A stretch of DNA of 64,000 nt, from positions 1 through 64,000 of the forward strand of contig JACDGL010000002.1 in NCBI GenBank assembly GCA_013815385.1. The letters are read 5' to 3'. Below, piece by piece: positions 1-64,000 of the stretch. The stretch is from Taibaiella sp. (GTDB lineage: Bacteria; Bacteroidota; Bacteroidia; Chitinophagales; Chitinophagaceae). The notes under the pieces were generated by a model, which had not been told where the DNA came from, did not search any database, and saw only the letters and a list, made by a program, of their open reading frames with translations. Position 1 is the first letter of the stretch. Every line of letters starts with the position of its first letter. Position numbers and translations under genes: made by a program.

Positions 1-124
1 TAAACTCTTTCCGACATTTCGTTTTCTCAATAATCCCCCTGAAAATCGGCTGTGAATCAATCCCAGCGCAGATTTTGCGCCAAAATATCCATTCTTTATA
101 AAATGACACTTCGTTTTACCCCCC

Positions 125-409
125 TTAAGTTATTGTCCTTGTTTCCCCATCGTAGCCAATAGTTATATCAATCACTTCGCCTACCCGCTTGGGAGAATTT
201 TTCAGCATCGCGGTGTTGATGTACAGCCGCCACTCCCCCGCATACCTTACCAGGGTTTGCTTATAGGGCAGGCTATTGACCGTACCGCATACGGGAATAT
301 GGCCCTTGCTCTTGCCGGCCTGCTCAAAGATGAGGGCCAGTATTTTTTCCGGTACAAATACAAAAGGGTTGATACCAATGATATTTAACGGTGCCTGGAA
401 GTGGTGCAT
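125..409 (-). CDS. DUF1905 domain protein
   Basis: A 94-residue protein matching the DUF1905 pattern: an N-terminal FQAPL strand, a hydrophobic 'PFVFVP' segment near residues 15-20, then 'GHIPVCGTVNSLPYKQTLV' and 'YINTAML' in the middle, ending in a strand rich in D/G. This fold is a small beta-barrel of unknown biochemical role. In many bacteria it is fused to a C-terminal YdeI/OmpD-associated helical segment, which is absent here, so this is the minimal domain form. It is transcribed divergently from the cation transporter gene. The start ATG (position 409) follows directly from the family N-terminus. Family assignment is by motif memory; function unknown. Confidence 0.7.
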   Translation of the reverse strand: MHHFQAPLNIIGINPFVFVPEKILALIFEQAGKSKGHIPVCGTVNSLPYKQTLVRYAGEWRLYINTAMLKNSPKRVGEVIDITIGYDGETRTIT

Positions 410-583
410 GATTGCGGGTAAGTAGGTAATAAAGTTACGATACGGTTGCCAATCACATTTTTGCTTCCCGGCACTTTTTAAAACTCCTTAGGTTGGGTGT
501 GGGCATATTCATGAATTGAATTTTCCGGGCGTTGCACTTTTTCCATGCACAGCTAAGAATTCACTAATTTTACAGCAGTAGTT

Positions 584-1501
584 ATGCACCACCACCATCA
601 CGGGCACGATCATCACCATCATGCACCCAACGCAGCCGATATAGTAAGGAGCACCTTTATAATAGGGATAGTGCTGAATATGCTGTACGTGATCACTGAG
701 GTGATAGCGGGCTTAATGACCAATTCTATGGCGCTGCTGAGCGATGCGGGCCATAACCTGGGCGATGTGGCGGGGCTGGCCTTATCCTTATTCTCCTTTA
801 AGCTGGCCAAGGTAAAGCCTACTAATACCTATACCTACGGCTACAAGAAAACGACGATACTGGCGGCGCTTGCCAATGCAGTGATATTACTGATAGGCAT
901 AGGGGTGATAGGCTATGAAAGTATAGTACGACTAAAACATCCTGAACCGGTGCAAGGGGGCGTAATAGCATGGATTGCCGCACTAGGCATATTGGTAAAT
1001 GCAGGATCGGCGCTGCTTTTCTTCCGCAATAAAAATGAGATGAATAACAAGGCTGCGTATGTACACCTGATGTCGGATGCGGTGGTATCTGTAGCTGTGG
1101 TAATAGCGGGCATAATAATAAAATACACCCATCTCTACTGGATAGACGCGGCCATAAGCATAGTGGTATTGTTAGTGATACTCTACAGCACCTGGTCGCT
1201 GCTGAAAGATAGCCTGCGCCTGACGATGGATGCTGTACCAGAGAGCGTGGATATAGATACGATAAGGGCACTGATAGAAAATACAGAAGGCGTAAGCGAT
1301 GTACACCACATGCACATATGGGCTATGAGCACTACCGAGAATGCGCTTACTACCCACCTGGTGCTGAATGATATATTATCGTTTGAAGAAAAAATGGAGG
1401 TAGTACACCACCTGAAGCACGAGTTGCAACACAATAATATACAGCATGCCACCATAGAGCTGGAATCGGGGGCCACGCCCTGTGAAAATGAAGACTGCTA
1501 A
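584..1501 (+). CDS. Cation diffusion facilitator (CzcD/ZitB-like Zn2+ efflux)
   Basis: A 305-residue inner-membrane divalent-metal/proton antiporter of the CDF family. It opens with a histidine tract (ten His in the first 13 residues) likely to bind metal. The two metal-site helices are visible: SDAGHNLGD gives H57-x3-D61 in TM2 and HLMSD gives H161-x3-D165 in TM5, the pairing seen in zinc/cobalt members. About six hydrophobic segments lie between residues 22 and 210, followed by a cytoplasmic ferredoxin-like domain with HHMHIW near 242-247 and a Cys-containing tail (PCENEDC). Length is normal for CzcD-type proteins. No metal-responsive regulator sits beside it. The start is the first ATG in the frame and includes the His tract. 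Exact metal is inferred. Confidence 0.93.
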   Translation: MHHHHHGHDHHHHAPNAADIVRSTFIIGIVLNMLYVITEVIAGLMTNSMALLSDAGHNLGDVAGLALSLFSFKLAKVKPTNTYTYGYKKTTILAALANAVILLIGIGVIGYESIVRLKHPEPVQGGVIAWIAALGILVNAGSALLFFRNKNEMNNKAAYVHLMSDAVVSVAVVIAGIIIKYTHLYWIDAAISIVVLLVILYSTWSLLKDSLRLTMDAVPESVDIDTIRALIENTEGVSDVHHMHIWAMSTTENALTTHLVLNDILSFEEKMEVVHHLKHELQHNNIQHATIELESGATPCENEDC

Positions 1502-1505
1502 GCCG

Positions 1506-2489
1506 TTATGGCTCACCGGGCTTAGTACCCATTATCTCATCAATTTCTTTTTTTATTCCCTCCGTTATTTTAGGATATACGTCCAGCGCCTTCAGGTTTT
1601 CGAGCAGCTGCTGCTCTTTGGTAGCGCCCAGTATGGCAGTAGTTACATTGGGGTTGCTGATACACCATGCTATAGATAAGGTAGCCAGTGTGGTGCCCAT
1701 ATCCTTTGCCACTTTTCCCAGGTTGCGTATGCTTTGCAGCCGGTCTTCCGTATAGGCCTTGTCCTTAAGCCAGGCGTAGCTTTCCAGCGACAGGCGGGAG
1801 CCTTCGGGGATGCCGTTGTTGTATTTACCACTCAGCAGGCCCGATGCAAGGGGGCTCCATATAGTAGTGCCCATGCCTACGTTCCTGAATATTGTATAGT
1901 AGTCGCGCTCTACCCGCTGGCGCTCAAAAAGGTTGTATTGCGGCTGCTCCATAGCGGGGCCTATCTGTCCTAATTCTTTTGCGCACATGTGCGCTTCCAT
2001 TATCTCGGCCGCACTCCACTCGCTGGTACCCCAATAGAATATCTTCCCCTGCTGTATCAGGATATTCATAGACCACACTATCTCCTCCATCGGGGTTTCC
2101 CTATCAGGGCGGTGGCAGAAGAACATGTCAAGATAATCGACCTGCAGACGCTGCAATGCCTCCTGGCACGCCTCCATTATATGCTTACGGCTAAGGCCGC
2201 GTTGATTGGGTTTATTCTCTTTGCCATGCCAGCCAAAAAACACCTTGCTGGATACGCAGTACGATGACCGCTCCCAGTTTTTCTTAGCCAGCACCCTTCC
2301 CATCATCTTTTCAGACTCCCCATTGGAATAGGCCTCTGCATTATCGAAAAAATTAACGCCGTGGTCGTAAGCTATGCTCATCAGTTTATCAGATGCGCCA
2401 TCATCTACCTGGTTAGCAAATGTGACCCACGAGCCAAAGGAAAGCACACTCAGTTGCAATCCGGTTTTTCCCATTCTCCTGTACTCCAT
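1506..2489 (-). CDS. Aldo/keto reductase (Kv-beta/YghZ-like)
   Basis: A 327-residue NADPH-dependent aldo/keto reductase. The TIM-barrel tetrad is readable: D49 and Y54 in FFDNAEAY, K82 in SSKVFF, and H126 in FFCHRPD. The N-terminus MEYRRMGKTGLQLS and the C-terminal 'AILGATKEQQLLENL' cofactor segment fit the voltage-gated potassium channel beta-subunit group, which includes E. coli YghZ-type methylglyoxal reductases. It ends 4 bp after the convergent cation transporter gene ends, and lies upstream on the same strand as nothing else in an obvious operon; the DUF1015 gene upstream ends 36 bp before its start. Substrate cannot be told from sequence. Confidence 0.92.
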   Translation of the reverse strand: MEYRRMGKTGLQLSVLSFGSWVTFANQVDDGASDKLMSIAYDHGVNFFDNAEAYSNGESEKMMGRVLAKKNWERSSYCVSSKVFFGWHGKENKPNQRGLSRKHIMEACQEALQRLQVDYLDMFFCHRPDRETPMEEIVWSMNILIQQGKIFYWGTSEWSAAEIMEAHMCAKELGQIGPAMEQPQYNLFERQRVERDYYTIFRNVGMGTTIWSPLASGLLSGKYNNGIPEGSRLSLESYAWLKDKAYTEDRLQSIRNLGKVAKDMGTTLATLSIAWCISNPNVTTAILGATKEQQLLENLKALDVYPKITEGIKKEIDEIMGTKPGEP

Positions 2490-2525
2490 GTTACTGACTA
2501 TTTTATTAAAAATGCTCTATTCCTA

Positions 2526-3767
2526 TCATATAGTGTACACCACTAAGCCATCCCTTAGCTTAGGCTCGAACCAGGTACTTTTAGGAGGCATTACGTTTCC
2601 GCTATCAGCTATATCAAACAACTGCCTGATACTTACAGGATAGCACGAAAATGCGGCTGCCATATCCCCGCTATCCACCCTTTTCTGCAGGCCTTCCATG
2701 CCCCGTATACCACCCACAAAATCTACACGCTTATCTACACGTGGGTCATTGATATCTAACAATTTCGAGAGCACATTGTTCTGCAGGATAGACACATCTA
2801 AAACACCAATAGGATCTTGTGTATAGCTACCCGGCTTAGCTACTATGCGGTACCATGTGTGGGCTATGTACATGCCAAACTCATGCTGCGTTACCGGCTT
2901 GTAGGGTGTTTCGCCCATTCGGTATATATCAAAGTCCCGCTCAAGGGCTTGTATAAATTCCTCCGGCACCATTTTATTCAAGTCTTTCACCACCCTGTTA
3001 TAATCCATTATCTGCAACTGGCTGGCAGGGAAAATGCAGGTGATGAAATAATTGGATGCTTCCTCGCCGGTAATGTACATCCCATTCTGGCGCATTGTAT
3101 CGCATACCTTAGCCGCAGATGCTGCACGATGATGGCCATCTGCTATATAAGTGCAGGGCACCTCTTCATCAAAAAGCCTGGTGATGATCGCTTCCTGGGC
3201 ATAGTCATTCATCACCCATAGTTTATGCCGCACACCATCCGCCGCAGTAAAATCATTTTCGGGTTCATTTTCAATTTTCCACTCTTCTATGATCTCCTGC
3301 ACACCCGCATGATCACTATAAGCCAGAAAAACCACCCCTGTCTGTGCCCGTGTAGCTTCTATATGATTAATACGGTCCAATTCTTTTTCGGGCCGGGTAA
3401 ATTCATGTTTCTTAATAATACCTTTCTCGTAGTCCTCTATGCTGGAGCCACAGATAAGCCCTGTTTGTGAGCGGCCATCCATTATCAGCTCGTAGATATA
3501 GTAGCAGGGTTCTTTGTCCTGTATCAATATCCTTTCCTCTACCATACAATCAAGGTTCTCTTCGGCCTTATCATAAACCAGCTGGCTATGTACATCCACC
3601 CCTTCAGAAAGATCGATCTCTGCGCGGGTAACATGATAAAAATTGTGTCGATCTTTTTTGAACGCCCGTGCTTCTGCTACGCTTACTACATCATAAGGGA
3701 GTGTAGCTACCTCTGCCGCCAGGTCTTTTCGTGGCCGCAGGCCTGCAAATGGAGTGATCTTTGCCAT
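2526..3767 (-). CDS. DUF1015 family protein
   Basis: A 413-residue protein with the DUF1015 signature: N-terminal ITPFAGLRPRKDLA..VATLPYDVV and the strongly conserved ADGHHRAAS block at residues 209-216, a candidate active-site loop because of its Asp/His pair. The family (PF06245) is widespread in Bacteroidota and Firmicutes, often near serine biosynthesis genes, but that context is not present here. No signal peptide or membrane segment is seen, so it is probably cytoplasmic. It precedes the aldo/keto reductase by 36 bp and the two could be co-transcribed. Start is the first ATG that gives the family N-terminus; a longer frame-shifted ORF upstream is a shadow. Confidence 0.85.
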   Translation of the reverse strand: MAKITPFAGLRPRKDLAAEVATLPYDVVSVAEARAFKKDRHNFYHVTRAEIDLSEGVDVHSQLVYDKAEENLDCMVEERILIQDKEPCYYIYELIMDGRSQTGLICGSSIEDYEKGIIKKHEFTRPEKELDRINHIEATRAQTGVVFLAYSDHAGVQEIIEEWKIENEPENDFTAADGVRHKLWVMNDYAQEAIITRLFDEEVPCTYIADGHHRAASAAKVCDTMRQNGMYITGEEASNYFITCIFPASQLQIMDYNRVVKDLNKMVPEEFIQALERDFDIYRMGETPYKPVTQHEFGMYIAHTWYRIVAKPGSYTQDPIGVLDVSILQNNVLSKLLDINDPRVDKRVDFVGGIRGMEGLQKRVDSGDMAAAFSCYPVSIRQLFDIADSGNVMPPKSTWFEPKLRDGLVVYTI

Positions 3768-3895
3768 GAGAATCTATAATTATATACAGCCGTAAATGTA
3801 AGTACGAAGTTGATGGTAATCAAATATGCATTAACTACAGATACAATCTTGTCTACATGGATCAAAAAATATAAAGTCCTATTCTTCTGAATATT

Positions 3896-3903
3896 TACAT
3901 TTG
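3896..3903 (+). promoter_or_regulatory. Bacteroidota -7 box (TACATTTG)
   Basis: Perfect match to the TAnnTTTG -7 consensus, 24 bp before the DUF2252 start codon. No clear TTG/TTTG -33 element at the expected distance, so support is moderate. Confidence 0.4.
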
Positions 3904-3927
3904 GTAATAATAAAGTAATAACGAAGG

Positions 3928-5130
3928 ATGGCATCAGTACCACAAAGAATAAAACAATTTAACAGCAACCGTCTATCGGATATGGTACAGGTAAAATATG
4001 AAATGATGACGGATAACCGTTTTCGTTTTTACCGGGGCACCTGCCATTTGTTTTACGAAGACCTGAGCAAGGTGAACAGCATACCCCCTACGCCACTGGC
4101 ATGGATATGCGGCGATCTGCACCTGGAAAACTTTGGTACTTACAAAGGCGATAATCGGCTTGTATACTTTGACCTGAATGATTTTGATGAAGGGGTGCTG
4201 GCACCTGCAAGCTGGGAACTGGTGCGTATAGTTACCAGTATCTTCCTGGCATTTGACTCATTGAAAATAGACCATAAAAAAGCCGTGAATATGGCGCAGC
4301 TATTCCTGCGCAGCTATTCGGCCACGCTTAGCAAGGGCAAAGCTTACTATATAGAGGCGCAGACAGCAAAAGGGATCGTATGCTCTTTCCTGGCGGGAGT
4401 AAACAAGCGTAAACAAAAGGATATACTAAAGAAGAAAACTGAAAAAAGGCAAAATAAGCTGCAGATACTGGCAGACGACCCGAAACACATAGAGCTGGAT
4501 GCACAACTAAAGCGCGAGCTAATACACAAGATCACAGAATGGATCATGTATAACCATGACGGGCCTTATAACTACGAGGCTGTAGACGTGGTATATCGCG
4601 TGGCCGGTACCGGTAGTGTGGGCATGAAGCGGTATGTATTCCTGCTGAAAAGCATGCTTGCTAAAGACAAATACCTGCTGGTGGATATGAAGCAGGCCGC
4701 CCCATCGAGCCTGGCCCCTTACCTGAAAGGGCAGCAGCCCCATTGGGAAAATGAAGCCCAGAGAGTAGTAGCAATACAGGAACGGATGCAGAATGTGGCC
4801 CCGGCATTGCTAAGCTCCCTGGTCTTTAAAGAGGAAGCTTACCTGATACAAGAGCTGCAACCGGTAAAGGACAGCATCAACTTTAAGCTGATAAAAGACC
4901 GCTACCGCGATATATACCAGGTAATAGATGATATGGCCATGCTTACTGCATCGGCACAATTAAGGAGCTCTGGCAGGCAGGGCGCAGCTGTAGCAGATGA
5001 ACTGATAGCCTTTGGCCAAAACAACCAATGGCAGGAGGTAATACTGGAATATGCCACCCAATATGCTAAAAAAGTAGGTAATGACTATAAGGCCTATGTA
5101 GCTGCTTATAAAAAAGGGTATTTTAAATGA
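3928..5130 (+). CDS. DUF2252 family protein (kinase-like fold)
   Basis: A 400-residue DUF2252 protein. The signature blocks are in place: FRFYRGTCHLFYEDL near 32-46, CGDLHLENFG at 61-70, and FDLNDFDEG at 81-89. The H-x-x-N and DFD elements resemble the catalytic loop and metal-binding motif of protein-kinase-like phosphotransferases, and a distant relation to that fold has been proposed for the family. A highly basic helix (KRKQKDILKKKTEKRQNK) lies near 158-175. No signal peptide. Substrate unknown. The start at 3928 is the first in-frame ATG after a -7-like box and gives the family-typical N-terminus. Confidence 0.85.
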   Translation: MASVPQRIKQFNSNRLSDMVQVKYEMMTDNRFRFYRGTCHLFYEDLSKVNSIPPTPLAWICGDLHLENFGTYKGDNRLVYFDLNDFDEGVLAPASWELVRIVTSIFLAFDSLKIDHKKAVNMAQLFLRSYSATLSKGKAYYIEAQTAKGIVCSFLAGVNKRKQKDILKKKTEKRQNKLQILADDPKHIELDAQLKRELIHKITEWIMYNHDGPYNYEAVDVVYRVAGTGSVGMKRYVFLLKSMLAKDKYLLVDMKQAAPSSLAPYLKGQQPHWENEAQRVVAIQERMQNVAPALLSSLVFKEEAYLIQELQPVKDSINFKLIKDRYRDIYQVIDDMAMLTASAQLRSSGRQGAAVADELIAFGQNNQWQEVILEYATQYAKKVGNDYKAYVAAYKKGYFK

Positions 5131-5238
5131 ATGTAGACCGGTAACCTTGAAAAAATCGTTATACTTACACAGCAAGAATTGAATATCTTTACAGGCTTAT
5201 CCTTATATTTAGTTACATACTTTTAAAAAGTTATAGAA

Positions 5239-5664
5239 ATGAGCTTAGAAATAACAGGCAAACTGCTGGTAAAATACCCCGCGCAGCAAGTAAATGAACG
5301 CTTCAAGAAAAGAGAATTTGTAGTAGAGTTGGCCGAAGAGATAAACGGCAATGTATATACCAACTACGCAAAGCTACAGCTGGTACAGAACAAATGTGAA
5401 ATAATAGACCGCTTTAATGAAGGCGATACAGTAAAGGTGAGCTTTAACATAAAAGGCAATAAGTGGGAAAAAGATGGTAAAGTAAACTTTATCACCAACC
5501 TGGATGCATGGCGAGTAGAAGCTGCTACCGCTGCACCCGCCGGTATGGCACAGTCACAGCCTTCTTATGGTAACAATAACGGCAATAGTGGCTATGGCAA
5601 TAACGCCGGTAATACAAATAATTACAATCCATCGCCTGAAAGTGCAGATGACCTGCCCTTTTAA
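5239..5664 (+). CDS. DUF3127 family protein with SSB-like acidic tail
   Basis: A 141-residue protein of the DUF3127 family, found mainly in Bacteroidota. Residues 1-95 form a predicted OB-like beta domain (MSLEITGKLL..., 'EFVVELAEE', 'KCEIIDRFNEGDTVKVSFN', 'FITNLDAWRVE'). Residues 96-135 are a flexible Gly/Asn/Gln/Ser linker. The last six residues, ADDLPF, closely resemble the C-terminal interaction tip of single-stranded DNA-binding protein (DDDIPF type), which recruits repair and replication proteins. The order domain-linker-acidic tip copies SSB architecture. The next gene begins immediately after its stop. DNA binding is inferred, not shown. Confidence 0.85.
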   Translation: MSLEITGKLLVKYPAQQVNERFKKREFVVELAEEINGNVYTNYAKLQLVQNKCEIIDRFNEGDTVKVSFNIKGNKWEKDGKVNFITNLDAWRVEAATAAPAGMAQSQPSYGNNNGNSGYGNNAGNTNNYNPSPESADDLPF

Positions 5665-5697
5665 GTGAAAACCATGACCCTACCTAAAATCACCATT

Positions 5698-7380
5698 ATG
5701 CTTCGCGATATGCGATATGCCGTATGTATATGCCTGATACTGGTAATAACCAGTGGCTGTAGCCATACACCCGACCATGCCCGTTACATACCCAAGGATG
5801 CTACCATAGTAATAGGTGTAGACCTGAAATCACTTACTAAAAAGGTAGCCTGGAACGCCCTGACGGGAAGTGACTTATTTAAAAAGATACAGGAACGGCT
5901 AAGCGGAAAGCCTGGAACGCCCGATGCATTAGCTGACGCAGGCGTGGATGCCATGAACACCATATACCTCTATATAAAGGGGGATAAACGCTACCGCGAC
6001 AACAACCGCATCACCGCGCTGATACCACTTTCTGACGCAGGTAAATGGGAGAATTACATAAAAACTACATTCCCCAATGCGCAGATAGTACAGAAAAACG
6101 GCCGTAAGGAAGCCAAACTTACAGACAATATGTATGCCGGCTGGAATAGTAAGCTGCTGATAATAATGAATGTAGTAAACATAGCTGACTATACCGGCAG
6201 TGCAAATACACCGAATACTGCAAAAAATCCTATACTGTTGCCTGCAGAAATGGATGCTGCATTTTCGGTAATGGAAGAAAATACGCTGATCGGCGATGCC
6301 CGATTCAGAAAACTGCAAACTGAAGCACACGATATATTTTTCTGGACAAACTATGACCAGCTCATGGGACAGTATATGACCCAGAGCAATGATGGCGGTA
6401 TGATGGGTGGCCTGAGCATGGCCAGCAACTTATGGAAAAATGCAGCCCTGACAGCAGGCTTTGATTTTGAGAAAGGGAAAATAGCCGGCACCATGCATTA
6501 TTATGCTGCTAATGATATAAGAGGCATTTGTAAAGAAATGGGTGCTACCAATGCCGACAAGGACATGATAGACCGATTACCTTCCAAAAACCTTGATATG
6601 CTTATAACCATGCATCTTTCCACCAAGGGTGTCAGAGCATTGTTGGATAAGATGGGTATGCTGGGACTGATGAATGTAGCGCTATCACAGCAGGGAATGG
6701 ATGCAGATTATGTACTGGATGCTTTTACAGGTGATATGGCAGTGGCACTGAACGACCTTACAATAAAAGAAGTGGCTATGCAAACCCCCCTTAACGGGGA
6801 AATGATGAAATCCAACAGGCCGGACCTTAACTTTCTTTATGTATTAAAGATCAATAAAAAACAGAATTTCGATAAGTTGGTAGGCATAGCACAAAATGCA
6901 GGCCTTACACAAACCGGTACCAATACTTATGTGTTACCCTATTCGCTTACAGACAGTATATATTTGATAACCAACAATACGTATGCCCTGATAACTAATA
7001 AACAGGCAAATGCTGTTAACTATATGCAAGGGACAAATAAAGGGCAAAAACTACCTGCCAATGCAAATGTCTATGGCCACCCTACCGCATTTTATTTTGA
7101 TATGCAGCAGATAGCAAAAGCTATCAATCCATCTATGATGGCTGCTGACGGGCGGGATTCTGCTATGATAGAAGAGACAAAAAACCTGCTGGATAATATG
7201 GATATACATGGCGGGGCTTTTACAGGCGACGCTTTTGAATACCATATAGCCCTGAATTTTATGAACAAAAAGGAAAACAGCCTGCTACAGCTGATGGATT
7301 TTGCGATGAAGGTAAATGATACAAAAAACAGAAGAGCAGCACAACCGGCCCTTACAGACAGTACAGTTATTGCCAAATAA
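5698..7380 (+). CDS. DUF4836 family lipoprotein
   Basis: A roughly 560-residue protein of the DUF4836 family, known mostly as cell-envelope lipoproteins of Bacteroidota. The N-terminus has a short charged segment (LRDMR), a hydrophobic stretch and a lipobox ending ITSGCS, so it should be lipidated and exported. The mature part begins with the family hallmark 'IPKDATIVIGVDLKSLTKK'. There is a helical, Met-rich middle with repeated 'MLITMH/MGMLGLMN' segments. The frame is open from a GTG at 5665 directly behind the preceding stop; I prefer the ATG at 5698 (or 5710), since either gives a compact signal peptide. Possibly co-transcribed with the DUF3127 gene. Function unknown. Confidence 0.8.
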   Translation: MLRDMRYAVCICLILVITSGCSHTPDHARYIPKDATIVIGVDLKSLTKKVAWNALTGSDLFKKIQERLSGKPGTPDALADAGVDAMNTIYLYIKGDKRYRDNNRITALIPLSDAGKWENYIKTTFPNAQIVQKNGRKEAKLTDNMYAGWNSKLLIIMNVVNIADYTGSANTPNTAKNPILLPAEMDAAFSVMEENTLIGDARFRKLQTEAHDIFFWTNYDQLMGQYMTQSNDGGMMGGLSMASNLWKNAALTAGFDFEKGKIAGTMHYYAANDIRGICKEMGATNADKDMIDRLPSKNLDMLITMHLSTKGVRALLDKMGMLGLMNVALSQQGMDADYVLDAFTGDMAVALNDLTIKEVAMQTPLNGEMMKSNRPDLNFLYVLKINKKQNFDKLVGIAQNAGLTQTGTNTYVLPYSLTDSIYLITNNTYALITNKQANAVNYMQGTNKGQKLPANANVYGHPTAFYFDMQQIAKAINPSMMAADGRDSAMIEETKNLLDNMDIHGGAFTGDAFEYHIALNFMNKKENSLLQLMDFAMKVNDTKNRRAAQPALTDSTVIAK

Positions 7381-7420
7381 GCCAGAGAAACGGGGATACC
7401 CGCCGTCTCAATTATTTGTT

Positions 7421-7428
7421 TATTTTTG
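7421..7428 (+). promoter_or_regulatory. Bacteroidota -7 box (TATTTTTG)
   Basis: Perfect TAnnTTTG match 42 bp before the ATG at 7470. It lies inside the longer reading frame that opens at 7416, so it favours the downstream start for the next gene. Confidence 0.4.
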
Positions 7429-7469
7429 ATTTCTTAACTTTTTTTATAATCTTAGTAAAAATTTCTTCA

Positions 7470-8507
7470 ATGCGGAAAAGTTTCGTACTCGGTAAACTGG
7501 CTGTTGTGGCATTGATGTCTATTGTATTCCAAAGCTGTAGTAAGAATAATGGCGTCGATACCCTGAGTGTAATAGCCACTCCCTACTCCCTTTATTACTG
7601 TGACTCATCTGGTACACTTTATAATACAAACGACGGCATACATACTAAAAATATTGTTTTCCCATCAGATGGCATCCCCTCCAGAGCCGTCATGATAGCT
7701 GGCCCTAACCTGCTATGGGTAAAGAGCCGCGCTTACCTGACTACCAACTCAGGTGTTAATTTTAACCCAACCTACACAACTGTAAACCCTGTGGCTTTTG
7801 GCCAGACACTGCTACTAAATGCACAAGACGAGAATAGAATTTACATTGCCAGTTCCTTAGGCGGAAATACCGGAATAGTTTATAATGACAATAACGGTGC
7901 TTTTACCGATGCAGATTGGCATACAGATAATACAATAGATGCTGCTACAACAGGATTCAGAGTAACCTCATATACCGAGCTCAAAAACAATACCCTTATT
8001 GCCTTTGATTTTACCTCGACCAGGCTTTTTGCAAAAGGTAGCAAACCGGCACCATGGTTAGAACAAACTACAACTGTAGTGGCTAACCGGCTACCCGCCG
8101 GCGCTGCATTTTCTATGGGGCACTTCAATAACACAGTAGTGGCAGTAGACCTGATAGGCGTAAATGGTGCCTATTATAGTGATAATAATGGGCAAGACTG
8201 GACCAAGTATTCCGGCTTGCCTGCAGGACCCCTTTATGTAGCAGCCTCTCCATTTGATGCTGTGCTAATGATTGGTACTGATTTGCAGGGTATCTATGTA
8301 CTGAAGGGCGGTACATTTGTTTCATCCAATTCCGGCCTTGCTGTAGGTACCACTGTGCGGGCTATAGCAGCCAAACAAAACATCTACATCAATGGGGTTG
8401 CGCAGCAGTATGTATACATAGCTACTAACCATGGTATATACCGCAGCCAGGATCTAGGCCAGAACTGGACATTGATGAAAGCAGGTAATTTCTATTCAAT
8501 ATACTAG
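7470..8507 (+). CDS. Lipoprotein with predicted beta-propeller (BNR-like) repeats
   Basis: A 345-residue exported lipoprotein of no recognised named family. With the start at 7470 the N-terminus is MRKSFVLGK, a hydrophobic core and a lipobox FQSCSK. The rest is made of beta-rich repeats carrying Ser/Asn-x-Asp-x-Gly-x-x-Trp-like turns: 'YSDNNGQDWTKYSGLP', 'NDNNGAFTDADWH', 'YRSQDLGQNWTLMKAG'. Such turns are the Asp-box/BNR signature of sialidase-like and photosystem-assembly-factor-like propellers. Binding partner or substrate is unknown, and no catalytic residues are evident. The frame opens earlier at 7416, but that start would place the -7 box inside the gene and give an odd double hydrophobic N-terminus. 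Confidence 0.75.
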   Translation: MRKSFVLGKLAVVALMSIVFQSCSKNNGVDTLSVIATPYSLYYCDSSGTLYNTNDGIHTKNIVFPSDGIPSRAVMIAGPNLLWVKSRAYLTTNSGVNFNPTYTTVNPVAFGQTLLLNAQDENRIYIASSLGGNTGIVYNDNNGAFTDADWHTDNTIDAATTGFRVTSYTELKNNTLIAFDFTSTRLFAKGSKPAPWLEQTTTVVANRLPAGAAFSMGHFNNTVVAVDLIGVNGAYYSDNNGQDWTKYSGLPAGPLYVAASPFDAVLMIGTDLQGIYVLKGGTFVSSNSGLAVGTTVRAIAAKQNIYINGVAQQYVYIATNHGIYRSQDLGQNWTLMKAGNFYSIY

Positions 8508-8890
8508 TCCGTATCCAATGCTTCGCCCAGGTCGCGCCGCTGTTTTTTAGTGGGGCGACCTGTTTTACTTTGCCGCTTACCAGTATTAAAGCTTTCTCCT
8601 AAGCGCTTACTAAGCAGCATATCCTCTTCAGTTGTAAGGTCTGCATAGTGCTTTATTGCCTCATCATAACCCATCCGGTTATGCAGCAGGCCTGTTACTT
8701 CAATAGTCCACTTGCGTGCAGGAGTCTTAATATCATAATGATCACCGAGCGCAACCGGCTTTGACGGTTTTATATTTACGCCATTCAACTTTACCTTGCC
8801 ATCCTCGCATGCCGCCGATGCGAGCGTACGTGTCTTAAAAACCCTGATTGCCCACAGATATTTATCTACCCTTAGCTTTTCTGTGCTCAT
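8504..8890 (-). CDS. S4-domain RNA-binding protein (Hsp15-like)
   Basis: A 128-residue protein. Residues 5-60 form an S4 RNA-binding domain (LRVDKYLWAIRVFKTRTLASAA, then VKLNGVNIKPSKPVALGD). The rest is a basic tail ending TGRPTKKQRRDLGE. This layout matches Hsp15/HslR, which in E. coli recognises stalled 50S subunits carrying peptidyl-tRNA and helps recycle them. Length and the basic C-terminus agree with that family. It overlaps by 4 bp the end of the convergent lipoprotein gene. The ATG at 8890 gives the standard N-terminus. Confidence 0.88.
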   Translation of the reverse strand: MSTEKLRVDKYLWAIRVFKTRTLASAACEDGKVKLNGVNIKPSKPVALGDHYDIKTPARKWTIEVTGLLHNRMGYDEAIKHYADLTTEEDMLLSKRLGESFNTGKRQSKTGRPTKKQRRDLGEALDTD

Positions 8891-8919
8891 TATATAAAGT
8901 TAGAAAAAACATTGCCTTG

Positions 8920-8951
8920 TTTGAGGTTGCCCAATGCTTTTAGTAGTTTTG
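8920..8951 (+). promoter_or_regulatory. Promoter of purN-upxY: TTTG-N20-TAGTTTTG
   Basis: The best-looking Bacteroidota-type promoter in the window: TTTG at 8920-8923, 20-bp spacer, TAGTTTTG at 8944-8951. Transcription would start about 8957, only about five bases before the purN ATG at 8962, so the transcript would be nearly leaderless. It may drive the polysaccharide genes downstream as well. Confidence 0.6.
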
Positions 8952-8961
8952 CCAACTGTAT

Positions 8962-9537
8962 ATGCGATCAATTATCCTGTTTGCCTCCGGAAAGGGAAGC
9001 AATGCCGCTGCCATCATAGATCATTTCAGAAATAATAATGAGGTGGCTATTGCATTAATTGTGAGCAATAAGGCAACAGCAGGTGTGCTGGAAATAGCGG
9101 CAAGTGAAGGGATACCATCCAGAGTTATTGATAAGGCGGCATTTACTGATAAAACATTTTTACAAGAGATAGAAGCGCACCAGCCTGCATTAATAGTCTT
9201 AGCCGGCTTCCTATGGAAAATACCGGATTGGATGGTCGCTGCTTTTTCGAATAGGATAATCAATATACATCCGGCACTATTGCCGTTATATGGCGGCAAA
9301 GGAATGTACGGCCATCATGTACATAATGCCGTTTTATTGGCGGCAGAACAGCAATCTGGCATCACTGTACACTACGTAAATGAAGTATATGACAGTGGGA
9401 ATGTCATTTTACAGGCGCGATGTGAAGTATTACCTGCAGATACTGCAGATAGCCTGGCCAGCCGAATACATGAGCTGGAACATTACTATTATCCACGCGT
9501 TATAGAATTTCTGTTATCTGAAATAGATAAACACTAA
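8962..9537 (+). CDS. purN: Phosphoribosylglycinamide formyltransferase
   Basis: A 191-residue GAR transformylase that moves a formyl group from 10-formyl-THF to GAR in de novo purine synthesis. The N-terminus IILFASGKGSNAAAI carries the phosphate-binding loop, and the catalytic Asn-His-Asp triad is readable as N101 and H103 in IINIHPALLP and D144 in VYDSG. Length is typical. Its stop overlaps the start of the next gene (TAATG), so an antiterminator for polysaccharide genes is translationally coupled to a purine enzyme. A consensus promoter lies immediately upstream. Confidence 0.95.
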   Translation: MRSIILFASGKGSNAAAIIDHFRNNNEVAIALIVSNKATAGVLEIAASEGIPSRVIDKAAFTDKTFLQEIEAHQPALIVLAGFLWKIPDWMVAAFSNRIINIHPALLPLYGGKGMYGHHVHNAVLLAAEQQSGITVHYVNEVYDSGNVILQARCEVLPADTADSLASRIHELEHYYYPRVIEFLLSEIDKH

Positions 9538-10034
9538 TGCCCTGGTACGTACTCTACACAAAGCCCCGAAATGAAAAAAAAGTAGCTAAACTGCTTGGTG
9601 AAAAATGTATGGAAGTGTACTGCCCCGTACAGGAAGTATTAAAACAATGGAGTGACCGGAAAAAGAAAGTGATAGTACCTGTATTTACCTCCTATCTTTT
9701 TGTATATCTGGAAGATTTTGAGACAGAAAATGTAAAGGTATTAAGGACCGCCGGAGTAGTACGCTTTTTATGGTGGTTGAAAAAACCGGCAATTGTACGC
9801 CCAGAAGAGATAAAACTAATAAAAGATTTCCTTTCTAAGTATAAAGGCATAGAGGTACAAACAACTATTACAGAAGGCCAGCACGTAACAGTTACAGAAG
9901 GCACGCTGAAAGAAAATAAAGGTAAGGTGCTTAGAATAAAGGGGGCAATGGCCACCCTGCACTTATACTCATTAGGCTGGAATCTTATTGCCCAGATACC
10001 AGTGCAATCTTTGCAAAACCAACCTTTACCTTAA
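9537..10034 (+). CDS. UpxY-family transcription antiterminator (NusG-like)
   Basis: A 165-residue NusG paralogue. The NGN domain is evident: WYVLYTKPRNEKKVAKLL at 3-20, EVYCPVQEVLKQWSDRKKK, then the conserved VPVFTSYLFVYLE. A KOW-like C-terminal segment follows (EGQHVTVTEGTLKENKGKVLRI). In Bacteroides, UpxY proteins travel with the nascent transcript and suppress premature termination in capsule operons. Here it directly precedes the Wza/Wzc export block, so it probably acts on that operon. It overlaps the purN stop by one base. No UpxZ-type inhibitor is seen beside it. Confidence 0.9.
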   Translation: MPWYVLYTKPRNEKKVAKLLGEKCMEVYCPVQEVLKQWSDRKKKVIVPVFTSYLFVYLEDFETENVKVLRTAGVVRFLWWLKKPAIVRPEEIKLIKDFLSKYKGIEVQTTITEGQHVTVTEGTLKENKGKVLRIKGAMATLHLYSLGWNLIAQIPVQSLQNQPLP

Positions 10035-10087
10035 AATTATATCAGGCAAAAATTGTATGTTTACCCCTAAATATAGAAAATAATTTT

Positions 10088-10360
10088 ATGTCGACCAGTT
10101 TAAAGAAATATGATAAATATAAAAGTCGTAAATACTTTTTTTACTATTTTATATATGCTTTAGGATTATGGATATTATATTTTCTATATATTGATCTTCC
10201 TGTTAGTAATTGGGTATTGGTAGTGAAAGCTATACTATATGCCATGATAACTTCGGGAATTCTTTTTTTCATTATCGGATATGTCATAAAAAATTACAAA
10301 ATAAAGAAAGGAAGAAAGTATTCCCGTAAATCCCTGCCTACTGAGAAGGACGCTTTATAA
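10088..10360 (+). CDS. Small two-helix membrane protein, unknown
   Basis: A 90-residue protein with two predicted transmembrane helices (about residues 15-35 and 42-66) separated by a short loop PVSNW. Both ends are basic: KYDKYKSRK at the N-terminus and KNYKIKKGRKYSRK after the second helix, so both termini should face the cytoplasm. No family recognised. It sits between the UpxY antiterminator and the Wza-like gene in the same orientation, so it may be part of the polysaccharide operon. Confidence 0.6.
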   Translation: MSTSLKKYDKYKSRKYFFYYFIYALGLWILYFLYIDLPVSNWVLVVKAILYAMITSGILFFIIGYVIKNYKIKKGRKYSRKSLPTEKDAL

Positions 10361-10386
10361 TTAGTAAGTGTTAAGCTTTTTTGTTC

Positions 10387-10394
10387 TACTTTTG
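10387..10394 (+). promoter_or_regulatory. Bacteroidota -7 box (TACTTTTG)
   Basis: Perfect TAnnTTTG match 15 bp before the Wza-like start. The -33 position reads TTAG, a weak match. It could be an internal promoter for the export genes. Confidence 0.45.
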
Positions 10395-10408
10395 CCAAAA
10401 TTTTTTGA

Positions 10409-11242
10409 ATGCTTTTAACCAACCGCTATAGCTCTGCAGGTTACCATATCTGGATTATTGCTGCAATAGGGATTTCTATATTAATGGGATCCTGCCGCGC
10501 TGGAAAAAGAGTTGCCTATTTCCAGAATGTCCCCGACTCACTGAGTACTCCAATGGTAGTAGATGAGGCGCCATATACGGTACAAACAGTTCAACCCGAC
10601 GATATACTTCAAATCTCTATTCAGACAATAGATCAAAAGTCGGCAGATATGATTGCTGGTTCTTCTGTTGCAGCGGCAGGAGCTAGTGCCGCCGCTGGAA
10701 CATACACTAATAGTCAAAACATACCAAGTTACCTAGTAGATGCAAATGGATATATTGAAGCCCCCCTGGTGGGAAAAATAAAAGTAGGTGGCCTTACAAC
10801 AACTGAAGTACGTAATTTATTACATGAAAAAGCCAGTATTTACTATAAAGATCCAATAATCAATGTACGGTTTAGCAATTTTACTGTTACCATATTAGGT
10901 GATGTTAGCAAGCCCGGGCGTTTTGTTTTACCAAACGAAAAGATAACGGTGATTGATGCTATTGGTATTGCCGGAGACCTGGCCATAAGCGGTCGAAGAG
11001 AAAATATTATGATTATACGAGAGGAAGGAGGCAAAAAAATAATTGCCAGGTATGACCTTAATTCAACAGATATTTTCAGATCTCCTTATTATTATTTAAA
11101 ACAAGGCGATCTGGTTTATGTACAACCTAATAAGGCAAAGTCTAAGAGCTCTACTTATGATCCTACAACCGATCGGTATTTAAGTTACATATTAGCCGGC
11201 CTGAGTGTTCTAATTACATTAGCAACAATATTTAAATTCTAA
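10409..11242 (+). CDS. Polysaccharide export lipoprotein (Wza/OPX family)
   Basis: A 277-residue outer-membrane polysaccharide export protein. A signal segment ends in a lipobox MGSC with the modified Cys at residue 29. The Poly_export domain follows (PYTVQTVQPDDILQIS, then YLVDANGYIEAPLVGKIKVGG, TTEVRNLL). Then comes an SLBB-like domain starting VTILGDVSKPGRF and running through ITVIDAIGIAGDL. A C-terminal hydrophobic helix (YLSYILAGLSVLITLATIF) would cross or insert in a membrane. It is shorter than E. coli Wza (about 379 residues), as usual for Bacteroidota OPX proteins. It is followed 16 bp later by its tyrosine-kinase partner. Confidence 0.92.
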   Translation: MLLTNRYSSAGYHIWIIAAIGISILMGSCRAGKRVAYFQNVPDSLSTPMVVDEAPYTVQTVQPDDILQISIQTIDQKSADMIAGSSVAAAGASAAAGTYTNSQNIPSYLVDANGYIEAPLVGKIKVGGLTTTEVRNLLHEKASIYYKDPIINVRFSNFTVTILGDVSKPGRFVLPNEKITVIDAIGIAGDLAISGRRENIMIIREEGGKKIIARYDLNSTDIFRSPYYYLKQGDLVYVQPNKAKSKSSTYDPTTDRYLSYILAGLSVLITLATIFKF

Positions 11243-11258
11243 GTTTACCATCTTCTTC

Positions 11259-13688
11259 ATGCAAGATCAAAACCTGCCTCGGCCAAATACTGAAGAGCAA
11301 AGCAAAGAACCCAGCGTAAATTTACATAAGATAGTAGGCGCTCTTCTATCTAATCTTCCTTGGTTTGTGGGCTTTGTAATATTAGCATTTATCATTGCCT
11401 TCTTATACCTACGTTATGCAACACCCATGTACCAGATTAATGCAGAGATAATTATCAAGGAAGAAAAAAATGAAGGGTTATCAAATGAGGCTGTGCTAAA
11501 AGAACTGGGTGTGCAGACCGGCGAGAAAAATATCAATAATGAAATGCGCATTTTAAGCAGCCGGGAAATAATGACCCGGGTTGTAAAAGATCTTCATCTG
11601 AATATCCGTTATATGATACCGGGAAGAGTAGCGCAGGCGGACAACTACGACAAAAACCCTTTTGTTTTTTTAATTCCACCTTCAATTAATGATTCGATAA
11701 TCCGCAAATATGAATACAAACTAAGGCCAATAGGAACCGACAGTTACACCATCTCTTACGGCAAAAATAAAATCACTAGCCGTTGGAACGATTCTATAAG
11801 TTTGCCGCTGGGAAGGATAATGATCGCTAAAACGGGCTTACCATTCATTGGGAATGCCATTGAATATACCATTACAATAAATTCAATAGATAATACAGTT
11901 AACGGCTGCCTTAGAAAACTAACAGTTTTAAACAAATTAAAATCCTCTAGTATCCTTGTTATATCTTTCAATGACCCTATTCCAAAAAGAGGCGAAAATT
12001 TAATTAATAAGCTAATAGAAGAATATCAGATAGCTAACGTCAATGACAAGAATGAGATTGCCAATAATACCATGAATTTCATAAATGAAAGATTATTGAT
12101 ATTAAATGGGGAATTAACGGGAGTTGAAAAACAGATAGTCGATTATAAAAGGGAAAATAACCTTATTGATATAACAAAAGAAGGTTCCCTGTTAATGCAA
12201 AGTACCCAGCAATATACTGACCAACTGAGCCAACAAGAGGTTCAGTTGAATCTAATACAATCGCTGGAGAACTTTATTGAGAATAATAAGTACGACAAGA
12301 AGGTGATCCCGGCTACACTTATTAGCCAGGGGACTACATTTTCCGGACTTATTTCCAGTTATAACCAATTGCGTCAGCACAGAGAAGAATTACTGCTTAC
12401 CACTACCGAGAATAACCCAATGGTGGTGAGCATAGACAAACAACTGGACAACCTGAAGCAAGACCTGAAACTAAGTATTGCCTCTGTTAAAAGAGACTTA
12501 AATGTACGTATACAACAGTTACGTAAACGTGAAGGATTCTACAGTACGGAAGCAAACCAGTTGCCTGGTAAAGAAAGAGAAATGTTATCCTACACCAGAC
12601 AACAGGCCATAAAGCAGGAATTGTACCTTTTATTACTTAAGAAGCGAGAAGAAACCGCCATAGGCAAATCTACAACTATCGCAAATTCGCGTGTTATAGA
12701 GGCAGCCCGTAGCGCTGGCAGCCCATATGCGCCGGTAAGATCTATGGCATTTCTGATAGCCCTGTTAGCAGGACTTGGTATACCTGGAATCGGTATTTAC
12801 ATTAAAAACCTATTGAATACCCGTATCAAGAACAGGGGAGATATAAGTAATAATACTTCCTTATCAATAGCAGGTGAGATAGGACACGATGAAGGTGAAA
12901 ATACACTTGTTGTAAAACCCGGGTCAAGAAGTGTAATTGCAGAACAGTTCAGAGGATTACGTACAAACCTGGAATTTCTTTTGCCTCCTATACAAGGCGG
13001 CAAAGTGGTTATGCTTACATCAAGCATGAGCGGTGAGGGTAAATCTTTTCTTTCCTTGAACCTCGCCAGTACACTTGCCTTATCCGGAAAGAAAGTGGTA
13101 CTCATGGAACTGGATCTTCGCAAGCCCAAGATCTCAAAATATTTGTCATTAGATAATAATTCAGGCTTTTCGAACTTCGCTATTGGCCAGCTTACATATA
13201 ATGATATCCTTATACCCTCAGGCGTACAAGACAACTTATTTATCATACCATCAGGGCCCATACCACCCAACCCATCTGAATTAATAATACTGCCTGAGAT
13301 AGCTAATCTTTTTACAAAGCTTCGCCAGGATTTCGATTATATAGTTGTAGATACTGCACCTATAGGATTTGTTACTGACTCGCAGTTGCTTAGCCGTTAT
13401 GCAGATGCATCCCTATATGTTGTGCGCCAGGGATACACATTTAAACAACAAGTGCAATTGGCTGATGAACTATACCGTACTCAAAAAATGCCCCGTATGA
13501 GTCTTGTGGTCAATGATGTAAAAGCAAGCCGTGGGTATGGATACGGTTATGGTTATGGCTATTACAGTTATGGCTATGGCTATGGCAGTTATGGTAGCTA
13601 TGGTGGCTACTTTGATGATAAGAAGCAGAGCAGCAAGGGCCTGAGAGGCATTTTCGACCGCTTAACTAAACGAAATAAAAAAGATTAA
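11259..13688 (+). CDS. Polysaccharide co-polymerase / tyrosine autokinase (Wzc-like)
   Basis: An 809-residue inner-membrane BY-kinase that controls polysaccharide chain length and export. A Wzz domain with TM1 at about 34-52 is followed by a long periplasmic coiled region (to about 470) and TM2 at about 495-515. The kinase domain has Walker [10 protein letters not shown] at 588-596, Walker A' [12 protein letters not shown] at 613-624 and Walker B IVVDTAP at 695-701. The C-terminus carries a Gly-Tyr tract (760-784) with 12 tyrosines, the expected autophosphorylation cluster. It follows the Wza-like gene and precedes sugar-nucleotide genes in one operon. Confidence 0.95.
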
Positions 13689-13698
13689 ATCGCCTGAG

Positions 13699-14991
13699 AT
13701 GGATACTTCTAATCAACGAATAGCTGTTTTAGGCCTGGGATATGTAGGCCTTCCCCTGGCTGTAGAATTTGCCAAACATTTCCCTGTTACCGGTTTTGAT
13801 ATAAATGCCGCGCGAATAAAAGAATTGCAGGCTTGCCACGATCATACACTGGAAGCAAGCGAAGACCAGCTAAAGGAAGTAATAACAAAGGAAGTACCTG
13901 CTCAAAAAGGCCTCATATGTTCTAACAATATGGAACATATAAAGGATTGCAACATTTTTATTATTACAGTCCCCACCCCTGTAGATAAGAACAACCGCCC
14001 AGACCTGACACCGCTATATAAAGCAAGTGAAACTGTTGGTAAGGTGCTGAAAAAAGGGGATATAGTAGTGTACGAATCTACCGTTTATCCGGGTGTAACC
14101 GAAGATGAGTGTGTACCGGTGCTGGAAAAGATATCCGGTTTGAAATTTAATGTAGATTTTTATTGTGGTTATTCACCAGAGCGCATTAATCCGGGAGATA
14201 AACAACATACGGTAACCAAGATCAAAAAAGTAACTTCCGGCTCTACGCCAGAAGCTGCAGATAAGGTAGATGCCCTGTACGGCACCATCATCGTTGCCGG
14301 CACACATAAAGCAAGCAGCATAAAAGTAGCGGAAGCTGCAAAAGTGATTGAAAATGCCCAGCGCGATATAAATATTGCTTTTGTAAATGAACTTGCTAAA
14401 ATCTTTAATCGCCTCAATATAGATACACACGAAGTACTGGCAGCCTCTGCTACCAAATGGAACTTCTTACCCTTTAAACCAGGTTTGGTAGGTGGGCATT
14501 GTATAGGTGTAGACCCTTATTACCTGGCCCAAAAAGCCCAGGAAGCAGGTTACCACCCTGAAATAATACTTGCTGGTAGGCGCCTTAACGATGGTATGGG
14601 CGAATATGTAGCTAATGAGGTGATACGGCTGATGATAAAAAATGATCAGACAGTAAAGAATGCTAACATACTGGTACTGGGTATTACGTTTAAGGAGAAT
14701 TGCCCTGATGTGCGTAACACCAAGGTAATAGATATAATACGCGAGCTGAAAACTTACGACACTAATATTACTGTGTATGACCCATGGGCCAGCCCCGCAG
14801 AGGTAATGCACGAGTATGGTACCGAAACCCTGACTGAATTACCTGAGGGAAAGAAATATGACTGTGCTATACTTGCCGTAGCACATGCAGAATTTATTAG
14901 CGCTGAGTGGAAGGATAAGGTAAAAGAGGGGGGAATAATATATGACATAAAAGGCTGCCTGGCAAAAGGGGTGGCTCATGCGAGATTATAA
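13699..14991 (+). CDS. Nucleotide-sugar dehydrogenase (WbpA/TviB/WecC-like)
   Basis: A 430-residue UDP-sugar 6-dehydrogenase. The NAD-binding Rossmann motif [12 protein letters not shown] is at 10-21. The catalytic cysteine is C268 in [12 protein letters not shown]. The UDP-binding C-terminal domain follows ([20 protein letters not shown]). These enzymes oxidise UDP-HexNAc to UDP-HexNAcA using two NAD+. The sequence is closest by eye to the TviB/WbpA-like N-acetylhexosamine group rather than UDP-glucose dehydrogenases. It lies between the Wzc-like kinase and the WbpD-like acetyltransferase, so it probably supplies an acidic amino sugar. Exact substrate is inferred. Confidence 0.93.
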
Positions 14992-15003
14992 TTCACCAAT
15001 ATT

Positions 15004-15576
15004 ATGGGTTACTACGCGCACGAAACAGCCATTGTTGATGAGGGCTGCGAAATAGGAGAAGGCAGTAAGATCTGGCACTTCTCGCACATAATGGGGGGCA
15101 GCAAACTGGGGCAGCAATGCAATATAGGCCAGAACGTAGTTGTATCGCCCGATGTAGTGCTTGGTAACAATGTAAAAGTCCAGAACAACGTATCGATCTA
15201 TACCGGCGTTACCTGTGATGATGATGTTTTCCTGGGACCTTCCTGTGTATTTACTAATGTTACTAATCCACGTAGCGGTATAAACCGCAGGGGGCAGTAT
15301 GCCCGCACACACGTAGGCAAGGGTGCAACAATAGGAGCTAATGCCACTATAGTATGCGGCCATGACATAGGTGCGTATGCTTTTATTGGCGCCGGAGCTG
15401 TAGTTACTAAAACTGTTCTGCCTTATGCATTAGTAGTTGGCAATCCTGCCAGACAACTTGGATGGATGAGCGAACATGGGCATCGCCTTGAATTTAATAG
15501 AGACGGTGTAGGAGTATGCACTGAAAGCGGTTGGAATTACAAACTGGCTGATGGACAAGTAAAGCGCATAGATTAA
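15004..15576 (+). CDS. WbpD/WlbB-like sugar N-acetyltransferase
   Basis: A 190-residue left-handed beta-helix acyltransferase built from hexapeptide repeats (for example IVDEGCEIGEGSKIWHFSHI, GQNVVVSPDVVLGNNVKVQN). It has the segments typical of WbpD/WlbB: YARTHVGKGATIGANATIVCG and the C-terminal YALVVGNPARQLGWMSEHG. Those enzymes acetylate the 3-amino group of UDP-GlcNAc(3NH2)A using acetyl-CoA, in the path to 2,3-diacetamido-uronic acids. It follows the dehydrogenase by 13 bp. The matching 3-aminotransferase and 2-epimerase types are found in the second polysaccharide locus of this window. Confidence 0.9.
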   Translation: MGYYAHETAIVDEGCEIGEGSKIWHFSHIMGGSKLGQQCNIGQNVVVSPDVVLGNNVKVQNNVSIYTGVTCDDDVFLGPSCVFTNVTNPRSGINRRGQYARTHVGKGATIGANATIVCGHDIGAYAFIGAGAVVTKTVLPYALVVGNPARQLGWMSEHGHRLEFNRDGVGVCTESGWNYKLADGQVKRID

Positions 15577-15632
15577 TTGTATTGTACCCCTTTCAATAAA
15601 TCCCACTTACAAGATCATTACCCATATGCTGC

Positions 15633-16394
15633 TTACCGGGCATAAGATGTGGCCTCTTTAGTAGCCTGCGCTAACTCGCGGATAAGCAAGGGATCGCGCT
15701 CTATGGCATTACCTACTACTATTATAGTAGCGCCGGCTTTACAATTAGCATATACCTTTTCGGGGGAATGGATACCACCACCTACAAACATCGGTATAGC
15801 CGTATGTGCGGCTACCTTATGTATCATGTCTTCTGATATAGGATTATGCGCACCACTACCGGCATCCATATATATTACATGCTTGCCCTGCAGTTCTGCC
15901 GCCCATGCAGTGCATAGCGCTATATCTGCTTTATCGGCAGGGATAGGCGCGGAATGGCTCATGTACGAGACGGTAGTAGGTACACCCCCATCTATGATCA
16001 TATAACCGGTAGATATTACTTCCAGGTTGCTCGCCTTAACCATGGGTGCAGATGCTACATGCTGGCCTATCAGTAACTCCGGGTTGCGCCCCGAAATAAG
16101 GGATAGATATAGCAATGCATCCGCGTATGGTGTTACCTGCGCCGGGCTACCAGGGAATAATATTACCGGGATATCACTCTCTGCTTTAAATCGCTGGATG
16201 CATACTTCCAGTTGGTGTGCCATTAATAGACTACCCCCCATCAATAGGTAATCGACCCTCGCATCATTACACAAGGCTGCAAGATGCTGCATATCAGCAG
16301 GCGATACCTTATCCGGGTCTACCAGTACCGCAAAACCACTCTTACCTTGCTTTTTAAGGTTCAATAATTTCTCGTATATCCTGCCTGTTGCCAT
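15633..16394 (-). CDS. Geranylgeranylglyceryl/heptaprenylglyceryl phosphate synthase
   Basis: A 253-residue TIM-barrel prenyltransferase of the GGGPS/PcrB family. Readable family blocks: AVLVDPDKV near 22-30, the YLLMGGSLL segment, PVILFPGSPAQVTP, MDAGSGA and the phosphate-binding FVGGGIHSPEK. The enzyme joins a polyprenyl diphosphate to glycerol-1-phosphate to make an ether lipid precursor. It is a hallmark of archaea but group II members are known in Bacteroidota, where their product is little studied. It is convergent with the polysaccharide operon and followed by no glycerol-1-phosphate dehydrogenase here. Confidence 0.92.
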   Translation of the reverse strand: MATGRIYEKLLNLKKQGKSGFAVLVDPDKVSPADMQHLAALCNDARVDYLLMGGSLLMAHQLEVCIQRFKAESDIPVILFPGSPAQVTPYADALLYLSLISGRNPELLIGQHVASAPMVKASNLEVISTGYMIIDGGVPTTVSYMSHSAPIPADKADIALCTAWAAELQGKHVIYMDAGSGAHNPISEDMIHKVAAHTAIPMFVGGGIHSPEKVYANCKAGATIIVVGNAIERDPLLIRELAQATKEATSYAR

Positions 16395-16434
16395 ATATAA
16401 GACCTTCTAAAGAAAGCTTTGTAGGGATTAGTTA

Positions 16435-16878
16435 TTAAATTTTAGGCTGTTCATGTTTCAAAATATCACGTATCTCAACAAGGAGCTTTTCTGTGGCCGT
16501 ATTTTCTGCTATTTTCTTCGCTTCTTCTTTCTCCTTTAACCGGTTAAGGAAATTAATGGCCACAAAAATAAAAAATGCAATTATAAGAAAGTCCACTACG
16601 GTTTGTATAAAGTGCCCATATGCAAACACATTAGCGCCTGCTTTTTTTGCCTCATCAAGAGATTTATATACCTGGCCATCCTTGGCTGGCTTCAGAATAA
16701 TAAATTTATCGGCAAACATTTCTCCTTTGCCTGTTACAATACCAACAAGAGGCATAATAACATCCTCTACCAGCGCCGTTATTATTTTTCCGAACGCAGC
16801 GCCTATAATAACACCTACTGCCAGGTCTACTACGCTGCCCTTCATTGCAAAGGCCTTAAATTCTTTCCAGAAAGCCAT
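16435..16878 (-). CDS. mscL: Large-conductance mechanosensitive channel MscL
   Basis: A 147-residue MscL subunit with start at 16878 (MAFWKEFKAFAMKGSVVDLAV), the standard N-terminal amphipathic helix. TM1 is the Gly/Ala-rich VVDLAVGVIIGAAFGKI, a periplasmic loop follows, and TM2 is VDFLIIAFFIFVAINFL. The C-terminal cytoplasmic helix is KEKEEAKKIAENT and onwards. Pentameric channels of this family open at near-lytic membrane tension to release solutes. The frame is open further upstream to 16944, but the extra residues do not fit the family. Confidence 0.95.
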   Translation of the reverse strand: MAFWKEFKAFAMKGSVVDLAVGVIIGAAFGKIITALVEDVIMPLVGIVTGKGEMFADKFIILKPAKDGQVYKSLDEAKKAGANVFAYGHFIQTVVDFLIIAFFIFVAINFLNRLKEKEEAKKIAENTATEKLLVEIRDILKHEQPKI

Positions 16879-16961
16879 AGGTGTAATTTTTCTTAAAACT
16901 AAGAAAATTCGTTGAGAGTTGATTTGGCCATTAGCCGTAAGCAAGCAGCCTGTAAACTATC

Positions 16962-17144
16962 TCATCTAGCAAGCCGGCGCCTCCTATATAATTGAAAAGC
17001 CACAATACCGGCAGATATAACGAAAACCGTATAAAGTCTATAGTGAATGCTATGGACACCAGAAACAGTTAAAATATACATTAATCCACCACCTGCCAGC
17101 AGGCCGCCCAGTACTACACTCACCAATTTAAAATACGATCTCAT
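16962..17144 (-). CDS. Small two-helix membrane protein, unknown
   Basis: A 60-residue protein with two hydrophobic segments (about 5-27 and 36-53) and a basic end RRRRLAR. No family recognised. It lies upstream of mscL on the same strand with 83 bp between them and may share its transcript. Small size keeps confidence modest, but the membrane pattern and absence of a competing gene support it. Confidence 0.45.
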   Translation of the reverse strand: MRSYFKLVSVVLGGLLAGGGLMYILTVSGVHSIHYRLYTVFVISAGIVAFQLYRRRRLAR

Positions 17145-17279
17145 TCCGAAAGCAGGTTTGTAAAAAAGAAGCGCAATATATGGTAATGTATGTAATTAGA
17201 AAGTCCTTTTTGATGAAAGAAATATTATCCACGTACCTATCTGTTAAAAAAAATAAAAATGATACTTTGTTCTGCGCAA

Positions 17280-17303
17280 TAAATTTGCGGACAATTAAAT
17301 TTG
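17280..17303 (+). promoter_or_regulatory. Tandem -7 boxes (TAAATTTG twice) before batB
   Basis: Two identical TAAATTTG octamers at 17280-17287 and 17296-17303, 16 bp apart, upstream of the batB ATG at 17320. Either could serve as -7 element. Confidence 0.45.
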
Positions 17304-17319
17304 CGTACGTTACAATAAG

Positions 17320-18330
17320 ATGCTGCGTTTTGAGTACATATATTATTTGTTTGCGCTGGGCCTCCTGCCGGTACTTATCATTCTTTTCATAGCTACACGC
17401 TACTGGAAAAAAAGAAAAGTGGGCAAGCTGGGCGATCAGCCACTGGTTACATCCCAGCTACTGGGCTATATTACCGGCCGTAGCACCTTTAAATTTATTT
17501 TGCTCTGTGTTGCATTTACAGCCATCACTATAGGGTGGGCAAACCTGCAAATGGGAAGCCGTACTGAAAAAGTGCAGCGCAAAGGAGTGGATGTAGTATA
17601 TGCGCTGGATGTAAGTAAAAGCATGCTTGCTAAAGACATACAGCCGGATCGGCTGACGCGCGCCAAGCAATTGATGATGCGCATGATGGATAAAATGCAG
17701 AATGATCGGGTAGCGCTCATCGTGTTTGCCGGTAGGTCTTATCTGCAGGTACCATTGACGGTGGATTACAATAACGTAAAAATGATGCTGCAGAATGTAT
17801 CGCCCGATATGGTGCCGGCACAGGGCACTGTAGTAGGTGATGCAATAGATATGGCAATACAGTCGTTCTCGCAAAAAGAGCGCAAATACAAATCGCTGGT
17901 AATTATTTCTGATGGCGAGGATCATGACGAGCAGGCTTTGGCAAAGGCAAAGGAGGCCGCTGATGCAGGGGTCATCATACATACTGTAGGGATAGGCTCA
18001 CCACAGGGCAGCACGCTATACGACCCGGAAACCAAATCTGTAAAGCTGGATGAGAATGGCCAGCCAGTAGTAAGCAGACTAAATGAAGCAGAATTAAAAT
18101 CCCTAGCCATAGCAGGGCACGGTACTTATCATCTGCTAAACAATACTGATGATGTGGCCGATAAATTAATGACAGAATTGAGCGGCATGGAACAAAAAAG
18201 CCTGGGAGCCATCGTGTTTACTGATTACAATAGTTACTTCCAGTACTTCCTGCTTTTGGGATTGGTGATGTTATTGATAGAATGGTTGCTGCCCGGCGCT
18301 AATAAAAAAATGAAAGTACGCACTGCATGA
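17320..18330 (+). CDS. batB: VWA-domain membrane protein BatB
   Basis: A 336-residue protein with two N-terminal transmembrane helices (about 7-26 and 57-76), a von Willebrand A domain facing the periplasm and a C-terminal helix (about 305-324). The MIDAS metal site is intact: D97-V-S99-K-S101 in YALDVSKS, plus a Thr/Asp loop farther on. BatB belongs to the Bacteroides aerotolerance complex. The rest of the canonical operon is not here: batA, a BatD-like gene and the DUF58 gene lie at 40.7-43.6 kb. Its stop overlaps the batC start (ATGA). Confidence 0.92.
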   Translation: MLRFEYIYYLFALGLLPVLIILFIATRYWKKRKVGKLGDQPLVTSQLLGYITGRSTFKFILLCVAFTAITIGWANLQMGSRTEKVQRKGVDVVYALDVSKSMLAKDIQPDRLTRAKQLMMRMMDKMQNDRVALIVFAGRSYLQVPLTVDYNNVKMMLQNVSPDMVPAQGTVVGDAIDMAIQSFSQKERKYKSLVIISDGEDHDEQALAKAKEAADAGVIIHTVGIGSPQGSTLYDPETKSVKLDENGQPVVSRLNEAELKSLAIAGHGTYHLLNNTDDVADKLMTELSGMEQKSLGAIVFTDYNSYFQYFLLLGLVMLLIEWLLPGANKKMKVRTA

Positions 18331-19064
18331 GCTACCTGAAGTATATAGCGCTGATAATCGTAATTGCTCTTGCACCTGCTGCTTACGGGCAAACCAATAA
18401 GCTGCTGAAAGAAGGAAATAACTTGTACAGGGAGAAGGACTATCGCGCCGCGTCAGAGCACTACGTGCATGCTTTAAAAAATGATACCGCAAACACGGTA
18501 GCTATGTATAACCTGGGCAATACACTTTACCAGCAAAAAAGCTATGATACCGCCCGCTCCCTGCTGGGTGCCGCAGCACTACATACCAATGACAAAAACG
18601 ATCAATCAAAAGCTTATTACAACATCGGTAATACCTATATGCAGCAGCAGAAATGGGAAGAAGCTGCCAATGCCTATAAGCAGGCACTAAGGAAGAATGC
18701 TGAAGATGCGGATGCTAAATACAACTTATCGTACGCGGAGAAAAAATTAGCTGTACCACCACCCGATAAGAATAAGAAGAACGATAAGAACAAAGACAAA
18801 AAAGATCAGAACAGCGACCAGCAAAATAAGGATAAGAAAAATAAAGACCAACAGAATAAGGATAAACAGAATAAGGACCAGCAGAACAAACAGGGCAACA
18901 AAGACCAGAAAGATCAGGAGCAACACCCGCAAGGCCAGCCCAGCAAGCTATCTCAGCAACAGGCCGACCAGTTACTGAATGCATTGCAGCAGGAAGAAAA
19001 GAAACTACAGGGCAAAAAAGAAAAACAAAAAGGCACACCGGTACGGTTGCAGAAAGACTGGTAG
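18327..19064 (+). CDS. batC: TPR protein BatC
   Basis: A 245-residue secreted or membrane-anchored TPR protein. A signal peptide (YLKYIALIIVIALAPAAYGQ) is followed by three or four tetratricopeptide repeats (about 28-140; for example NTVAMYNLGNTLYQQKSYDTA, with a second copy starting KAYYNIGNTYMQQQKW). The tail is extremely rich in Lys/Asp/Asn/Gln (about 145-205, with KNKDQQNK-type repeats) and ends in a Gln/Leu segment. This is the BatC layout. It overlaps batB by 4 bp. No batD follows within the window, unlike in the classical operon. Confidence 0.88.
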   Translation: MSYLKYIALIIVIALAPAAYGQTNKLLKEGNNLYREKDYRAASEHYVHALKNDTANTVAMYNLGNTLYQQKSYDTARSLLGAAALHTNDKNDQSKAYYNIGNTYMQQQKWEEAANAYKQALRKNAEDADAKYNLSYAEKKLAVPPPDKNKKNDKNKDKKDQNSDQQNKDKKNKDQQNKDKQNKDQQNKQGNKDQKDQEQHPQGQPSKLSQQQADQLLNALQQEEKKLQGKKEKQKGTPVRLQKDW

Positions 19065-19264
19065 TATGCTACACACTGCATTTTTATTGCACAGAAATTA
19101 CCCAATGCAATACCATCTGCAATACATTACGCACACATGATACCAACATTCATTTCAAAAAATATGCGCGCTCCGAATTTAATGATTGCATAGAATAATT
19201 TTTTCTTGCCCTTGTACCTTGTCAACATCTTATCAACATCTTCAAAAAAATTATTAAAAGATTT

Positions 19265-19293
19265 TTTGTAGTAAATTTTTCTTGTTAATATTG
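19265..19293 (+). promoter_or_regulatory. Promoter TTTG-N17-TAATATTG before candidate sRNA
   Basis: TTTG at 19265-19268 and TAATATTG at 19286-19293 (seven of eight to TAnnTTTG), spacing 17 bp. The predicted start, about 19298, coincides with the first hairpin of the candidate RNA. Confidence 0.45.
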
Positions 19294-19296
19294 TGT

Positions 19297-19364
19297 AAGG
19301 ATTGTACTTACTAACCCATCCTTATATAGTCCGGCAGTTCACAACACTCGCCGGACTTTTTTTT
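19297..19364 (+). ncRNA. Candidate small RNA (two hairpins, intrinsic terminator)
   Basis: No reading frame of note covers this stretch, but it has the layout of a short independent transcript: a -33/-7 promoter pair ends at 19293, hairpin 1 is AAGGAT (19297-19302) pairing with ATCCTT (19318-19323), and hairpin 2 is a terminator stem AGTCCGGC (19328-19335) pairing with GCCGGACT (19350-19357) with eight T residues. The RNA would be about 65-70 nt. It could instead be a 5' attenuator for the following pseudouridine synthase gene at 19416. No known RNA family recognised. Confidence 0.45.
19328..19364 (+). terminator. Intrinsic terminator
   Basis: Stem of 8 bp extended by an internal AGT/ACT pair, GC-rich, followed by T8 (19357-19364). 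Strong rho-independent terminator on the + strand. Confidence 0.85.
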
Positions 19365-19415
19365 ACTACTCTCTGAAAGCCTTTCCCACAGATACATACA
19401 GCCGATCAATTTTTA

Positions 19416-20006
19416 ATGATGAAGCAGTACTATATTTTTTACAAGCCTTTCAATGTATTATCGCGATTTTCGCCTGAAGGAGAAAAACGTACCCTCGCTG
19501 ATTATTTTAACAATATTGAGAAAGATATTTATCCCGTCGGCAGACTGGACTATGATAGCGAAGGCCTACTATTACTAACAAATGATAAGCAAATAACGCA
19601 CCAGTTATTGGAGCCATCGCACGCACATCCCCGTACTTACCTTGTACAGGTAGAAGGAATGATAACACAAGACGCCATAAATAATTTACAACAGGGGGTA
19701 ATGATAAATGTGAATGGTGCACTGTATAAAACAAAACCGGCCTTAGCAGCAATACCTGACAAAGAACCTGAATTACCGGAACGCGATCCTCCTATCCGTT
19801 TCAGAAAGAATATTCCTACATCATGGGTGAAGCTAACCCTTACAGAAGGTAAAAACAGGCAGGTAAGAAAAATGACAGCTGCCACTGGCTTTCCTACATT
19901 ACGCCTGGTCAGGTACAGTGTCGGCAGTATAACAATAGATGATATAGCACCCGGCAGTTATAAAACGATGGATGAATCGGTAAAAGACCTCCTATTACGA
20001 CGCTAA
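19416..20006 (+). CDS. 23S rRNA pseudouridine synthase, RluE-like
   Basis: A 196-residue pseudouridine synthase of the RsuA/RluB/RluE family without an N-terminal S4 domain, as in RluE (modifies U2457 of 23S rRNA in E. coli). The catalytic Asp is D45 in VGRLDYDSEGLLLLTND. Further blocks: YYIFYKPFNVLSRF at the N-terminus, HPRTYLVQVEG, and LTEGKNRQVRKMTAATGFPTLRLVR. A second ATG follows the first immediately and either may be used. It lies just downstream of the terminator at 19328-19364. Confidence 0.88.
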   Translation: MMKQYYIFYKPFNVLSRFSPEGEKRTLADYFNNIEKDIYPVGRLDYDSEGLLLLTNDKQITHQLLEPSHAHPRTYLVQVEGMITQDAINNLQQGVMINVNGALYKTKPALAAIPDKEPELPERDPPIRFRKNIPTSWVKLTLTEGKNRQVRKMTAATGFPTLRLVRYSVGSITIDDIAPGSYKTMDESVKDLLLRR

Positions 20007-20082
20007 AGAGGTGTAAAGCCGATATGAATACGCATCAATATCGATCCTGCATACTTTTATCGTTAATGTCCGCAGGTATAAT

Positions 20083-20090
20083 TACTTTTG
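20083..20090 (+). promoter_or_regulatory. Bacteroidota -7 box (TACTTTTG) before adk
   Basis: Perfect TAnnTTTG match 24 bp before the adk start codon; no clean TTG at -33. Confidence 0.45.
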
Positions 20091-20114
20091 TAACGTTAAA
20101 GTTATTTTTGATCT

Positions 20115-20696
20115 ATGTTTAATTTGATATTGTTTGGCCCTCCGGGGAGCGGAAAGGGTACGCAATCTGCAAATATTGTACGAAGTTATAAACTGGAGCA
20201 CATATCCACAGGCGACCTTCTTCGCGAAGAAGTAAGCCAGCAAACACCACTTGGTGTAGAAGCTAAAAAATATATGGACCAGGGCCTGCTGGTACCTGAT
20301 GAGGTGGTAATAGGAATGATCAGCAGCAAGATAGATGAGCGCCACGGTGCAAGGGGTTTTATCTTCGATGGCTTTCCACGTACTGCCGCGCAGGCAGAAG
20401 CGCTCGATAAGCTGGTGGAGTTTAAAAATACCGAGATAACGCTGATGCTTTCTCTGGAAGTACCGGAGGCTGATCTGATAAAAAGGCTGGTAGGCCGGGG
20501 TATATCATCGGGCAGAAGTGATGACAATGAAGAAGTGATCACAAAAAGGATAAAAGAATATCATTCCAAAACAACCCCTGTAGCCGCACATTATAACGCG
20601 CAGGGAAAGCTGGAGCATATAAAGGGAGACAGTTCGATAGAACAAACATTTAAGCTGCTGGCTAAACACATAGATAAATATTTGCTGCCTGAATAG
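20115..20696 (+). CDS. adk: Adenylate kinase
   Basis: A 193-residue adenylate kinase (ATP + AMP to 2 ADP). The P-loop GPPGSGKGT is at 8-16, the AMP-site region STGDLLREE near 32-40, and FDGFPRT near 83-89. The LID between [13 protein letters not shown] and RIKEY is short and lacks the four-Cys zinc site, so this is the short-lid form. Its stop TAG shares the G with the GTG start of obgE, so the two genes are coupled. Confidence 0.96.
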
Positions 20697-21691
20697 TGGA
20701 GAAAGGAAACTTTGTTGATTACATAAGAATATTCTGCAGATCCGGGAAGGGTGGTGCTGGAAGCGCCCATTTTGCGCGCACTAAGTTCAAAGCAATGGCC
20801 GGCCCTGATGGCGGCGATGGTGGCCGAGGCGGACATATAATACTACGGGGCAGCTTTCAGCAATGGACATTGCTGCATCTGCGCTACTACAAAAACGTAC
20901 TGGCAGAAGATGGCGAGAATGGCAGCAAGAATAACTGCACCGGCCACGATGGTAAGGATATAATAATAGAAGTACCACTGGGTACCATAGCCCGCGATGA
21001 AGAAACAGGTGAGCTACAGGCAGAGGTGCTGGAAGACGGGCAGGAAATAATATGGGTACCGGGAGGCCGCGGCGGGCTTGGCAATACCAACTTTAAGACT
21101 TCTACCAATCAGGCCCCTGAATATTCGCAGCCCGGCGAGATGGGAACCGAAGGCTGGAAGCTGCTGGAATTAAAAATACTGGCAGATGTGGGTCTTGTAG
21201 GGTTTCCTAATGCAGGCAAGTCTACCCTGCTATCTGTAGTAAGTGCAGCAAAGCCAAAAATAGCCAATTACGCATTTACTACATTGATACCACAGCTGGG
21301 TATTGTGTCTTATAAGGACAGTGCTTCATTCTGCATGGCCGATCTGCCGGGCATAATAGAAGGCGCTGCTGAGGGCAAAGGGCTGGGGCACCGCTTTCTG
21401 CGCCATATAGAACGCAATGCGGTACTGCTGTTCATGATACCGGCCGATAGTAAAGACCATGCGCAGGAATTTGAAGTACTGCTAAATGAACTGAAACAAT
21501 ACAATCCTGAACTGCTCCATAAAAGAATGCTTATAGCCATAAGCAAAAGCGACATGCTGGATAATGAGCTTAAGGAAGCAATAAGTGCCACCATGCCTAA
21601 ACACATTCCCCATCTGTTTATTTCATCTGCCGCTTACCAGGGTATTGATGAACTGAAAGATGAACTCTGGAAAGCCCTGAACGATAAATAG
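20696..21691 (+). CDS. obgE: GTPase Obg/CgtA
   Basis: A 331-residue Obg GTPase involved in late 50S ribosome assembly. The Gly-rich Obg fold covers about 1-160 ([43 protein letters not shown]). The G domain follows with G1 GFPNAGKS at 169-176, a G3 DLPG motif and G4-like SKSD. There is no C-terminal OCT extension. Translation starts at GTG 20696, one base overlapping the adk stop. This start gives [12 protein letters not shown], matching the family. Confidence 0.95.
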
Positions 21692-21745
21692 TAGTTTGGC
21701 ACAATACTTATGAGTATTACATTTAGTAATTACTGATAATACAGC

Positions 21746-22414
21746 ATGAATATAAACACTAACAGGGTAGAGTCTTTCAGTGATGGGGTCATCTCCATTA
21801 TCATTACTATAATGGTGTTCAATATAAAATTTCCCAGGGTAAAGACACCATATACTTCTGCTGAGCTGCATGCAGGGCTGATGGTAGTAGCGCCTAATCT
21901 AATTACTTATCTGTTCAGCTTCCTTGTAATAGGTATTCTGTGGCTCAACCATCACCATATTTACCTTATGCTACAGAAAGTAGATGAAAAGCTTATGTGG
22001 CTGAACCTGCATTTTTTATTTTGGATCAGCCTTATCCCATTCCCTACTTCCATGTTGGGTGGCAATCCTTTCCTGCCGGAATCTGCAGCTATCTATGGGG
22101 GCATCCTTTTCATGAGCGCATTTTCCTTTACCATCATGCGCACTTATGCTATGCGGCACGCATTGATGCATAATGACAATAAAGTAATGGAAAAGAAAAT
22201 AAAACTCGTAAACAATAAAGCAAAGCTGAAAAACTATATAGGAATGGCAGCTTACTTCTTATCTATGCCAATGGCATACATTTCTGTATATATTTCGTTC
22301 GTTTGTTTTATCATCCCCCCTATTCTGTTTTTTATACCTGATGGCATTGACGACGAGGTGGTTGCAGAACAAATAGCAGAGATCAATACGAATGCTTCAA
22401 ACACACCGTTATGA
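21746..22414 (+). CDS. TMEM175/DUF1211 potassium channel-like protein
   Basis: A 222-residue membrane protein with the TMEM175 signature RVESFSDGVISIIITIMVF at the start of TM1, where the F-S-D motif orders the channel pore. About six hydrophobic segments are seen (TM1 14-30, then about 47-66, 77-98, 106-125, 160-178 and 181-199). Bacterial members form tetrameric K+-permeable channels. HLNHHH-like residues follow TM2 (WLNHHHIY). It is followed at once by the rhodanese gene. Confidence 0.85.
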   Translation: MNINTNRVESFSDGVISIIITIMVFNIKFPRVKTPYTSAELHAGLMVVAPNLITYLFSFLVIGILWLNHHHIYLMLQKVDEKLMWLNLHFLFWISLIPFPTSMLGGNPFLPESAAIYGGILFMSAFSFTIMRTYAMRHALMHNDNKVMEKKIKLVNNKAKLKNYIGMAAYFLSMPMAYISVYISFVCFIIPPILFFIPDGIDDEVVAEQIAEINTNASNTPL

Positions 22415-22418
22415 TCTT

Positions 22419-22715
22419 ATGCGGCATCTTACACCTCAAGAATTAAAAGCACAGATTTCTACAGATCCTGAAGTGTTGCTGATAGATGTACGCGAACCAT
22501 GGGAACATGAAGCCTATAGTATAGGTGGAACCCTGATACCATTAGGAGATATAAATGTGCGGATGAATGAAATACCTAAAGATAAGACCGTAATTGTTTA
22601 TTGCGAGAAGGGCATCCGTAGCGTAATAGCTATCCAGCGACTGGAAGCCGCCGGTTTTACAAACCTGTGTAACCTTACCGGTGGCATGAAGGCATGGCGG
22701 GGTTCAGTGGAATGA
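22419..22715 (+). CDS. Rhodanese-like domain protein
   Basis: A single rhodanese domain of 98 residues with start at 22419 (MRHLTPQELKAQ). The block LIDVREPWEHEAYSIGG is followed by the active-site loop C62-EKGIRS and C-terminal LTGGMKAWRG. It has the CxxGxRS loop of sulfurtransferases. Single-domain proteins like this move sulfane sulfur or act as GlpE/PspE-type enzymes; substrate unknown. The frame opens at 22392 within the previous gene, but the start after that gene's stop is more sensible. Confidence 0.88.
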   Translation: MRHLTPQELKAQISTDPEVLLIDVREPWEHEAYSIGGTLIPLGDINVRMNEIPKDKTVIVYCEKGIRSVIAIQRLEAAGFTNLCNLTGGMKAWRGSVE

Positions 22716-22716
22716 T

Positions 22717-23436
22717 TTATTCCTCTGCCTTTAGTTTTTCCAATGCATGGCGTGCGGCTACCTGGCCTGCTTCTTTTTTATTATACCCGGTACCACTCGC
22801 TATCAGTTGCCCATCTATCATTATCCCAACAGTAAACAGCTTGCGCGAGCCATCCATTTTCTCGTCCATAGTATCAAAGGTGATTGTATTATTATTCCTT
22901 TGTGCCCAGCTCAGTATTTTATTCTTATAGTTGGTGTCAGTACTTTCCATCACCTCTATATCTATGTAGGGCTTCAGTATCTGCTTCAGTATAAATTTTC
23001 GGGTCTTAATAAATCCCTGGTCCAGGTACACTGCGCCTATCAGGGCTTCCAGTGCGTTGCCAAATATATGGCTGCGGCTCAGGCCGCGGTCATTCTTATT
23101 ATACTGTACCAGTTTGTGAAGGCCCATGCGCAGGGCTACGTTATTCATCGTTTCTCGCCGTACTATACGAGACCGTAGTTCAGTAAGGTAGCCTTCGGGC
23201 TGGTAGGGGTAACGCTTAAAGAGGTATTCTGCTACTATAGCGCCAAGTATTGCATCTCCAAGAAATTCAAGCCGTTCATTATTATCCTCCACCTCATCCA
23301 GCTGCGACCGATGCATGAGGGCTATCTCATAAAAACGCAGGTGCTTTGGTATATATCCCAGCAGGTGCTCCAGTTGCAGCAGCAATTGCCTATTGGAGGA
23401 AAAGAGGGTTAAGATGCGTGAAACAAGACGCTGCAA
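22717..23436 (-). CDS. rnc: Ribonuclease III
   Basis: A 239-residue RNase III. The signature NERLEFLGD is at 53-61 with E54, E57 and D61 at metal-site positions. The second site reads FGNALEALIGAVYLD at 125-139, so the residue matching E. coli D114 is N127 while E130 is kept. The C-terminal dsRNA-binding domain (about 168-238) ends KKEAGQVAARHALEKLKAEE. It processes rRNA precursors and other double-stranded RNAs. It follows fabF directly (2-bp gap), giving acpP-fabF-rnc, a conserved order in Bacteroidota. Confidence 0.95.
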   Translation of the reverse strand: MQRLVSRILTLFSSNRQLLLQLEHLLGYIPKHLRFYEIALMHRSQLDEVEDNNERLEFLGDAILGAIVAEYLFKRYPYQPEGYLTELRSRIVRRETMNNVALRMGLHKLVQYNKNDRGLSRSHIFGNALEALIGAVYLDQGFIKTRKFILKQILKPYIDIEVMESTDTNYKNKILSWAQRNNNTITFDTMDEKMDGSRKLFTVGIMIDGQLIASGTGYNKKEAGQVAARHALEKLKAEE

Positions 23437-23437
23437 A

Positions 23438-24697
23438 TTATGGCTGGTATTTTTTGAAAATCACCGAGGCGTTATGGCCGCCAAAGCCAAAAGTATTACT
23501 AAGCGCTGCGTTAATGATACGCTGCTGCGGTTTGTGGAAAGTAAAGTTAAGATTAGGGTTGATGGCAGGATCATCTGTAAAATGATTGATGGTAGGGGGT
23601 ACCACTCCATGCATAATAGAAAGAATGCTGGCAATAGCTTCTATAGCACCGGCAGCACCCAGCAGATGCCCGGTCATCGACTTTGTAGAGCTTATGTTCA
23701 ATTTGTAAGCATGCTCGCCAAATACCTTTTCAATAGCTGCCACCTCGCTTATATCTCCAAGCGGGGTAGATGTGCCGTGTACATTTATGTAATCTATATC
23801 CTCAGGCTGCATTCCTGCATCTTCCAGGGCGTTTTTCATTACATTGATAACGCCCAGGCCTTCAGGGTGCGGGGCGGTAAGATGGTAAGCATCAGCACTT
23901 AGTCCGCCACCTGCTAGCTCCACCAGTATATTGGCACCGCGCCTTTTGGCGTGTTCGTATTCTTCCAGTATTATAGCGCCGGCACCTTCACCCAGTACAA
24001 AACCATCGCGGTTCAGGTCAAAGGGGCGGCTGGCTGTTTTAGGATCATCATTGCGCTCAGAGAGTGCCTTCATAGCATTAAAGCCACCTACACCAGCTTC
24101 GGTAATAACAGCTTCGGAGCCACCAGTAATGATCGCATCGGCTTTGCCAAGGCGTATCAGGTTCAGGCCATCGAAAAGACTGTTGGTAGAGGAGGCGCAA
24201 GCGCTTACAGTAGCATAGTTAGGGCCTCTGAAACCATACCGCATAGATATATGCCCGGCGGCTATATCCAATATCATCTTAGGTATGAAGAATGGATTGA
24301 AGCGTGGGGTGCCATCACCCGCAAAGTAACCCTTCATTTCCTCAATAAAAGTGATCATACCACCTATACCCGAAGCCCAGATGACGCCCACCCTATCGTG
24401 GTTGATGCCTTCCTGGTCCAGCCCGGCATGCTTTACTGCCTGGTCGGCGGTAGCTACTGCCAGTTGAGAGAACCTGTCGAGTTTACGGGCTTCTTTCCGG
24501 TCAAAATAATTTTCCGGTTTATAATCCTTCAGCTCACAGGCAAAACGGGTCTTGAACTTGCTGGCATCGAACTGCTTAATGAAATCAGCGCCCGATACCC
24601 CATTAACCAATCCGTTCCAGTAGTCCGAAACGGTATTGCCTAAAGGTGTCAGGGCGCCTATACCGGTTACGACAACGCGCTTTAGCGGTAAATTCAT
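23438..24697 (-). CDS. fabF: Beta-ketoacyl-ACP synthase II
   Basis: A 419-residue condensing enzyme of type II fatty acid synthesis. The catalytic triad is visible: C167 in TVSACASS, H307 in NVHGTSTPLGD and H344 in KSMTGHLLGAAGA. N-terminal VVVTGIGALTPLGN is standard. It extends acyl-ACP with malonyl-ACP. It lies between acpP (29 bp upstream) and rnc. Confidence 0.97.
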   Translation of the reverse strand: MNLPLKRVVVTGIGALTPLGNTVSDYWNGLVNGVSGADFIKQFDASKFKTRFACELKDYKPENYFDRKEARKLDRFSQLAVATADQAVKHAGLDQEGINHDRVGVIWASGIGGMITFIEEMKGYFAGDGTPRFNPFFIPKMILDIAAGHISMRYGFRGPNYATVSACASSTNSLFDGLNLIRLGKADAIITGGSEAVITEAGVGGFNAMKALSERNDDPKTASRPFDLNRDGFVLGEGAGAIILEEYEHAKRRGANILVELAGGGLSADAYHLTAPHPEGLGVINVMKNALEDAGMQPEDIDYINVHGTSTPLGDISEVAAIEKVFGEHAYKLNISSTKSMTGHLLGAAGAIEAIASILSIMHGVVPPTINHFTDDPAINPNLNFTFHKPQQRIINAALSNTFGFGGHNASVIFKKYQP

Positions 24698-24726
24698 TGA
24701 AACAATTCTGTGTTCTGGTGATTTAA

Positions 24727-24963
24727 TTACTTTACGTGCTCTTCCAGGTAAGAAATAGCCTGGCCAACTGTAGTGATGGTTTCTGCCTGTTCATCAGGGA
24801 TAGAGATGTTGAATTCTTTTTCGAATTCCATTATCAGTTCTACTGTATCCAGAGAATCGGCACCAAGATCATTGGTAAAGCTGGCTTCAGGAGTAACTTC
24901 AGATTCGTCAACACCCAGTTTGTCCACGATGATTTTCTTTACGCGATTTGCAATTTCAGACAT
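24727..24963 (-). CDS. acpP: Acyl carrier protein
   Basis: A 78-residue ACP. The phosphopantetheine site is S37 in the [11 protein letters not shown] motif. The protein is acidic and four-helical, with the usual C-terminus [10 protein letters not shown]. First gene of the acpP-fabF-rnc operon. Confidence 0.97.
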
Positions 24964-24985
24964 GGCTAATGCTTTTAATTTGGTG

Positions 24986-24993
24986 CAAAAATA
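24986..24993 (-). promoter_or_regulatory. -7 box (TATTTTTG) before acpP
   Basis: On the minus strand a TATTTTTG octamer lies 23 bp before the acpP start. The -33 element is not obvious. Confidence 0.4.
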
Positions 24994-25194
24994 TACTTTT
25001 TGGGATAACGGGAAAGAGAATAAAAATTTAATTCTAAAATACCTTTCAATACTACGATAATATTATGAATAATTAAAACGCGTTTAGCCTGTTTGTATCA
25101 TTTAATCTGTGATTTACACAACCTCGGGTTCAGGACTTCATCAAATATAATAAATGGCATGTTGTTATTGTATTAATAATGCTGTTGAAGTTGT

Positions 25195-25202
25195 TACTTT
25201 TG
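25195..25202 (+). promoter_or_regulatory. -7 box (TACTTTTG) before lepB copy 1
   Basis: Perfect TAnnTTTG match 28 bp before the first signal peptidase gene. Candidate TTG elements lie upstream but at about 24 bp spacing. Confidence 0.45.
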
Positions 25203-25230
25203 GCAGTAATTAATAATACAAATCATTGTT

Positions 25231-26415
25231 ATGGCCCTTTCACTAAGAAGGAAGACAGATAAACCAAAAAAGAAGAAACCAGTGTGGCGCGAATGGCTGG
25301 ATGCAGCTTTATTTGCAATAATAGCAGCTACCATCATCCGTACTTTTTTTATAGAAGCCTATACCATACCTACCGGTTCTATGGAGGGCAGCCTATTGGT
25401 AAACGATTTTCTTTTTGTGAGCAAGATGTCGTACGGGCCACGCGTCCCTATGACCCCCCTGGCCATACCATTGGTACATAACTCCTTATTTGGCAACAAA
25501 TCGTACACCGAGGCAGTACAATGGAAATATCACCGCCTGCCCGGCTTTGGGCATGTAGAGCGCTATGATGTGGTGGTATTTAATTACCCCGGCGGCGATA
25601 CGGTTATGGAAGAGCGCCCCGGCGACGATTATTATACCGCACTGAAAGGCGAGTTCAATAATGATCGGGAGCTGATGAAAAGCCGGTTTACAGTTATAAC
25701 CCGCCCGGTAGATAAAAAAGAGAATTACATAAAACGGTGCATGGGTGTGCCCGGCGATAAGTTGGAGGTAAGAAATACGGTGGTGTATGTAAATGACAAG
25801 CCCGCCCAAACCTACCCGCATCAGAAATTCCTCTATTCTGTAAAGACAAAAAGCTTTGGCATCTCAGAAGATTTCATGGAAGAGAATAATATAGACCGAT
25901 ATCCTGGTGGTAGTGATATTTATTATCTTGAAAATGACCAGGTAGATATGGTAAGGGCTTTGCTATCTGTTGATTCTGTAAAACAGGTCATCCTGCCTCC
26001 CGGCGTATTTGAGGGTGATGATGTATATCCTCAGGATCCTGCCCACTTTGCCTGGAACAGGGATAACTATGGTCCCATTACCTTACCAAAGGCGGGTACC
26101 ACCGTGCAGCTATCGCCTGAAAACATAGCGCTGTACAGAAGAGTGATCCGTAATTATGAGGGAAATATGCTGGAAGAGCGCGATGGTAAAATATTGATCA
26201 ACGGGCAGGTAGCTACCAGCTATACCTTTAAAATGAATTACTACTGGATGATGGGTGATAACAGGCATAACTCGCTCGATTCCCGCTACTGGGGTTTTGT
26301 ACCGGAAGATCATATAGTGGGTAAGGCGTGGTTTGTGTGGTTCAGTTATAAAAATACCATCAGCCACATACGCTGGAGCAGGTTGTTCCACGGCATTCAC
26401 TCACTCGAAAACTAA
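25231..26415 (+). CDS. lepB: Signal peptidase I, copy 1
   Basis: A 394-residue signal peptidase I that cleaves secretory leader peptides at the outer face of the inner membrane. One N-terminal membrane segment (about 24-43) precedes the catalytic Ser, S50 in YTIPTGSMEGSLLVND. The general base is K168 in ENYIKRCMGVPGDKLEV. Box E, MMGDNRHNSLDSRYWGFVP, is near the C-terminus. Between them lies a large insertion typical of Bacteroidota enzymes. The protein ends IHSLEN. A terminator at 26434 separates it from a close paralogue. Confidence 0.95.
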   Translation: MALSLRRKTDKPKKKKPVWREWLDAALFAIIAATIIRTFFIEAYTIPTGSMEGSLLVNDFLFVSKMSYGPRVPMTPLAIPLVHNSLFGNKSYTEAVQWKYHRLPGFGHVERYDVVVFNYPGGDTVMEERPGDDYYTALKGEFNNDRELMKSRFTVITRPVDKKENYIKRCMGVPGDKLEVRNTVVYVNDKPAQTYPHQKFLYSVKTKSFGISEDFMEENNIDRYPGGSDIYYLENDQVDMVRALLSVDSVKQVILPPGVFEGDDVYPQDPAHFAWNRDNYGPITLPKAGTTVQLSPENIALYRRVIRNYEGNMLEERDGKILINGQVATSYTFKMNYYWMMGDNRHNSLDSRYWGFVPEDHIVGKAWFVWFSYKNTISHIRWSRLFHGIHSLEN

Positions 26416-26433
26416 ATTGATGAACCTACAAAG

Positions 26434-26458
26434 ATGCCCCGCTTGAGGGGCATTTTTG
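26434..26458 (+). terminator. Intrinsic terminator after lepB copy 1
   Basis: ATGCCCC (26434-26440) pairs with GGGGCAT (26447-26453), loop of six, followed by a T-rich run. Sits between the two signal peptidase genes, so each probably has its own promoter. Confidence 0.85.
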
Positions 26459-26556
26459 TTTTAGGTCGTTTCTGATTGTTAAAAAAATATAAAACTCGAT
26501 AGCCCAGACAATAAAATGACAAGTGCTCCTGTTACTTTGAAACTAAATTTTATCCT

Positions 26557-27735
26557 ATGTGGAATAAGAAAGTTAAAGTAGCTAAAAAGAAAAGGTCAGT
26601 AGGCCGCGAGTGGCTCAATGCAGCTATGTTCGCCATTATAACAGCTACACTTATCCGTACTTTCACTGTAGAAGCCTATACTATCCCTACCGGTTCTATG
26701 GAAGGCTCCCTGCTGGTTAATGATTACCTGTGTGTGAGCAAGCTTGCCTATGGGCCGCGTATCCCAATGACACCTCTTGCCCTGCCGTTAATGCATAATA
26801 CTATTCCGCTGTTAGGCTCCAGGTCCTATACAGATGCAGTAGAGTGGGGATATCACCGTCTGCCCGGCTTTGGCAGTGTTCAGCGCAATGATGTGGTTGT
26901 TTTCAACGGCCCCGCCGGCGATACTGCACTGGATGGCGAATCTGAAAAAGATTATCATTCTACACTGCGTGAATATAATAACGACCGTGCGCAGCTGGCA
27001 AATAACTACAAAGTGATAACCCGCCCGGTAGATAAGGAAGAGAATCTTATAAAAAGATGTATTGGCATAGCGGGAGATAAGATAGAAGTACGGAACACGG
27101 TAGTATATGTAAATGATAAACCCGCTGCTTCCTATCCCCACCAGAAATTCCTATACATAGTAAAGACAAAGGATTTCGGGCTGTCAGAGGATTTTCTGGA
27201 AGAGAACAACATCGAACGTTACCCCGCCGGCAATAATATTTACTTTCTTGAGAATGACCAGCTCGCTATGGTCCGCGCGTTACCATCGGTCGATTCTGTG
27301 AAACCCCTGGTGCTGCCCACCGGCATAGTGGAAGGTGACGATGTATATCCGCAAGACCCTGCCCACTTTGCCTGGAACAGGGATAACTACGGGCCCATAG
27401 CCATACCCAAAGCAGGTACTACAGTGCAACTCTCTCCCGATAATATAGCCATATATCGCAGGGTGATACGCAACTATGAAGGCAATAAGCTGGAGGAAAG
27501 GGATGGCAGAATATTTATTAATGACAAGGTTGCAAACAGCTATACCTTCAAAATGGATTACTACTGGATGATGGGCGATAACAGGCATAACTCGCTCGAT
27601 TCCCGCTACTGGGGTTTTGTGCCGGAAGATCATATAGTAGGCAAAGCATTGTTCGTGTGGTGGAGCTACAAAAATACGATGGCGCACATGCGTTGGAGCA
27701 GGTTGGGCCGCGGCATTCACTCTTTAGAGCAATAG
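26557..27735 (+). CDS. lepB: Signal peptidase I, copy 2 (tandem paralogue)
   Basis: A 392-residue signal peptidase I, closely similar along its whole length to the gene just upstream. The catalytic residues are kept: S47 in YTIPTGSMEGSLL and K166 in ENLIKRCIGIAGDKIEV, plus Box E MMGDNRHNSLDSRYWGF. It differs mostly in the insertion near residues 80-150 and in the extreme N-terminus (MWNKKVKVAKKKRSVGRE). Both copies look active. Its own promoter is suggested by the terminator at 26434 and a TTACTTTG motif just before its start. Confidence 0.95.
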   Translation: MWNKKVKVAKKKRSVGREWLNAAMFAIITATLIRTFTVEAYTIPTGSMEGSLLVNDYLCVSKLAYGPRIPMTPLALPLMHNTIPLLGSRSYTDAVEWGYHRLPGFGSVQRNDVVVFNGPAGDTALDGESEKDYHSTLREYNNDRAQLANNYKVITRPVDKEENLIKRCIGIAGDKIEVRNTVVYVNDKPAASYPHQKFLYIVKTKDFGLSEDFLEENNIERYPAGNNIYFLENDQLAMVRALPSVDSVKPLVLPTGIVEGDDVYPQDPAHFAWNRDNYGPIAIPKAGTTVQLSPDNIAIYRRVIRNYEGNKLEERDGRIFINDKVANSYTFKMDYYWMMGDNRHNSLDSRYWGFVPEDHIVGKALFVWWSYKNTMAHMRWSRLGRGIHSLEQ

Positions 27736-27828
27736 ATAAAGTGCTCGTCGCTGTGTATTAATTGGTATTTGCTTTATATTGCAATGAGATGGAGTATGCT
27801 GCTTCATACATTATCCTTATAACCAGCA

Positions 27829-28944
27829 ATGCGGCTGAATATGCCAGATACAAAGACGAAGAAAGACACCACCAAAGTTCTATTCGACAGAGATAAAAGG
27901 ACTATATTAGAATCTGTAGCACAAGCCCAGTTCATAGCATTCGCCCCATACGTTTTTCAGGCTTCGGTAATACTTCGCGATAGCGGTGCACTCAGGCACC
28001 TGGAACAACAAGGCGATAAAGGCGCTACTATAAATGAGATAGCCGCACATATAGATATGTCTCACTATGCTGCACGGGTACTGCTCGAGGCTTCCCTTGG
28101 CATTGGCCTCGCGTTTAGAAAAGATGGGAAATATTATTTGACCAAAACAGGGGATATATTTATCAATAACAGAATGACGCGCATCAATACGGATTTCATG
28201 CGCGATGTGTGTTATGATGGTGCGCAGGACCTGAAAGATTCCCTTACAGATGGCAAGCCGCGCGGGCTAAGGCATTTAGGCGACTGGGATACAATATACC
28301 AGGGACTGGATACTATGAGGCAGCCGGCACGCAATAGCTGGTTTGCTTTTGACCACCATTATTCCGACAATGTATTTCGTGAAGCGCTGTCGCTGATTTT
28401 TGAAAAACCGGTTACTAACATATTAGATATAGGTGCCAATACCGGCAAGTGGGCGTTGCAATGCCTGGCCCACGACCCTAACGTGCGTATGGGCCTGGTA
28501 GACTTGCCGGGGCTGCTTGGCATAGCAGAGCAAACAGTTACGAACGCAGGCTACAGGGAACGCGTTACGCTGCACCCAACTGATATGCTGGATACTACAA
28601 CTACATTGCCGGCAGGCTACGATGTTATATTTATGAGCCAGTTCCTTGCCTGCTTTGCAGATGAGGAAATACTGGCCATACTACAGAAATGCCACCGGGC
28701 GCTGCCGGAAAACGGCAGAATATTTGTCAACGACACCTTCTGGGACAGGCAACGGTTGGAAGCTTCCGCCTTCAGCCTGCAAATGACCTCTTTATATTTT
28801 ACCAGCATGGCCAATGGCAATAGCCAGATGTATGATAGCGAAGTGTATGTAAACCTGATAAAAAGGGCCGGGTTTGAGATAGTACGCTTTTTTGATAAAG
28901 TTGGCTATACGCACACTTTATTTGAACTAAGGAAATCAGCATAA
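27829..28944 (+). CDS. SAM-dependent methyltransferase with winged-helix N-terminus
   Basis: A 371-residue class I methyltransferase. The N-terminal part (about 40-120; TINEIAAHIDMSHYAARVLLEASLGIGL) resembles the dimerisation/winged-helix domain of small-molecule O-methyltransferases. SAM motif I is ILDIGANTGKW with DIGANTG at 200-206; motif II is near 220 (MGLVDLPGLL), and further blocks are VIFMSQFLACF and NGRIFVNDTFW. The start could be either of two ATGs (27829 or 27841). Next comes a halogenase-like flavoprotein, a pairing I associate with aryl-polyene/flexirubin-type pigment clusters of Bacteroidota. Substrate unknown; an aromatic acyl intermediate is an inference. Confidence 0.88.
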   Translation: MRLNMPDTKTKKDTTKVLFDRDKRTILESVAQAQFIAFAPYVFQASVILRDSGALRHLEQQGDKGATINEIAAHIDMSHYAARVLLEASLGIGLAFRKDGKYYLTKTGDIFINNRMTRINTDFMRDVCYDGAQDLKDSLTDGKPRGLRHLGDWDTIYQGLDTMRQPARNSWFAFDHHYSDNVFREALSLIFEKPVTNILDIGANTGKWALQCLAHDPNVRMGLVDLPGLLGIAEQTVTNAGYRERVTLHPTDMLDTTTTLPAGYDVIFMSQFLACFADEEILAILQKCHRALPENGRIFVNDTFWDRQRLEASAFSLQMTSLYFTSMANGNSQMYDSEVYVNLIKRAGFEIVRFFDKVGYTHTLFELRKSA

Positions 28945-29002
28945 TTAATGCTGGAAGTATAGAACGAAAATGGTATTTTTAAATAATAGAATAGCATAGT
29001 AT

Positions 29003-30241
29003 ATGCAACACGAAGTAGATGTACTGGTAATTGGAGCAGGCCCATCAGGGTCAGTTGCAGCAGCCATTATTCACAAAGCCGGCCTGTCGGTACAGGTAGT
29101 GGAAAAAATGCGTTTCCCGCGCTTTGTAATAGGCGAAAGCCTGCTGCCAAGATGTATGGAAGCACTGGATGAAGCAGGATTTTTACCGGCCCTTAAAGCC
29201 AAAGGCTTCCAGCAAAAAGATGGGGCAAAATTTGTTTGGGACGAACTGGTATGCGACTTTAATTTTTCGCAGCAATTCACCCATGGCTGGCAATGGACAT
29301 GGCAGGTGCCACGCGCAGACTTTGACAAGGTACTTGCTGATGAGTGTGAGAGCAGGGGCATCGATATAGCATACGAAACAGAAGTGATCAATGTAGTCAT
29401 TAACGAAGATGGCCATTCGGTTACTACCGTGAAACAGAAAGATGGGACTACCGATACTATAAAGGCAAAGTTCATAGTAGATGGCAGCGGGTATGGCCGC
29501 GTATTGCCTACCCTGTTCGGCATGAACAATGAATCCAGACAGCATACGCGCAAAGCGGTCTTCTGCCACATTACCGACCAGCATCGCGAAAATTATGTAG
29601 AGCCAAACCGTATCATCATAGGGGTACATGACCCTGAAACATGGATATGGGTCATCCCGTTCTCCAACGGTAACACGTCAGTAGGCTATGTAGGCAAGCC
29701 CGAATTTTTCGAGCTTTTTCCTGGCGATGCTGAAGAGCAGTTTCGCGCTTTGTTAGCTGCCAACGCAGTACTTGCTCATCGTTTTGCAGATACAGAATTT
29801 ATATGGGACCAGCCAAGGTCGCTGCAGGCATGGAGCAGCACTACCGATACATTTTATGGCAATGGATTTGTACTTACAGGCAATGTAACCGAGTTCCTTG
29901 ATCCTGTATTTTCATCCGGCGTTACGCTCGCAGTTACCTCTGCGCAGAAAGCAGCCAATCTTGTCATCAAACACTTTAATGGCGAGCAGGTAGACTGGCA
30001 AAAAGATTATATGGATATCATGCTGCGGGGGATTGACGTGTTCCGCACCTATGTAAATGCATGGTACGACGGCGACCTGTTCGATATCTTCTTTTCAGAG
30101 CAGCGCGATTCTGCAATAATGGATAAAATATGCTCTATACTGGCCGGCTATGTATGGGATGAGCGTAATCCATTTGTAAAAAACCATGAAAAGAATATCA
30201 GAAATCTTAGCCGCTATCTTCGTTCCTTAAAAAACGTATAA
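29003..30241 (+). CDS. Flavin-dependent halogenase-like oxidoreductase
   Basis: A 412-residue flavoprotein. The FAD-binding loop VIGAGPSG is at 9-16. Two motifs of flavin-dependent halogenases are present: WIWVIP at 214-219 (WxWxIP) and FLDPVFSSG at 298-306 (Fx.Px.Sx.G). RFVIGESLLPR near 40-50 is typical of this group. The lysine that guides hypohalous acid in tryptophan halogenases (around residue 79) is not certain here; K76 is the nearest. It could be a halogenase, or a hydroxylase/reductase of the same fold. It lies between the methyltransferase and a ketoacyl-synthase-like gene. Confidence 0.85.
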   Translation: MQHEVDVLVIGAGPSGSVAAAIIHKAGLSVQVVEKMRFPRFVIGESLLPRCMEALDEAGFLPALKAKGFQQKDGAKFVWDELVCDFNFSQQFTHGWQWTWQVPRADFDKVLADECESRGIDIAYETEVINVVINEDGHSVTTVKQKDGTTDTIKAKFIVDGSGYGRVLPTLFGMNNESRQHTRKAVFCHITDQHRENYVEPNRIIIGVHDPETWIWVIPFSNGNTSVGYVGKPEFFELFPGDAEEQFRALLAANAVLAHRFADTEFIWDQPRSLQAWSSTTDTFYGNGFVLTGNVTEFLDPVFSSGVTLAVTSAQKAANLVIKHFNGEQVDWQKDYMDIMLRGIDVFRTYVNAWYDGDLFDIFFSEQRDSAIMDKICSILAGYVWDERNPFVKNHEKNIRNLSRYLRSLKNV

Positions 30242-30285
30242 ACGGCATACAAATTGCATTACTATACTTATAATAGCAATCAGCA

Positions 30286-30885
30286 TTGATAATAAACCAC
30301 TGGATCAGGATAACAAAGGAAGAGGTAAAAAAAGATAATGCAGTAATACATGAATTATCTGCCTCCCTTAGCACCGCAGAAGATATTTATAAAGCACAGG
30401 GCTATACTTATCTTAAGTTCTTTAAAATGGATATTTTATCGAAATGGGCTTGGTTCAGTGCAGAATGTTTATTAAATTGTGATAACCAATTGCTTTATAA
30501 CTCATTGGATAAGAACAAGATAGGGATCGTATTATCTACTTCACACGGTTGTCTGCAAGCGGACAAGAGCTTTAACGCTACCCTCGCCACTATTCCCAGT
30601 CCTGCAGTTTTTGTTTATACACTACCTAATATAATGCTGGGTGAGTTATGTATAAGGCATGGCTTTAAAGGAGAACAGTTTTGCCTGGAAAATGAAGTTT
30701 TTGATCCCGAACAAACACACTTCCTTGTAAGCGATTTGATGGAAAAAAGAGAGGTGGATGCCTGCCTGTGCGGATGGGTAGATGTTACTAAAGAGGAAAA
30801 AGATATTTGCCTGTTCTGGATTACAAAAGATAGTAAAGGAAAGGAATTTAGCCCTGCGGCAATGCAGGAAATTTATAACAACTGA
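30286..30885 (+). CDS. Ketoacyl-synthase-like protein without visible catalytic Cys
   Basis: A 199-residue protein starting at TTG 30286 that resembles the N-terminal half of a beta-ketoacyl synthase: IGIVLSTSHGCLQADKSF at 79-96, IPSPAVFVYTLPNIMLGE at 103-120, IRHGFKGEQF at 123-132, and the VDACLCGWVDV strand at 157-167. Where KS enzymes have the nucleophile Cys (between the Gly-rich strand and the next helix), this protein reads LENEVFDPEQ, so the Cys appears absent. It would then be a non-catalytic partner (chain-length-factor-like) or a vestige. Full-length KS proteins are about 400 residues. Co-oriented with methyltransferase and halogenase-like genes. Confidence 0.6.
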   Translation: MIINHWIRITKEEVKKDNAVIHELSASLSTAEDIYKAQGYTYLKFFKMDILSKWAWFSAECLLNCDNQLLYNSLDKNKIGIVLSTSHGCLQADKSFNATLATIPSPAVFVYTLPNIMLGELCIRHGFKGEQFCLENEVFDPEQTHFLVSDLMEKREVDACLCGWVDVTKEEKDICLFWITKDSKGKEFSPAAMQEIYNN

Positions 30886-30909
30886 GGATATAAAAAGGAT
30901 CTAACTGAC

Positions 30910-31167
30910 ATGAGAAAGTTGCAACTGATAAAACCGTGGGGATTGCGTACAGTACGTCAAAGGCTGAACGACACAACTGACCTGAAGGTGATGGAGGGAA
31001 CAACATATATGCCTTGTATGGGCCCAGTAGCTACAGATATAATAGCCGAAGGGTACCTTGCTGATTCAGATATCAGGCAGTGCATAGCTTTTAATGTTAA
31101 TCCCGCTACACAGGGGCCTCGTGCAGAATTTATACACACATCTGCTATTCAAAAAATAAGAGGATAG
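30910..31167 (+). CDS. Unknown 85-residue protein, end of mini-cluster
   Basis: A small soluble protein with no recognised family. It starts 25 bp after the ketoacyl-synthase-like gene and appears to be the last gene of that unit. It contains a short basic N-terminus (MRKLQLIKPWGLRTVRQRL), a central segment with single Cys in YMPCMGPVA, and a Cys in IRQCIAFNVNP. There is no signal peptide. No function can be assigned; its place suggests a role with the pigment-like genes. Confidence 0.5.
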   Translation: MRKLQLIKPWGLRTVRQRLNDTTDLKVMEGTTYMPCMGPVATDIIAEGYLADSDIRQCIAFNVNPATQGPRAEFIHTSAIQKIRG

Positions 31168-31183
31168 ACCTTCGTTCTTTTTA

Positions 31184-31203
31184 TGTACCAAAGGCTTGGT
31201 ACA
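31184..31203. terminator. Inverted repeat between convergent genes
   Basis: TGTACCAA and TTGGTACA (8-bp stem, AGGC loop) between the convergent gene ends at 31167 and 31266. No long T-run, so a terminator role is tentative. Confidence 0.35.
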
Positions 31204-31265
31204 CATCCCACGGCTTTACTTTTTCTTCGTAATACTGGTTATGATCTATTAGAGATAGGCATTAG

Positions 31266-31982
31266 TTAGCCGTATAGTTCCTGGTGGATATCTTTCTTCT
31301 CATATCCTAATCCCATTATGCGCTGTTTTGCCTCATCGACCATTGCGCGCCATCCACATAGCATAAACGATGTTGGCGGCAGATCGCAGCACAATGTTTC
31401 ATATACTGCATGCACATATCCTTTGTATCCATCCCACTCCTCGCGCGATAGCACGGGATGGTAAGTATAGCCCGGTATATCTTTTTGTAGCGCTGTCAGT
31501 TCATCTGCATACAGCAGGTCGGCCTTGGTGCGGGTGCCAAATATCAGGTCTATTTTTTTGTGCGCTACATTATTGTTCTTTATATAGTTCAGCATACTCC
31601 GGAAGGGGGCTATCCCCGTGCCTGTGCATATGAAGCACATGTTCCTGTCCATTTCAGGTGGCAGTACAAACAAGCCATGCGGCCCGCGAAGTGTCAGCTC
31701 CATACCTTCTTTTACCGTATCAAAGAAGTAGGCCGATGCGGCCCCGCCATCTACATACACTATTACCAGTTCTATCAGGTTGCCGCCGTCCGGCACGGAG
31801 GCAATACTATAGCTGCGCCAGCGCCTGTTGCGCTGCTCATGTATCGGCAGGTCAAAAGTGACGAACTGCCCGGCCTTAAATAAAAATGATTGTGTTCCCT
31901 GCAATTCTATCCAGTACTGGCGTGTATTGGCAGTTGCCTGCACTACACGCTTTACTATACCTTGTTGCCATTCGGGGATCAT
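31266..31982 (-). CDS. Ferredoxin-NADP reductase-like FAD oxidoreductase
   Basis: A 238-residue flavoprotein of the ferredoxin-NADP(H) reductase superfamily. The FAD-binding motif RRWRSYSIAS (RxYS) is near 53-62. The NAD(P) ribose/phosphate loop CTGTGIAPFRSML is near 117-129. The C-terminus is FMLCGWRAMVDEAK with the conserved CG. It has no fused iron-sulfur domain, so it should hand electrons to or from a separate ferredoxin or oxygenase. Convergent with the pigment-like cluster and 22 bp downstream of the carboxypeptidase-regulatory-like gene on the same strand. Confidence 0.88.
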   Translation of the reverse strand: MIPEWQQGIVKRVVQATANTRQYWIELQGTQSFLFKAGQFVTFDLPIHEQRNRRWRSYSIASVPDGGNLIELVIVYVDGGAASAYFFDTVKEGMELTLRGPHGLFVLPPEMDRNMCFICTGTGIAPFRSMLNYIKNNNVAHKKIDLIFGTRTKADLLYADELTALQKDIPGYTYHPVLSREEWDGYKGYVHAVYETLCCDLPPTSFMLCGWRAMVDEAKQRIMGLGYEKKDIHQELYG

Positions 31983-32004
31983 ACCTTAAAGATATAAAAT
32001 TATA

Positions 32005-32760
32005 TCAGGGTTTTGCTGGTGTATTTCTTTGCAGGGTATCTTTCAGCATGCTCCTGTACTGCCGGTAGTTATACCTTACCCACATCTTCAGTTCCAGGTC
32101 AGTAGCAGCTCGCGCAAAATCATACGGCATTGGATAGGCATTCATAAAAACCCCTACCGAATCACCGGTAAATTTAGTGAGGGTCGCTACCATCTCAGGT
32201 GTATACCGCAAGTCTATGAAGCGCTGCTGTTCAAAGTCGTTGAACTGGTTGCGCAGGTGCTTCATTTTTTTGGTCTTGCCGCTGATGGCCCCCGCCAGGG
32301 CGCTGATAGAACCGTTCACGCCTATTCCATTATTGAATTCCAGGCTCATCCCTACTTTATTCAATTCTGTCCCTATGCTCTTACCGGTCCCCTCGTTTCT
32401 TTTAGCCGAATCTATCTGGTAAGCGTTGTAGTCGTAGGCATGCAGGGTAAATTCCTTTAGCTGCACCGTCTGCTCGAACATAATAATATTCATGGCTGTA
32501 TCTGTATGCTCGGGCGCAGCTACATGCACCGTCCTGTAGCCTACATAAGTGAATACGATCACATCGCCCCTGCTGCCGGTTATAATATACCTGCCATGCT
32601 CATCGGTTACGGCCACATTGCGTGTGGCAATATTCGCAACGGTAACATTGGTCAGGGATGCGCCAGAAATGCCATCTGTAACTATGCCCTTTATCGTCTG
32701 CGAACGGGCAGAAAAACAGAACAATGAAAACAGTAACAACAGGCACCTCCTGAAAACCAT
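32005..32760 (-). CDS. Secreted protein with carboxypeptidase-regulatory-like domain
   Basis: With start at 32760 the protein has a clean signal peptide (MVFRRCLLLLFSLFCFSARSQ) and 251 residues. It opens with a CarboxypepD_reg-like beta-sandwich, QTIKGIVTDGISGASLTNV, AVTDEHGRYIITG, then VFTYVGYRTV, the same domain that starts SusC-type receptors. The rest (about 110-251) is not a receptor barrel and is unknown; KQRFIDL-like helices end PYDFARAATDLELKM. The frame extends 78 bp upstream but those residues do not look like part of a signal peptide. Probably anchored in the periplasm or outer membrane. Confidence 0.75.
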   Translation of the reverse strand: MVFRRCLLLLFSLFCFSARSQTIKGIVTDGISGASLTNVTVANIATRNVAVTDEHGRYIITGSRGDVIVFTYVGYRTVHVAAPEHTDTAMNIIMFEQTVQLKEFTLHAYDYNAYQIDSAKRNEGTGKSIGTELNKVGMSLEFNNGIGVNGSISALAGAISGKTKKMKHLRNQFNDFEQQRFIDLRYTPEMVATLTKFTGDSVGVFMNAYPMPYDFARAATDLELKMWVRYNYRQYRSMLKDTLQRNTPAKP

Positions 32761-32877
32761 AACTGTAAAATTAATTGCAACGGCTCTTGTATCACCATAC
32801 ATAGCTGCTTTTGGCAATACTTTATGAAAATGATGCATTCCTATACGCTATGTATAGCGAAATAGACAGATTGCAGT

Positions 32878-32885
32878 TAAATTTG
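32878..32885 (+). promoter_or_regulatory. -7 box (TAAATTTG) before kbl
   Basis: Perfect TAnnTTTG match 22 bp before the ATG at 32907. It supports that start rather than an ATG at 32811, which lies upstream of the box. Confidence 0.45.
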
Positions 32886-32906
32886 CCCTTCAATCAACTA
32901 TACAGA

Positions 32907-34097
32907 ATGTCCAGTTCGTCATTTTACCAGAGGCTGCAAAGCGAATTGCAGGAAATAGAAAGCGCAGGCTTGTATAAAAAGGAACGCATTATAGCATCCC
33001 CGCAGGGCGCAGAGATAACAGTGAATGGTAAAAAAGTGCTGAACTTTTGCGCCAATAATTATCTGGGGCTTTCTTCCCACCCTACGGTATTGGAAGCTGC
33101 GCAAAAAACCCTGCAAGAGCGCGGCTATGGCATGAGCTCTGTACGGTTTATCTGCGGTACGCAGGATATTCACAAAGAGCTGGAAGACAAGCTATCCCAC
33201 TTCCTGGGCACTGATGATACGATACTGTACGCTGCATGCTTTGATGCCAACGGCGGTGTATTTGAGCCATTACTGAACGACCAGGATGCTATTATATCAG
33301 ACGAGCTGAACCATGCATCTATCATAGATGGCGTAAGGCTGTGTAAGGCTGCCCGTGGCCGCTATAAACATAATGACATGGCCGACCTTGAAACGCAGTT
33401 GCAGGCGCACGCGGGCGCACGTACCCGTATTATTGTTACGGACTCTGTTTTCTCAATGGATGGCACTATAGCACAACTGGATAAGATCTGTGACCTTGCC
33501 GATAAGTATGATGCTCTCATCATGATCGATGAAAGCCATTCTTCAGGTTTTATGGGTAAGACAGGTCGCGGGGTGCATGAGCTGTGCGGTGTTATGGGTA
33601 GGATAGATATTATTACCGGCACACTTGGCAAGGCGCTGGGTGGGGCTTCGGGTGGGTTTACCAGTGGTAAAAAAGAAATTATAGATATGCTGCGCCAGCG
33701 CAGCAGGCCTTACCTGTTCTCCAATACATTAGCGCCTGTAGTTACAGGGGCATCTATTGCGGTGCTGGATATGCTGAGCGAAACGACTGCCCTGCGCGAT
33801 AAGCTGGAAGAGAATACCATCTATTTCCGCGGTAAAATGACAGCGGCAGGATTTGATATAAAACCCGGTACCCATCCTATTGCACCCTTAATGCTATATG
33901 ATGCGGTAGTGGCACAAAAAATGGCTGCAAGTATGCTCGATGAGGGCATCTACGTTATAGGCTTCTTCTTCCCTGTAGTAGCAAAAGGACAGGCACGTAT
34001 CCGGGTACAGATATCCGCCGCCCATGAGCGTGAACATCTTGATAAGGCAATAGCAGCATTTACAAAAGTGGGTAAGGAATTAGGCATCATAAAATAA
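32907..34097 (+). CDS. kbl: Glycine C-acetyltransferase (2-amino-3-ketobutyrate CoA ligase)
   Basis: A 396-residue PLP enzyme of the alpha-oxoamine synthase family. The family N-terminus [17 protein letters not shown] is at 21-37. PLP residues: H136 in [12 protein letters not shown]208 in [10 protein letters not shown], and the Schiff-base Lys K242 in [13 protein letters not shown]. It condenses glycine and acetyl-CoA to 2-amino-3-oxobutyrate or runs the reverse step in threonine breakdown. No tdh neighbour is seen. The frame is open from 32811 but the promoter-like box favours 32907. Confidence 0.93.
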
Positions 34098-34113
34098 ACA
34101 TGATCAATAAAAT

Positions 34114-34143
34114 AAAAGGGGTTGCCATACGGCAACCCCTTTT
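34114..34143. terminator. Bidirectional terminator kbl / RND permease
   Basis: A 13-bp perfect stem, AAAAGGGGTTGCC with GGCAACCCCTTTT, loop ATAC, T-run on both strands. It sits between convergent gene ends. Confidence 0.92.
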
Positions 34144-34163
34144 CACATTAGCCTATGTGAGTA

Positions 34164-37100
34164 TCATTTCATTGAGGCACTGATCCTATCCCTCTTTAAT
34201 TTCACCCATGCCTTGAAGCGGAAGCTTAGCAGGCATAATACAGGTACCAGTATCAGAGTAAGGAAGGTAGCAAAGCTCAATCCGTATATCATTGTCCATG
34301 CCAGTGGTGCCCAGAAGGCATTGCTATCACCGCCAAAGAATATGTGTGGGTTGCCCGTACTAAGCAGCGATGCGAAATCAATATTCAATCCCACTGCGAG
34401 GGGTATCAATCCCAAGATAGCAGCCAGAGCGGTTAATATTACAGGTGTCATACGGGTACGGCCTGCTTCTAATATAGCATCGTAGGGCGCCATTCCGTCT
34501 TTTAGCATCAGATCCATAAACTCTACCAGTAATATACCATTGCGAACCACTATACCTGCCAGCGCCACCAGCCCTATGCCGCTCATCACCAGAGAAAAGG
34601 TATTGCCGAATATTCCATAACCCAGAAATACGCCAATGATACTTAATATTATTTCACTCATGATAATGAGGGTTCTGCTTAAGGAATTGAACTGTAGCAC
34701 CAGTATCAGGAAAATTAACCCCATAGATATTAGCATAGCTTTGCCCAGAAAGCCGCCGGTTTCCTTTTGGTCTTCCTGTTCGCCTCCCATGCGTATATTA
34801 ATACCCGCAGGTTTGTGAAACTGGTCTATTAGCTGTTGTATATTTTGTACCACATCATTGCTGTTATAGCCTGTCAGCAGGTTAGACGACAGGGTGATGA
34901 TGCGTTTTTGGTCCTTACGCTTGATGCCGCCGTATGTATTTGTGTATCGCACATTCGCAAAAGCGCTTATTGGCACCTGGCGTATTATACCATTCATACC
35001 CATGTCCCTGTATATGATAGGCATATTGCGTATGGCATCCACATTCTCCCGCTGCACTTTCATCAGGCGCAGATTTATAGGGTAATCATCATTCGCGTCG
35101 CGGAAGCGGGATATTTCTGTGCCAAATACTGCGGTGCGCAGGCCACCGGCTACCATGTAGGTATTGATGCCTTCATTATCCATCCGCTCCCGGTCTAAGT
35201 CAAAAGTTATCTCCGGTTTATTTGCCTGAAAATCGCTGCGTAGGCCTTCTACCCCTGCTACCTGTTTGTCTTCTACCAGCTTTTTCAGACGCTCAGAAGT
35301 ATTAATTAAAGTATCCAGATTATCGCCTGTTATATCTATCACTATTGGTTTCTGTTGGGGTGGGCCACCTGATTCTTTATCCACCGTTACTTGTGCGCCA
35401 GGCACGTTCTTCACTACAGACCGTATCTGGTCAAGGTATCTCCAGGTCGATTTTCCATCGCGTTTGGCATACTCCACAAAAGCCACTGTTATTTTGCCCT
35501 TGTTCGGAAAATCACCTACTTCGCCACTCGAAGGATCTACCGCGCCTACCGTTACATTAGATATCACAGACTGCACCACAGCATTAGTCTTATGAGTGGC
35601 AGGATCTATGCCCAATACATTATTCACGCGTTTCTCCAGCGTCTTCAGCACTTCATCTGTATGTGCCTGGTCGGTGCCAATGGGCATATTCAGATATACA
35701 TAAGCAAAGTTAGGATCAGCATCAGGAAAGAATTTAAAGGGAGGGTGTCTGAGATTGTAGAGGATTATAGACACAGGCAGCAATACTAAAGTAACGATTA
35801 TCACCACCCATGGGCGTTTTAATGCACGTACCAGCCACTTCGTATACCAGTCACGGAATGCAGGCCAGGTCTTATTTTGGAAAGAATATATCCATTTTGC
35901 GAGAACGAATTTTTCCAACAATATGAAGAGGTATAACACCAGTACAAAGTTACCCGTAGCAAAGCTACTACCCAGGTAACATAACAGCGCTATAGCGCCA
36001 AAGATAATGAGCAGTATCCGTTCCCTGCGGCCAAACGTGGGTTTAGCGTTTTCTTCGCCTTGTTTATGCGGTTTCATGAAACCTACAGCAAATACAGGAT
36101 TGATAATGTAAGCCACTAGCAACGATGCGAACAACGTTACTATCAGGGTTATAGGCAGGAAAAACATGAATTTGCCAATAACACTATTCCAGAATGCCAG
36201 TGGAAAGAATGGCATCAAAGTAGTAAGCGTACCCGACAATACAGGCAGGAATACCTCGCCAGTAGCATACTTGGCTGCTTGCTTGATGGGTATCTTGCCA
36301 TTATCAAATATTCGGTGCGTATTCTCTATTACCACAATGGCGTCATCCACCACTATACCCAATGCCAGCAGGAAGGAGAATAATACGATCATATTAAGTG
36401 TAAACCCTATCCCCGGCATCACGAGAAAAGCCAGTGCGCATGACAGTGGCACAGACATTGCCACAAATAATGCGTTGGTCACACCCATGAAGAACATTAA
36501 TATTAGGGTAACAAGAATAAACCCGATTACGATCGTATTGATAAGGTCATGCAGTGTATCGCGCGTATTTTGCGATTGGTCGCCTGTTATCACAATATTC
36601 AAATCTTTCGGCAATTCATCTTTCTGCATTCGGACCAATGTCTTATTGATATTGTCCGATGCGGAAATCAGATTTTCACCTTTGGCCTTAATAATATTCA
36701 GTGTTATTACATTCTGGCCATTCAGGCGCGCGTAGCTTTTTTGCTCTGCATAGTCATCGCGCACATCCGCTATATCTTTCAGGTATATGGCTTTACCCAG
36801 CTGGTTACGGACAAGCGTATTGCCTATCTGCTCAGCGTTCTTATATTCGTTCTTTATACTCAATACGCGGTTTTGAGTATTCATAGATATTTCACCTGCC
36901 GTCGCGGATACATTCTCTGAGGAGATAGTATTCTGTATATCGCCAAAGGTTAATCCTGCGGCCTGCATTTTATACAGGTCTACATTTATCTGTATCTCTC
37001 TGTCCAGCGCACCTACCATATCCACGCGCTTAATTTCCTTTACCGCTTCTATATTGTCCTTTATCCTGTCCGAATACTTTTTCAGACGGCTTAGGTCATA

Positions 37101-37562
37101 ATTGCCCGATATATTTATTGACATTATGGGAAACTCCGAAACATCAATGTCCTTAACCTCAGGTTGGTTCGGTAAATTTTTAGGCAGGTCCTGCTTGGCC
37201 TTATCTACACCATCCTTTACATCCTGCTTAGCCTTATCTATTTGCACATCGGGACGAAACTCCACTATTACTACCGAATAGTCCTGGAATGAGTTGCTGG
37301 TTACCTTCTTTACGCCAGTCAGGTTTTTTACCTGCTTTTCTATATGCTTGGTCACCAGGTTCTCCATGTTCTCAGGCGAGGTGCCTGGATATAATGTCTG
37401 TACTATTATCTGGGGAAATTTTATCTCTGGAAATTTTTCCTTCGGGAGATTATTATATACCATAAGCCCCGCCAGTGTAATGATGACGGTGAGTATATAG
37501 ATAGCTGTACGGTTGTTTATCGCCCAGCTCGATGGCTTAAATTCTTTATTAAGGTCTTTCAT
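34164..37562 (-). CDS. RND efflux transporter permease
   Basis: A 1132-residue RND inner-membrane pump (AcrB/MexB superfamily), proton-driven, longer than AcrB by about 80 residues because of the loop near 540-590 between the halves. Twelve hydrophobic segments are arranged in two halves. TM4 has the conserved LALGIVVDDAIVVIENTHR block (the acidic pair that relays protons), and a second-half FNSLSRTLIIMSEIILS...GIGLVALAGIVVRNGILLVEFM. It is last in the TetR-TolC-adaptor-permease operon. Substrate cannot be read from sequence. Confidence 0.93.
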   Translation of the reverse strand: MKDLNKEFKPSSWAINNRTAIYILTVIITLAGLMVYNNLPKEKFPEIKFPQIIVQTLYPGTSPENMENLVTKHIEKQVKNLTGVKKVTSNSFQDYSVVIVEFRPDVQIDKAKQDVKDGVDKAKQDLPKNLPNQPEVKDIDVSEFPIMSINISGNYDLSRLKKYSDRIKDNIEAVKEIKRVDMVGALDREIQINVDLYKMQAAGLTFGDIQNTISSENVSATAGEISMNTQNRVLSIKNEYKNAEQIGNTLVRNQLGKAIYLKDIADVRDDYAEQKSYARLNGQNVITLNIIKAKGENLISASDNINKTLVRMQKDELPKDLNIVITGDQSQNTRDTLHDLINTIVIGFILVTLILMFFMGVTNALFVAMSVPLSCALAFLVMPGIGFTLNMIVLFSFLLALGIVVDDAIVVIENTHRIFDNGKIPIKQAAKYATGEVFLPVLSGTLTTLMPFFPLAFWNSVIGKFMFFLPITLIVTLFASLLVAYIINPVFAVGFMKPHKQGEENAKPTFGRRERILLIIFGAIALLCYLGSSFATGNFVLVLYLFILLEKFVLAKWIYSFQNKTWPAFRDWYTKWLVRALKRPWVVIIVTLVLLPVSIILYNLRHPPFKFFPDADPNFAYVYLNMPIGTDQAHTDEVLKTLEKRVNNVLGIDPATHKTNAVVQSVISNVTVGAVDPSSGEVGDFPNKGKITVAFVEYAKRDGKSTWRYLDQIRSVVKNVPGAQVTVDKESGGPPQQKPIVIDITGDNLDTLINTSERLKKLVEDKQVAGVEGLRSDFQANKPEITFDLDRERMDNEGINTYMVAGGLRTAVFGTEISRFRDANDDYPINLRLMKVQRENVDAIRNMPIIYRDMGMNGIIRQVPISAFANVRYTNTYGGIKRKDQKRIITLSSNLLTGYNSNDVVQNIQQLIDQFHKPAGINIRMGGEQEDQKETGGFLGKAMLISMGLIFLILVLQFNSLSRTLIIMSEIILSIIGVFLGYGIFGNTFSLVMSGIGLVALAGIVVRNGILLVEFMDLMLKDGMAPYDAILEAGRTRMTPVILTALAAILGLIPLAVGLNIDFASLLSTGNPHIFFGGDSNAFWAPLAWTMIYGLSFATFLTLILVPVLCLLSFRFKAWVKLKRDRISASMK

Positions 37563-37585
37563 ATTTCTATTATGGCTTGCCGTAC

Positions 37586-38626
37586 TTATTGTATTGATAT
37601 TTGCTGGCCGTTATCCAGATCCTCGTACCCTGCTGTAATTACTTTATCGCCGGCATTTAGTCCTGATAATATTTCCGCCGCTCCATTTGATGTTTTTCCT
37701 ATCTGCACCTGAACCAGTTTTGCTATGTTTCCTTCGGCTACATATACCATATCCCCGTTAGCGGTTTTTTGTATTGAGGCCACCGGTATTACTATAGCGT
37801 CAGCATTGGTATAGTTGGCTATTTTCATAATGCAAGACATATTAGGGTGCAGCTTAGCATTATTGTTTAAACGAACCTGCACCAGAAACGCACGCGATGT
37901 GAGTTCTACAGCCTGTGTTACATAGGTAATCTTTGTTTTGAGGCTATCGTTAATATCGGGTAGTACTAATGTTACATCATCACCGGCATGCACTTTGCCC
38001 AGGTAGCTTTCACCAAGATTTGCTTCCGCCTTCAGTTTTTCCAGGTTTACTATACGTATGGCCTGAGAGTTCATGCCAGTGGCATCACCTATTTTCAGGT
38101 CCATCTTGTCAACAGTGCCAGATATAGGGGCCACAAAACTATACATGCGTTTTTGCTCTTGTATTGAGTGCAGGGTGCTTTGGCTAGCCTCGTACTGTGC
38201 CTTGGCGGTAAGCAGCTGCACCTCTGTACCTATCTGTTGCGCCCATAGTTTCTTTTGCTTTTCATACACCGTTTTATTTAGCGTATATAGCGCCCGTTGC
38301 GCGTTTATCTGCTGGTCAATAGTTGCTGCGTCCAGGGTAGCCAGCAGTTGGCCTTTTTTCACGTGTTGCCCCAGGTGTACCAGCACATTCTTTACTACCC
38401 CTAGGGCTACCTGCGGAGCTACATATACATTCTCTTCGCTTAGTATTTGAGACTGCACATTTACATAATTCGTAAACGTGCTTCGCTGCACCTCTGTAAC
38501 ACTTACTGCTGTCACTTTGCGAGAAGAACTATCTGTTTTGGTTTTCGCCTCTTTTGTAGTAGTCTTTTTACCGCCGCACGATGCCAGCGCCAGCATTGTT
38601 ATTAATAGATAAGCAGTACGTTTCAT
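37586..38626 (-). CDS. RND periplasmic adaptor lipoprotein
   Basis: A 346-residue membrane fusion protein. The signal ends in a lipobox LALASCGG. The biotinyl-lipoyl-like hairpin flanks are visible (VYVAPQVALGVVKNVLVHLGQHVKKGQLLA and VAPISGTVDKMDLKIGD), with an alpha-hairpin between (about 110-155), a beta-barrel (LGESYLGKVHAGDDVTLVLPD) and C-terminal membrane-proximal domain. It joins the RND permease to the TolC-like channel. It is 23 bp upstream of the permease. Confidence 0.93.
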   Translation of the reverse strand: MKRTAYLLITMLALASCGGKKTTTKEAKTKTDSSSRKVTAVSVTEVQRSTFTNYVNVQSQILSEENVYVAPQVALGVVKNVLVHLGQHVKKGQLLATLDAATIDQQINAQRALYTLNKTVYEKQKKLWAQQIGTEVQLLTAKAQYEASQSTLHSIQEQKRMYSFVAPISGTVDKMDLKIGDATGMNSQAIRIVNLEKLKAEANLGESYLGKVHAGDDVTLVLPDINDSLKTKITYVTQAVELTSRAFLVQVRLNNNAKLHPNMSCIMKIANYTNADAIVIPVASIQKTANGDMVYVAEGNIAKLVQVQIGKTSNGAAEILSGLNAGDKVITAGYEDLDNGQQISIQ

Positions 38627-38666
38627 GCTTTGTATTTTATGGTATATTCCGGTTAAGTGATTTGTA

Positions 38667-40007
38667 TTATTTTAATAGCCCTAATGCTTTTTTCAGGTCC
38701 GTTTCAGCAGTAATTACATCCAGCAGTGCGTTGAAGTAGTTATTTTGTGCTTGTGCCAATGCTGTTTGTGCCTGGTCTATTTCTATATTGCTCCCAACCC
38801 CGGCCTTGTATTTCTTCTGCGCCAGATCCAGCACATCCTTTGCTACTTCCAGGTTGCTCTTCTGGCTTTTTGCCTGTATCAGGTTATTGGTCAGTATAGT
38901 ACGCGCCGCAGCTGTCTGGAAGTCTAGCCCCTGTTTCACATAGGCTATATTGTTCTTATTTTTTTCAACATTCAGTTTAGCCTCCCGTAGTTGGTTGGTT
39001 CGCAGAAAGCCGCTGAATATTGGCACATTAAGCTGAAGACCTACTATAGAGCTAAACAGGTAGCCCGCCCCACCTGGTAGCAGGTCTTTGAACTTGTTGC
39101 TGGAGTAATTATAACCAACGTTACCAAAGGTGTTTAGGGTAGGTAGCGCTGCAAGCTGGTATCTTTTTACATTAAACTCATTGAGGCGCAAACCTATGGT
39201 TAACAAATTATACTCGGGTACACGGTTATAGTCCTCGTCTTCATTCAGCAGGCTCATTGCTTCTGTTTCCTGCGCTGCCATATTGGTATCTGTAAGTACT
39301 ATGGGCGTAGTAATATCCATACCCATCTGGTACTTTAGCATCTGCTCCGATGTAGCCAGTATATTAGCCACCCGCAGACTGTCATTGGCAAGATTATTTA
39401 CTTGTACGCTTGTACGTTCCACATCTATTTTTTCGGCAAATCCGGATTTATAAGTAATGTTAACATCATGCTCCAGATGGCGGGCATAGCCTAAGGTATT
39501 CTGTATTACGCTGAATTGGCGATATGCTATAGCCAGCGAATAATAAGAGCGGGTTACATTATAGCGTATCGTTTCTTTAGTTACTTCGCCATTCATCCTT
39601 GACAGTTCCAGTATTGTTTTCTTCGCACGCAGGGCTACCAGAAGTGTACCATCAAACAATGTTTGGGTACCATTTATATAGGCGCTTCCTGCATAGTGTG
39701 GCGTAAAGGTCACAGCCTGGAAACTACCCTTTGGTCCCCCAAAAAATTCTGCTGGTAAAAACGCTTGTTGCGCGTTCAGGTTGTCATCGATCTCCCCTTT
39801 TCCTGTGATACGTGGTAGTGCCCCCGCCTGTATCTGGTTACTCTGTGCATTTTGTATCTGCACATCCAGCTTCGCGTTCTTCACCAGGTAGTTATGCCGC
39901 ATGGCGTAGTTAATGCATTCTTCCAGGCTCAGGGGCGTTACTTCCTGGGCTATGGTTTTTGCTACTGCGGTACTTATAAAAAGCAGGGTCAATAAATATC
40001 TTCTCAT
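38667..40007 (-). CDS. TolC-family outer-membrane efflux channel
   Basis: A 446-residue outer membrane efflux protein. A signal peptide (YLLTLLFISTAVAKTIAQ) precedes LSLEECINYAMRHNYLVKNA, the usual TolC domain start. Long helices and repeat structure match the TolC fold, ending DVITAETDLKKALG. It is the exit duct of the RND system. Its start overlaps the regulator stop by 4 bp. Confidence 0.92.
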   Translation of the reverse strand: MRRYLLTLLFISTAVAKTIAQEVTPLSLEECINYAMRHNYLVKNAKLDVQIQNAQSNQIQAGALPRITGKGEIDDNLNAQQAFLPAEFFGGPKGSFQAVTFTPHYAGSAYINGTQTLFDGTLLVALRAKKTILELSRMNGEVTKETIRYNVTRSYYSLAIAYRQFSVIQNTLGYARHLEHDVNITYKSGFAEKIDVERTSVQVNNLANDSLRVANILATSEQMLKYQMGMDITTPIVLTDTNMAAQETEAMSLLNEDEDYNRVPEYNLLTIGLRLNEFNVKRYQLAALPTLNTFGNVGYNYSSNKFKDLLPGGAGYLFSSIVGLQLNVPIFSGFLRTNQLREAKLNVEKNKNNIAYVKQGLDFQTAAARTILTNNLIQAKSQKSNLEVAKDVLDLAQKKYKAGVGSNIEIDQAQTALAQAQNNYFNALLDVITAETDLKKALGLLK

Positions 40008-40630
40008 ATAGCGGCTGCTTGCTTTAAATATTTTTCTTTGAACTTGATATATTGTTTCTCTCCCCGTGGCGTCATAATACCATACAGGAAGTGCTCCCCT
40101 ATTTCCAGCGCCACGCTCATCAGGTCGCTGCGCTGGCTTACCAGCAGGTTAGGCTGCAGTATCAGCAGCGAGGTTTCCAACCGGTAGCGGGCCATCAGGT
40201 CTGTATTTATCTCAGGGCGGTACAGGCCATCTTCCATCCCCCAGATGATGTTTTCCCTTATCATTCCCACATCATTCGTTTCCAATTGGCTACGGAATAT
40301 TGCGTACGCTTCGGGATAGTATCGCTGCATCTCTAACAATGCCATGGGATTTATCTGCTTGTTCATCTTATCCATAAAGGCAAGCATCTGCACCATGGCC
40401 TCTATGGCATTCTCCGAACTTTGCATTACGATATTACATTGTTCACAGGCTGCATTCTTATGCCGCACTACAGCTTCATTCACTATTTCCTGCTTATTCG
40501 CAAAATGCTGGTAAAGCGTTTTTTTAGAAATACCCGCCCGTCGCGCTATATCGTCCATAGTAATTGTTTTAAACCCATACTGGGTAAACAATTCTATAGA
40601 TGCACTGAGTATTTTTGTTAAGCTATCCAT
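40004..40630 (-). CDS. TetR/AcrR-family regulator of efflux operon
   Basis: A 208-residue TetR regulator (start at 40630, or three codons earlier at 40639). The N-terminal HTH is ILSASIELFTQYGFKTITMDDIARRAGISKKTLYQHFANKQEIV, a clear TetR signature. The ligand-binding C-terminal part is helical with unknown ligand. It is the first gene of the operon with TolC, adaptor and pump, so it probably represses its own operon. No operator palindrome was identified by eye. Confidence 0.92.
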   Translation of the reverse strand: MDSLTKILSASIELFTQYGFKTITMDDIARRAGISKKTLYQHFANKQEIVNEAVVRHKNAACEQCNIVMQSSENAIEAMVQMLAFMDKMNKQINPMALLEMQRYYPEAYAIFRSQLETNDVGMIRENIIWGMEDGLYRPEINTDLMARYRLETSLLILQPNLLVSQRSDLMSVALEIGEHFLYGIMTPRGEKQYIKFKEKYLKQAAAI

Positions 40631-40741
40631 TTCGCGCACAAAACTAAGGAAACGTTTTTCATAAAAAAAGTTTCCTGTGGGAAATATTTTTCATTTCCTC
40701 TGTTTTAGGCAGATACAGATATTGCGAAAAGTAATAAATTA

Positions 40742-41755
40742 TTATGATGTAATACTTCTATACACAGTATAGCGCAGCAGCATTTCCAGCGCAATGCATA
40801 TTAATGCCAGGCAGGCAAACGGGAAGAATAATTCGGTATAGTGTTTAAAGGAACTTATTTCCACTTTGGTCTTTTCCAGCTTGTCTATTTCTTTATATAT
40901 AGCGGTCAGGCTCCTGTTATTGGTAGCGCGGTAGTAGTTCCCCCCGGTTTCCAGGGCTATTTTCTTCAGCAAAGGCTCGTCTATCTGTACCTGCATTAGT
41001 TGCTTCTCTATTCCCGCCGGTGTCTGCACGGGTATCAGTGCCTGCCCTTCGGTACCTATGCCTACGGTATACACGCGTACTTTGTATGCCTTGGCTATTT
41101 CCAGCGCCGTATTGGGGTCTATCAGGCCCGTATTGTTCACCCCATCGGTCAGCAGTATTATCACCCTGCTTTTCCCTTTCGCGTTCCGCAGCCGGTCTAC
41201 AGAGGTAGCCAGGCCCATGCCTATAGAGGTGCCATCTATTAGCAGGCCGCTGTGTATTTCGTTTATCTGTTCTTTAAGTACATTATGGTCTATGGTAATA
41301 GGGCACATGGTAAAGCTCTCTCCGCTGAATATCACCAGCCCTATACGGTCAGTAGGCCGGTCATCTACAAAAGTTAGTGCCGCTACCTTCGCCGCCTCTA
41401 TCCGGTTAGGTTTAAAGTCCTCCGCCAGCATGCTGCCCGATATATCCAGCGATATCACTATATCTATCCCGTCACTGTCTATCGATTCGGTAACATTGCT
41501 CGACTGTGGCCTTGCCAATGCTATGACAAGGGAAATGATACTGATGATACGCAGGGTGAACAATATCGGCCTCAGCCTTACCCGCCACGATGGGGGCAGT
41601 GTGGCTATGCCCGATAAGGTGGTCAGCCGCAACGCCGGGCTATCGTATTTTTTCCTCCGCAATTGCTGCCATATCATAAAGGGTACTACCAGCAGCAGCG
41701 CAAAATACAGCGGGTAGGCAAATGAGATATGGTTCCAGTCCATCAGTGCTATCAT
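40742..41755 (-). CDS. batA: VWA-domain membrane protein BatA
   Basis: A 337-residue protein with two N-terminal membrane segments (about 15-29 and 64-80), a von Willebrand A domain and C-terminal helix (LFFPFACLALICIALEMLL). The MIDAS motif is D104-I-S106-G-S108. A second Thr site, LLTDGVNNTG, is kept. It belongs to the Bat complex, whose BatB and BatC partners are encoded at 17.3-19.1 kb. It overlaps the upstream gene by 4 bp. Confidence 0.92.
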   Translation of the reverse strand: MIALMDWNHISFAYPLYFALLLVVPFMIWQQLRRKKYDSPALRLTTLSGIATLPPSWRVRLRPILFTLRIISIISLVIALARPQSSNVTESIDSDGIDIVISLDISGSMLAEDFKPNRIEAAKVAALTFVDDRPTDRIGLVIFSGESFTMCPITIDHNVLKEQINEIHSGLLIDGTSIGMGLATSVDRLRNAKGKSRVIILLTDGVNNTGLIDPNTALEIAKAYKVRVYTVGIGTEGQALIPVQTPAGIEKQLMQVQIDEPLLKKIALETGGNYYRATNNRSLTAIYKEIDKLEKTKVEISSFKHYTELFFPFACLALICIALEMLLRYTVYRSITS

Positions 41756-42690
41756 GGCTGCGGTGCGGTATTTTCTATGATCACGGGTTTGGTAACAGTA
41801 ACAAACTGTTTTGCGGCATCCATCGTGTTTACATGCTCGGCAGGGGTTGGTTGCGCACGGGCAAACTTAGCCAGGTCGGCAGTGTATAGTATATTGCCCA
41901 GCACATCGCGGTACGGCAGCAGTTCCTTATTGCGCATCGCGGTGGTCAGCAGTTCATCTGTAGTCAGTTCCATTGCCGGCGTGCGGAAACGGTCTTCTAT
42001 GTACGATCGTACTATATCTGTCAGTTCCACATAGTATTCCTTTACCAGTCCTTTCTGCCATAGTTGTTCCTTTTCCAGCGCGGCAAGCAGCCGTAGCGAC
42101 CTGTCATTAGGTGTTTCCTTTGGTTTGGTGGGTACTACCGGTATTTTTTTATTCTTCACAAAGTACAGTACCACATATACCACCAGCACTATCAGTAGTA
42201 TGCCGCCCACTATGTACCATATATAGTCTATCCAGTTTATTTTCACATCCATTATCCCCTTTATAGGTTTTATGGGTTGTGTGGTATCTACTGCCACCGG
42301 CGTTACCGCCAGCCTGAAGGAATCGGTGCGGAGTAATGATGGCTTCCCGTTATTAATGACTGCAAACTGGAACGACGGGATCACAAACAACCCCGAATCG
42401 AAACCGGTGATGATAACGCGCTGCCTGTAGGTGGTCACATCGCCCTGCTTCACGGTATCTATCTTCCCGCGCTCCACTACCTCCAGTTTATTGAAGGTAT
42501 CGGGTATAGTAGCCCATAGCAGTGTGCCTGCCCTGCCACTATGCTGTGCTTCTATAAATAAGCGTACCTGGTCGCCAATGGTAATGCGTGCGGCATCTAT
42601 CCTTGCCGTTACTTTTGCATCACCCTGCGCCAGTGCATTTATGCTGTAAAGCGCTACTAACAGTAAACCACTTATTTTTTTTAGCGTCAT
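41752..42690 (-). CDS. BatD-like membrane protein with DUF4381-type tail
   Basis: A 312-residue protein with a signal peptide (ISGLLLVALYSINALAQ). An extracytoplasmic beta-rich region (about 25-150; ITIGDQVRLFIEAQ, GVKQGDVTTYRQ-like strands) resembles the BatD/oxygen-tolerance domain. A membrane helix (about 160-180; YIVGGILLIVLVVYVVLYF) is followed by a cytoplasmic helical tail with VKEYYVELTDIVRSYIEDRF and MELTTDELL, as in the DUF4381-like partners of DUF58-BatA operons. It lies between the DUF58 gene and batA. Confidence 0.82.
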   Translation of the reverse strand: MTLKKISGLLLVALYSINALAQGDAKVTARIDAARITIGDQVRLFIEAQHSGRAGTLLWATIPDTFNKLEVVERGKIDTVKQGDVTTYRQRVIITGFDSGLFVIPSFQFAVINNGKPSLLRTDSFRLAVTPVAVDTTQPIKPIKGIMDVKINWIDYIWYIVGGILLIVLVVYVVLYFVKNKKIPVVPTKPKETPNDRSLRLLAALEKEQLWQKGLVKEYYVELTDIVRSYIEDRFRTPAMELTTDELLTTAMRNKELLPYRDVLGNILYTADLAKFARAQPTPAEHVNTMDAAKQFVTVTKPVIIENTAPQP

Positions 42691-42721
42691 TCCCTTTTCA
42701 GTGATTCCTTTTTTGAATTTG

Positions 42722-43591
42722 TTATCTCCCTTTAAAAAATCCTTGCAGCACCTTTACATAGTCCTCATTGGTCTGCAGGCTTATCAGTCCCGCCCCGCAC
42801 TTCCTGAAGGCCTGCTGGCAGTATTTCTGCTGCCCGTCAAATGATGCGGCGTATTGGTTCCTTACTTTTTTATCACCCGTATCCAGCCATTGTGTTTGCC
42901 TCGTTTCCGAATCCATCACCTGCACCATGCCGGCCGAAGGTAGCTCTTTATCATAGCGGTCATACACCTGCACGCCTACCACATCGTGGCGGCGGGCGGC
43001 CATTTGTAAAGGCTGCTCATAGGGCTGGCTCACAAAATCGCTCAGCACAAAGGTGATGGTGCGTTTCTTCAGCACATTGTTCAGGTACTCCAGCGCTGCC
43101 GCTACATTGGTGCCGCCGGTCTGGCGCGGCTCCAGCGCTATCAGTTCCCTTATTATCCTCAGTATATGGCTGCGCCCCTTCTTGGGGGGTATAAATTTAT
43201 CTACCTTATCGCTGAAGAAGATAACACCCACCTTATCATTATTGGTCGATGCCGAGAACGATAGCACCGCACTTATTTCCGTTATCAGGTCGCGCTTCAG
43301 CCGTTGCTGGGTGCCAAATAGGGCGCTGCTGCTCACATCTACCAGCAGCATCACGGTCAGCTCTCGCTCCTCTTCAAATACCTTTACGAACGGGTGAGAG
43401 AACCGCGCCGTCACATTCCAGTCTATCGATTTCACATCATCCCCCGGCATATACTCCCGCACCTCGCTGAACGACATACCCCGCCCCTTGAAAGTAGAAT
43501 GGTATTCACCCGCAAATATGTGGTTGCTCAGCCCACGGGTCTTTATTTCTATCCTCCTTACCTTCTTTAGTATTTCTGCAGTAGTAAGCAT
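42722..43591 (-). CDS. DUF58 protein (MoxR-Bat system)
   Basis: A 289-residue DUF58 protein. The hallmark block VREYMPGDDVKSIDWNVTAR is at 44-63 and a VWA-like DVSSSA is at 85-90. These proteins usually sit between a MoxR AAA+ ATPase and the Bat proteins. Here no moxR gene is upstream; a DUF1990 gene lies divergently instead. It is the first gene of a three-gene operon with the BatD-like protein and BatA. Confidence 0.9.
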   Translation of the reverse strand: MLTTAEILKKVRRIEIKTRGLSNHIFAGEYHSTFKGRGMSFSEVREYMPGDDVKSIDWNVTARFSHPFVKVFEEERELTVMLLVDVSSSALFGTQQRLKRDLITEISAVLSFSASTNNDKVGVIFFSDKVDKFIPPKKGRSHILRIIRELIALEPRQTGGTNVAAALEYLNNVLKKRTITFVLSDFVSQPYEQPLQMAARRHDVVGVQVYDRYDKELPSAGMVQVMDSETRQTQWLDTGDKKVRNQYAASFDGQQKYCQQAFRKCGAGLISLQTNEDYVKVLQGFFKGR

Positions 43592-43801
43592 GCTCCGCTA
43601 AGGTAACAGGTTAAGCCCCAAAAATATTTATCCGACTTTAAAAAAATCGTTAAAAAGTAGAATTCTGTTTAGCTGCTTGTTATTTAGTACCCATGCATTG
43701 CCAAGTGTTAGCATTGGGAAATTAACTATGTATAATAAATAATTACTACTTGTATAAATAAGGTATATTGACCAAGCAACATACCAGTAACGGCAAACGA
43801 T

Positions 43802-44383
43802 ATGCTTATATACTTAAACGACCAATCTGCGAAACTCTGTAAGCATCTGCAAAAATTTCAACTATTACCTGTAATACCATACAACATTGGTCAATTAAAA
43901 GAAAAGAAAGCTAGTATCTCAATAACTTGCAATGAGGAGCTTAAGGAACTCTCTTTAAATTTTCTGTTTGATTATCTGGTTTTTCCTGATAATATATTAA
44001 CCGCGTGTACGCAGTGGGCATATGAGCAAAGAAACATGCAAACAGGCGATATAATAGTGCAACAAATTTATTTCCCTCCCTTTAAAATAATATCGCAAAA
44101 AATAGTTGCAGGAGTGCGCATTAAAGAGATTTTTAAAGAAGATAGATTAATGGGGTTTTCTTACGAAACTTTACAGGGACATATAGAAAAAGGGATTTCT
44201 TCTTTCCTGATTTCTAAAACAAATGGGTACATAAACTTTGCAATTCATACTCACTCAAAACCCAACAATGTGATTTTAGATTTATTATCACCGCTCTTTT
44301 CTTCTCCCTATCAGGATTACTGCACCAGGAAGGCATTACAACAGATGAAAGAGCTTTTCAAAAAGGAAAATTCTATTGCCTAA
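43802..44383 (+). CDS. DUF1990-like protein
   Basis: A 193-residue soluble protein. Residues from about 68 on read like the DUF1990 family: TQWAYEQRNMQTGDIIVQQ, IVAGVRIKEIF, then the strongest block GFSYETLQGHIEKGISSFL and YINFAIHTHSKP. DUF1990 proteins often have the pattern GFaYGTLpGHpe.GEe.F. This one is divergent at key Gly/Glu positions, so the assignment is moderate. Sits in AT-rich DNA with composition unlike the Bat genes next to it. Function unknown. Confidence 0.65.
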   Translation: MLIYLNDQSAKLCKHLQKFQLLPVIPYNIGQLKEKKASISITCNEELKELSLNFLFDYLVFPDNILTACTQWAYEQRNMQTGDIIVQQIYFPPFKIISQKIVAGVRIKEIFKEDRLMGFSYETLQGHIEKGISSFLISKTNGYINFAIHTHSKPNNVILDLLSPLFSSPYQDYCTRKALQQMKELFKKENSIA

Positions 44384-44390
44384 AAATTCG

Positions 44391-44415
44391 AACGCCAAGC
44401 TGTAAGCCTGGCGTT
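44391..44415. terminator. Inverted repeat after DUF1990 gene
   Basis: AACGCCA (44391-44397) and TGGCGTT (44409-44415) form a stem with an 11-nt loop, before a T/A-rich stretch. Lies between convergent gene ends. Confidence 0.7.
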
Positions 44416-44437
44416 TATTGTTCAATAATTTATTAGC

Positions 44438-44950
44438 TTAAATCTGTTGGTCGATAGTATAAAGTTTTCTGCTCTGAATATCTAAAATAAAAAGCTGTAC
44501 ATTTTGCGGATTATATTTATTCGGTCTGTAATAAAATGAATAATATACTCCCTTTTTTCCCATCAATTTCTTGATTTCATTCAGTTGAACTTTTAACTTC
44601 TCGCTATTGCTGGAATAATTTAAGCACATAATAAAAACCTCATTATAAGAACTGTCAACGGGGGAAGCGCTCCAATTATATTTTTTCCACTCTTTGCCCT
44701 CCTCTCTTTTATCAGGAAGATTTTTTAGTGGTTTGTCTTTAAAAGCCCGTACAGTCTTTTCTGACAAATAATAAATTTCTAATACAAAACCATCTCCTTG
44801 CCTTCCTGCCCATTCATTAAGCTTTTGGCTATTCTCTATTTCTACTTTGTCTACGCCAAGTATTTGGGATAAATCATCTTTAAAAAATGAAGTATTACAA
44901 CTACTCAAAAAGAGAAAAAGGAAAACACTACATATTAGTTTGTAAAGCAT
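44438..44950 (-). CDS. Hypothetical lipoprotein
   Basis: A 170-residue protein with signal segment ICSVFLFLFLSSCN, lipobox Cys at residue 18. The mature part has a Trp/Tyr/Lys-rich character (KEWKKYNWSASPVD, YYSFYYRPNKYNPQ) and no recognised domain. It lies in an AT-rich accessory block with other small secreted proteins. Function unknown. Confidence 0.6.
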   Translation of the reverse strand: MLYKLICSVFLFLFLSSCNTSFFKDDLSQILGVDKVEIENSQKLNEWAGRQGDGFVLEIYYLSEKTVRAFKDKPLKNLPDKREEGKEWKKYNWSASPVDSSYNEVFIMCLNYSSNSEKLKVQLNEIKKLMGKKGVYYSFYYRPNKYNPQNVQLFILDIQSRKLYTIDQQI

Positions 44951-45021
44951 AGTTGATTATTTAACTGTTCCTGCTCCATAATTAAAAATACTAGCCAGTT
45001 CCTAATGATTGCTTTTCCGCC

Positions 45022-45045
45022 CTTGTTGGTGTCCCCACCAACAAG
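45022..45045. repeat. Perfect inverted repeat (10-bp stem)
   Basis: CTTGTTGGTG and CACCAACAAG with a TCCC loop, 33 bp downstream of the SDR gene end. The motif resembles dispersed intergenic repeats I know from other Bacteroidota; it may serve as a terminator for the SDR gene. Confidence 0.6.
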
Positions 45046-45077
45046 CTCCCGTAGGTACCTATATTACTAAAGCCCCT

Positions 45078-45986
45078 TCAGGGGTTTGGGGTTAGGTAAA
45101 CCACCCCGGTTATTGCCTGGGCTGTGTCCCAAAGTTTTTTAGCAACTTTTTCATCCAGTGCATTATCCTGTATAGTAGCCAAAGTTGGATAACCTCTTAA
45201 TCCACTATCATCTGGCTCGTACATATTCCCTCCAGTTGCTTCTTTTGAAACGGCAGCATACAGTGATGTCAAAGCCCCTTGCCATGGTTCCATAAATGCG
45301 CCAAGCCGTTCCTTACCTATCGCAATTTCTTCAGCGGTTAAATGTCTGGTCAGGTCGGTATTATTTGCTCCTGGCTGTGCCGCTATTGATAATACTTGAT
45401 GTCCGTTAGCTTTGATTCTCCGGTGTAGTTCTATTGAAAATATAAGATTCGCTAATTTGCTCTGTCTGTATTCACGCAGGGGGTTATAATCTTTTTCTGA
45501 TTTTAAATTTTCAAAATCGATGGCCGCGCTTTGGTAGCCGTTACTACTCAATGTAACAATTCGTGAACCCTGCGTTGCCTGGAGTAATGGATATAAATAT
45601 CCTGTGAGCGCAAAGTGTCCCAAAAAGTTCACTCCAAATTGTAATTCATACCCTTCACTTGTTTTTGAAGCGGGCGGTGTAGCTACTCCTGCATTATTAA
45701 TTAATAAATGCAGTTGCTTATGTTGCTCAATAAATGTTTCCGCGAACTGCCTGACAGAAGTTAAACTCGCCAGATCAATAATACCCACCGCCAAAGAACC
45801 TGGGCCTTTCTCATTTTCCATTTTAGCAATGGCTTTCCCGGCTTTGTCTTTATCTCTGCAAGCTACTATTACATTTGCACCCGCCTTATATAAGGCTAAA
45901 GCAGTCTCATAGCCAATACCGGCATTCCCTCCGGTTACAACTACAGTTTTTCCCTTTTGGTGAGGGATTTCATTTGCTGTCCACAT
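45078..45986 (-). CDS. Short-chain dehydrogenase/reductase
   Basis: A 302-residue SDR oxidoreductase. The NAD(P) loop TGGNAGIG is at 18-25, NNAG at 95-98, and the catalytic S145/S146, Y171 and K175 are in VTLSSN and EYRQSK. It resembles retinol-dehydrogenase/protochlorophyllide-reductase-like 'classical-extended' SDRs. Its last residues (LTPNP, stop TGA) are encoded by a CCCC-rich sequence that looks like part of a dispersed repeat, so the C-terminus may have been reshaped by repeat insertion. The gene follows one of two 131-bp repeats by 26 bp. Confidence 0.9.
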   Translation of the reverse strand: MWTANEIPHQKGKTVVVTGGNAGIGYETALALYKAGANVIVACRDKDKAGKAIAKMENEKGPGSLAVGIIDLASLTSVRQFAETFIEQHKQLHLLINNAGVATPPASKTSEGYELQFGVNFLGHFALTGYLYPLLQATQGSRIVTLSSNGYQSAAIDFENLKSEKDYNPLREYRQSKLANLIFSIELHRRIKANGHQVLSIAAQPGANNTDLTRHLTAEEIAIGKERLGAFMEPWQGALTSLYAAVSKEATGGNMYEPDDSGLRGYPTLATIQDNALDEKVAKKLWDTAQAITGVVYLTPNP

Positions 45987-46011
45987 ATTTTGTTACCATA
46001 TTAAATTGCCC

Positions 46012-46142
46012 CTCCCTCTGGTGCAAGAGTTAGCAAATCGTTGTCGTATCTTCCAATTCATCCGGTTTGTAACCAGCATGCAGTTCTGCAAACTGTGTTC
46101 ATTCTAATACCGGAAAAAATGAACCGGCAAAGATTGGGATGT
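46012..46142. repeat. 131-bp repeat, copy 1
   Basis: Shares about 110 of 131 bases, without gaps, with the copy at 46611-46741. Ends 26 bp before the SDR start codon (minus strand) and begins 11 bp after the stop of the upstream small secreted protein. No reading frame of note. Contains nested imperfect inverted repeats. Confidence 0.85.
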
Positions 46143-46153
46143 AACAGGCTTTG

Positions 46154-46591
46154 TTATTTTATGCGTTGAAAAAGTTTTGTCTTATCCGGTAAAATGATTT
46201 TCAGATATTTTAATTGGGAGTAAAACCTTCTCTTCAATTTGATAGCAAGCACTAACTTATTATGTGCCGATATTGTACGTTGATAATAAGGTTCGCCATC
46301 GATTGAGTAATCAAGGTTGCCGCTTGCTGAAATCTGATATTTTTTCTCAGCAAAAAGAGTTATCAATAAAGTATCGCGGCTAATTCTATAGTGCTTAATT
46401 ACTTGATCTTGTCCTTCCTTTTCAATATTTACAAAAGTAAACGCTACAATACTATCAGAATTATTGTTTACCGAAAAATGCACTGTGCCTTTCTCATATT
46501 CGATACAGCAGATAGTAAAATTATATTTGGATTGACCAAAACTTTGGGCAGCCAACAAAAACATACCAGAAAAAATTAGAAATATTTTCAT
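46154..46591 (-). CDS. Small secreted protein, unknown
   Basis: A 145-residue protein with signal peptide MKIFLIFSGMFLLAAQSFGQ. The mature part is beta-rich with CC in NFTICCIEYE and ends with basic segments KLKRRFYSQLKYLK. No family recognised. The gene is enclosed by two copies of the same 131-bp repeat, the upstream copy ending 20 bp before its ATG. AT-rich, like its neighbours. Confidence 0.55.
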   Translation of the reverse strand: MKIFLIFSGMFLLAAQSFGQSKYNFTICCIEYEKGTVHFSVNNNSDSIVAFTFVNIEKEGQDQVIKHYRISRDTLLITLFAEKKYQISASGNLDYSIDGEPYYQRTISAHNKLVLAIKLKRRFYSQLKYLKIILPDKTKLFQRIK

Positions 46592-46610
46592 AATTAATGA
46601 GCGTGATCTT

Positions 46611-46741
46611 CTCCCTCTCGCGCAAGAGTTAGCGAAGCGTTCTTGTGTCTACCAATTCATCCGTTTTGCAACCGGCATTAAGTTCTGTAAACGGTCTTCA
46701 TTCTAACACCGGAAAAAATTGACTTGCAAAGATTGGGATGT
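46611..46741. repeat. 131-bp repeat, copy 2
   Basis: About 84% identical to copy 1, in the same orientation. It ends 20 bp before the start of the gene at 46591 (minus strand). In the minus direction it starts ACATCCCAATCTTTGC and ends near GCTAACTCTTGC. Confidence 0.85.
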
Positions 46742-46815
46742 ATATATACGTGTATTACGACGTAACTACAAGTTATGCTGAGCATGGGAATTTGTTCCAA
46801 AAAAGATATTCACAA

Positions 46816-47217
46816 CTACATATCTCCATAACTTTCATCAATAATTTTAACTTGACCTTTATTAAAGATGAAATTAACTTTTACAGCAGAGGAACATTTA
46901 AAATTGTAAATCCAAAATTGATAGTTATTATTTTTCATTTTAATGAGGCTTACGGGATAATAATTGCTTGCCGTATCCTTACGCCATATATTTAGAGACT
47001 CGTAAAAAGTTACAGGTTTATTATATAACTCTTTACAATTTCTAAAGATGTGTTTAACATCAATTATTTTAATGCTCTGAGTCGTGTCAATTTTTAAATG
47101 TCGTATTACTCTTGGCTCGTAGAAAAATCTATTCAAAAAACTACAATAGTCAATCTTTTTCTGAGCAAAGCAGCTATAGCTATTTAATAAAATAGCGAAT
47201 AGGATAATATATTTCAT
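46816..47217 (-). CDS. Small secreted protein, unknown
   Basis: With the start at 47217 the 133-residue protein has a signal peptide (KYIILFAILLNSYSCFAQ). The mature part carries CSFLNRFFYE, KHIFRNCKELYN and a C-terminal beta segment NYQFWIYNFKCSSAVKVNFIFN. No family recognised. A longer frame to 47250 exists but lacks a signal-peptide-like N-terminus. Part of the AT-rich accessory block. Confidence 0.5.
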   Translation of the reverse strand: MKYIILFAILLNSYSCFAQKKIDYCSFLNRFFYEPRVIRHLKIDTTQSIKIIDVKHIFRNCKELYNKPVTFYESLNIWRKDTASNYYPVSLIKMKNNNYQFWIYNFKCSSAVKVNFIFNKGQVKIIDESYGDM

Positions 47218-47390
47218 ACTATTCTTTTTTATTTTTATTCCTTTTATCAAATATCCCCGTTAGGCGTAGCTTATAGCTATCGTTTTTGCTTCCATTCTTC
47301 ATCACACAGCCGATCTAAAAAAATACCTTATTCAATGTGGATTTGTTTATTTGGAAACGCCTCTTCCGCAATAGTATATTGCAAGCCTCA

Positions 47391-47414
47391 AGTTCTTTGA
47401 CATATTGTACACGA
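47391..47414. repeat. boxA-like direct repeat, copy 1
   Basis: AAGTTCTTTGACATATTGTA followed by CACG; 22 of 24 bases match copy 2 at 47671. Resembles the boxA-type leader motif that precedes 16S rRNA in Bacteroidota, but no rRNA gene follows within the window. Confidence 0.65.
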
Positions 47415-47463
47415 ATAGAATATCGTGAATCCCTGTTCGGCGTAGTTTGCCGCTACCACCCCT

Positions 47464-47487
47464 TGCGAGCGTAGCGAAGCAATCTCG
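47464..47487. repeat. REP-like dispersed repeat
   Basis: A 24-bp motif beginning TTGCGAGCGTAGCG and ending AAGCAATCTC. Sequences of this type recur in intergenic regions of many bacterial genomes. Only one copy is seen in this window. Confidence 0.5.
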
Positions 47488-47587
47488 CCATAACACAAGA
47501 AAAGCCCGGCACAACAGCAGCATCCCGGTCCAATCAGGGAACCCCGCAGGCAGCAAGCGGTAATCGCTGGCCTGCTGCCCTTTTTTG

Positions 47588-47615
47588 TTACTTTTTTGGG
47601 CAAGCAAAAAAGTAA
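47588..47615. repeat. 11-bp inverted repeat (hairpin)
   Basis: TTACTTTTTTG and CAAAAAAGTAA with loop GGCAAG. Another common Bacteroidota intergenic repeat type; T/A-rich stem could act as terminator. Confidence 0.55.
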
Positions 47616-47670
47616 AGAACAGCACGAGCACGAAACATATACACAAAATGTCCTTTCGGAGAGGCTCCAT

Positions 47671-47694
47671 AAGTTCTTTGAAATATTGTATACG
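47671..47694. repeat. boxA-like direct repeat, copy 2
   Basis: AAGTTCTTTGAAATATTGTA followed by TACG, 280 bp from copy 1 in the same orientation. Together they bracket the REP-like and hairpin sequences. Confidence 0.65.
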
Positions 47695-48000
47695 GCAACC
47701 AGATTATCCGGAAGCACCATCAGCTAATAAGCTAATTAGCATATCAGCTAATTAAAAACTTACCTTTTATGCACCCAAATGGAAGTTTTATTAACCCGAA
47801 ATGGAAGTAAATCCGCTCATTATTAACCTTTTTCGGCAGTAAATTACCATATTTTAAAAACTAATAACAGCCACAGTAAATGCATTTGGCTTGCGCTATC
47901 CACAAAAAGGTTAAGAATGCACGAGTTCTTTACCTTTTGCGAAATACCTAGGGAGTTTTTAAGGCATAATGCTACAGATTCTTATCCCTTCAGCGGGGCA

Positions 48001-49218
48001 TTAGGCATTTACAACAGCATGCCCGGCTATCACCTTCTTCAGCACCTCCGCTATCTTATCCCCACGCTCACGCGCCTGGGCATCATCCCATAGCAGGCTT
48101 ATAGAAGACGAAATGCAACGGCTCATAATAGCATCGCTCACCGGGAAGGCCTGGTTAGTATAGTGCATTACCTGCTGCTTCTGGTCATCATGCAGGCGGT
48201 TCATCCAACTGCCGCTTTGCAGGTGCTGCCACTTGCGTATGTAATGCCAGTTGTTATCGTACCAGTAAGCGTTGCCACCTATGCCCACAGTAGCCATTTT
48301 CGTTGCTGCCGTGCGCGCCATTTCTTCGGTTGGCAAAAAGAACGACAGGAACGAGCCGGTATCGCCCTTCGGGTCCGGTATCCGGCGAAAGGTAACACCC
48401 TCTATATCTTTCAGCGCATTATATATGATGCTGTGGTTGTGTAGTTGCTGCTCTAAAAAGCCCTTTAGCTTACGTACCTGCGCCAGCCCCACCGCCGCAT
48501 GCAGCTCCGAGATACGATAGTTGTAACCCAGGTAGGGGTGCAGGTCTGCGCCGCGGTCTTTACCAAGGTGGTCGTGCCCGTGGTCGCTATACTCCTCGCA
48601 CTTTTTATAAGTGTCCTTATTATTTGTCAGCACTGCACCGCCTTCGGCACAGGTTATGATCTTCACAAAGTCGAATGAAAAGGTACCCGCATCGCCAATA
48701 GTGCCTAGGCATTTGCCTTTGTAGGTAGCGCCTATTGCCTGGCATGCATCTTCCAGCAGTAGCAGGTGGTGCGTGGCGCATATGGCCTGTAGTTCATCCA
48801 TCTGGCTCATGCTGCCGCACATATGTACCGGCATTACCGCCTTGGTCTTACTCGTTATGGCAGCTTCCACGGCCGCAGGGCTTAGCGTCAGCGTATCGTC
48901 CACATCTACCATCACCGGTATAGCACCTACTGATAGCACCGCCTCAAAGCTGGCCACAAAAGTAAAAGTGGGCATTATGATCTCATCGCCCGCGCCTATG
49001 CCCAGTGCTGCCATAGCAGTAGTTAGTGCCGCAGTGCCACTGCTCAGCAGTTGCGCATGTGCCGCACCAAAGGTCTTGCACAGTTCGTGCTCCAGTTCCT
49101 TTGCCTTCCATATACCCTGGCGGGCACCATCAAAGCCGTAGCGCATCAGGATTCCCGTCTCCAGCACATCATTTACTTCTTTACGCTCTTCAGCGCCAAA
49201 TAACTCATAACCAGGCAT
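48001..49218 (-). CDS. kdnA: DegT-family aminotransferase, KdnA-like
   Basis: A 405-residue sugar aminotransferase of the DegT/DnrJ/EryC1/StrS family; PLP Lys is K186 in SFDFVKIITCAEGGAV. Several blocks agree with my memory of KdnA, the transaminase making 8-amino-3,8-dideoxy-octulosonate (8-amino-Kdo) for lipopolysaccharide: MPGYELFGAEERKEV, VHMCGSM, DHGHDHLGKDRGAD near 213-226, and YWYDNNWHYIRKW near 327-339. The partner oxidase KdnB is not in the window. It could instead supply another amino sugar. Subfamily call is moderate, family call firm. Confidence 0.75.
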   Translation of the reverse strand: MPGYELFGAEERKEVNDVLETGILMRYGFDGARQGIWKAKELEHELCKTFGAAHAQLLSSGTAALTTAMAALGIGAGDEIIMPTFTFVASFEAVLSVGAIPVMVDVDDTLTLSPAAVEAAITSKTKAVMPVHMCGSMSQMDELQAICATHHLLLLEDACQAIGATYKGKCLGTIGDAGTFSFDFVKIITCAEGGAVLTNNKDTYKKCEEYSDHGHDHLGKDRGADLHPYLGYNYRISELHAAVGLAQVRKLKGFLEQQLHNHSIIYNALKDIEGVTFRRIPDPKGDTGSFLSFFLPTEEMARTAATKMATVGIGGNAYWYDNNWHYIRKWQHLQSGSWMNRLHDDQKQQVMHYTNQAFPVSDAIMSRCISSSISLLWDDAQARERGDKIAEVLKKVIAGHAVVNA

Positions 49219-49326
49219 GTTATTAATGATTTAGGAAGTACAAAAATAGCGGTTATCCTGCCTATATAACTATTGGTAAACCTTAATTTTTCCTGAAAAG
49301 CGCGCTGTTATTAATGATTAAGATAT

Positions 49327-49334
49327 TAGATTTG
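49327..49334 (+). promoter_or_regulatory. -7 box (TAGATTTG)
   Basis: Perfect TAnnTTTG match 16 bp before the ATG at 49350, supporting that start over the ATG at 49314, which lies upstream of the box. Confidence 0.4.
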
Positions 49335-49349
49335 ATAAAATTTCTCATC

Positions 49350-50204
49350 ATGATAAAGTTACACACACTTACCGGCCTGGTAGTTTGCTCCGCTATTTTG
49401 CTTGCATCGTGCGGGCAGAGCGCACCCGACCACGAAAAAACAGCTCCTCAGGATACAGTAAGGCATTCTTATCCGCTGGTCACTTTAGTACCGGTTGGTA
49501 ATTCACCTGAGTTTCCTGATGCGAAGCTATCTATCCAGTCAGTGACCGCCCAGAAGGTAGGCGCTGATTCTGCACACGTCACGTTCAACTTTGCGGTGAA
49601 GAACTACGAGCTGAAACACCAGACAAGCGATTCGGCCACTAAGCTATGTAACAATTCTGCCAAAGGCCAGCACATACATTTCATACTGGATGAGAATCCA
49701 TATACTGCCCTATACGAGCCAACAAACGGAATAACACTGCAGAACAATACAGAGCATTACCTGATGGCTTTCCTTTCCCGTTCCTACCACGAGTCTATCA
49801 AAAGCAAGGGCGCTGCTGTTGTTTATCACTTTAAGATAGATGAAAAAGGCAACCTGAAAAAGCTGGCTGATCCTAAAACGCCAATGGTATTCTACAGCAG
49901 GCCAAAGGGCGACTACATAGGTAAAGACACTGCCAACGTACTGCTCGATTTCTATGTTTGGAACGCAGGCTTATCTAACGATGGCTACAAGGTAAAAGCC
50001 CATATAATGAATGAGGGAATAAAAACACAGGACACTACAGTTACCATAACCGACTGGAAACCTTACTTCATCCAGAATCTTGGCCAGGGCAAATCGCAGG
50101 TTACATTATCACTGGTAGATAAAGATGGTAAAACAGTAGAAGGGCCATCAACCACAGCCACCCGCGAATTCAACCTGACTGCGCAGGAACCGATGAAACC
50201 ATAA
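49350..50204 (+). CDS. Hypothetical lipoprotein
   Basis: A 284-residue protein with signal segment and lipobox LLASCGQ (start 49350, giving MIKLHTLTGLVVCSAILLASC). Mature part is a predicted beta-sandwich: SIQSVTAQKVGADSAHVTF, KGQHIHFILDENPYTALYEP, HYLMAFLSRSYHES, GYKVKAHIMNEG. The HIHFILDENPY stretch recalls DUF4399-like/copper-binding-like domains but I do not recognise it firmly. Ends at a strong hairpin terminator. Function unknown. Confidence 0.6.
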   Translation: MIKLHTLTGLVVCSAILLASCGQSAPDHEKTAPQDTVRHSYPLVTLVPVGNSPEFPDAKLSIQSVTAQKVGADSAHVTFNFAVKNYELKHQTSDSATKLCNNSAKGQHIHFILDENPYTALYEPTNGITLQNNTEHYLMAFLSRSYHESIKSKGAAVVYHFKIDEKGNLKKLADPKTPMVFYSRPKGDYIGKDTANVLLDFYVWNAGLSNDGYKVKAHIMNEGIKTQDTTVTITDWKPYFIQNLGQGKSQVTLSLVDKDGKTVEGPSTTATREFNLTAQEPMKP

Positions 50205-50218
50205 GAAGCTTTTATCTT

Positions 50219-50264
50219 CATAATATAAATGCCTGCGCACTATGCTGCAGGCATTTATATTATG
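50219..50264. terminator. Bidirectional terminator (18-bp stem)
   Basis: CATAATATAAATGCCTGC and GCAGGCATTTATATTATG with a 10-nt loop between convergent genes. The amidohydrolase stop codon (50255-50257) lies inside the stem. Confidence 0.88.
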
Positions 50265-51421
50265 CGGTGTATCGTGCAGCTATCTGCGTCTTCTAAGTTA
50301 GTTATATGGAGTATTCCCGGTTTGGTGCCTGGGGTTAATGACCCTGCTATATCCTGCATCTGCAAAGCACAGGCACCATTATAGGTGCCCCATTGCAGCA
50401 GCGTTTCCCAGTCCAGGTGGGAGTGGTAATGCTTCAGCGCATGCAGCTCTGCCAGTACAGATAATTGACTGTTGGATGCAAGGCTATCGGTACCTATACA
50501 TATGGTAGCGCCCTCTGCTATAAACATATCCACATCGGGCAGGCGGTTCTCTATATACAGGTTGGCATTAGGGCAAAAGCACCAGTAGGTTTCCGGCACT
50601 AATGTCTTGGCCACTTGCACATCATTGCGGGTAGTGCAGGTATTATGTATGAAAATAAAAGGATGACTTGGGGAAAGCCACTGTAAATAAGTTTGTAAGG
50701 ATGATTTACCGGATGGAACAAAGAAGCGATCATCTATACCCAATGAATGCAGTAGCGTTTGCACAGCGCCCATCTTCAGCATATAATACTCGTCCTCAGC
50801 ATTGCTTTCCTGGTTATGTATAGATAACAGCGAGGTTTTATTATGCTCGTCTATCATGCGGAACAGCTGTTCTGATACAGAATAAGGCGCATGGGGTGCT
50901 ATAGACTGTCTGAGCCTTTTGGTAACACCTGCTTGTTTACTAAATGCTTCGTACACTTGCTCCGAAAACCCGAATTGCTTTTGAGGCGTTGCAGAAAATC
51001 CCAGGGATTCTACAAACGTATGCACATGCAGCTCGTCTTTCGCACGCACGTCCAATGTATCTGCAACATTGGCTATATCGCCTACTGCTACTACCCCATT
51101 CTCCACCAGTTCATTATAGGCAGCGGCACGGGCAGTGCTTTTTTCTTCTTCCGTATAGTCATTACGATGGCGGGGTATGGTTTGCAGAAAAGGTATTAAC
51201 CCCGTATGCCTGGGCACTACACCTTTCATATGCGATAGCTCCAGGTGGCAATGCACGTTTACAAAGCCCGGCGCCAGTATGCCATGGTACTGTGTAGCCT
51301 GCGCTATCACAGCACCATCATGTATTGCTGTAATGGTACCGTCATCTGCTACTTCCACCACACTATTTTCCGGCAGCCAGTTACGTCCGTCGTGTATGCG
51401 TGGCGCAGTAAGCAAACTCAT
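50255..51421 (-). CDS. Amidohydrolase (TRZ/ATZ/SsnA-like)
   Basis: A 388-residue amidohydrolase of the metal-dependent hydrolase superfamily. Metal ligands are H57 and H59 in NVHCHLELSH, H in APHAPYSVSE, and D in CIGTDSLASNS; a further His is in FIHNTCTTRN. This is the cytosine-deaminase/TrzN/guanine-deaminase-type branch. Its last strand lies in a terminator stem. Substrate unknown; no purine or folate context on either side is decisive. Confidence 0.88.
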   Translation of the reverse strand: MSLLTAPRIHDGRNWLPENSVVEVADDGTITAIHDGAVIAQATQYHGILAPGFVNVHCHLELSHMKGVVPRHTGLIPFLQTIPRHRNDYTEEEKSTARAAAYNELVENGVVAVGDIANVADTLDVRAKDELHVHTFVESLGFSATPQKQFGFSEQVYEAFSKQAGVTKRLRQSIAPHAPYSVSEQLFRMIDEHNKTSLLSIHNQESNAEDEYYMLKMGAVQTLLHSLGIDDRFFVPSGKSSLQTYLQWLSPSHPFIFIHNTCTTRNDVQVAKTLVPETYWCFCPNANLYIENRLPDVDMFIAEGATICIGTDSLASNSQLSVLAELHALKHYHSHLDWETLLQWGTYNGACALQMQDIAGSLTPGTKPGILHITNLEDADSCTIHRII

Positions 51422-51428
51422 CGTCTTA

Positions 51429-53285
51429 CTAGCTTTTGAAATGTTTCAGGAGTACTACTTCCCTTTCATCCAGGAAGCGCCATTTACTGCGTGGCAGGTT
51501 TTTCTTGGTAAGGCCGGCATACATTACCCGGTCCAGCTTTTCCACGTCATACCCCAGCGATTCGAAGATGCGGCGTACAATACGGTTACGGCCATTATGT
51601 ATCTGCAGGCCCAGCTCGCTTTTGGTCTCCAGGTACGATAGTTCATCCACCATAGCCTTGCCATCTTCCAGTTCCACCCCTTCCAGTATCTTCTCAAAGT
51701 CGGCCTTGGTTAATGGCTTATCCAGCGATACCTGGTATATCTTCTTGATCTCGTAGCTCGGGTGCGATAGCTTTTGGGCCAGGTCACCGTCGTTAGTCAG
51801 CAGCAGCAGTCCAGTAGTGTTCCTGTCAAGCCTGCCCACCGGGTACAAACGATCAATACCGGAATTAGCCACCAGGTCCATTACCGTTCTGCGCCCTTCC
51901 GGGTCATCTGTTGTAGTAATAAAGCCTTTTGGCTTATTGAGCAACACGTAAACCTTATCTTTTACCGGTGTCAGCTTTTTGCCAACAAGGGTTATCTTGT
52001 CATCTTCCTTTACCCTGTACCCGGGATCCAGCACCAGTTCCCCGTTCACCTTCACCTTGCCTTGCTTCACAAAATCAGCTGCATCGCGCCGACTACACTC
52101 CCCGCTGTGGGAAATGTATTTGTTCAGGGTCATCAGGTCGCTGTCTATGATATCAGAAACATCAAAATCTTCTACCTCTGTGTATTTTTTTTTTGTTGCC
52201 GGTTCTCCGGGTTCACGTTCAGCCCTACGTGGGGGAAACTTCTTAGCTTCACCTCCTCCATCTCTGCCAGAACGGTCCTCACTTCTCGGGCGGCTGTCAC
52301 TACTACGTCCTGGCCGCTCCGAACGGCTGTCACCTTCACTCTTTCTGGGCCTGTACGGTCGGTCGGTACCGCCTTCACGAGGCTTATACGATCTCATCCC
52401 ACCGTCTGCACTATCTCTTTTCTGGAACGGCTTTTTATCTCCACTATAGCTTTCGCGCCCGCCATAGGGGCGTTTTGGGCGATCCCCTTCTTCACGCGGC
52501 TTGTAGGGGCGTTTTTCTCCCTTATCTTCCCTATCCCCTCTGAATGGCTTTTTATCTGCACCAAACTTGTCACGGCTATCGTATGATGATCGTATGGGAC
52601 GGTCCCCTTCTTCGCGTGGCTTGTATGGACGCTTTTCGCCACCTTCGCTATCTCTTTTCTGATATGGTTTCTTATCGCCGTAACTGTTATCGCGGCTGCC
52701 ATACGCACGCTTCGGGCGGTCGCCTTCTTCGCGTGGCTTGTAGGGGCGCTTTTCGCCACCATCTCTATCTCCTCTGAAGGGCTTTTTATCACCGTAACTG
52801 TTGTCGCGGCTACCGTATGAACGTTTTGGGCGGTCACCTTCCTCACGTGGTTTGTAAGGCCGTTTTTCGCCGCCTTCGCTATCTCTTTTCTGATATGGTT
52901 TCTTATCGCCGTAACTATTATCGCGGGTGCCGTATGGTCGTTTTGGTCGATCTCCTTCTTCCCGGGGCTTATATGGGCGTTTTTCGCCGCCATCACTATC
53001 TCTTTTCTGGTATGGCTTCTTATCGCCGTAACTATTGTCTCGGGTACCATAGGGCCGTTTTGGACGATCTCCTTCTTCCCGTGGCTTATAAGGACGGTCA
53101 CCACTGCCTGCGCCATCTCTTTTACCATGTGGCCTGCTTCCTGAAGCCTTTGCTTCACCAAATGAACGGCCTGAACGGCCTTCGCTGCTGCTTTTACCAT
53201 GTGGCTTACCCGAATGGCCACTGTCGTTTTGCTTGCCATAAGACCTATCACTGCCACCTCGCGGTGAAGAAGGTTTTTTTCCCAT
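51429..53285 (-). CDS. rluB: 23S rRNA pseudouridine synthase (RluB-like) with repeat-rich N-terminus
   Basis: A 619-residue protein (start 53285). The last 235 residues are a usual RluB/RsuA-type enzyme: S4 domain MTLNKYISHSGECSRRDAADFV (about 385-430) and the catalytic block VGRLDRNTTGLLLLTNDGDLA. The first 380 residues are a highly charged, low-complexity extension: after a Gly/Ser/Lys lead, six to seven repeats of about 38 residues on the theme EKRPYKPREEGDRPKRPYG. It is Arg/Lys/Asp/Glu-rich, without hydrophobic core, so probably disordered and RNA-contacting. Bacteroidota RluB proteins often carry such extensions, but usually shorter. Confidence 0.9.
   Translation of the reverse strand: MGKKPSSPRGGSDRSYGKQNDSGHSGKPHGKSSSEGRSGRSFGEAKASGSRPHGKRDGAGSGDRPYKPREEGDRPKRPYGTRDNSYGDKKPYQKRDSDGGEKRPYKPREEGDRPKRPYGTRDNSYGDKKPYQKRDSEGGEKRPYKPREEGDRPKRSYGSRDNSYGDKKPFRGDRDGGEKRPYKPREEGDRPKRAYGSRDNSYGDKKPYQKRDSEGGEKRPYKPREEGDRPIRSSYDSRDKFGADKKPFRGDREDKGEKRPYKPREEGDRPKRPYGGRESYSGDKKPFQKRDSADGGMRSYKPREGGTDRPYRPRKSEGDSRSERPGRSSDSRPRSEDRSGRDGGGEAKKFPPRRAEREPGEPATKKKYTEVEDFDVSDIIDSDLMTLNKYISHSGECSRRDAADFVKQGKVKVNGELVLDPGYRVKEDDKITLVGKKLTPVKDKVYVLLNKPKGFITTTDDPEGRRTVMDLVANSGIDRLYPVGRLDRNTTGLLLLTNDGDLAQKLSHPSYEIKKIYQVSLDKPLTKADFEKILEGVELEDGKAMVDELSYLETKSELGLQIHNGRNRIVRRIFESLGYDVEKLDRVMYAGLTKKNLPRSKWRFLDEREVVLLKHFKS
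52391..53099 (-). repeat. Coding tandem repeats of about 117 bp
   Basis: Six full and one partial unit in the N-terminus of the pseudouridine synthase gene. Units differ by substitutions, so codon-level drift is present. Likely to vary in copy number among strains. Confidence 0.85.
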
Positions 53286-53417
53286 GTCGCAAAGGTAAGG
53301 CTTTAAACTGCCCAAACTATATATCAACCACCTTCTCTCTATTGAAACCAGCCAGATTTTTTTATAAATTTCGGGAATACTGTAACTTTTTCTGCAACTA
53401 TACGATATACCTGTTGA

Positions 53418-53561
53418 ATGGAGGTAAACGACTACAACGCCGCTGAACTAAGGCTTGACGATTATATAAGATTGTACGCCACTTATCAACTGACATCTCT
53501 GGCAGAAAATGGTATGAACCAACATCCTTTCTGTATAGGAATACGGTTTAACGGGATATAA
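53418..53561 (+). CDS. Candidate small ORF, 47 residues
   Basis: An ATG-initiated 47-codon frame between the pseudouridine synthase gene and a strong terminator at 53576. Its product begins MEVNDYNAAELRLDDYIRLY and ends FCIGIRFNGI, with varied composition unlike random AT-rich DNA. A TAACTTTT (-7-like) sequence lies at 53393-53400, 18 bp before the start, and transcription would end at the hairpin. No family recognised and no signal peptide. The gap would otherwise be about 290 bp without genes. Confidence 0.4.
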   Translation: MEVNDYNAAELRLDDYIRLYATYQLTSLAENGMNQHPFCIGIRFNGI

Positions 53562-53575
53562 TATATATAACTGGC

Positions 53576-53614
53576 TAATGTAAAAGTGAAGCTATTAGCT
53601 TCACTTTTACATTA
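53576..53614. terminator. Bidirectional terminator, 19-bp perfect stem
   Basis: TAATGTAAAAGTGAAGCTA at 53576-53594 pairs fully with 53596-53614; only one base separates the arms. The HPt gene stop codon lies within it. It would stop + strand transcripts from the small ORF and - strand HPt transcripts. Confidence 0.9.
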
Positions 53615-54002
53615 ATGCTACATTCTTTACTTTTTCAGCCTCTAAAACAGGATATGATTCGTTAAGTGTAGCCTCCACCGTTCCAAATAATCGAACCATT
53701 TCATCCTTATCCCTCTTTTCCTTAGCCAGCTTTTCTATTAGCCCAAGGGTATCATACATGTCCCTTACCTTAACAACGCTAACGCTGGATTTAATAAAAT
53801 GGGCCTGACGACTGGTTTCTTCCCAATCGTCTGTATCATGTATCAGATCATGAAGTTTACGTACAGCATCTGGAACACTTGTGAGAAATATATCTATTAT
53901 CTCCACAAAGCACGATGCATCACCGTACGATATTTCATATAGAAAACTAAAATCTATGAGTGACTCATCATTAGCCTGTGTGGTTAGTTCCTCGCCGTTC
54001 AT
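53607..54002 (-). CDS. HPt (histidine phosphotransfer) protein
   Basis: A 131-residue HPt domain protein. The phospho-accepting site is H68 in RQAHFIKSSVSVVKV, matching the AHxLKGss motif. A four-helix bundle is expected: CFVEIIDIFLTSVPDAVRKLHDLI before it and TLGLIEKLAKEKRDKDEMVRLF after it. Acts as intermediate between a hybrid histidine kinase and a response regulator, neither of which is nearby. A TATATTTG (-7) box is 18 bp before the start. Confidence 0.85.
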   Translation of the reverse strand: MNGEELTTQANDESLIDFSFLYEISYGDASCFVEIIDIFLTSVPDAVRKLHDLIHDTDDWEETSRQAHFIKSSVSVVKVRDMYDTLGLIEKLAKEKRDKDEMVRLFGTVEATLNESYPVLEAEKVKNVALM

Positions 54003-54019
54003 TCTGGTAGCAGTTTATA

Positions 54020-54027
54020 CAAATATA
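54020..54027 (-). promoter_or_regulatory. -7 box (TATATTTG) before HPt gene
   Basis: Minus-strand perfect TAnnTTTG match 18 bp before the HPt ATG; -33 not clear. Confidence 0.4.
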
Positions 54028-54276
54028 TTTTATTTTTCCTCTACTTAATAACATTCGCTTTTAAATTGTCTACGTATTTTAAATTATCATAACTTAACGG
54101 TAGGATTTGTGGGTATTAAATTATGATTATATTACACTTATATTTTGAATATATTCCTTTGCAACCATTATTATTTCTATTAAAAGAGTATTTTTACAAT
54201 GTTAACCCCCTATGAAGCAAGCCAATTGTTGATATGATGTGGATAAGCACTTGCCGCCAAACTCAAATGAAAACCC

Positions 54277-56205
54277 ATGAAGTATAAACTACGTATTCTA
54301 CCACGTTGGCTTATTTTCTTACTCGATCTCTTCTTCGTACAGATTTGCTTATTATTCTCTTTTTTACTTCGCTTTAACTTTGATCTGGAACAAGTAAATG
54401 GATACGAATTAAAACTAATATTTTCTCTTTCTCTAGCAATAAATATTATACTTTTTTATTCTTTCAAAAGTTATGCAGGCATAATCCGCTATACTAATCT
54501 GGAAGATACATCGCGCCTGCTCATTATTAATTCTATTACCGCTTTCTTTTATTTTACCATCAATTTCATATTAAACCAGTCGCAACTTATTTTATTGTTC
54601 CCGTTGTCGGTTGTGGCAATAAACTTCTTTATAACCAATTTTGTTATTATTTCGTACCGGTTACTGGTACGGTACTGTTTTAAATTTTACCATCTTAATA
54701 AAAAACACGAGAAAGAGAAGATACGTGCAGCAGTGTATGATGCAACCGACCATGGGATGCATGCCAAGAAACTACTGAACGATCTGCCCAACGGCGATGT
54801 ACAGGTAGTAGCCTTTGTTGATGATACCATTAACACAGGTGGGAAACTAATGGAAGGCTTACCTATTTTTCATTCTGATAAGAACAGCATCCATAAATTA
54901 AAGAACGAAAATGTAGAACTGCTGATAATAGCCAACCACAACATCTCTAAGGAAAAGCTGAACTATCTGGTAGACATCTGCCTTACGCATAATATACGCG
55001 TACAACAAGTGCCCCCAATACAACAATGGCTGAATGGTAAGTCTGCTACTGACCAGCTAAAGGATATTAATATAGAACAACTGCTAGAGCGTGAGGTGAT
55101 AAAGATTGATAACAACAAGATGCACTTTGAATTTAAAGGCAAGAAAATACTTGTTACCGGTGCAGCAGGATCTATAGGTAGCGAACTTGTACACCAACTG
55201 ATCAATTACAAGCCATCACTTATCATACTATGCGATAAGGCAGAAACGCCAATGCATGATCTTTGCCTGGCATTAAGAGAAAAAAACAGCAGTGTAAACA
55301 TAAAACCATACCTGGGCGATATAAGCGATCGTATACGGATGGAGCATCTTTTTGAAATATATAACCCGGATATAGTATTTCATGCTGCTGCATATAAGCA
55401 CGTGCCGTTGATGGAAGACCATCCATCTATAGCGATACTTAACAATGTACTAGGCACAAAGATCCTTGCAGAACTATCTGTAGCTAATGGTGTTGATAAA
55501 TTTGTAATGGTATCAACCGACAAGGCAGTAAACCCTACGAATATAATGGGGGCATCAAAACGCATAGCCGAGATATTTACTCAAAGCTTTTGCAAGCACA
55601 TGATGAAGACGTATGAAAACTCTTCAAATCCCGACAGCGTACCCCCAACCCGATTTGTAACTACGCGCTTTGGGAATGTGCTAGGATCTAATGGATCGGT
55701 AATACCGCGTTTTAAACAGCAATTGGAAAAGGGCGGCCCAATAACCGTAACACATCCTGAGATTACCCGCTACTTCATGACCATACCGGAGGCTTGCCAA
55801 CTGGTAATAGAGGCCGGCGTGGTGGGCCAGGGTGGGGAGATATTTGTATTTGACATGGGCGAACCTGTAAAAATAGTAGACCTTGCCCGCAAAATGATAC
55901 GCCTGGCAGGCAAAGAGCCTGATGTGGATATAGAGATCGTTTACTCAGGACTAAGGCCCGGAGAAAAACTCTATGAAGAACTGCTGAACAATGCAGAAAA
56001 CACTGTGCATACTTATCACGATAAAATAATGATAGCCCAAGTACGGGAATATGACTTTGAAAGTATAAGCGCAAAAATTGACAAACTGATAGCAAGCGCA
56101 AAACGCCATTACACCCTGGAGACTGTAGGACAGATGAAGAAACTGGTTCCGGAGTTTATCAGTAACAATTCTGTTTACGAGAACCTTGATAAAATATTGG
56201 ATTAA
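54277..56205 (+). CDS. Membrane nucleotide-sugar 4,6-dehydratase (CapD/FlaA1-like)
   Basis: A 642-residue polysaccharide biosynthesis protein. About four N-terminal membrane helices (residues 10-130) and a linker with a CoA-binding-like Rossmann part precede the SDR catalytic domain: TGAAGSIGSE at 294-303, HAAAYKHVPLMEDHP, and the active-site region STDKAVNPTNIMGASKR, where a Met-x3-Lys replaces Tyr-x3-Lys as usual in this family. It removes water from UDP-HexNAc to give a 4-keto-6-deoxy sugar, feeding undecaprenyl-linked polymer synthesis. It faces away from the HPt gene and ends at a hairpin before the convergent second polysaccharide operon. Confidence 0.93.
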   Translation: MKYKLRILPRWLIFLLDLFFVQICLLFSFLLRFNFDLEQVNGYELKLIFSLSLAINIILFYSFKSYAGIIRYTNLEDTSRLLIINSITAFFYFTINFILNQSQLILLFPLSVVAINFFITNFVIISYRLLVRYCFKFYHLNKKHEKEKIRAAVYDATDHGMHAKKLLNDLPNGDVQVVAFVDDTINTGGKLMEGLPIFHSDKNSIHKLKNENVELLIIANHNISKEKLNYLVDICLTHNIRVQQVPPIQQWLNGKSATDQLKDINIEQLLEREVIKIDNNKMHFEFKGKKILVTGAAGSIGSELVHQLINYKPSLIILCDKAETPMHDLCLALREKNSSVNIKPYLGDISDRIRMEHLFEIYNPDIVFHAAAYKHVPLMEDHPSIAILNNVLGTKILAELSVANGVDKFVMVSTDKAVNPTNIMGASKRIAEIFTQSFCKHMMKTYENSSNPDSVPPTRFVTTRFGNVLGSNGSVIPRFKQQLEKGGPITVTHPEITRYFMTIPEACQLVIEAGVVGQGGEIFVFDMGEPVKIVDLARKMIRLAGKEPDVDIEIVYSGLRPGEKLYEELLNNAENTVHTYHDKIMIAQVREYDFESISAKIDKLIASAKRHYTLETVGQMKKLVPEFISNNSVYENLDKILD

Positions 56206-56217
56206 CCCGGGTTAACT

Positions 56218-56264
56218 CCATCAAATAAAAACGCCTGCTAATTGCAGGCGTTTTTATTTGATGG
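56218..56264. terminator. Bidirectional terminator, 21-bp stem
   Basis: CCATCAAATAAAAACGCCTGC (56218-56238) pairs fully with 56244-56264, five-base loop. It lies between the CapD-like gene and the convergent sugar transferase gene. Confidence 0.92.
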
Positions 56265-56276
56265 TATTTAGGTAAG

Positions 56277-56867
56277 TTATTTCTTAAAGATGGTACCTAT
56301 AGTGAGGAAAATAATACGGAAATAATTAAGTATTGTGGGAGCCTGAATGTATATACGATTCAGTTCGATCTTTGCCGGCATTACGTGGATTATGTAATAT
56401 TGTTCAGGATCGGGCTGAGTACTTAATATCTCATTCTCGTTCCGGTATTTTACAGATGCTTCATCGGTAATGCCCGGGCGCACATCCAGTATATGCAGTT
56501 GCTCTCTGGTGTATAAATCTGTATACCGTTTTACTTCTGGGCGCGGACCTACAATGCTCATATCACCGATAAGAACGTTCCAGAGTTGCGGCAATTCATC
56601 AAGCTTATATTTACGCAGGTAATAACCCGTAGTTGTGATTCGCGGGTCTCTCCCACCTACCGTCAACAAGCCGCGCTTGTCTGCATCGATGTGCATTGTC
56701 CGGAATTTTATCAGCAAAAATTCTTTGCCATACTTCCCTACCCGCTTTTGCTTATAAAATGCAGAGCCCTTAGAACCAAACTTTACGCAGATAGCTGCTA
56801 CAGCCAGTATAGGACTAAGGATTATTAAGCCTAAGAAAGAAAATAAAATATCAAAAAAACGCGTCAT
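56277..56867 (-). CDS. Initiating sugar transferase (PGT family)
   Basis: A 196-residue bacterial sugar transferase (WcaJ/PglC family) lacking the extra membrane helices of WbaP. One N-terminal hairpin helix ([21 protein letters not shown]) is followed by [21 protein letters not shown], the [23 protein letters not shown] block, and [15 protein letters not shown]. It moves phospho-sugar from UDP-sugar to undecaprenyl phosphate, starting repeat-unit assembly. Last gene of the operon; its start overlaps the aminotransferase stop. Confidence 0.93.
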
Positions 56868-58078
56868 TACAGCACCTCTTTATATGCTTTTTCCAGCTGC
56901 TCTTCAATATAGGTACATTTCTCACCAGTAAGCTGGGGATAGATGGGTAATGAAATTTCGTGTGCATAGTTCTTATATGCATTTGGATAATCTTCAATCC
57001 TATATCCTAATTCTTTGAACAAAGTAAGCATAGGCATAGGAATGAAGTGCACATTTACGGCAACACCGGCATCTGCCATTTTTTGTATTATTGCATCGCG
57101 TTGATCTTCGGTAATATTCTTTATGCGTAAAGGATACAAATGATAGGACGATATACGCTGCTCATCGCGGGCAGGCGGCATAATAGCCCAATTTTTAGAA
57201 CCAAAAAATGCAGCATAATGGTTAAATACTCTTTCGCGTTCAGGAAGGAGCAAACCGGGATACTTTTTTAACTGCGCCAATCCTATTGCGGCACAAATAT
57301 CAGGCATATTTATTTTTAACCCTGCTGATACTATATCATACCTCCATCCGCCCCCTTGCGATTTACTAAAGGCATCTTTGGTCTGCCCGTTAAGCGAATT
57401 CAGCTTCATCCATTTGTACACTTCTTCGTTGCTGAAAGGGGGAGGAAGATACAAGCATATCATTCCCCCTTCTGCCGTAGTTACATTTTTCACTGCGTGC
57501 AGGGAAAATATAGTAATGTCTGATGCTATGGAGGCAGGCTTACCATTGTAAGTGGCCCCAATGGAATGGGCAGCATCTGCAATCAATGCTATGCGTCCAA
57601 ATTTTCTTTGTATTTCGTTACCTGGATTGAATTTGCTTCTTACATCTTCTGCATTTATGATTTGTTTAATAGCATCATAATCGCAAGGCCAGCCGGCAAT
57701 ATCAACAGCCATTACTGCTTTTGTAGCTGTAGTAATTGCCGCTTTTAGTTTTTGCGGGTCTATAGTAAAATCATCCAGCACATCTACCATTACAGGGGTA
57801 GCGCCAGCGTGTAAAACAGTAAGGGCAGTAGCAGAGTAAGTATATGCAGGTATTATTACCTCATCACCCTTACCTATTCCCAGCCACTTTAATACCAATG
57901 CAGCGCCTGATGTCCATGAATTAACAGCGACCGCTTTTTCAACCCCTGAAAGCTGCGCGCATAGAATCTCCAGGTCCCTTACTTTTGGGCCTGTAGTTAT
58001 CCAACCACTACGGAGACTATCAAGCACTTCATTCTCAATATCTGCATCAATATAGGGCGGAGAAAATGGGATATTCAA
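56867..58078 (-). CDS. DegT/DnrJ/EryC1/StrS aminotransferase (WecE/PglE-like)
   Basis: A 403-residue PLP sugar aminotransferase. The PLP Lys is K197 in IFSLHAVKNVTTAEGGM; other blocks: SGWITTGPKVRDLE near 24-37, GDEVIIPAYTY near 71-81, IADAAHSIGA near 166-175. It transfers amino groups from glutamate to a keto-sugar nucleotide (4-keto after the CapD-like dehydratase, or a 3-keto uronate). Lies just before the sugar transferase gene in the operon. Exact position of amination is unknown. Confidence 0.92.
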   Translation of the reverse strand: MNIPFSPPYIDADIENEVLDSLRSGWITTGPKVRDLEILCAQLSGVEKAVAVNSWTSGAALVLKWLGIGKGDEVIIPAYTYSATALTVLHAGATPVMVDVLDDFTIDPQKLKAAITTATKAVMAVDIAGWPCDYDAIKQIINAEDVRSKFNPGNEIQRKFGRIALIADAAHSIGATYNGKPASIASDITIFSLHAVKNVTTAEGGMICLYLPPPFSNEEVYKWMKLNSLNGQTKDAFSKSQGGGWRYDIVSAGLKINMPDICAAIGLAQLKKYPGLLLPERERVFNHYAAFFGSKNWAIMPPARDEQRISSYHLYPLRIKNITEDQRDAIIQKMADAGVAVNVHFIPMPMLTLFKELGYRIEDYPNAYKNYAHEISLPIYPQLTGEKCTYIEEQLEKAYKEVL

Positions 58079-58171
58079 AATTAAAATTTTAAGCTGGTGA
58101 AATTATTATTCAACTGTGATAACATACATGATGTATCATATTATGTACAGAAATTACAAACGGGTATTATA

Positions 58172-58285
58172 TCAATATGCTTTCGCACCCGCTACTAAAT
58201 CTGCGTTATGTATAGTGTGTTCCAGGCCTTCCCACCATGCATCAATATCCCATTGCAGGTATTTAACTAACATATTAGGGGTCAT
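58172..58285 (-). CDS. Candidate 37-residue ORF coupled to GT4 gene
   Basis: A minus-strand frame whose ATG overlaps the glycosyltransferase stop (ATGA), the arrangement of translational coupling. The peptide starts MTPNMLVKYLQWDIDAWWEG and ends DLVAGAKAY; it has many aromatic and charged residues and reads like a folded helix. There is no known family. It fills part of a 200-bp gap that would otherwise be odd in a tightly packed operon. It could be the remnant of a longer gene or a real small protein. Confidence 0.5.
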   Translation of the reverse strand: MTPNMLVKYLQWDIDAWWEGLEHTIHNADLVAGAKAY

Positions 58286-59499
58286 AAGGATTGTAATACG
58301 TTGTACAAGTTTGAGCTTATTTTTTTTCTGTCAAAGTTATCCTTTACATATTGCGCACCATTTTGGCCCAATGTCCTCGTAGTAGCAGGATTCTGATAGA
58401 GCATCAAAACAGCCTGCGCTAAAGCTGTTGCATTTTCAGGTTCAAAATATAACCCTGCATCACCACTATCAATGAATAATTCTTTTGCTTCACCACCTAC
58501 ACCCAGAATAATAGGTTTCCCATAAGCTAAGGGCTCAAATACTTTAGACGGTATTGCACCTAGGAATATATCAAGCTTTTTCAGTGGTATTACTGCGGCA
58601 TCTATAGATGATATGACAGAGGGCATCAGATGACGTGGGGTATTAGGCTCGAAAATAACATTCTCCAAAGCCATATCGTTTTTCATCTGCAATAGTGCGT
58701 CCTTTTCAGGCCCATCGCCCATGATAATAAATTTAATAGCCGAATATGATCTTAATCTATCGGCTGCATTCAAGATTACTTCCAGTCCTTGGGCATGACC
58801 CAGAATACCTGCATACAACAAAATGAATGCATCATTGGCAAAACCTTTCTGTGTTCTCCATTCTTTATTTATCTTATCTTTTGAAAACATTTTAAAATCA
58901 ACCCCATTAGGCAACCAGTAAGTTCTGACATTTGGGAAACGACCAGCAATGTTTTTTACAATTCCCTGGGTTTGCCCGGTAACCAGTATTGATTTTTTAT
59001 AGAGGAATGCTTCCAGCCTATATGCCAGCTTCAGCATCCACTTATTGGTAACAATATTTAACTTCTCTGCACTTTCGGGCCACAGGTCAGAAACATTAAA
59101 GATCATTTTTGCATTCTTTCGCTTCGCTATCAGATAAGCTGAAATGCCTAGAAACAATGGTGGTGATTCACAAATGACAAAATCATATTCCGGAAGTTTA
59201 CTGGATAACTGCATAGATGAATATACAAACGAGAAATAATTGAGCAATCTTTTGAAAATGCCTTTGCTTCGTCTGATGTATATCCCGGCTCGGTAGACTT
59301 TTATACCATCAATATATTCGTTCATCCCTTCCTTACCCACATAATCGGGAAAGATCTCCATTCTCGGATAATTAGGCAATGCGGTTAAAACTTCTACCTC
59401 AACACCATCTGCTTTAAGGTAACAGGCAAGGCTGTGAATACGGTTTTGCGGAGCGCCGGTCTCAGGAGGATAATACTGGGTAAGAAATAATATACGCAC
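58282..59499 (-). CDS. Glycosyltransferase family 4 (WbuB-like)
   Basis: A 405-residue GT-B glycosyltransferase. The N-terminus ILFLTQYYPPETGAPQNR is typical of WbuB-type GT4 enzymes. The C-terminal sugar-nucleotide site has FVIMGDGPEKD-like and 'PSKVFEPLAYGKPII' blocks. It adds a sugar to the lipid-linked repeat unit. Its start overlaps the epimerase stop by one base; a tiny ORF starts at its stop. Confidence 0.92.
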   Translation of the reverse strand: MRILFLTQYYPPETGAPQNRIHSLACYLKADGVEVEVLTALPNYPRMEIFPDYVGKEGMNEYIDGIKVYRAGIYIRRSKGIFKRLLNYFSFVYSSMQLSSKLPEYDFVICESPPLFLGISAYLIAKRKNAKMIFNVSDLWPESAEKLNIVTNKWMLKLAYRLEAFLYKKSILVTGQTQGIVKNIAGRFPNVRTYWLPNGVDFKMFSKDKINKEWRTQKGFANDAFILLYAGILGHAQGLEVILNAADRLRSYSAIKFIIMGDGPEKDALLQMKNDMALENVIFEPNTPRHLMPSVISSIDAAVIPLKKLDIFLGAIPSKVFEPLAYGKPIILGVGGEAKELFIDSGDAGLYFEPENATALAQAVLMLYQNPATTRTLGQNGAQYVKDNFDRKKISSNLYNVLQSL

Positions 59500-60584
59500 T
59501 ATCTATTAAACTGTTCATTTATGATCTTACAAATATTGCTGGCAGCAGCACCATTGCCATACAGATTTTTCTTGTCGGGGAACTCCCGCCCTGCCAATTT
59601 TGCAGCAAGGCGAACTATCTTTTTATCATCGGTACCAGCTATATAATTGTAGCCATTTTCTACCAACTCTATCCATTCCGTCTGTTCACGCAGTGTGATA
59701 CAGTACTTGCCAAAGAAAAATGCCTCTTTTTGTAATCCCCCGCTATCGGTTAATACAAGCGTGCATTTCTTTAATAACTCTATCATATCAAAATATCCTA
59801 CCGGATCAATAACAGTGAACTCTGGAGAAATATTATTTACCTCGAATATCTTCTTTGTTCTTGGATGTAATGGCAATACTATACTTAGTGTTCTATTTAT
59901 CTCATTTAAAGCCGACACTATAGAGCGCAGATTATTTAGGTCATCTGTATTCTCTGCCCTGTGTATTGTACAAAGAGCAAAGGGTTTTGTTTCAAGCTTT
60001 AACTCCTGAATCACCTTAGCGCGCCGAGCCGATTCACCGCTATAAAAAATCGCTGCATCTTCCATTACGTCGCCCACCTTATAATAGTTTGCCGTAAAAT
60101 CTTTGAAGCCTTCTTTTTCGAGATTTTCGATAGCAGCATCTGTAGGGCAAAACAATAATGAGCTTATCCTGTCTGTAAGTATCCGGTTTATTTCTTCAGG
60201 CATGTGCATATTAAAGCTGCGCAGTCCCGCCTCTACATGTATTACGGGCACATGCATTTTTGCCGCCGCCAAAGCTCCGGCAAGCGTGGAATTGGTATCA
60301 CCATACACCATTACAGCATCTGGCCTTTCATTAATAATTATCTGCTCTATCTGCGCCAGCATAGCACCTGTCATAGCTCCATGACCCATGCCATTGATAT
60401 CCAGTGAATATTGTGGCTGGGGTATCTGCATCTCATCAAAAAATACAGCCGACATATTGCTATCAAAATGCTGGCCTGTATGGACTATCACTTCCTGAAT
60501 GCCAGTATGTTTTTTAAACTCTCTGGATAGTACTGCCGCCTTTACAAACTGGGGACGGGCGCCTACTATCGTGATGATCTTCAA
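59499..60584 (-). CDS. wecB: UDP-GlcNAc 2-epimerase, non-hydrolysing (WecB/WbpI-like)
   Basis: A 361-residue UDP-sugar 2-epimerase. Active-site residues match the WecB family: D96 in VYGDTNSTLAG, E118 in HVEAGLRSF, E130 in HMPEEINR, and H208 in LCTIHRAEN. N-terminus IITIVGARPQFVKAA. The overall sequence is nearer by eye to the WbpI group, which epimerises UDP-diacetamido-glucuronate, than to E. coli WecB, so the symbol is provisional. It would convert gluco to manno configuration before transfer. Confidence 0.9.
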   Translation of the reverse strand: MKIITIVGARPQFVKAAVLSREFKKHTGIQEVIVHTGQHFDSNMSAVFFDEMQIPQPQYSLDINGMGHGAMTGAMLAQIEQIIINERPDAVMVYGDTNSTLAGALAAAKMHVPVIHVEAGLRSFNMHMPEEINRILTDRISSLLFCPTDAAIENLEKEGFKDFTANYYKVGDVMEDAAIFYSGESARRAKVIQELKLETKPFALCTIHRAENTDDLNNLRSIVSALNEINRTLSIVLPLHPRTKKIFEVNNISPEFTVIDPVGYFDMIELLKKCTLVLTDSGGLQKEAFFFGKYCITLREQTEWIELVENGYNYIAGTDDKKIVRLAAKLAGREFPDKKNLYGNGAAASNICKIINEQFNR

Positions 60585-60591
60585 AATAAGG

Positions 60592-61977
60592 TTATTGTTT
60601 TAGTTTGGATATTACGGCCTTAAACTTTCCATTTGCAGTAAGTGGAATTTCACTTACTTCTTCTATATCTACGCGAATGTCGCCCAACTGACTGGTCATT
60701 CGCTGTATTATTAAAGCTCTTTCTGCTGCGCTGAGTTGCTTCGTAATTACAACCCGAATTACTATGTGCTCTGTACTTTCCTGTATTATCTGCCCTTGCG
60801 CTATAGATGGGATGTTGATAAAGATACCGTGAAAGCGGACCATTTTTCTGCCATCCCTACCTATTACTATATCTTCTATTCTACCTGCTATTTCCTTTAC
60901 TACCGTCATTTTTCTCCCACATGAACAGTCCTGCTCTGATAGGGTTATTCTATCTCCGATACGATAACGTATCAATGGCTGATCATAATTCAGAAAACCC
61001 GTACATACTAATTCACCTGTGCCGCCCGGCCCGACTGGGTTTCCTTGTTCATCCAGCACTTCCAGCAATGCCATATCAGGGCTCATATGCAAACTCCCCA
61101 TTTCACATTCACTTATAAGGCCACATGCTTCCACACCACTCCAGCTATCGTATGTTTTGCACCCATACACATTTTTAAATGTTGCGCGCATTTCATCTGT
61201 TAGCTTCTCACTTGAGGTTATTACAGCTTTAAGTTGAGGAGTAGAGATGCCCGCCTCTTCAATGAAATGAGCCAGAAAATAATTGCTCATCGCATATCCC
61301 GTCATATACTCAAGCTTGTGCCTGCGGATGGCCTTTACATATTCAGGCGCAGTGTGTGCAGAGATATGATATGCTGAGAAGTATACTTGTTTCTCGGCAA
61401 GGTTATAACGGTAATAAGGCCCTTTAGCCACACTATCCGGCAATACACGTCTACCTCCTATCATGCCACGTGGTGTATACCTATCTACACCAGCCCAGTG
61501 CCTGATACGGGCCTCGAAGCCTGCACTCCATTGCTGGTGCATGCTTGGTGAATAATATATGCGCGAGGGTGTGCCTGTGCTACCACTACTTGCATGGAAC
61601 TCCCCTTTTTGCTTTTGAGAAGATAACAGTATTGTATCGCCATATTTACGAACCTCATCTTTTTCAAGATAAGGAAGCTTTGCTATATCTGAGAGTTGTA
61701 TATTTTTTAGTTGTTCAGCTGTGATCCCCGCCCGAGTATATTTTTCTTTGTAGAATGGTACAGTTTCAAAAGCATGCAGTAATGTTTTCCTCAATTCATG
61801 CGTTTGATATTCATCCCATTGGGGTGTAGTAAAAGATTCCCTTTCCTTATAAGCCTTCAATTCTTCTTTAAAGTTTCCACCAAACCTCTTTTTTCTCCAG
61901 CCATACCCATAGGCAGATACCATGACATTCTGAAAGAAAACCGGTGTGCGCTTATATAACTGTTGTAAAAAAGCCAT
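60592..61977 (-). CDS. PaaK/CapK-like adenylate-forming enzyme
   Basis: A 461-residue adenylate-forming enzyme of the phenylacetate-CoA ligase/CapK group. ATP-binding segment HASSGSTGTPSRIYYS is near 129-144; further SWSGVEACGLISECE near 275-289, LIRYRIGDRI and a C-terminal domain beginning GRIEDIVIGRDGRKMV. In capsule loci such proteins are thought to activate small carboxylic acids that decorate sugars or link repeat units. Its ends overlap: start 61977 is shared with the asnB stop. Substrate unknown. Confidence 0.88.
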   Translation of the reverse strand: MAFLQQLYKRTPVFFQNVMVSAYGYGWRKKRFGGNFKEELKAYKERESFTTPQWDEYQTHELRKTLLHAFETVPFYKEKYTRAGITAEQLKNIQLSDIAKLPYLEKDEVRKYGDTILLSSQKQKGEFHASSGSTGTPSRIYYSPSMHQQWSAGFEARIRHWAGVDRYTPRGMIGGRRVLPDSVAKGPYYRYNLAEKQVYFSAYHISAHTAPEYVKAIRRHKLEYMTGYAMSNYFLAHFIEEAGISTPQLKAVITSSEKLTDEMRATFKNVYGCKTYDSWSGVEACGLISECEMGSLHMSPDMALLEVLDEQGNPVGPGGTGELVCTGFLNYDQPLIRYRIGDRITLSEQDCSCGRKMTVVKEIAGRIEDIVIGRDGRKMVRFHGIFINIPSIAQGQIIQESTEHIVIRVVITKQLSAAERALIIQRMTSQLGDIRVDIEEVSEIPLTANGKFKAVISKLKQ

Positions 61978-63818
61978 CAGAACTTAGCGAGATATTCGGT
62001 TTCCCATAGCCTGATAAAAAAGAAAAAACGGATGAGCATCTTCTGGCTATCATCGCCTGAAAAGAACTGGGTAATAAGGGTTTCTTTATCCATATCTTTA
62101 AATAATCCCATCTGCAGCACATTGCTATCTTTTATGGAAAGAAGCACGTTTCTAAATTCTTCCTTCTGGCGAAGATAACGTTCCCAGGGTACGCCAAGCC
62201 CTACCTTTTTAAAATTGGTTATATAGTCAGGTAACTGCTTGCCAATAGAGTTAGCCAGTATATATTTCCCTTTTTTGTCTTTTACAAAATAAGAGGCAGG
62301 CAATGACATAAGACCTTCCACAATAGTGCTACTAAGAAAAGGCTCGCGGCACTCTATTCCTGCCGCCATAGTGGTACGGTCATTCCTATCAAGCAAAGAT
62401 TGCAGATAGATATGCTGATCGAGATATAATACCTGCTTTATATAATTACTACCCATATACTCTTTTGCTTCCTGCAGTATTTGTTTACGGTAATAAATAT
62501 TGCTGGCAGCTTCATCCTTATTCATAAAAAACTCTTCCGGATAGAAATTAGAAGCATTTAACAGGATCGCTTCATCAGTGGTACGGTTCTGCAAGTATCT
62601 TTTTAGCTTATGCAGCCTGGTAATATCTTTTGCATAAGGCAGATCAAGTAGTGAAGAGAAGGCCTTCACTTTATCCCAATGCTTTAATGGTTTATAACGT
62701 ACATATCCCCCCATCAGTTCATCAGCACCTTCTCCTGAAAGCAATACTTTAACGTAGCTCTTGGAATAAGCCGATATGGCTACCAAATGCGGATCGCTCT
62801 GGTGTATAAGCGGCTCGTCGTGCGCCCACACTGCTTTTACCATATTTTCATATAGCAACTCATCTTCTACTAGTAAAGTATGAGAATCAAAACCATAAGA
62901 CTTTGCAAGTTTTTCCGCCTGCACCGATTCATTCAGCTCACTTTCTGTAAATCTTATGGTAAATGTATTAATGCCCTTATAGCCCTGTGAAGCCAATGAA
63001 TAAGCAACCGCGCTGGAGTCTAAGCCTCCACTTAGCAGTATGCCTACAGGCACATCGCTTACCATACGATAACGGATAGAACGGTTGAAGTTGTACTCAA
63101 ACCATTCCATAGGATCGGCATCCAACTTAACATGAGCCGAACGTTCGCCCAGGTTCCAATACCTTTCTGAAGTTTGCCTTCCATCCGCATATAATATTAA
63201 GAAGTGGCCGGGCAATATTTTAAACACTCCCTGGAATATTGTATTGGCGCCTGCTATGTACCTGTAAAAAAATAATTCATTCAGGCCATTCTCGTCTACA
63301 GATAAGGGTACACCAATTGTAAAAAGCGCCTTTGGCTCAGACGCAAAATACCATGCATTATCCCATTGCGCGTAGTATATGGGCTTCACCCCTAGCCTAT
63401 CACGGCATACGAATATACTGCCATCTGCATCATCATGTATCGCAAAAGCCCACATACCCTCTAACCTTAGGAGCATGCTACTGCCGTATAATATATACAG
63501 GTACAGCAACACTTCAGTATCGGAGGTGGACCTGAACTTTACACCTTTCTCCTCCAGTTCTGGTATAAACTCCTTGTAATTATAAATTTCACCATTGAAA
63601 ATGATCGTGTACCGTCCATCGGCAGATGTGAAGGGCTGGCTTGCGCAATCGCTAAGATCAAGAATTGATAACCTACGGTGTGCAAGGGCAACATTGCGCT
63701 TAATAAAAGTACCTGCGCCATCGGGACCACGATGCGCTAAGCTATCCCTCATTCTCGTTACCAGTTCTTCATTAATAGGTTTGTTATCAAACCTTATGAG
63801 TCCCGCAATTCCACACAT
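61977..63818 (-). CDS. asnB: Asparagine synthase (glutamine-hydrolysing)
   Basis: A 613-residue class B asparagine synthetase. The N-terminal nucleophile C2 in MCGIAGLI leads the glutaminase domain with LAHRGPDGAG, FNGEIYNYKE and TSDTEVLLYLY. The synthase domain has the PP-loop SGGLDSS at 263-269. In sugar loci such proteins often amidate uronic acids rather than make free asparagine. It lies with an adenylate-forming enzyme and glycosyltransferases, so a role in converting a uronic acid to its amide is likely but unproven. Confidence 0.93.
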   Translation of the reverse strand: MCGIAGLIRFDNKPINEELVTRMRDSLAHRGPDGAGTFIKRNVALAHRRLSILDLSDCASQPFTSADGRYTIIFNGEIYNYKEFIPELEEKGVKFRSTSDTEVLLYLYILYGSSMLLRLEGMWAFAIHDDADGSIFVCRDRLGVKPIYYAQWDNAWYFASEPKALFTIGVPLSVDENGLNELFFYRYIAGANTIFQGVFKILPGHFLILYADGRQTSERYWNLGERSAHVKLDADPMEWFEYNFNRSIRYRMVSDVPVGILLSGGLDSSAVAYSLASQGYKGINTFTIRFTESELNESVQAEKLAKSYGFDSHTLLVEDELLYENMVKAVWAHDEPLIHQSDPHLVAISAYSKSYVKVLLSGEGADELMGGYVRYKPLKHWDKVKAFSSLLDLPYAKDITRLHKLKRYLQNRTTDEAILLNASNFYPEEFFMNKDEAASNIYYRKQILQEAKEYMGSNYIKQVLYLDQHIYLQSLLDRNDRTTMAAGIECREPFLSSTIVEGLMSLPASYFVKDKKGKYILANSIGKQLPDYITNFKKVGLGVPWERYLRQKEEFRNVLLSIKDSNVLQMGLFKDMDKETLITQFFSGDDSQKMLIRFFFFIRLWETEYLAKF

Positions 63819-63853
63819 TTATAAGTAGCAGCTTAAAATCAACAATCGCAAGT

Positions 63854-64000
63854 TTAAATTCTTTCAGTTAACAATGCATCCCATTTTTTAAATACCTCTT
63901 CTGCTGAATATTTATTCAGCATATTCTTTCCATTAGCGCTCAATGTTTTGCCCGCGCCAGGTGTGCTGATGAGGTAATGTATTTTTTCGGCCATACCTAC
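63854..64000 (-). CDS. Glycosyltransferase C-terminal fragment (cut by window end)
   Basis: A minus-strand frame open from the right edge to a stop at 63854, 48 residues. It begins VGMAEKIHYLISTPGAGKTL and ends FKKWDALLTERI. This is like the last part of a GT-B glycosyltransferase (LS.NG..M...YS...V...W). The start lies outside the window. It is directly upstream of asnB (35 bp). Confidence 0.6.
   Translation of the reverse strand, partial: VGMAEKIHYLISTPGAGKTLSANGKNMLNKYSAEEVFKKWDALLTERI

Follow-up and report, generated by a model that had tools for sequence, protein, structure and literature searches.

The window, 64,000 nucleotides from a draft Taibaiella sp. assembly of 39 contigs, holds four co-directional open reading frames at positions 27829-31167 of its forward strand, separated by gaps of 58, 44 and 24 bp. 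The first, flxJ (27829-28944), encodes a 371-aa SAM methyltransferase of the FlxJ family; the second, flxK (29003-30241), a 412-aa FAD protein of the flavin-dependent halogenase superfamily; the third, flxL (30286-30885, with a TTG start), a 199-aa, half-size ketosynthase (KS)-like protein; and the last, ORF85 (30910-31167), an 85-aa protein of no assigned family. Scans for promoters and terminators found no more signals than in shuffled sequence. A first-pass annotation had described this one-strand run of methyltransferase, flavoprotein, KS-like and 85-aa genes; the frames are there, and their order is conserved in relatives.

A scan of genome contigs for relatives of the window's FlxK yields 19 loci. 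FlxK is followed by FlxL at 18 of these, and FlxJ precedes FlxK wherever the contig extends far enough; at the sole exception (L038), FlxK lies near flx-type KS and ACP genes. The same order, flxJ-flxK-flxL, recurs at nearly all loci of the window's clade (defined by at least 64% identity to the FlxK of the window) and in other Chitinophagaceae flx clusters (L074-L077 and L080-L082), which run KS, FlxJ, FlxK, FlxL and often continue with ACP, KS and chain-length factor (CLF). The gene lepB, an FAD/NAD-binding reductase gene and kbl are neighbours common to the window and many of the relatives. The genes do not turn up one at a time in unrelated surroundings: their order is kept in relatives, and FlxJ and FlxK (present in 67 and 69, respectively, of 246 Chitinophagaceae genomes) are neighbours in 57 of the 64 genomes that have both. 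What varies is the sequel. In most relatives FlxL is directly followed by a KS of full length and a CLF-like protein; comparison of the loci finds neither behind FlxL in the window, L029 or L030. Taibaiella soli (L025), a member of the clade, carries the version of the relatives. The ACP-KS-CLF arrangement flxM-flxN-flxO directly after flxL, absent at the window's locus, is typical and varies among relatives, and was not counted as defining for the flexirubin pathway. An acpP/fabF pair does lie 3 kb off, as had been pointed out; it looks like a housekeeping pair, its fabF occupying a long branch of its own in a 47-sequence KS tree.

The window's FlxJ scores 443.5 bits (E 4.6e-133) against the NCBIfam FlxJ model NF053543 and is 43-62% identical to the FlxJ proteins that adjoin FlxK in relatives. 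The score falls short of the curated cut-off, 560 bits, an observation that speaks against a flexirubin assignment. That cut-off is strict for this family, since no FlxJ homologue in the 246 genomes reaches it, those of complete flx clusters included. Flexirubin carries a methionine-derived methyl group on its tyrosine-derived ring (PMC3992019), which fits the prediction of FlxJ as a methyltransferase; FlxJ is probably the ring C-methyltransferase for the aryl head of the polyene.

The flavoprotein had been singled out for its two halogenase motifs, and both are seen: WIWVIP at residues 214-219 and FLDPVFSSG at residues 298-306. W.W.IP is present in all 36 FlxK homologues and FLDP.FSSG in 35 of them; Lys72, downstream of a GESLLP motif, is invariant in the 36 and aligns with a lysine of CmlS and 8zop, a position that we take to be that of the catalytic lysine of halogenases. 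FlxK matches the Pfam families Trp_halogenase (4e-26) and FAD_binding_3. Its nearest match in the PDB is 3nix (496 bits), a flavoprotein/dehydrogenase to which it aligns over residues 3-406; CmlS (147 bits) and other halogenases follow. A geranylgeranyl reductase and nothing else, a candidate raised at first pass, is ruled out by this order of matches. With CmlS, PltA and ChlB4, flavin-dependent halogenases of phenolic and pyrrole substrates, FlxK has the WxWxIP, FxDPxFSxG and lysine positions in common, but the similarity to CmlS amounts to only ~147 bits, and FlxK is linked to no halogenated product.

Is FlxL, as was first proposed, a truncated ketosynthase? The family search gives weak FabF similarity, and the profile of the family matches KS II residues ~70-198, the region around the nucleophilic cysteine (E 2.6e-4); the position of that cysteine is not occupied by Cys in FlxL. 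A search of the PDB with the single sequence found no match. Yet the family is complete at ~200 aa, with 24 invariant columns in an alignment of 23 sequences, and a truncated or decayed KS is ruled out by its intact conservation. The AlphaFold2 model (pLDDT 89) predicts a single thiolase-like domain that matches CLF and KS folds over its whole length and has the ishigamide CLF as its closest fold (VIA Z 15.1; 185 residues superposed at 3.5 A), the ApeC chains 6qsp_B and 7f28_C being among the Foldseek matches; KS II folds score about equally, so that the fold alone cannot tell CLF from KS. Aryl polyene synthesis is known to use CLFs of half the usual size, with a single thiolase domain (PMC8358021). 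The missing cysteine, the CLF-like fold and this precedent together make FlxL most likely a non-catalytic, half-size, CLF-like partner of a KS. The Acinetobacter ApeO-ApeC pair (6QSP; PMC8358021) offers the closest parallel. ApeC, too, is a ~200-aa KS-like protein with one thiolase domain and no catalytic Cys; its sequence is 12-14% identical to that of FlxL. Its partner is known, whereas FlxI or FlxN are candidate KS partners for FlxL, and the starter in the ApeO-ApeC system is 4-hydroxybenzoyl rather than the tyrosine-derived 4-coumaroyl of flexirubin. The "truncated ketosynthase" is thereby recast as a probable half-size chain-length factor.

ORF85 matches nothing in Pfam or NCBIfam, as the first-pass description of it as unknown would have it, and is probably a real gene, though weakly conserved: its first ~19 residues recur in the frames between flxL and flxN at only two other loci, L032 and L130. 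Comparison with L032 counts 16 substitutions in 19 codons, distributed 4/1/11 over the codon positions (13/12/26 between L032 and L130). A relic of an ACP is ruled out: the protein lacks a phosphopantetheine motif and matches no ACP. The position of the ORF85-like genes, in the flxL-flxN interval, suggests that flxN and flxO, once placed after ORF85, have been lost from the window.

Most of the remaining pathway genes are elsewhere in the genome, which disposes of a self-contained four-gene cluster. It had been remarked that full-length KS, ACP and DarA/DarB are lacking; that is so within the four-gene run, and all of them are found at other places in the same genome. Contig C3 carries flxA (TAL; 770 bits against NF053541, cut-off 700) and flxB (386 bits, NCBIfam cut-off 340). 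The 4-coumarate-CoA ligase gene flxY (635.6 bits against NF053551, cut-off 520) is at C30:222853-224118, ~190 kb from the window's segment. On C5, darB (574.7 bits, cut-off 550) adjoins a gene for a 308-aa protein that is 58% and 40% identical to the darB neighbours in G012 and G004, respectively; no family model matched it, and it is called DarA-like because of its position beside darB. Matches to LolA2 (206 bits, NCBIfam cut-off 125) and LolB2 (119 bits, cut-off 60) are found on C23, together with a KS, an ACP, an acyltransferase, a deacetylase, a glycosyltransferase and an MMPL exporter, the KS being 77% identical to that of a reference flx cluster. A FabZ-like dehydratase and a KS lie on C29, and an ACP, a KS and a CLF on C39. 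The search for full-length KS and ACP genes elsewhere in the genome, proposed at first pass, thus turned up three further KS genes (C23, C29 and C39) and two ACPs (C23 and C39), along with a CLF, a dehydratase and exporter genes; in all, pathway genes occupy six loci besides the window, and hence at least seven. A thioesterase match is weak (29% identity), and the 217-aa protein at the flxG position of the reference cluster was not found in this genome by a query that had no positive control.

Does the C39 unit represent flxM-flxN-flxO, merely moved from behind flxL? Its KS retains the Cys-His-His triad and, like FlxN, has the motif ISTACSSSA; its CLF is without the triad and has the motif YVHRG, as in FlxO. 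In the 47-KS tree, however, the C39 KS falls outside both the FlxN clade and a second, darB-linked KS group (support 98/92), and simple translocation is accordingly not supported. (The CLF tree does not place the C39 CLF, which sits on a very long branch with support 1.) The C39 genes more likely form a diverged or paralogous unit that would do the work of FlxN and FlxO. With flxN and flxO missing after flxL and the C39 KS placed apart from FlxN, the elongation set of this genome is not that of the reference, another point against the flexirubin assignment.

Association of these genes, and their separation, can be followed through the 246 genomes. Of these, 69 carry FlxK, 75 FlxA and 76 DarB, and 62 have all three; the Fisher p values for FlxK-FlxA, FlxK-DarB and FlxA-DarB (2e-43, 2e-40 and 9e-48) overstate independence because genome counts ignore phylogeny. 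In the window's clade, none of the 17 genomes that hold flxK, flxA and darB has them together: the distances exceed 60 kb, or the genes are on separate contigs. Of the 45 other genomes with all three, 28 have FlxK no more than 60 kb from FlxA. Contig breaks could inflate this dispersal, but it is not an effect of assembly: the clade member G194 is a single contig, with FlxA at 0.19 Mb, FlxK at 0.35 Mb and DarB at 1.74 Mb. In G118 and G161, FlxK and FlxA share a contig but are separated by hundreds of kb.

Flexirubin, a yellow-orange pigment of the Bacteroidota, is the aryl-polyene ester of a dialkylresorcinol. The segment 27829-31167 is very probably the flxJ-flxK-flxL part of a flexirubin pathway that this genome keeps in at least seven pieces. 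The first-pass guess at a flexirubin or aryl polyene-like product is borne out by the match to the FlxJ family, the gene order of flx clusters and the co-occurrence with FlxA and DarB (Fisher p ~1e-40); the companion idea of a compact four-gene cluster with an unclear product gives way to one segment of a dispersed, near-complete pathway. In Chitinophaga pinensis, flxA-flxY lie at Cpin_1853-1877 and darB/darA at Cpin_6850-6851 (PMC3992019), two loci in comparison with at least seven here. The lettering of its flx genes, in which FlxC, FlxI, FlxL, FlxN and FlxO are ketosynthase-like and FlxF and FlxS are dehydratases (PMC3992019), agrees with the gene order of L074-L077 and L080-L082. By the same token the C. 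pinensis cluster should share the flxJ-flxK-flxL order of the window, where flxN/flxO do not follow flxL; homologues of its FlxA, FlxB, FlxY, DarB and LolA2/LolB2 are present in the window's genome.

Two other readings of the segment deserve consideration. The four genes might, with the fabF and acpP only 3 kb away, constitute a different, stand-alone aryl polyene-like pathway, and the lack of flxN/flxO behind flxL would be in keeping with that. We regard this as highly improbable: the curated markers FlxA, FlxB, FlxY, DarB, LolA2 and LolB2 are all in the same genome, and FlxK tracks FlxA and DarB across the 246 genomes. Alternatively, the pathway could be on its way out of this lineage and the window's segment a non-functional remnant, as the KS and CLF that directly follow flxL in relatives, missing here and at L029 and L030, might be taken to indicate. 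That, too, is very unlikely: flxJ, flxK and flxL are full length and keep their conserved motifs, the C39 KS and CLF have intact signature motifs, and the rest of the pathway is mostly intact. A dispersed flexirubin pathway, the reading that we prefer, is in substance a known pathway; its unusual part is the organization in this clade. A literature search, confined to open-access papers and with a poorly matched query, found no report of dispersed flexirubin genes.

Gene identities, gene order, co-occurrence and dispersal are observed; how the pieces might work together can be sketched, mostly by homology. FlxA and FlxY would supply 4-coumaroyl-CoA; they are the only two flx proteins that PMC3992019 characterizes biochemically, with their activities shown in C. 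pinensis. The KS enzymes and ACPs, the FlxB reductase and the dehydratases would extend 4-coumaroyl-CoA to the polyene, with FlxL partnering a KS during elongation. FlxJ would methylate the aryl ring, and FlxK would carry out a flavin-dependent tailoring step in that branch. The polyene would be esterified to a resorcinol made by DarA and DarB, and LolA2/LolB2, the acyltransferase, deacetylase, glycosyltransferase and MMPL proteins would place the pigment in the outer membrane. On this reading the organism would be a flexirubin producer.

Within this flexirubin reading, the part played by FlxK poses a question of its own. Is it a working halogenase, chlorinating the aryl ring while FlxJ methylates a neighbouring position? 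The retained motifs, the invariant Lys72 and a tailoring-type distribution together with FlxJ would all suit that role, and chlorinated flexirubins are on record (PMC3992019). On the other hand, the flexirubin of LB-grown C. pinensis, C43H54O4, is methylated and has no chlorine (PMC3992019), although flxK of C. pinensis, to judge from the lettering and the order of cluster L076, should be the same flavoprotein, placed between flxJ and flxL. Ring chlorination by FlxK is thus a proposal that we entertain tentatively, while leaning slightly away from it. A halogenase-fold flavoprotein, with all the residues of a halogenase, in a pathway whose characterized product is halogen-free might also perform a cryptic halogenation or some other flavin step linked to the methylation of the ring by FlxJ, a suggestion that we consider rather doubtful.

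Flexirubin is a chemotaxonomic marker whose genes are usually sought as one cluster. With the pathway in pieces across a whole clade (17 of 17 genomes), cluster-based mining would under-call it. The FlxA-positive genomes also separate the pathway's core from its embellishments: 62 have both FlxJ and FlxK, 8 have neither and 5 have one (p 4e-7). Five of the eight that lack both have a compact cluster, flxY-A-B-DH-KS-flxL-KS-CLF-DH (L116, L118/119, L120/121, L126 and L127). That these clusters keep flxL speaks for flxL as a core gene, and for flxJ and flxK as a coupled, dispensable tailoring cassette. Separation of the core (flxY-A-B-KS-flxL-KS-CLF) from the flxJ-flxK cassette makes the ring-tailoring steps directly testable. 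(A detail of the scoring: G170, entered as FlxK-less, carries a FlxK match beside FlxJ.)

The segment flxJ-flxK-flxL-ORF85 is preceded, immediately 5' of flxJ, by a tandem pair of signal peptidase I genes (25231-26415 and 26557-27735) whose mutual identity is ~75%; lepB-like genes adjoin flxJ in many relatives as well. Immediately 3' of ORF85, the last of the four genes, lies a perfect inverted repeat with 8-bp arms, TGTACCAA-AGGC-TTGGTACA (31184-31203), which was spotted by eye; the terminator scan made no call on it.

Farther along the window, a 463-aa open frame on the minus strand (60784-61821) gives weak hits of 65 and 33 bits, both short of the cut-off, with the model for the acyl-CoA ligase FlxY. 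On contig C6 of the same genome, a 2033-aa open frame (locus L018, 7905-13991) combines a ketosynthase domain with a weak AMP-ligase match and probably encodes a PKS or NRPS-PKS megasynthase.

Loci L118 and L120 (genomes G080 and G120) and L096 (G004) each have a second ACP-KS(-CLF) unit near darB; in the ketosynthase tree, these units stand apart from flxN/flxO. The flx locus L026, labelled 'Azovibrio restrictus' (Pseudomonadota), is nearly identical to L024, and the filing is probably a binning error.
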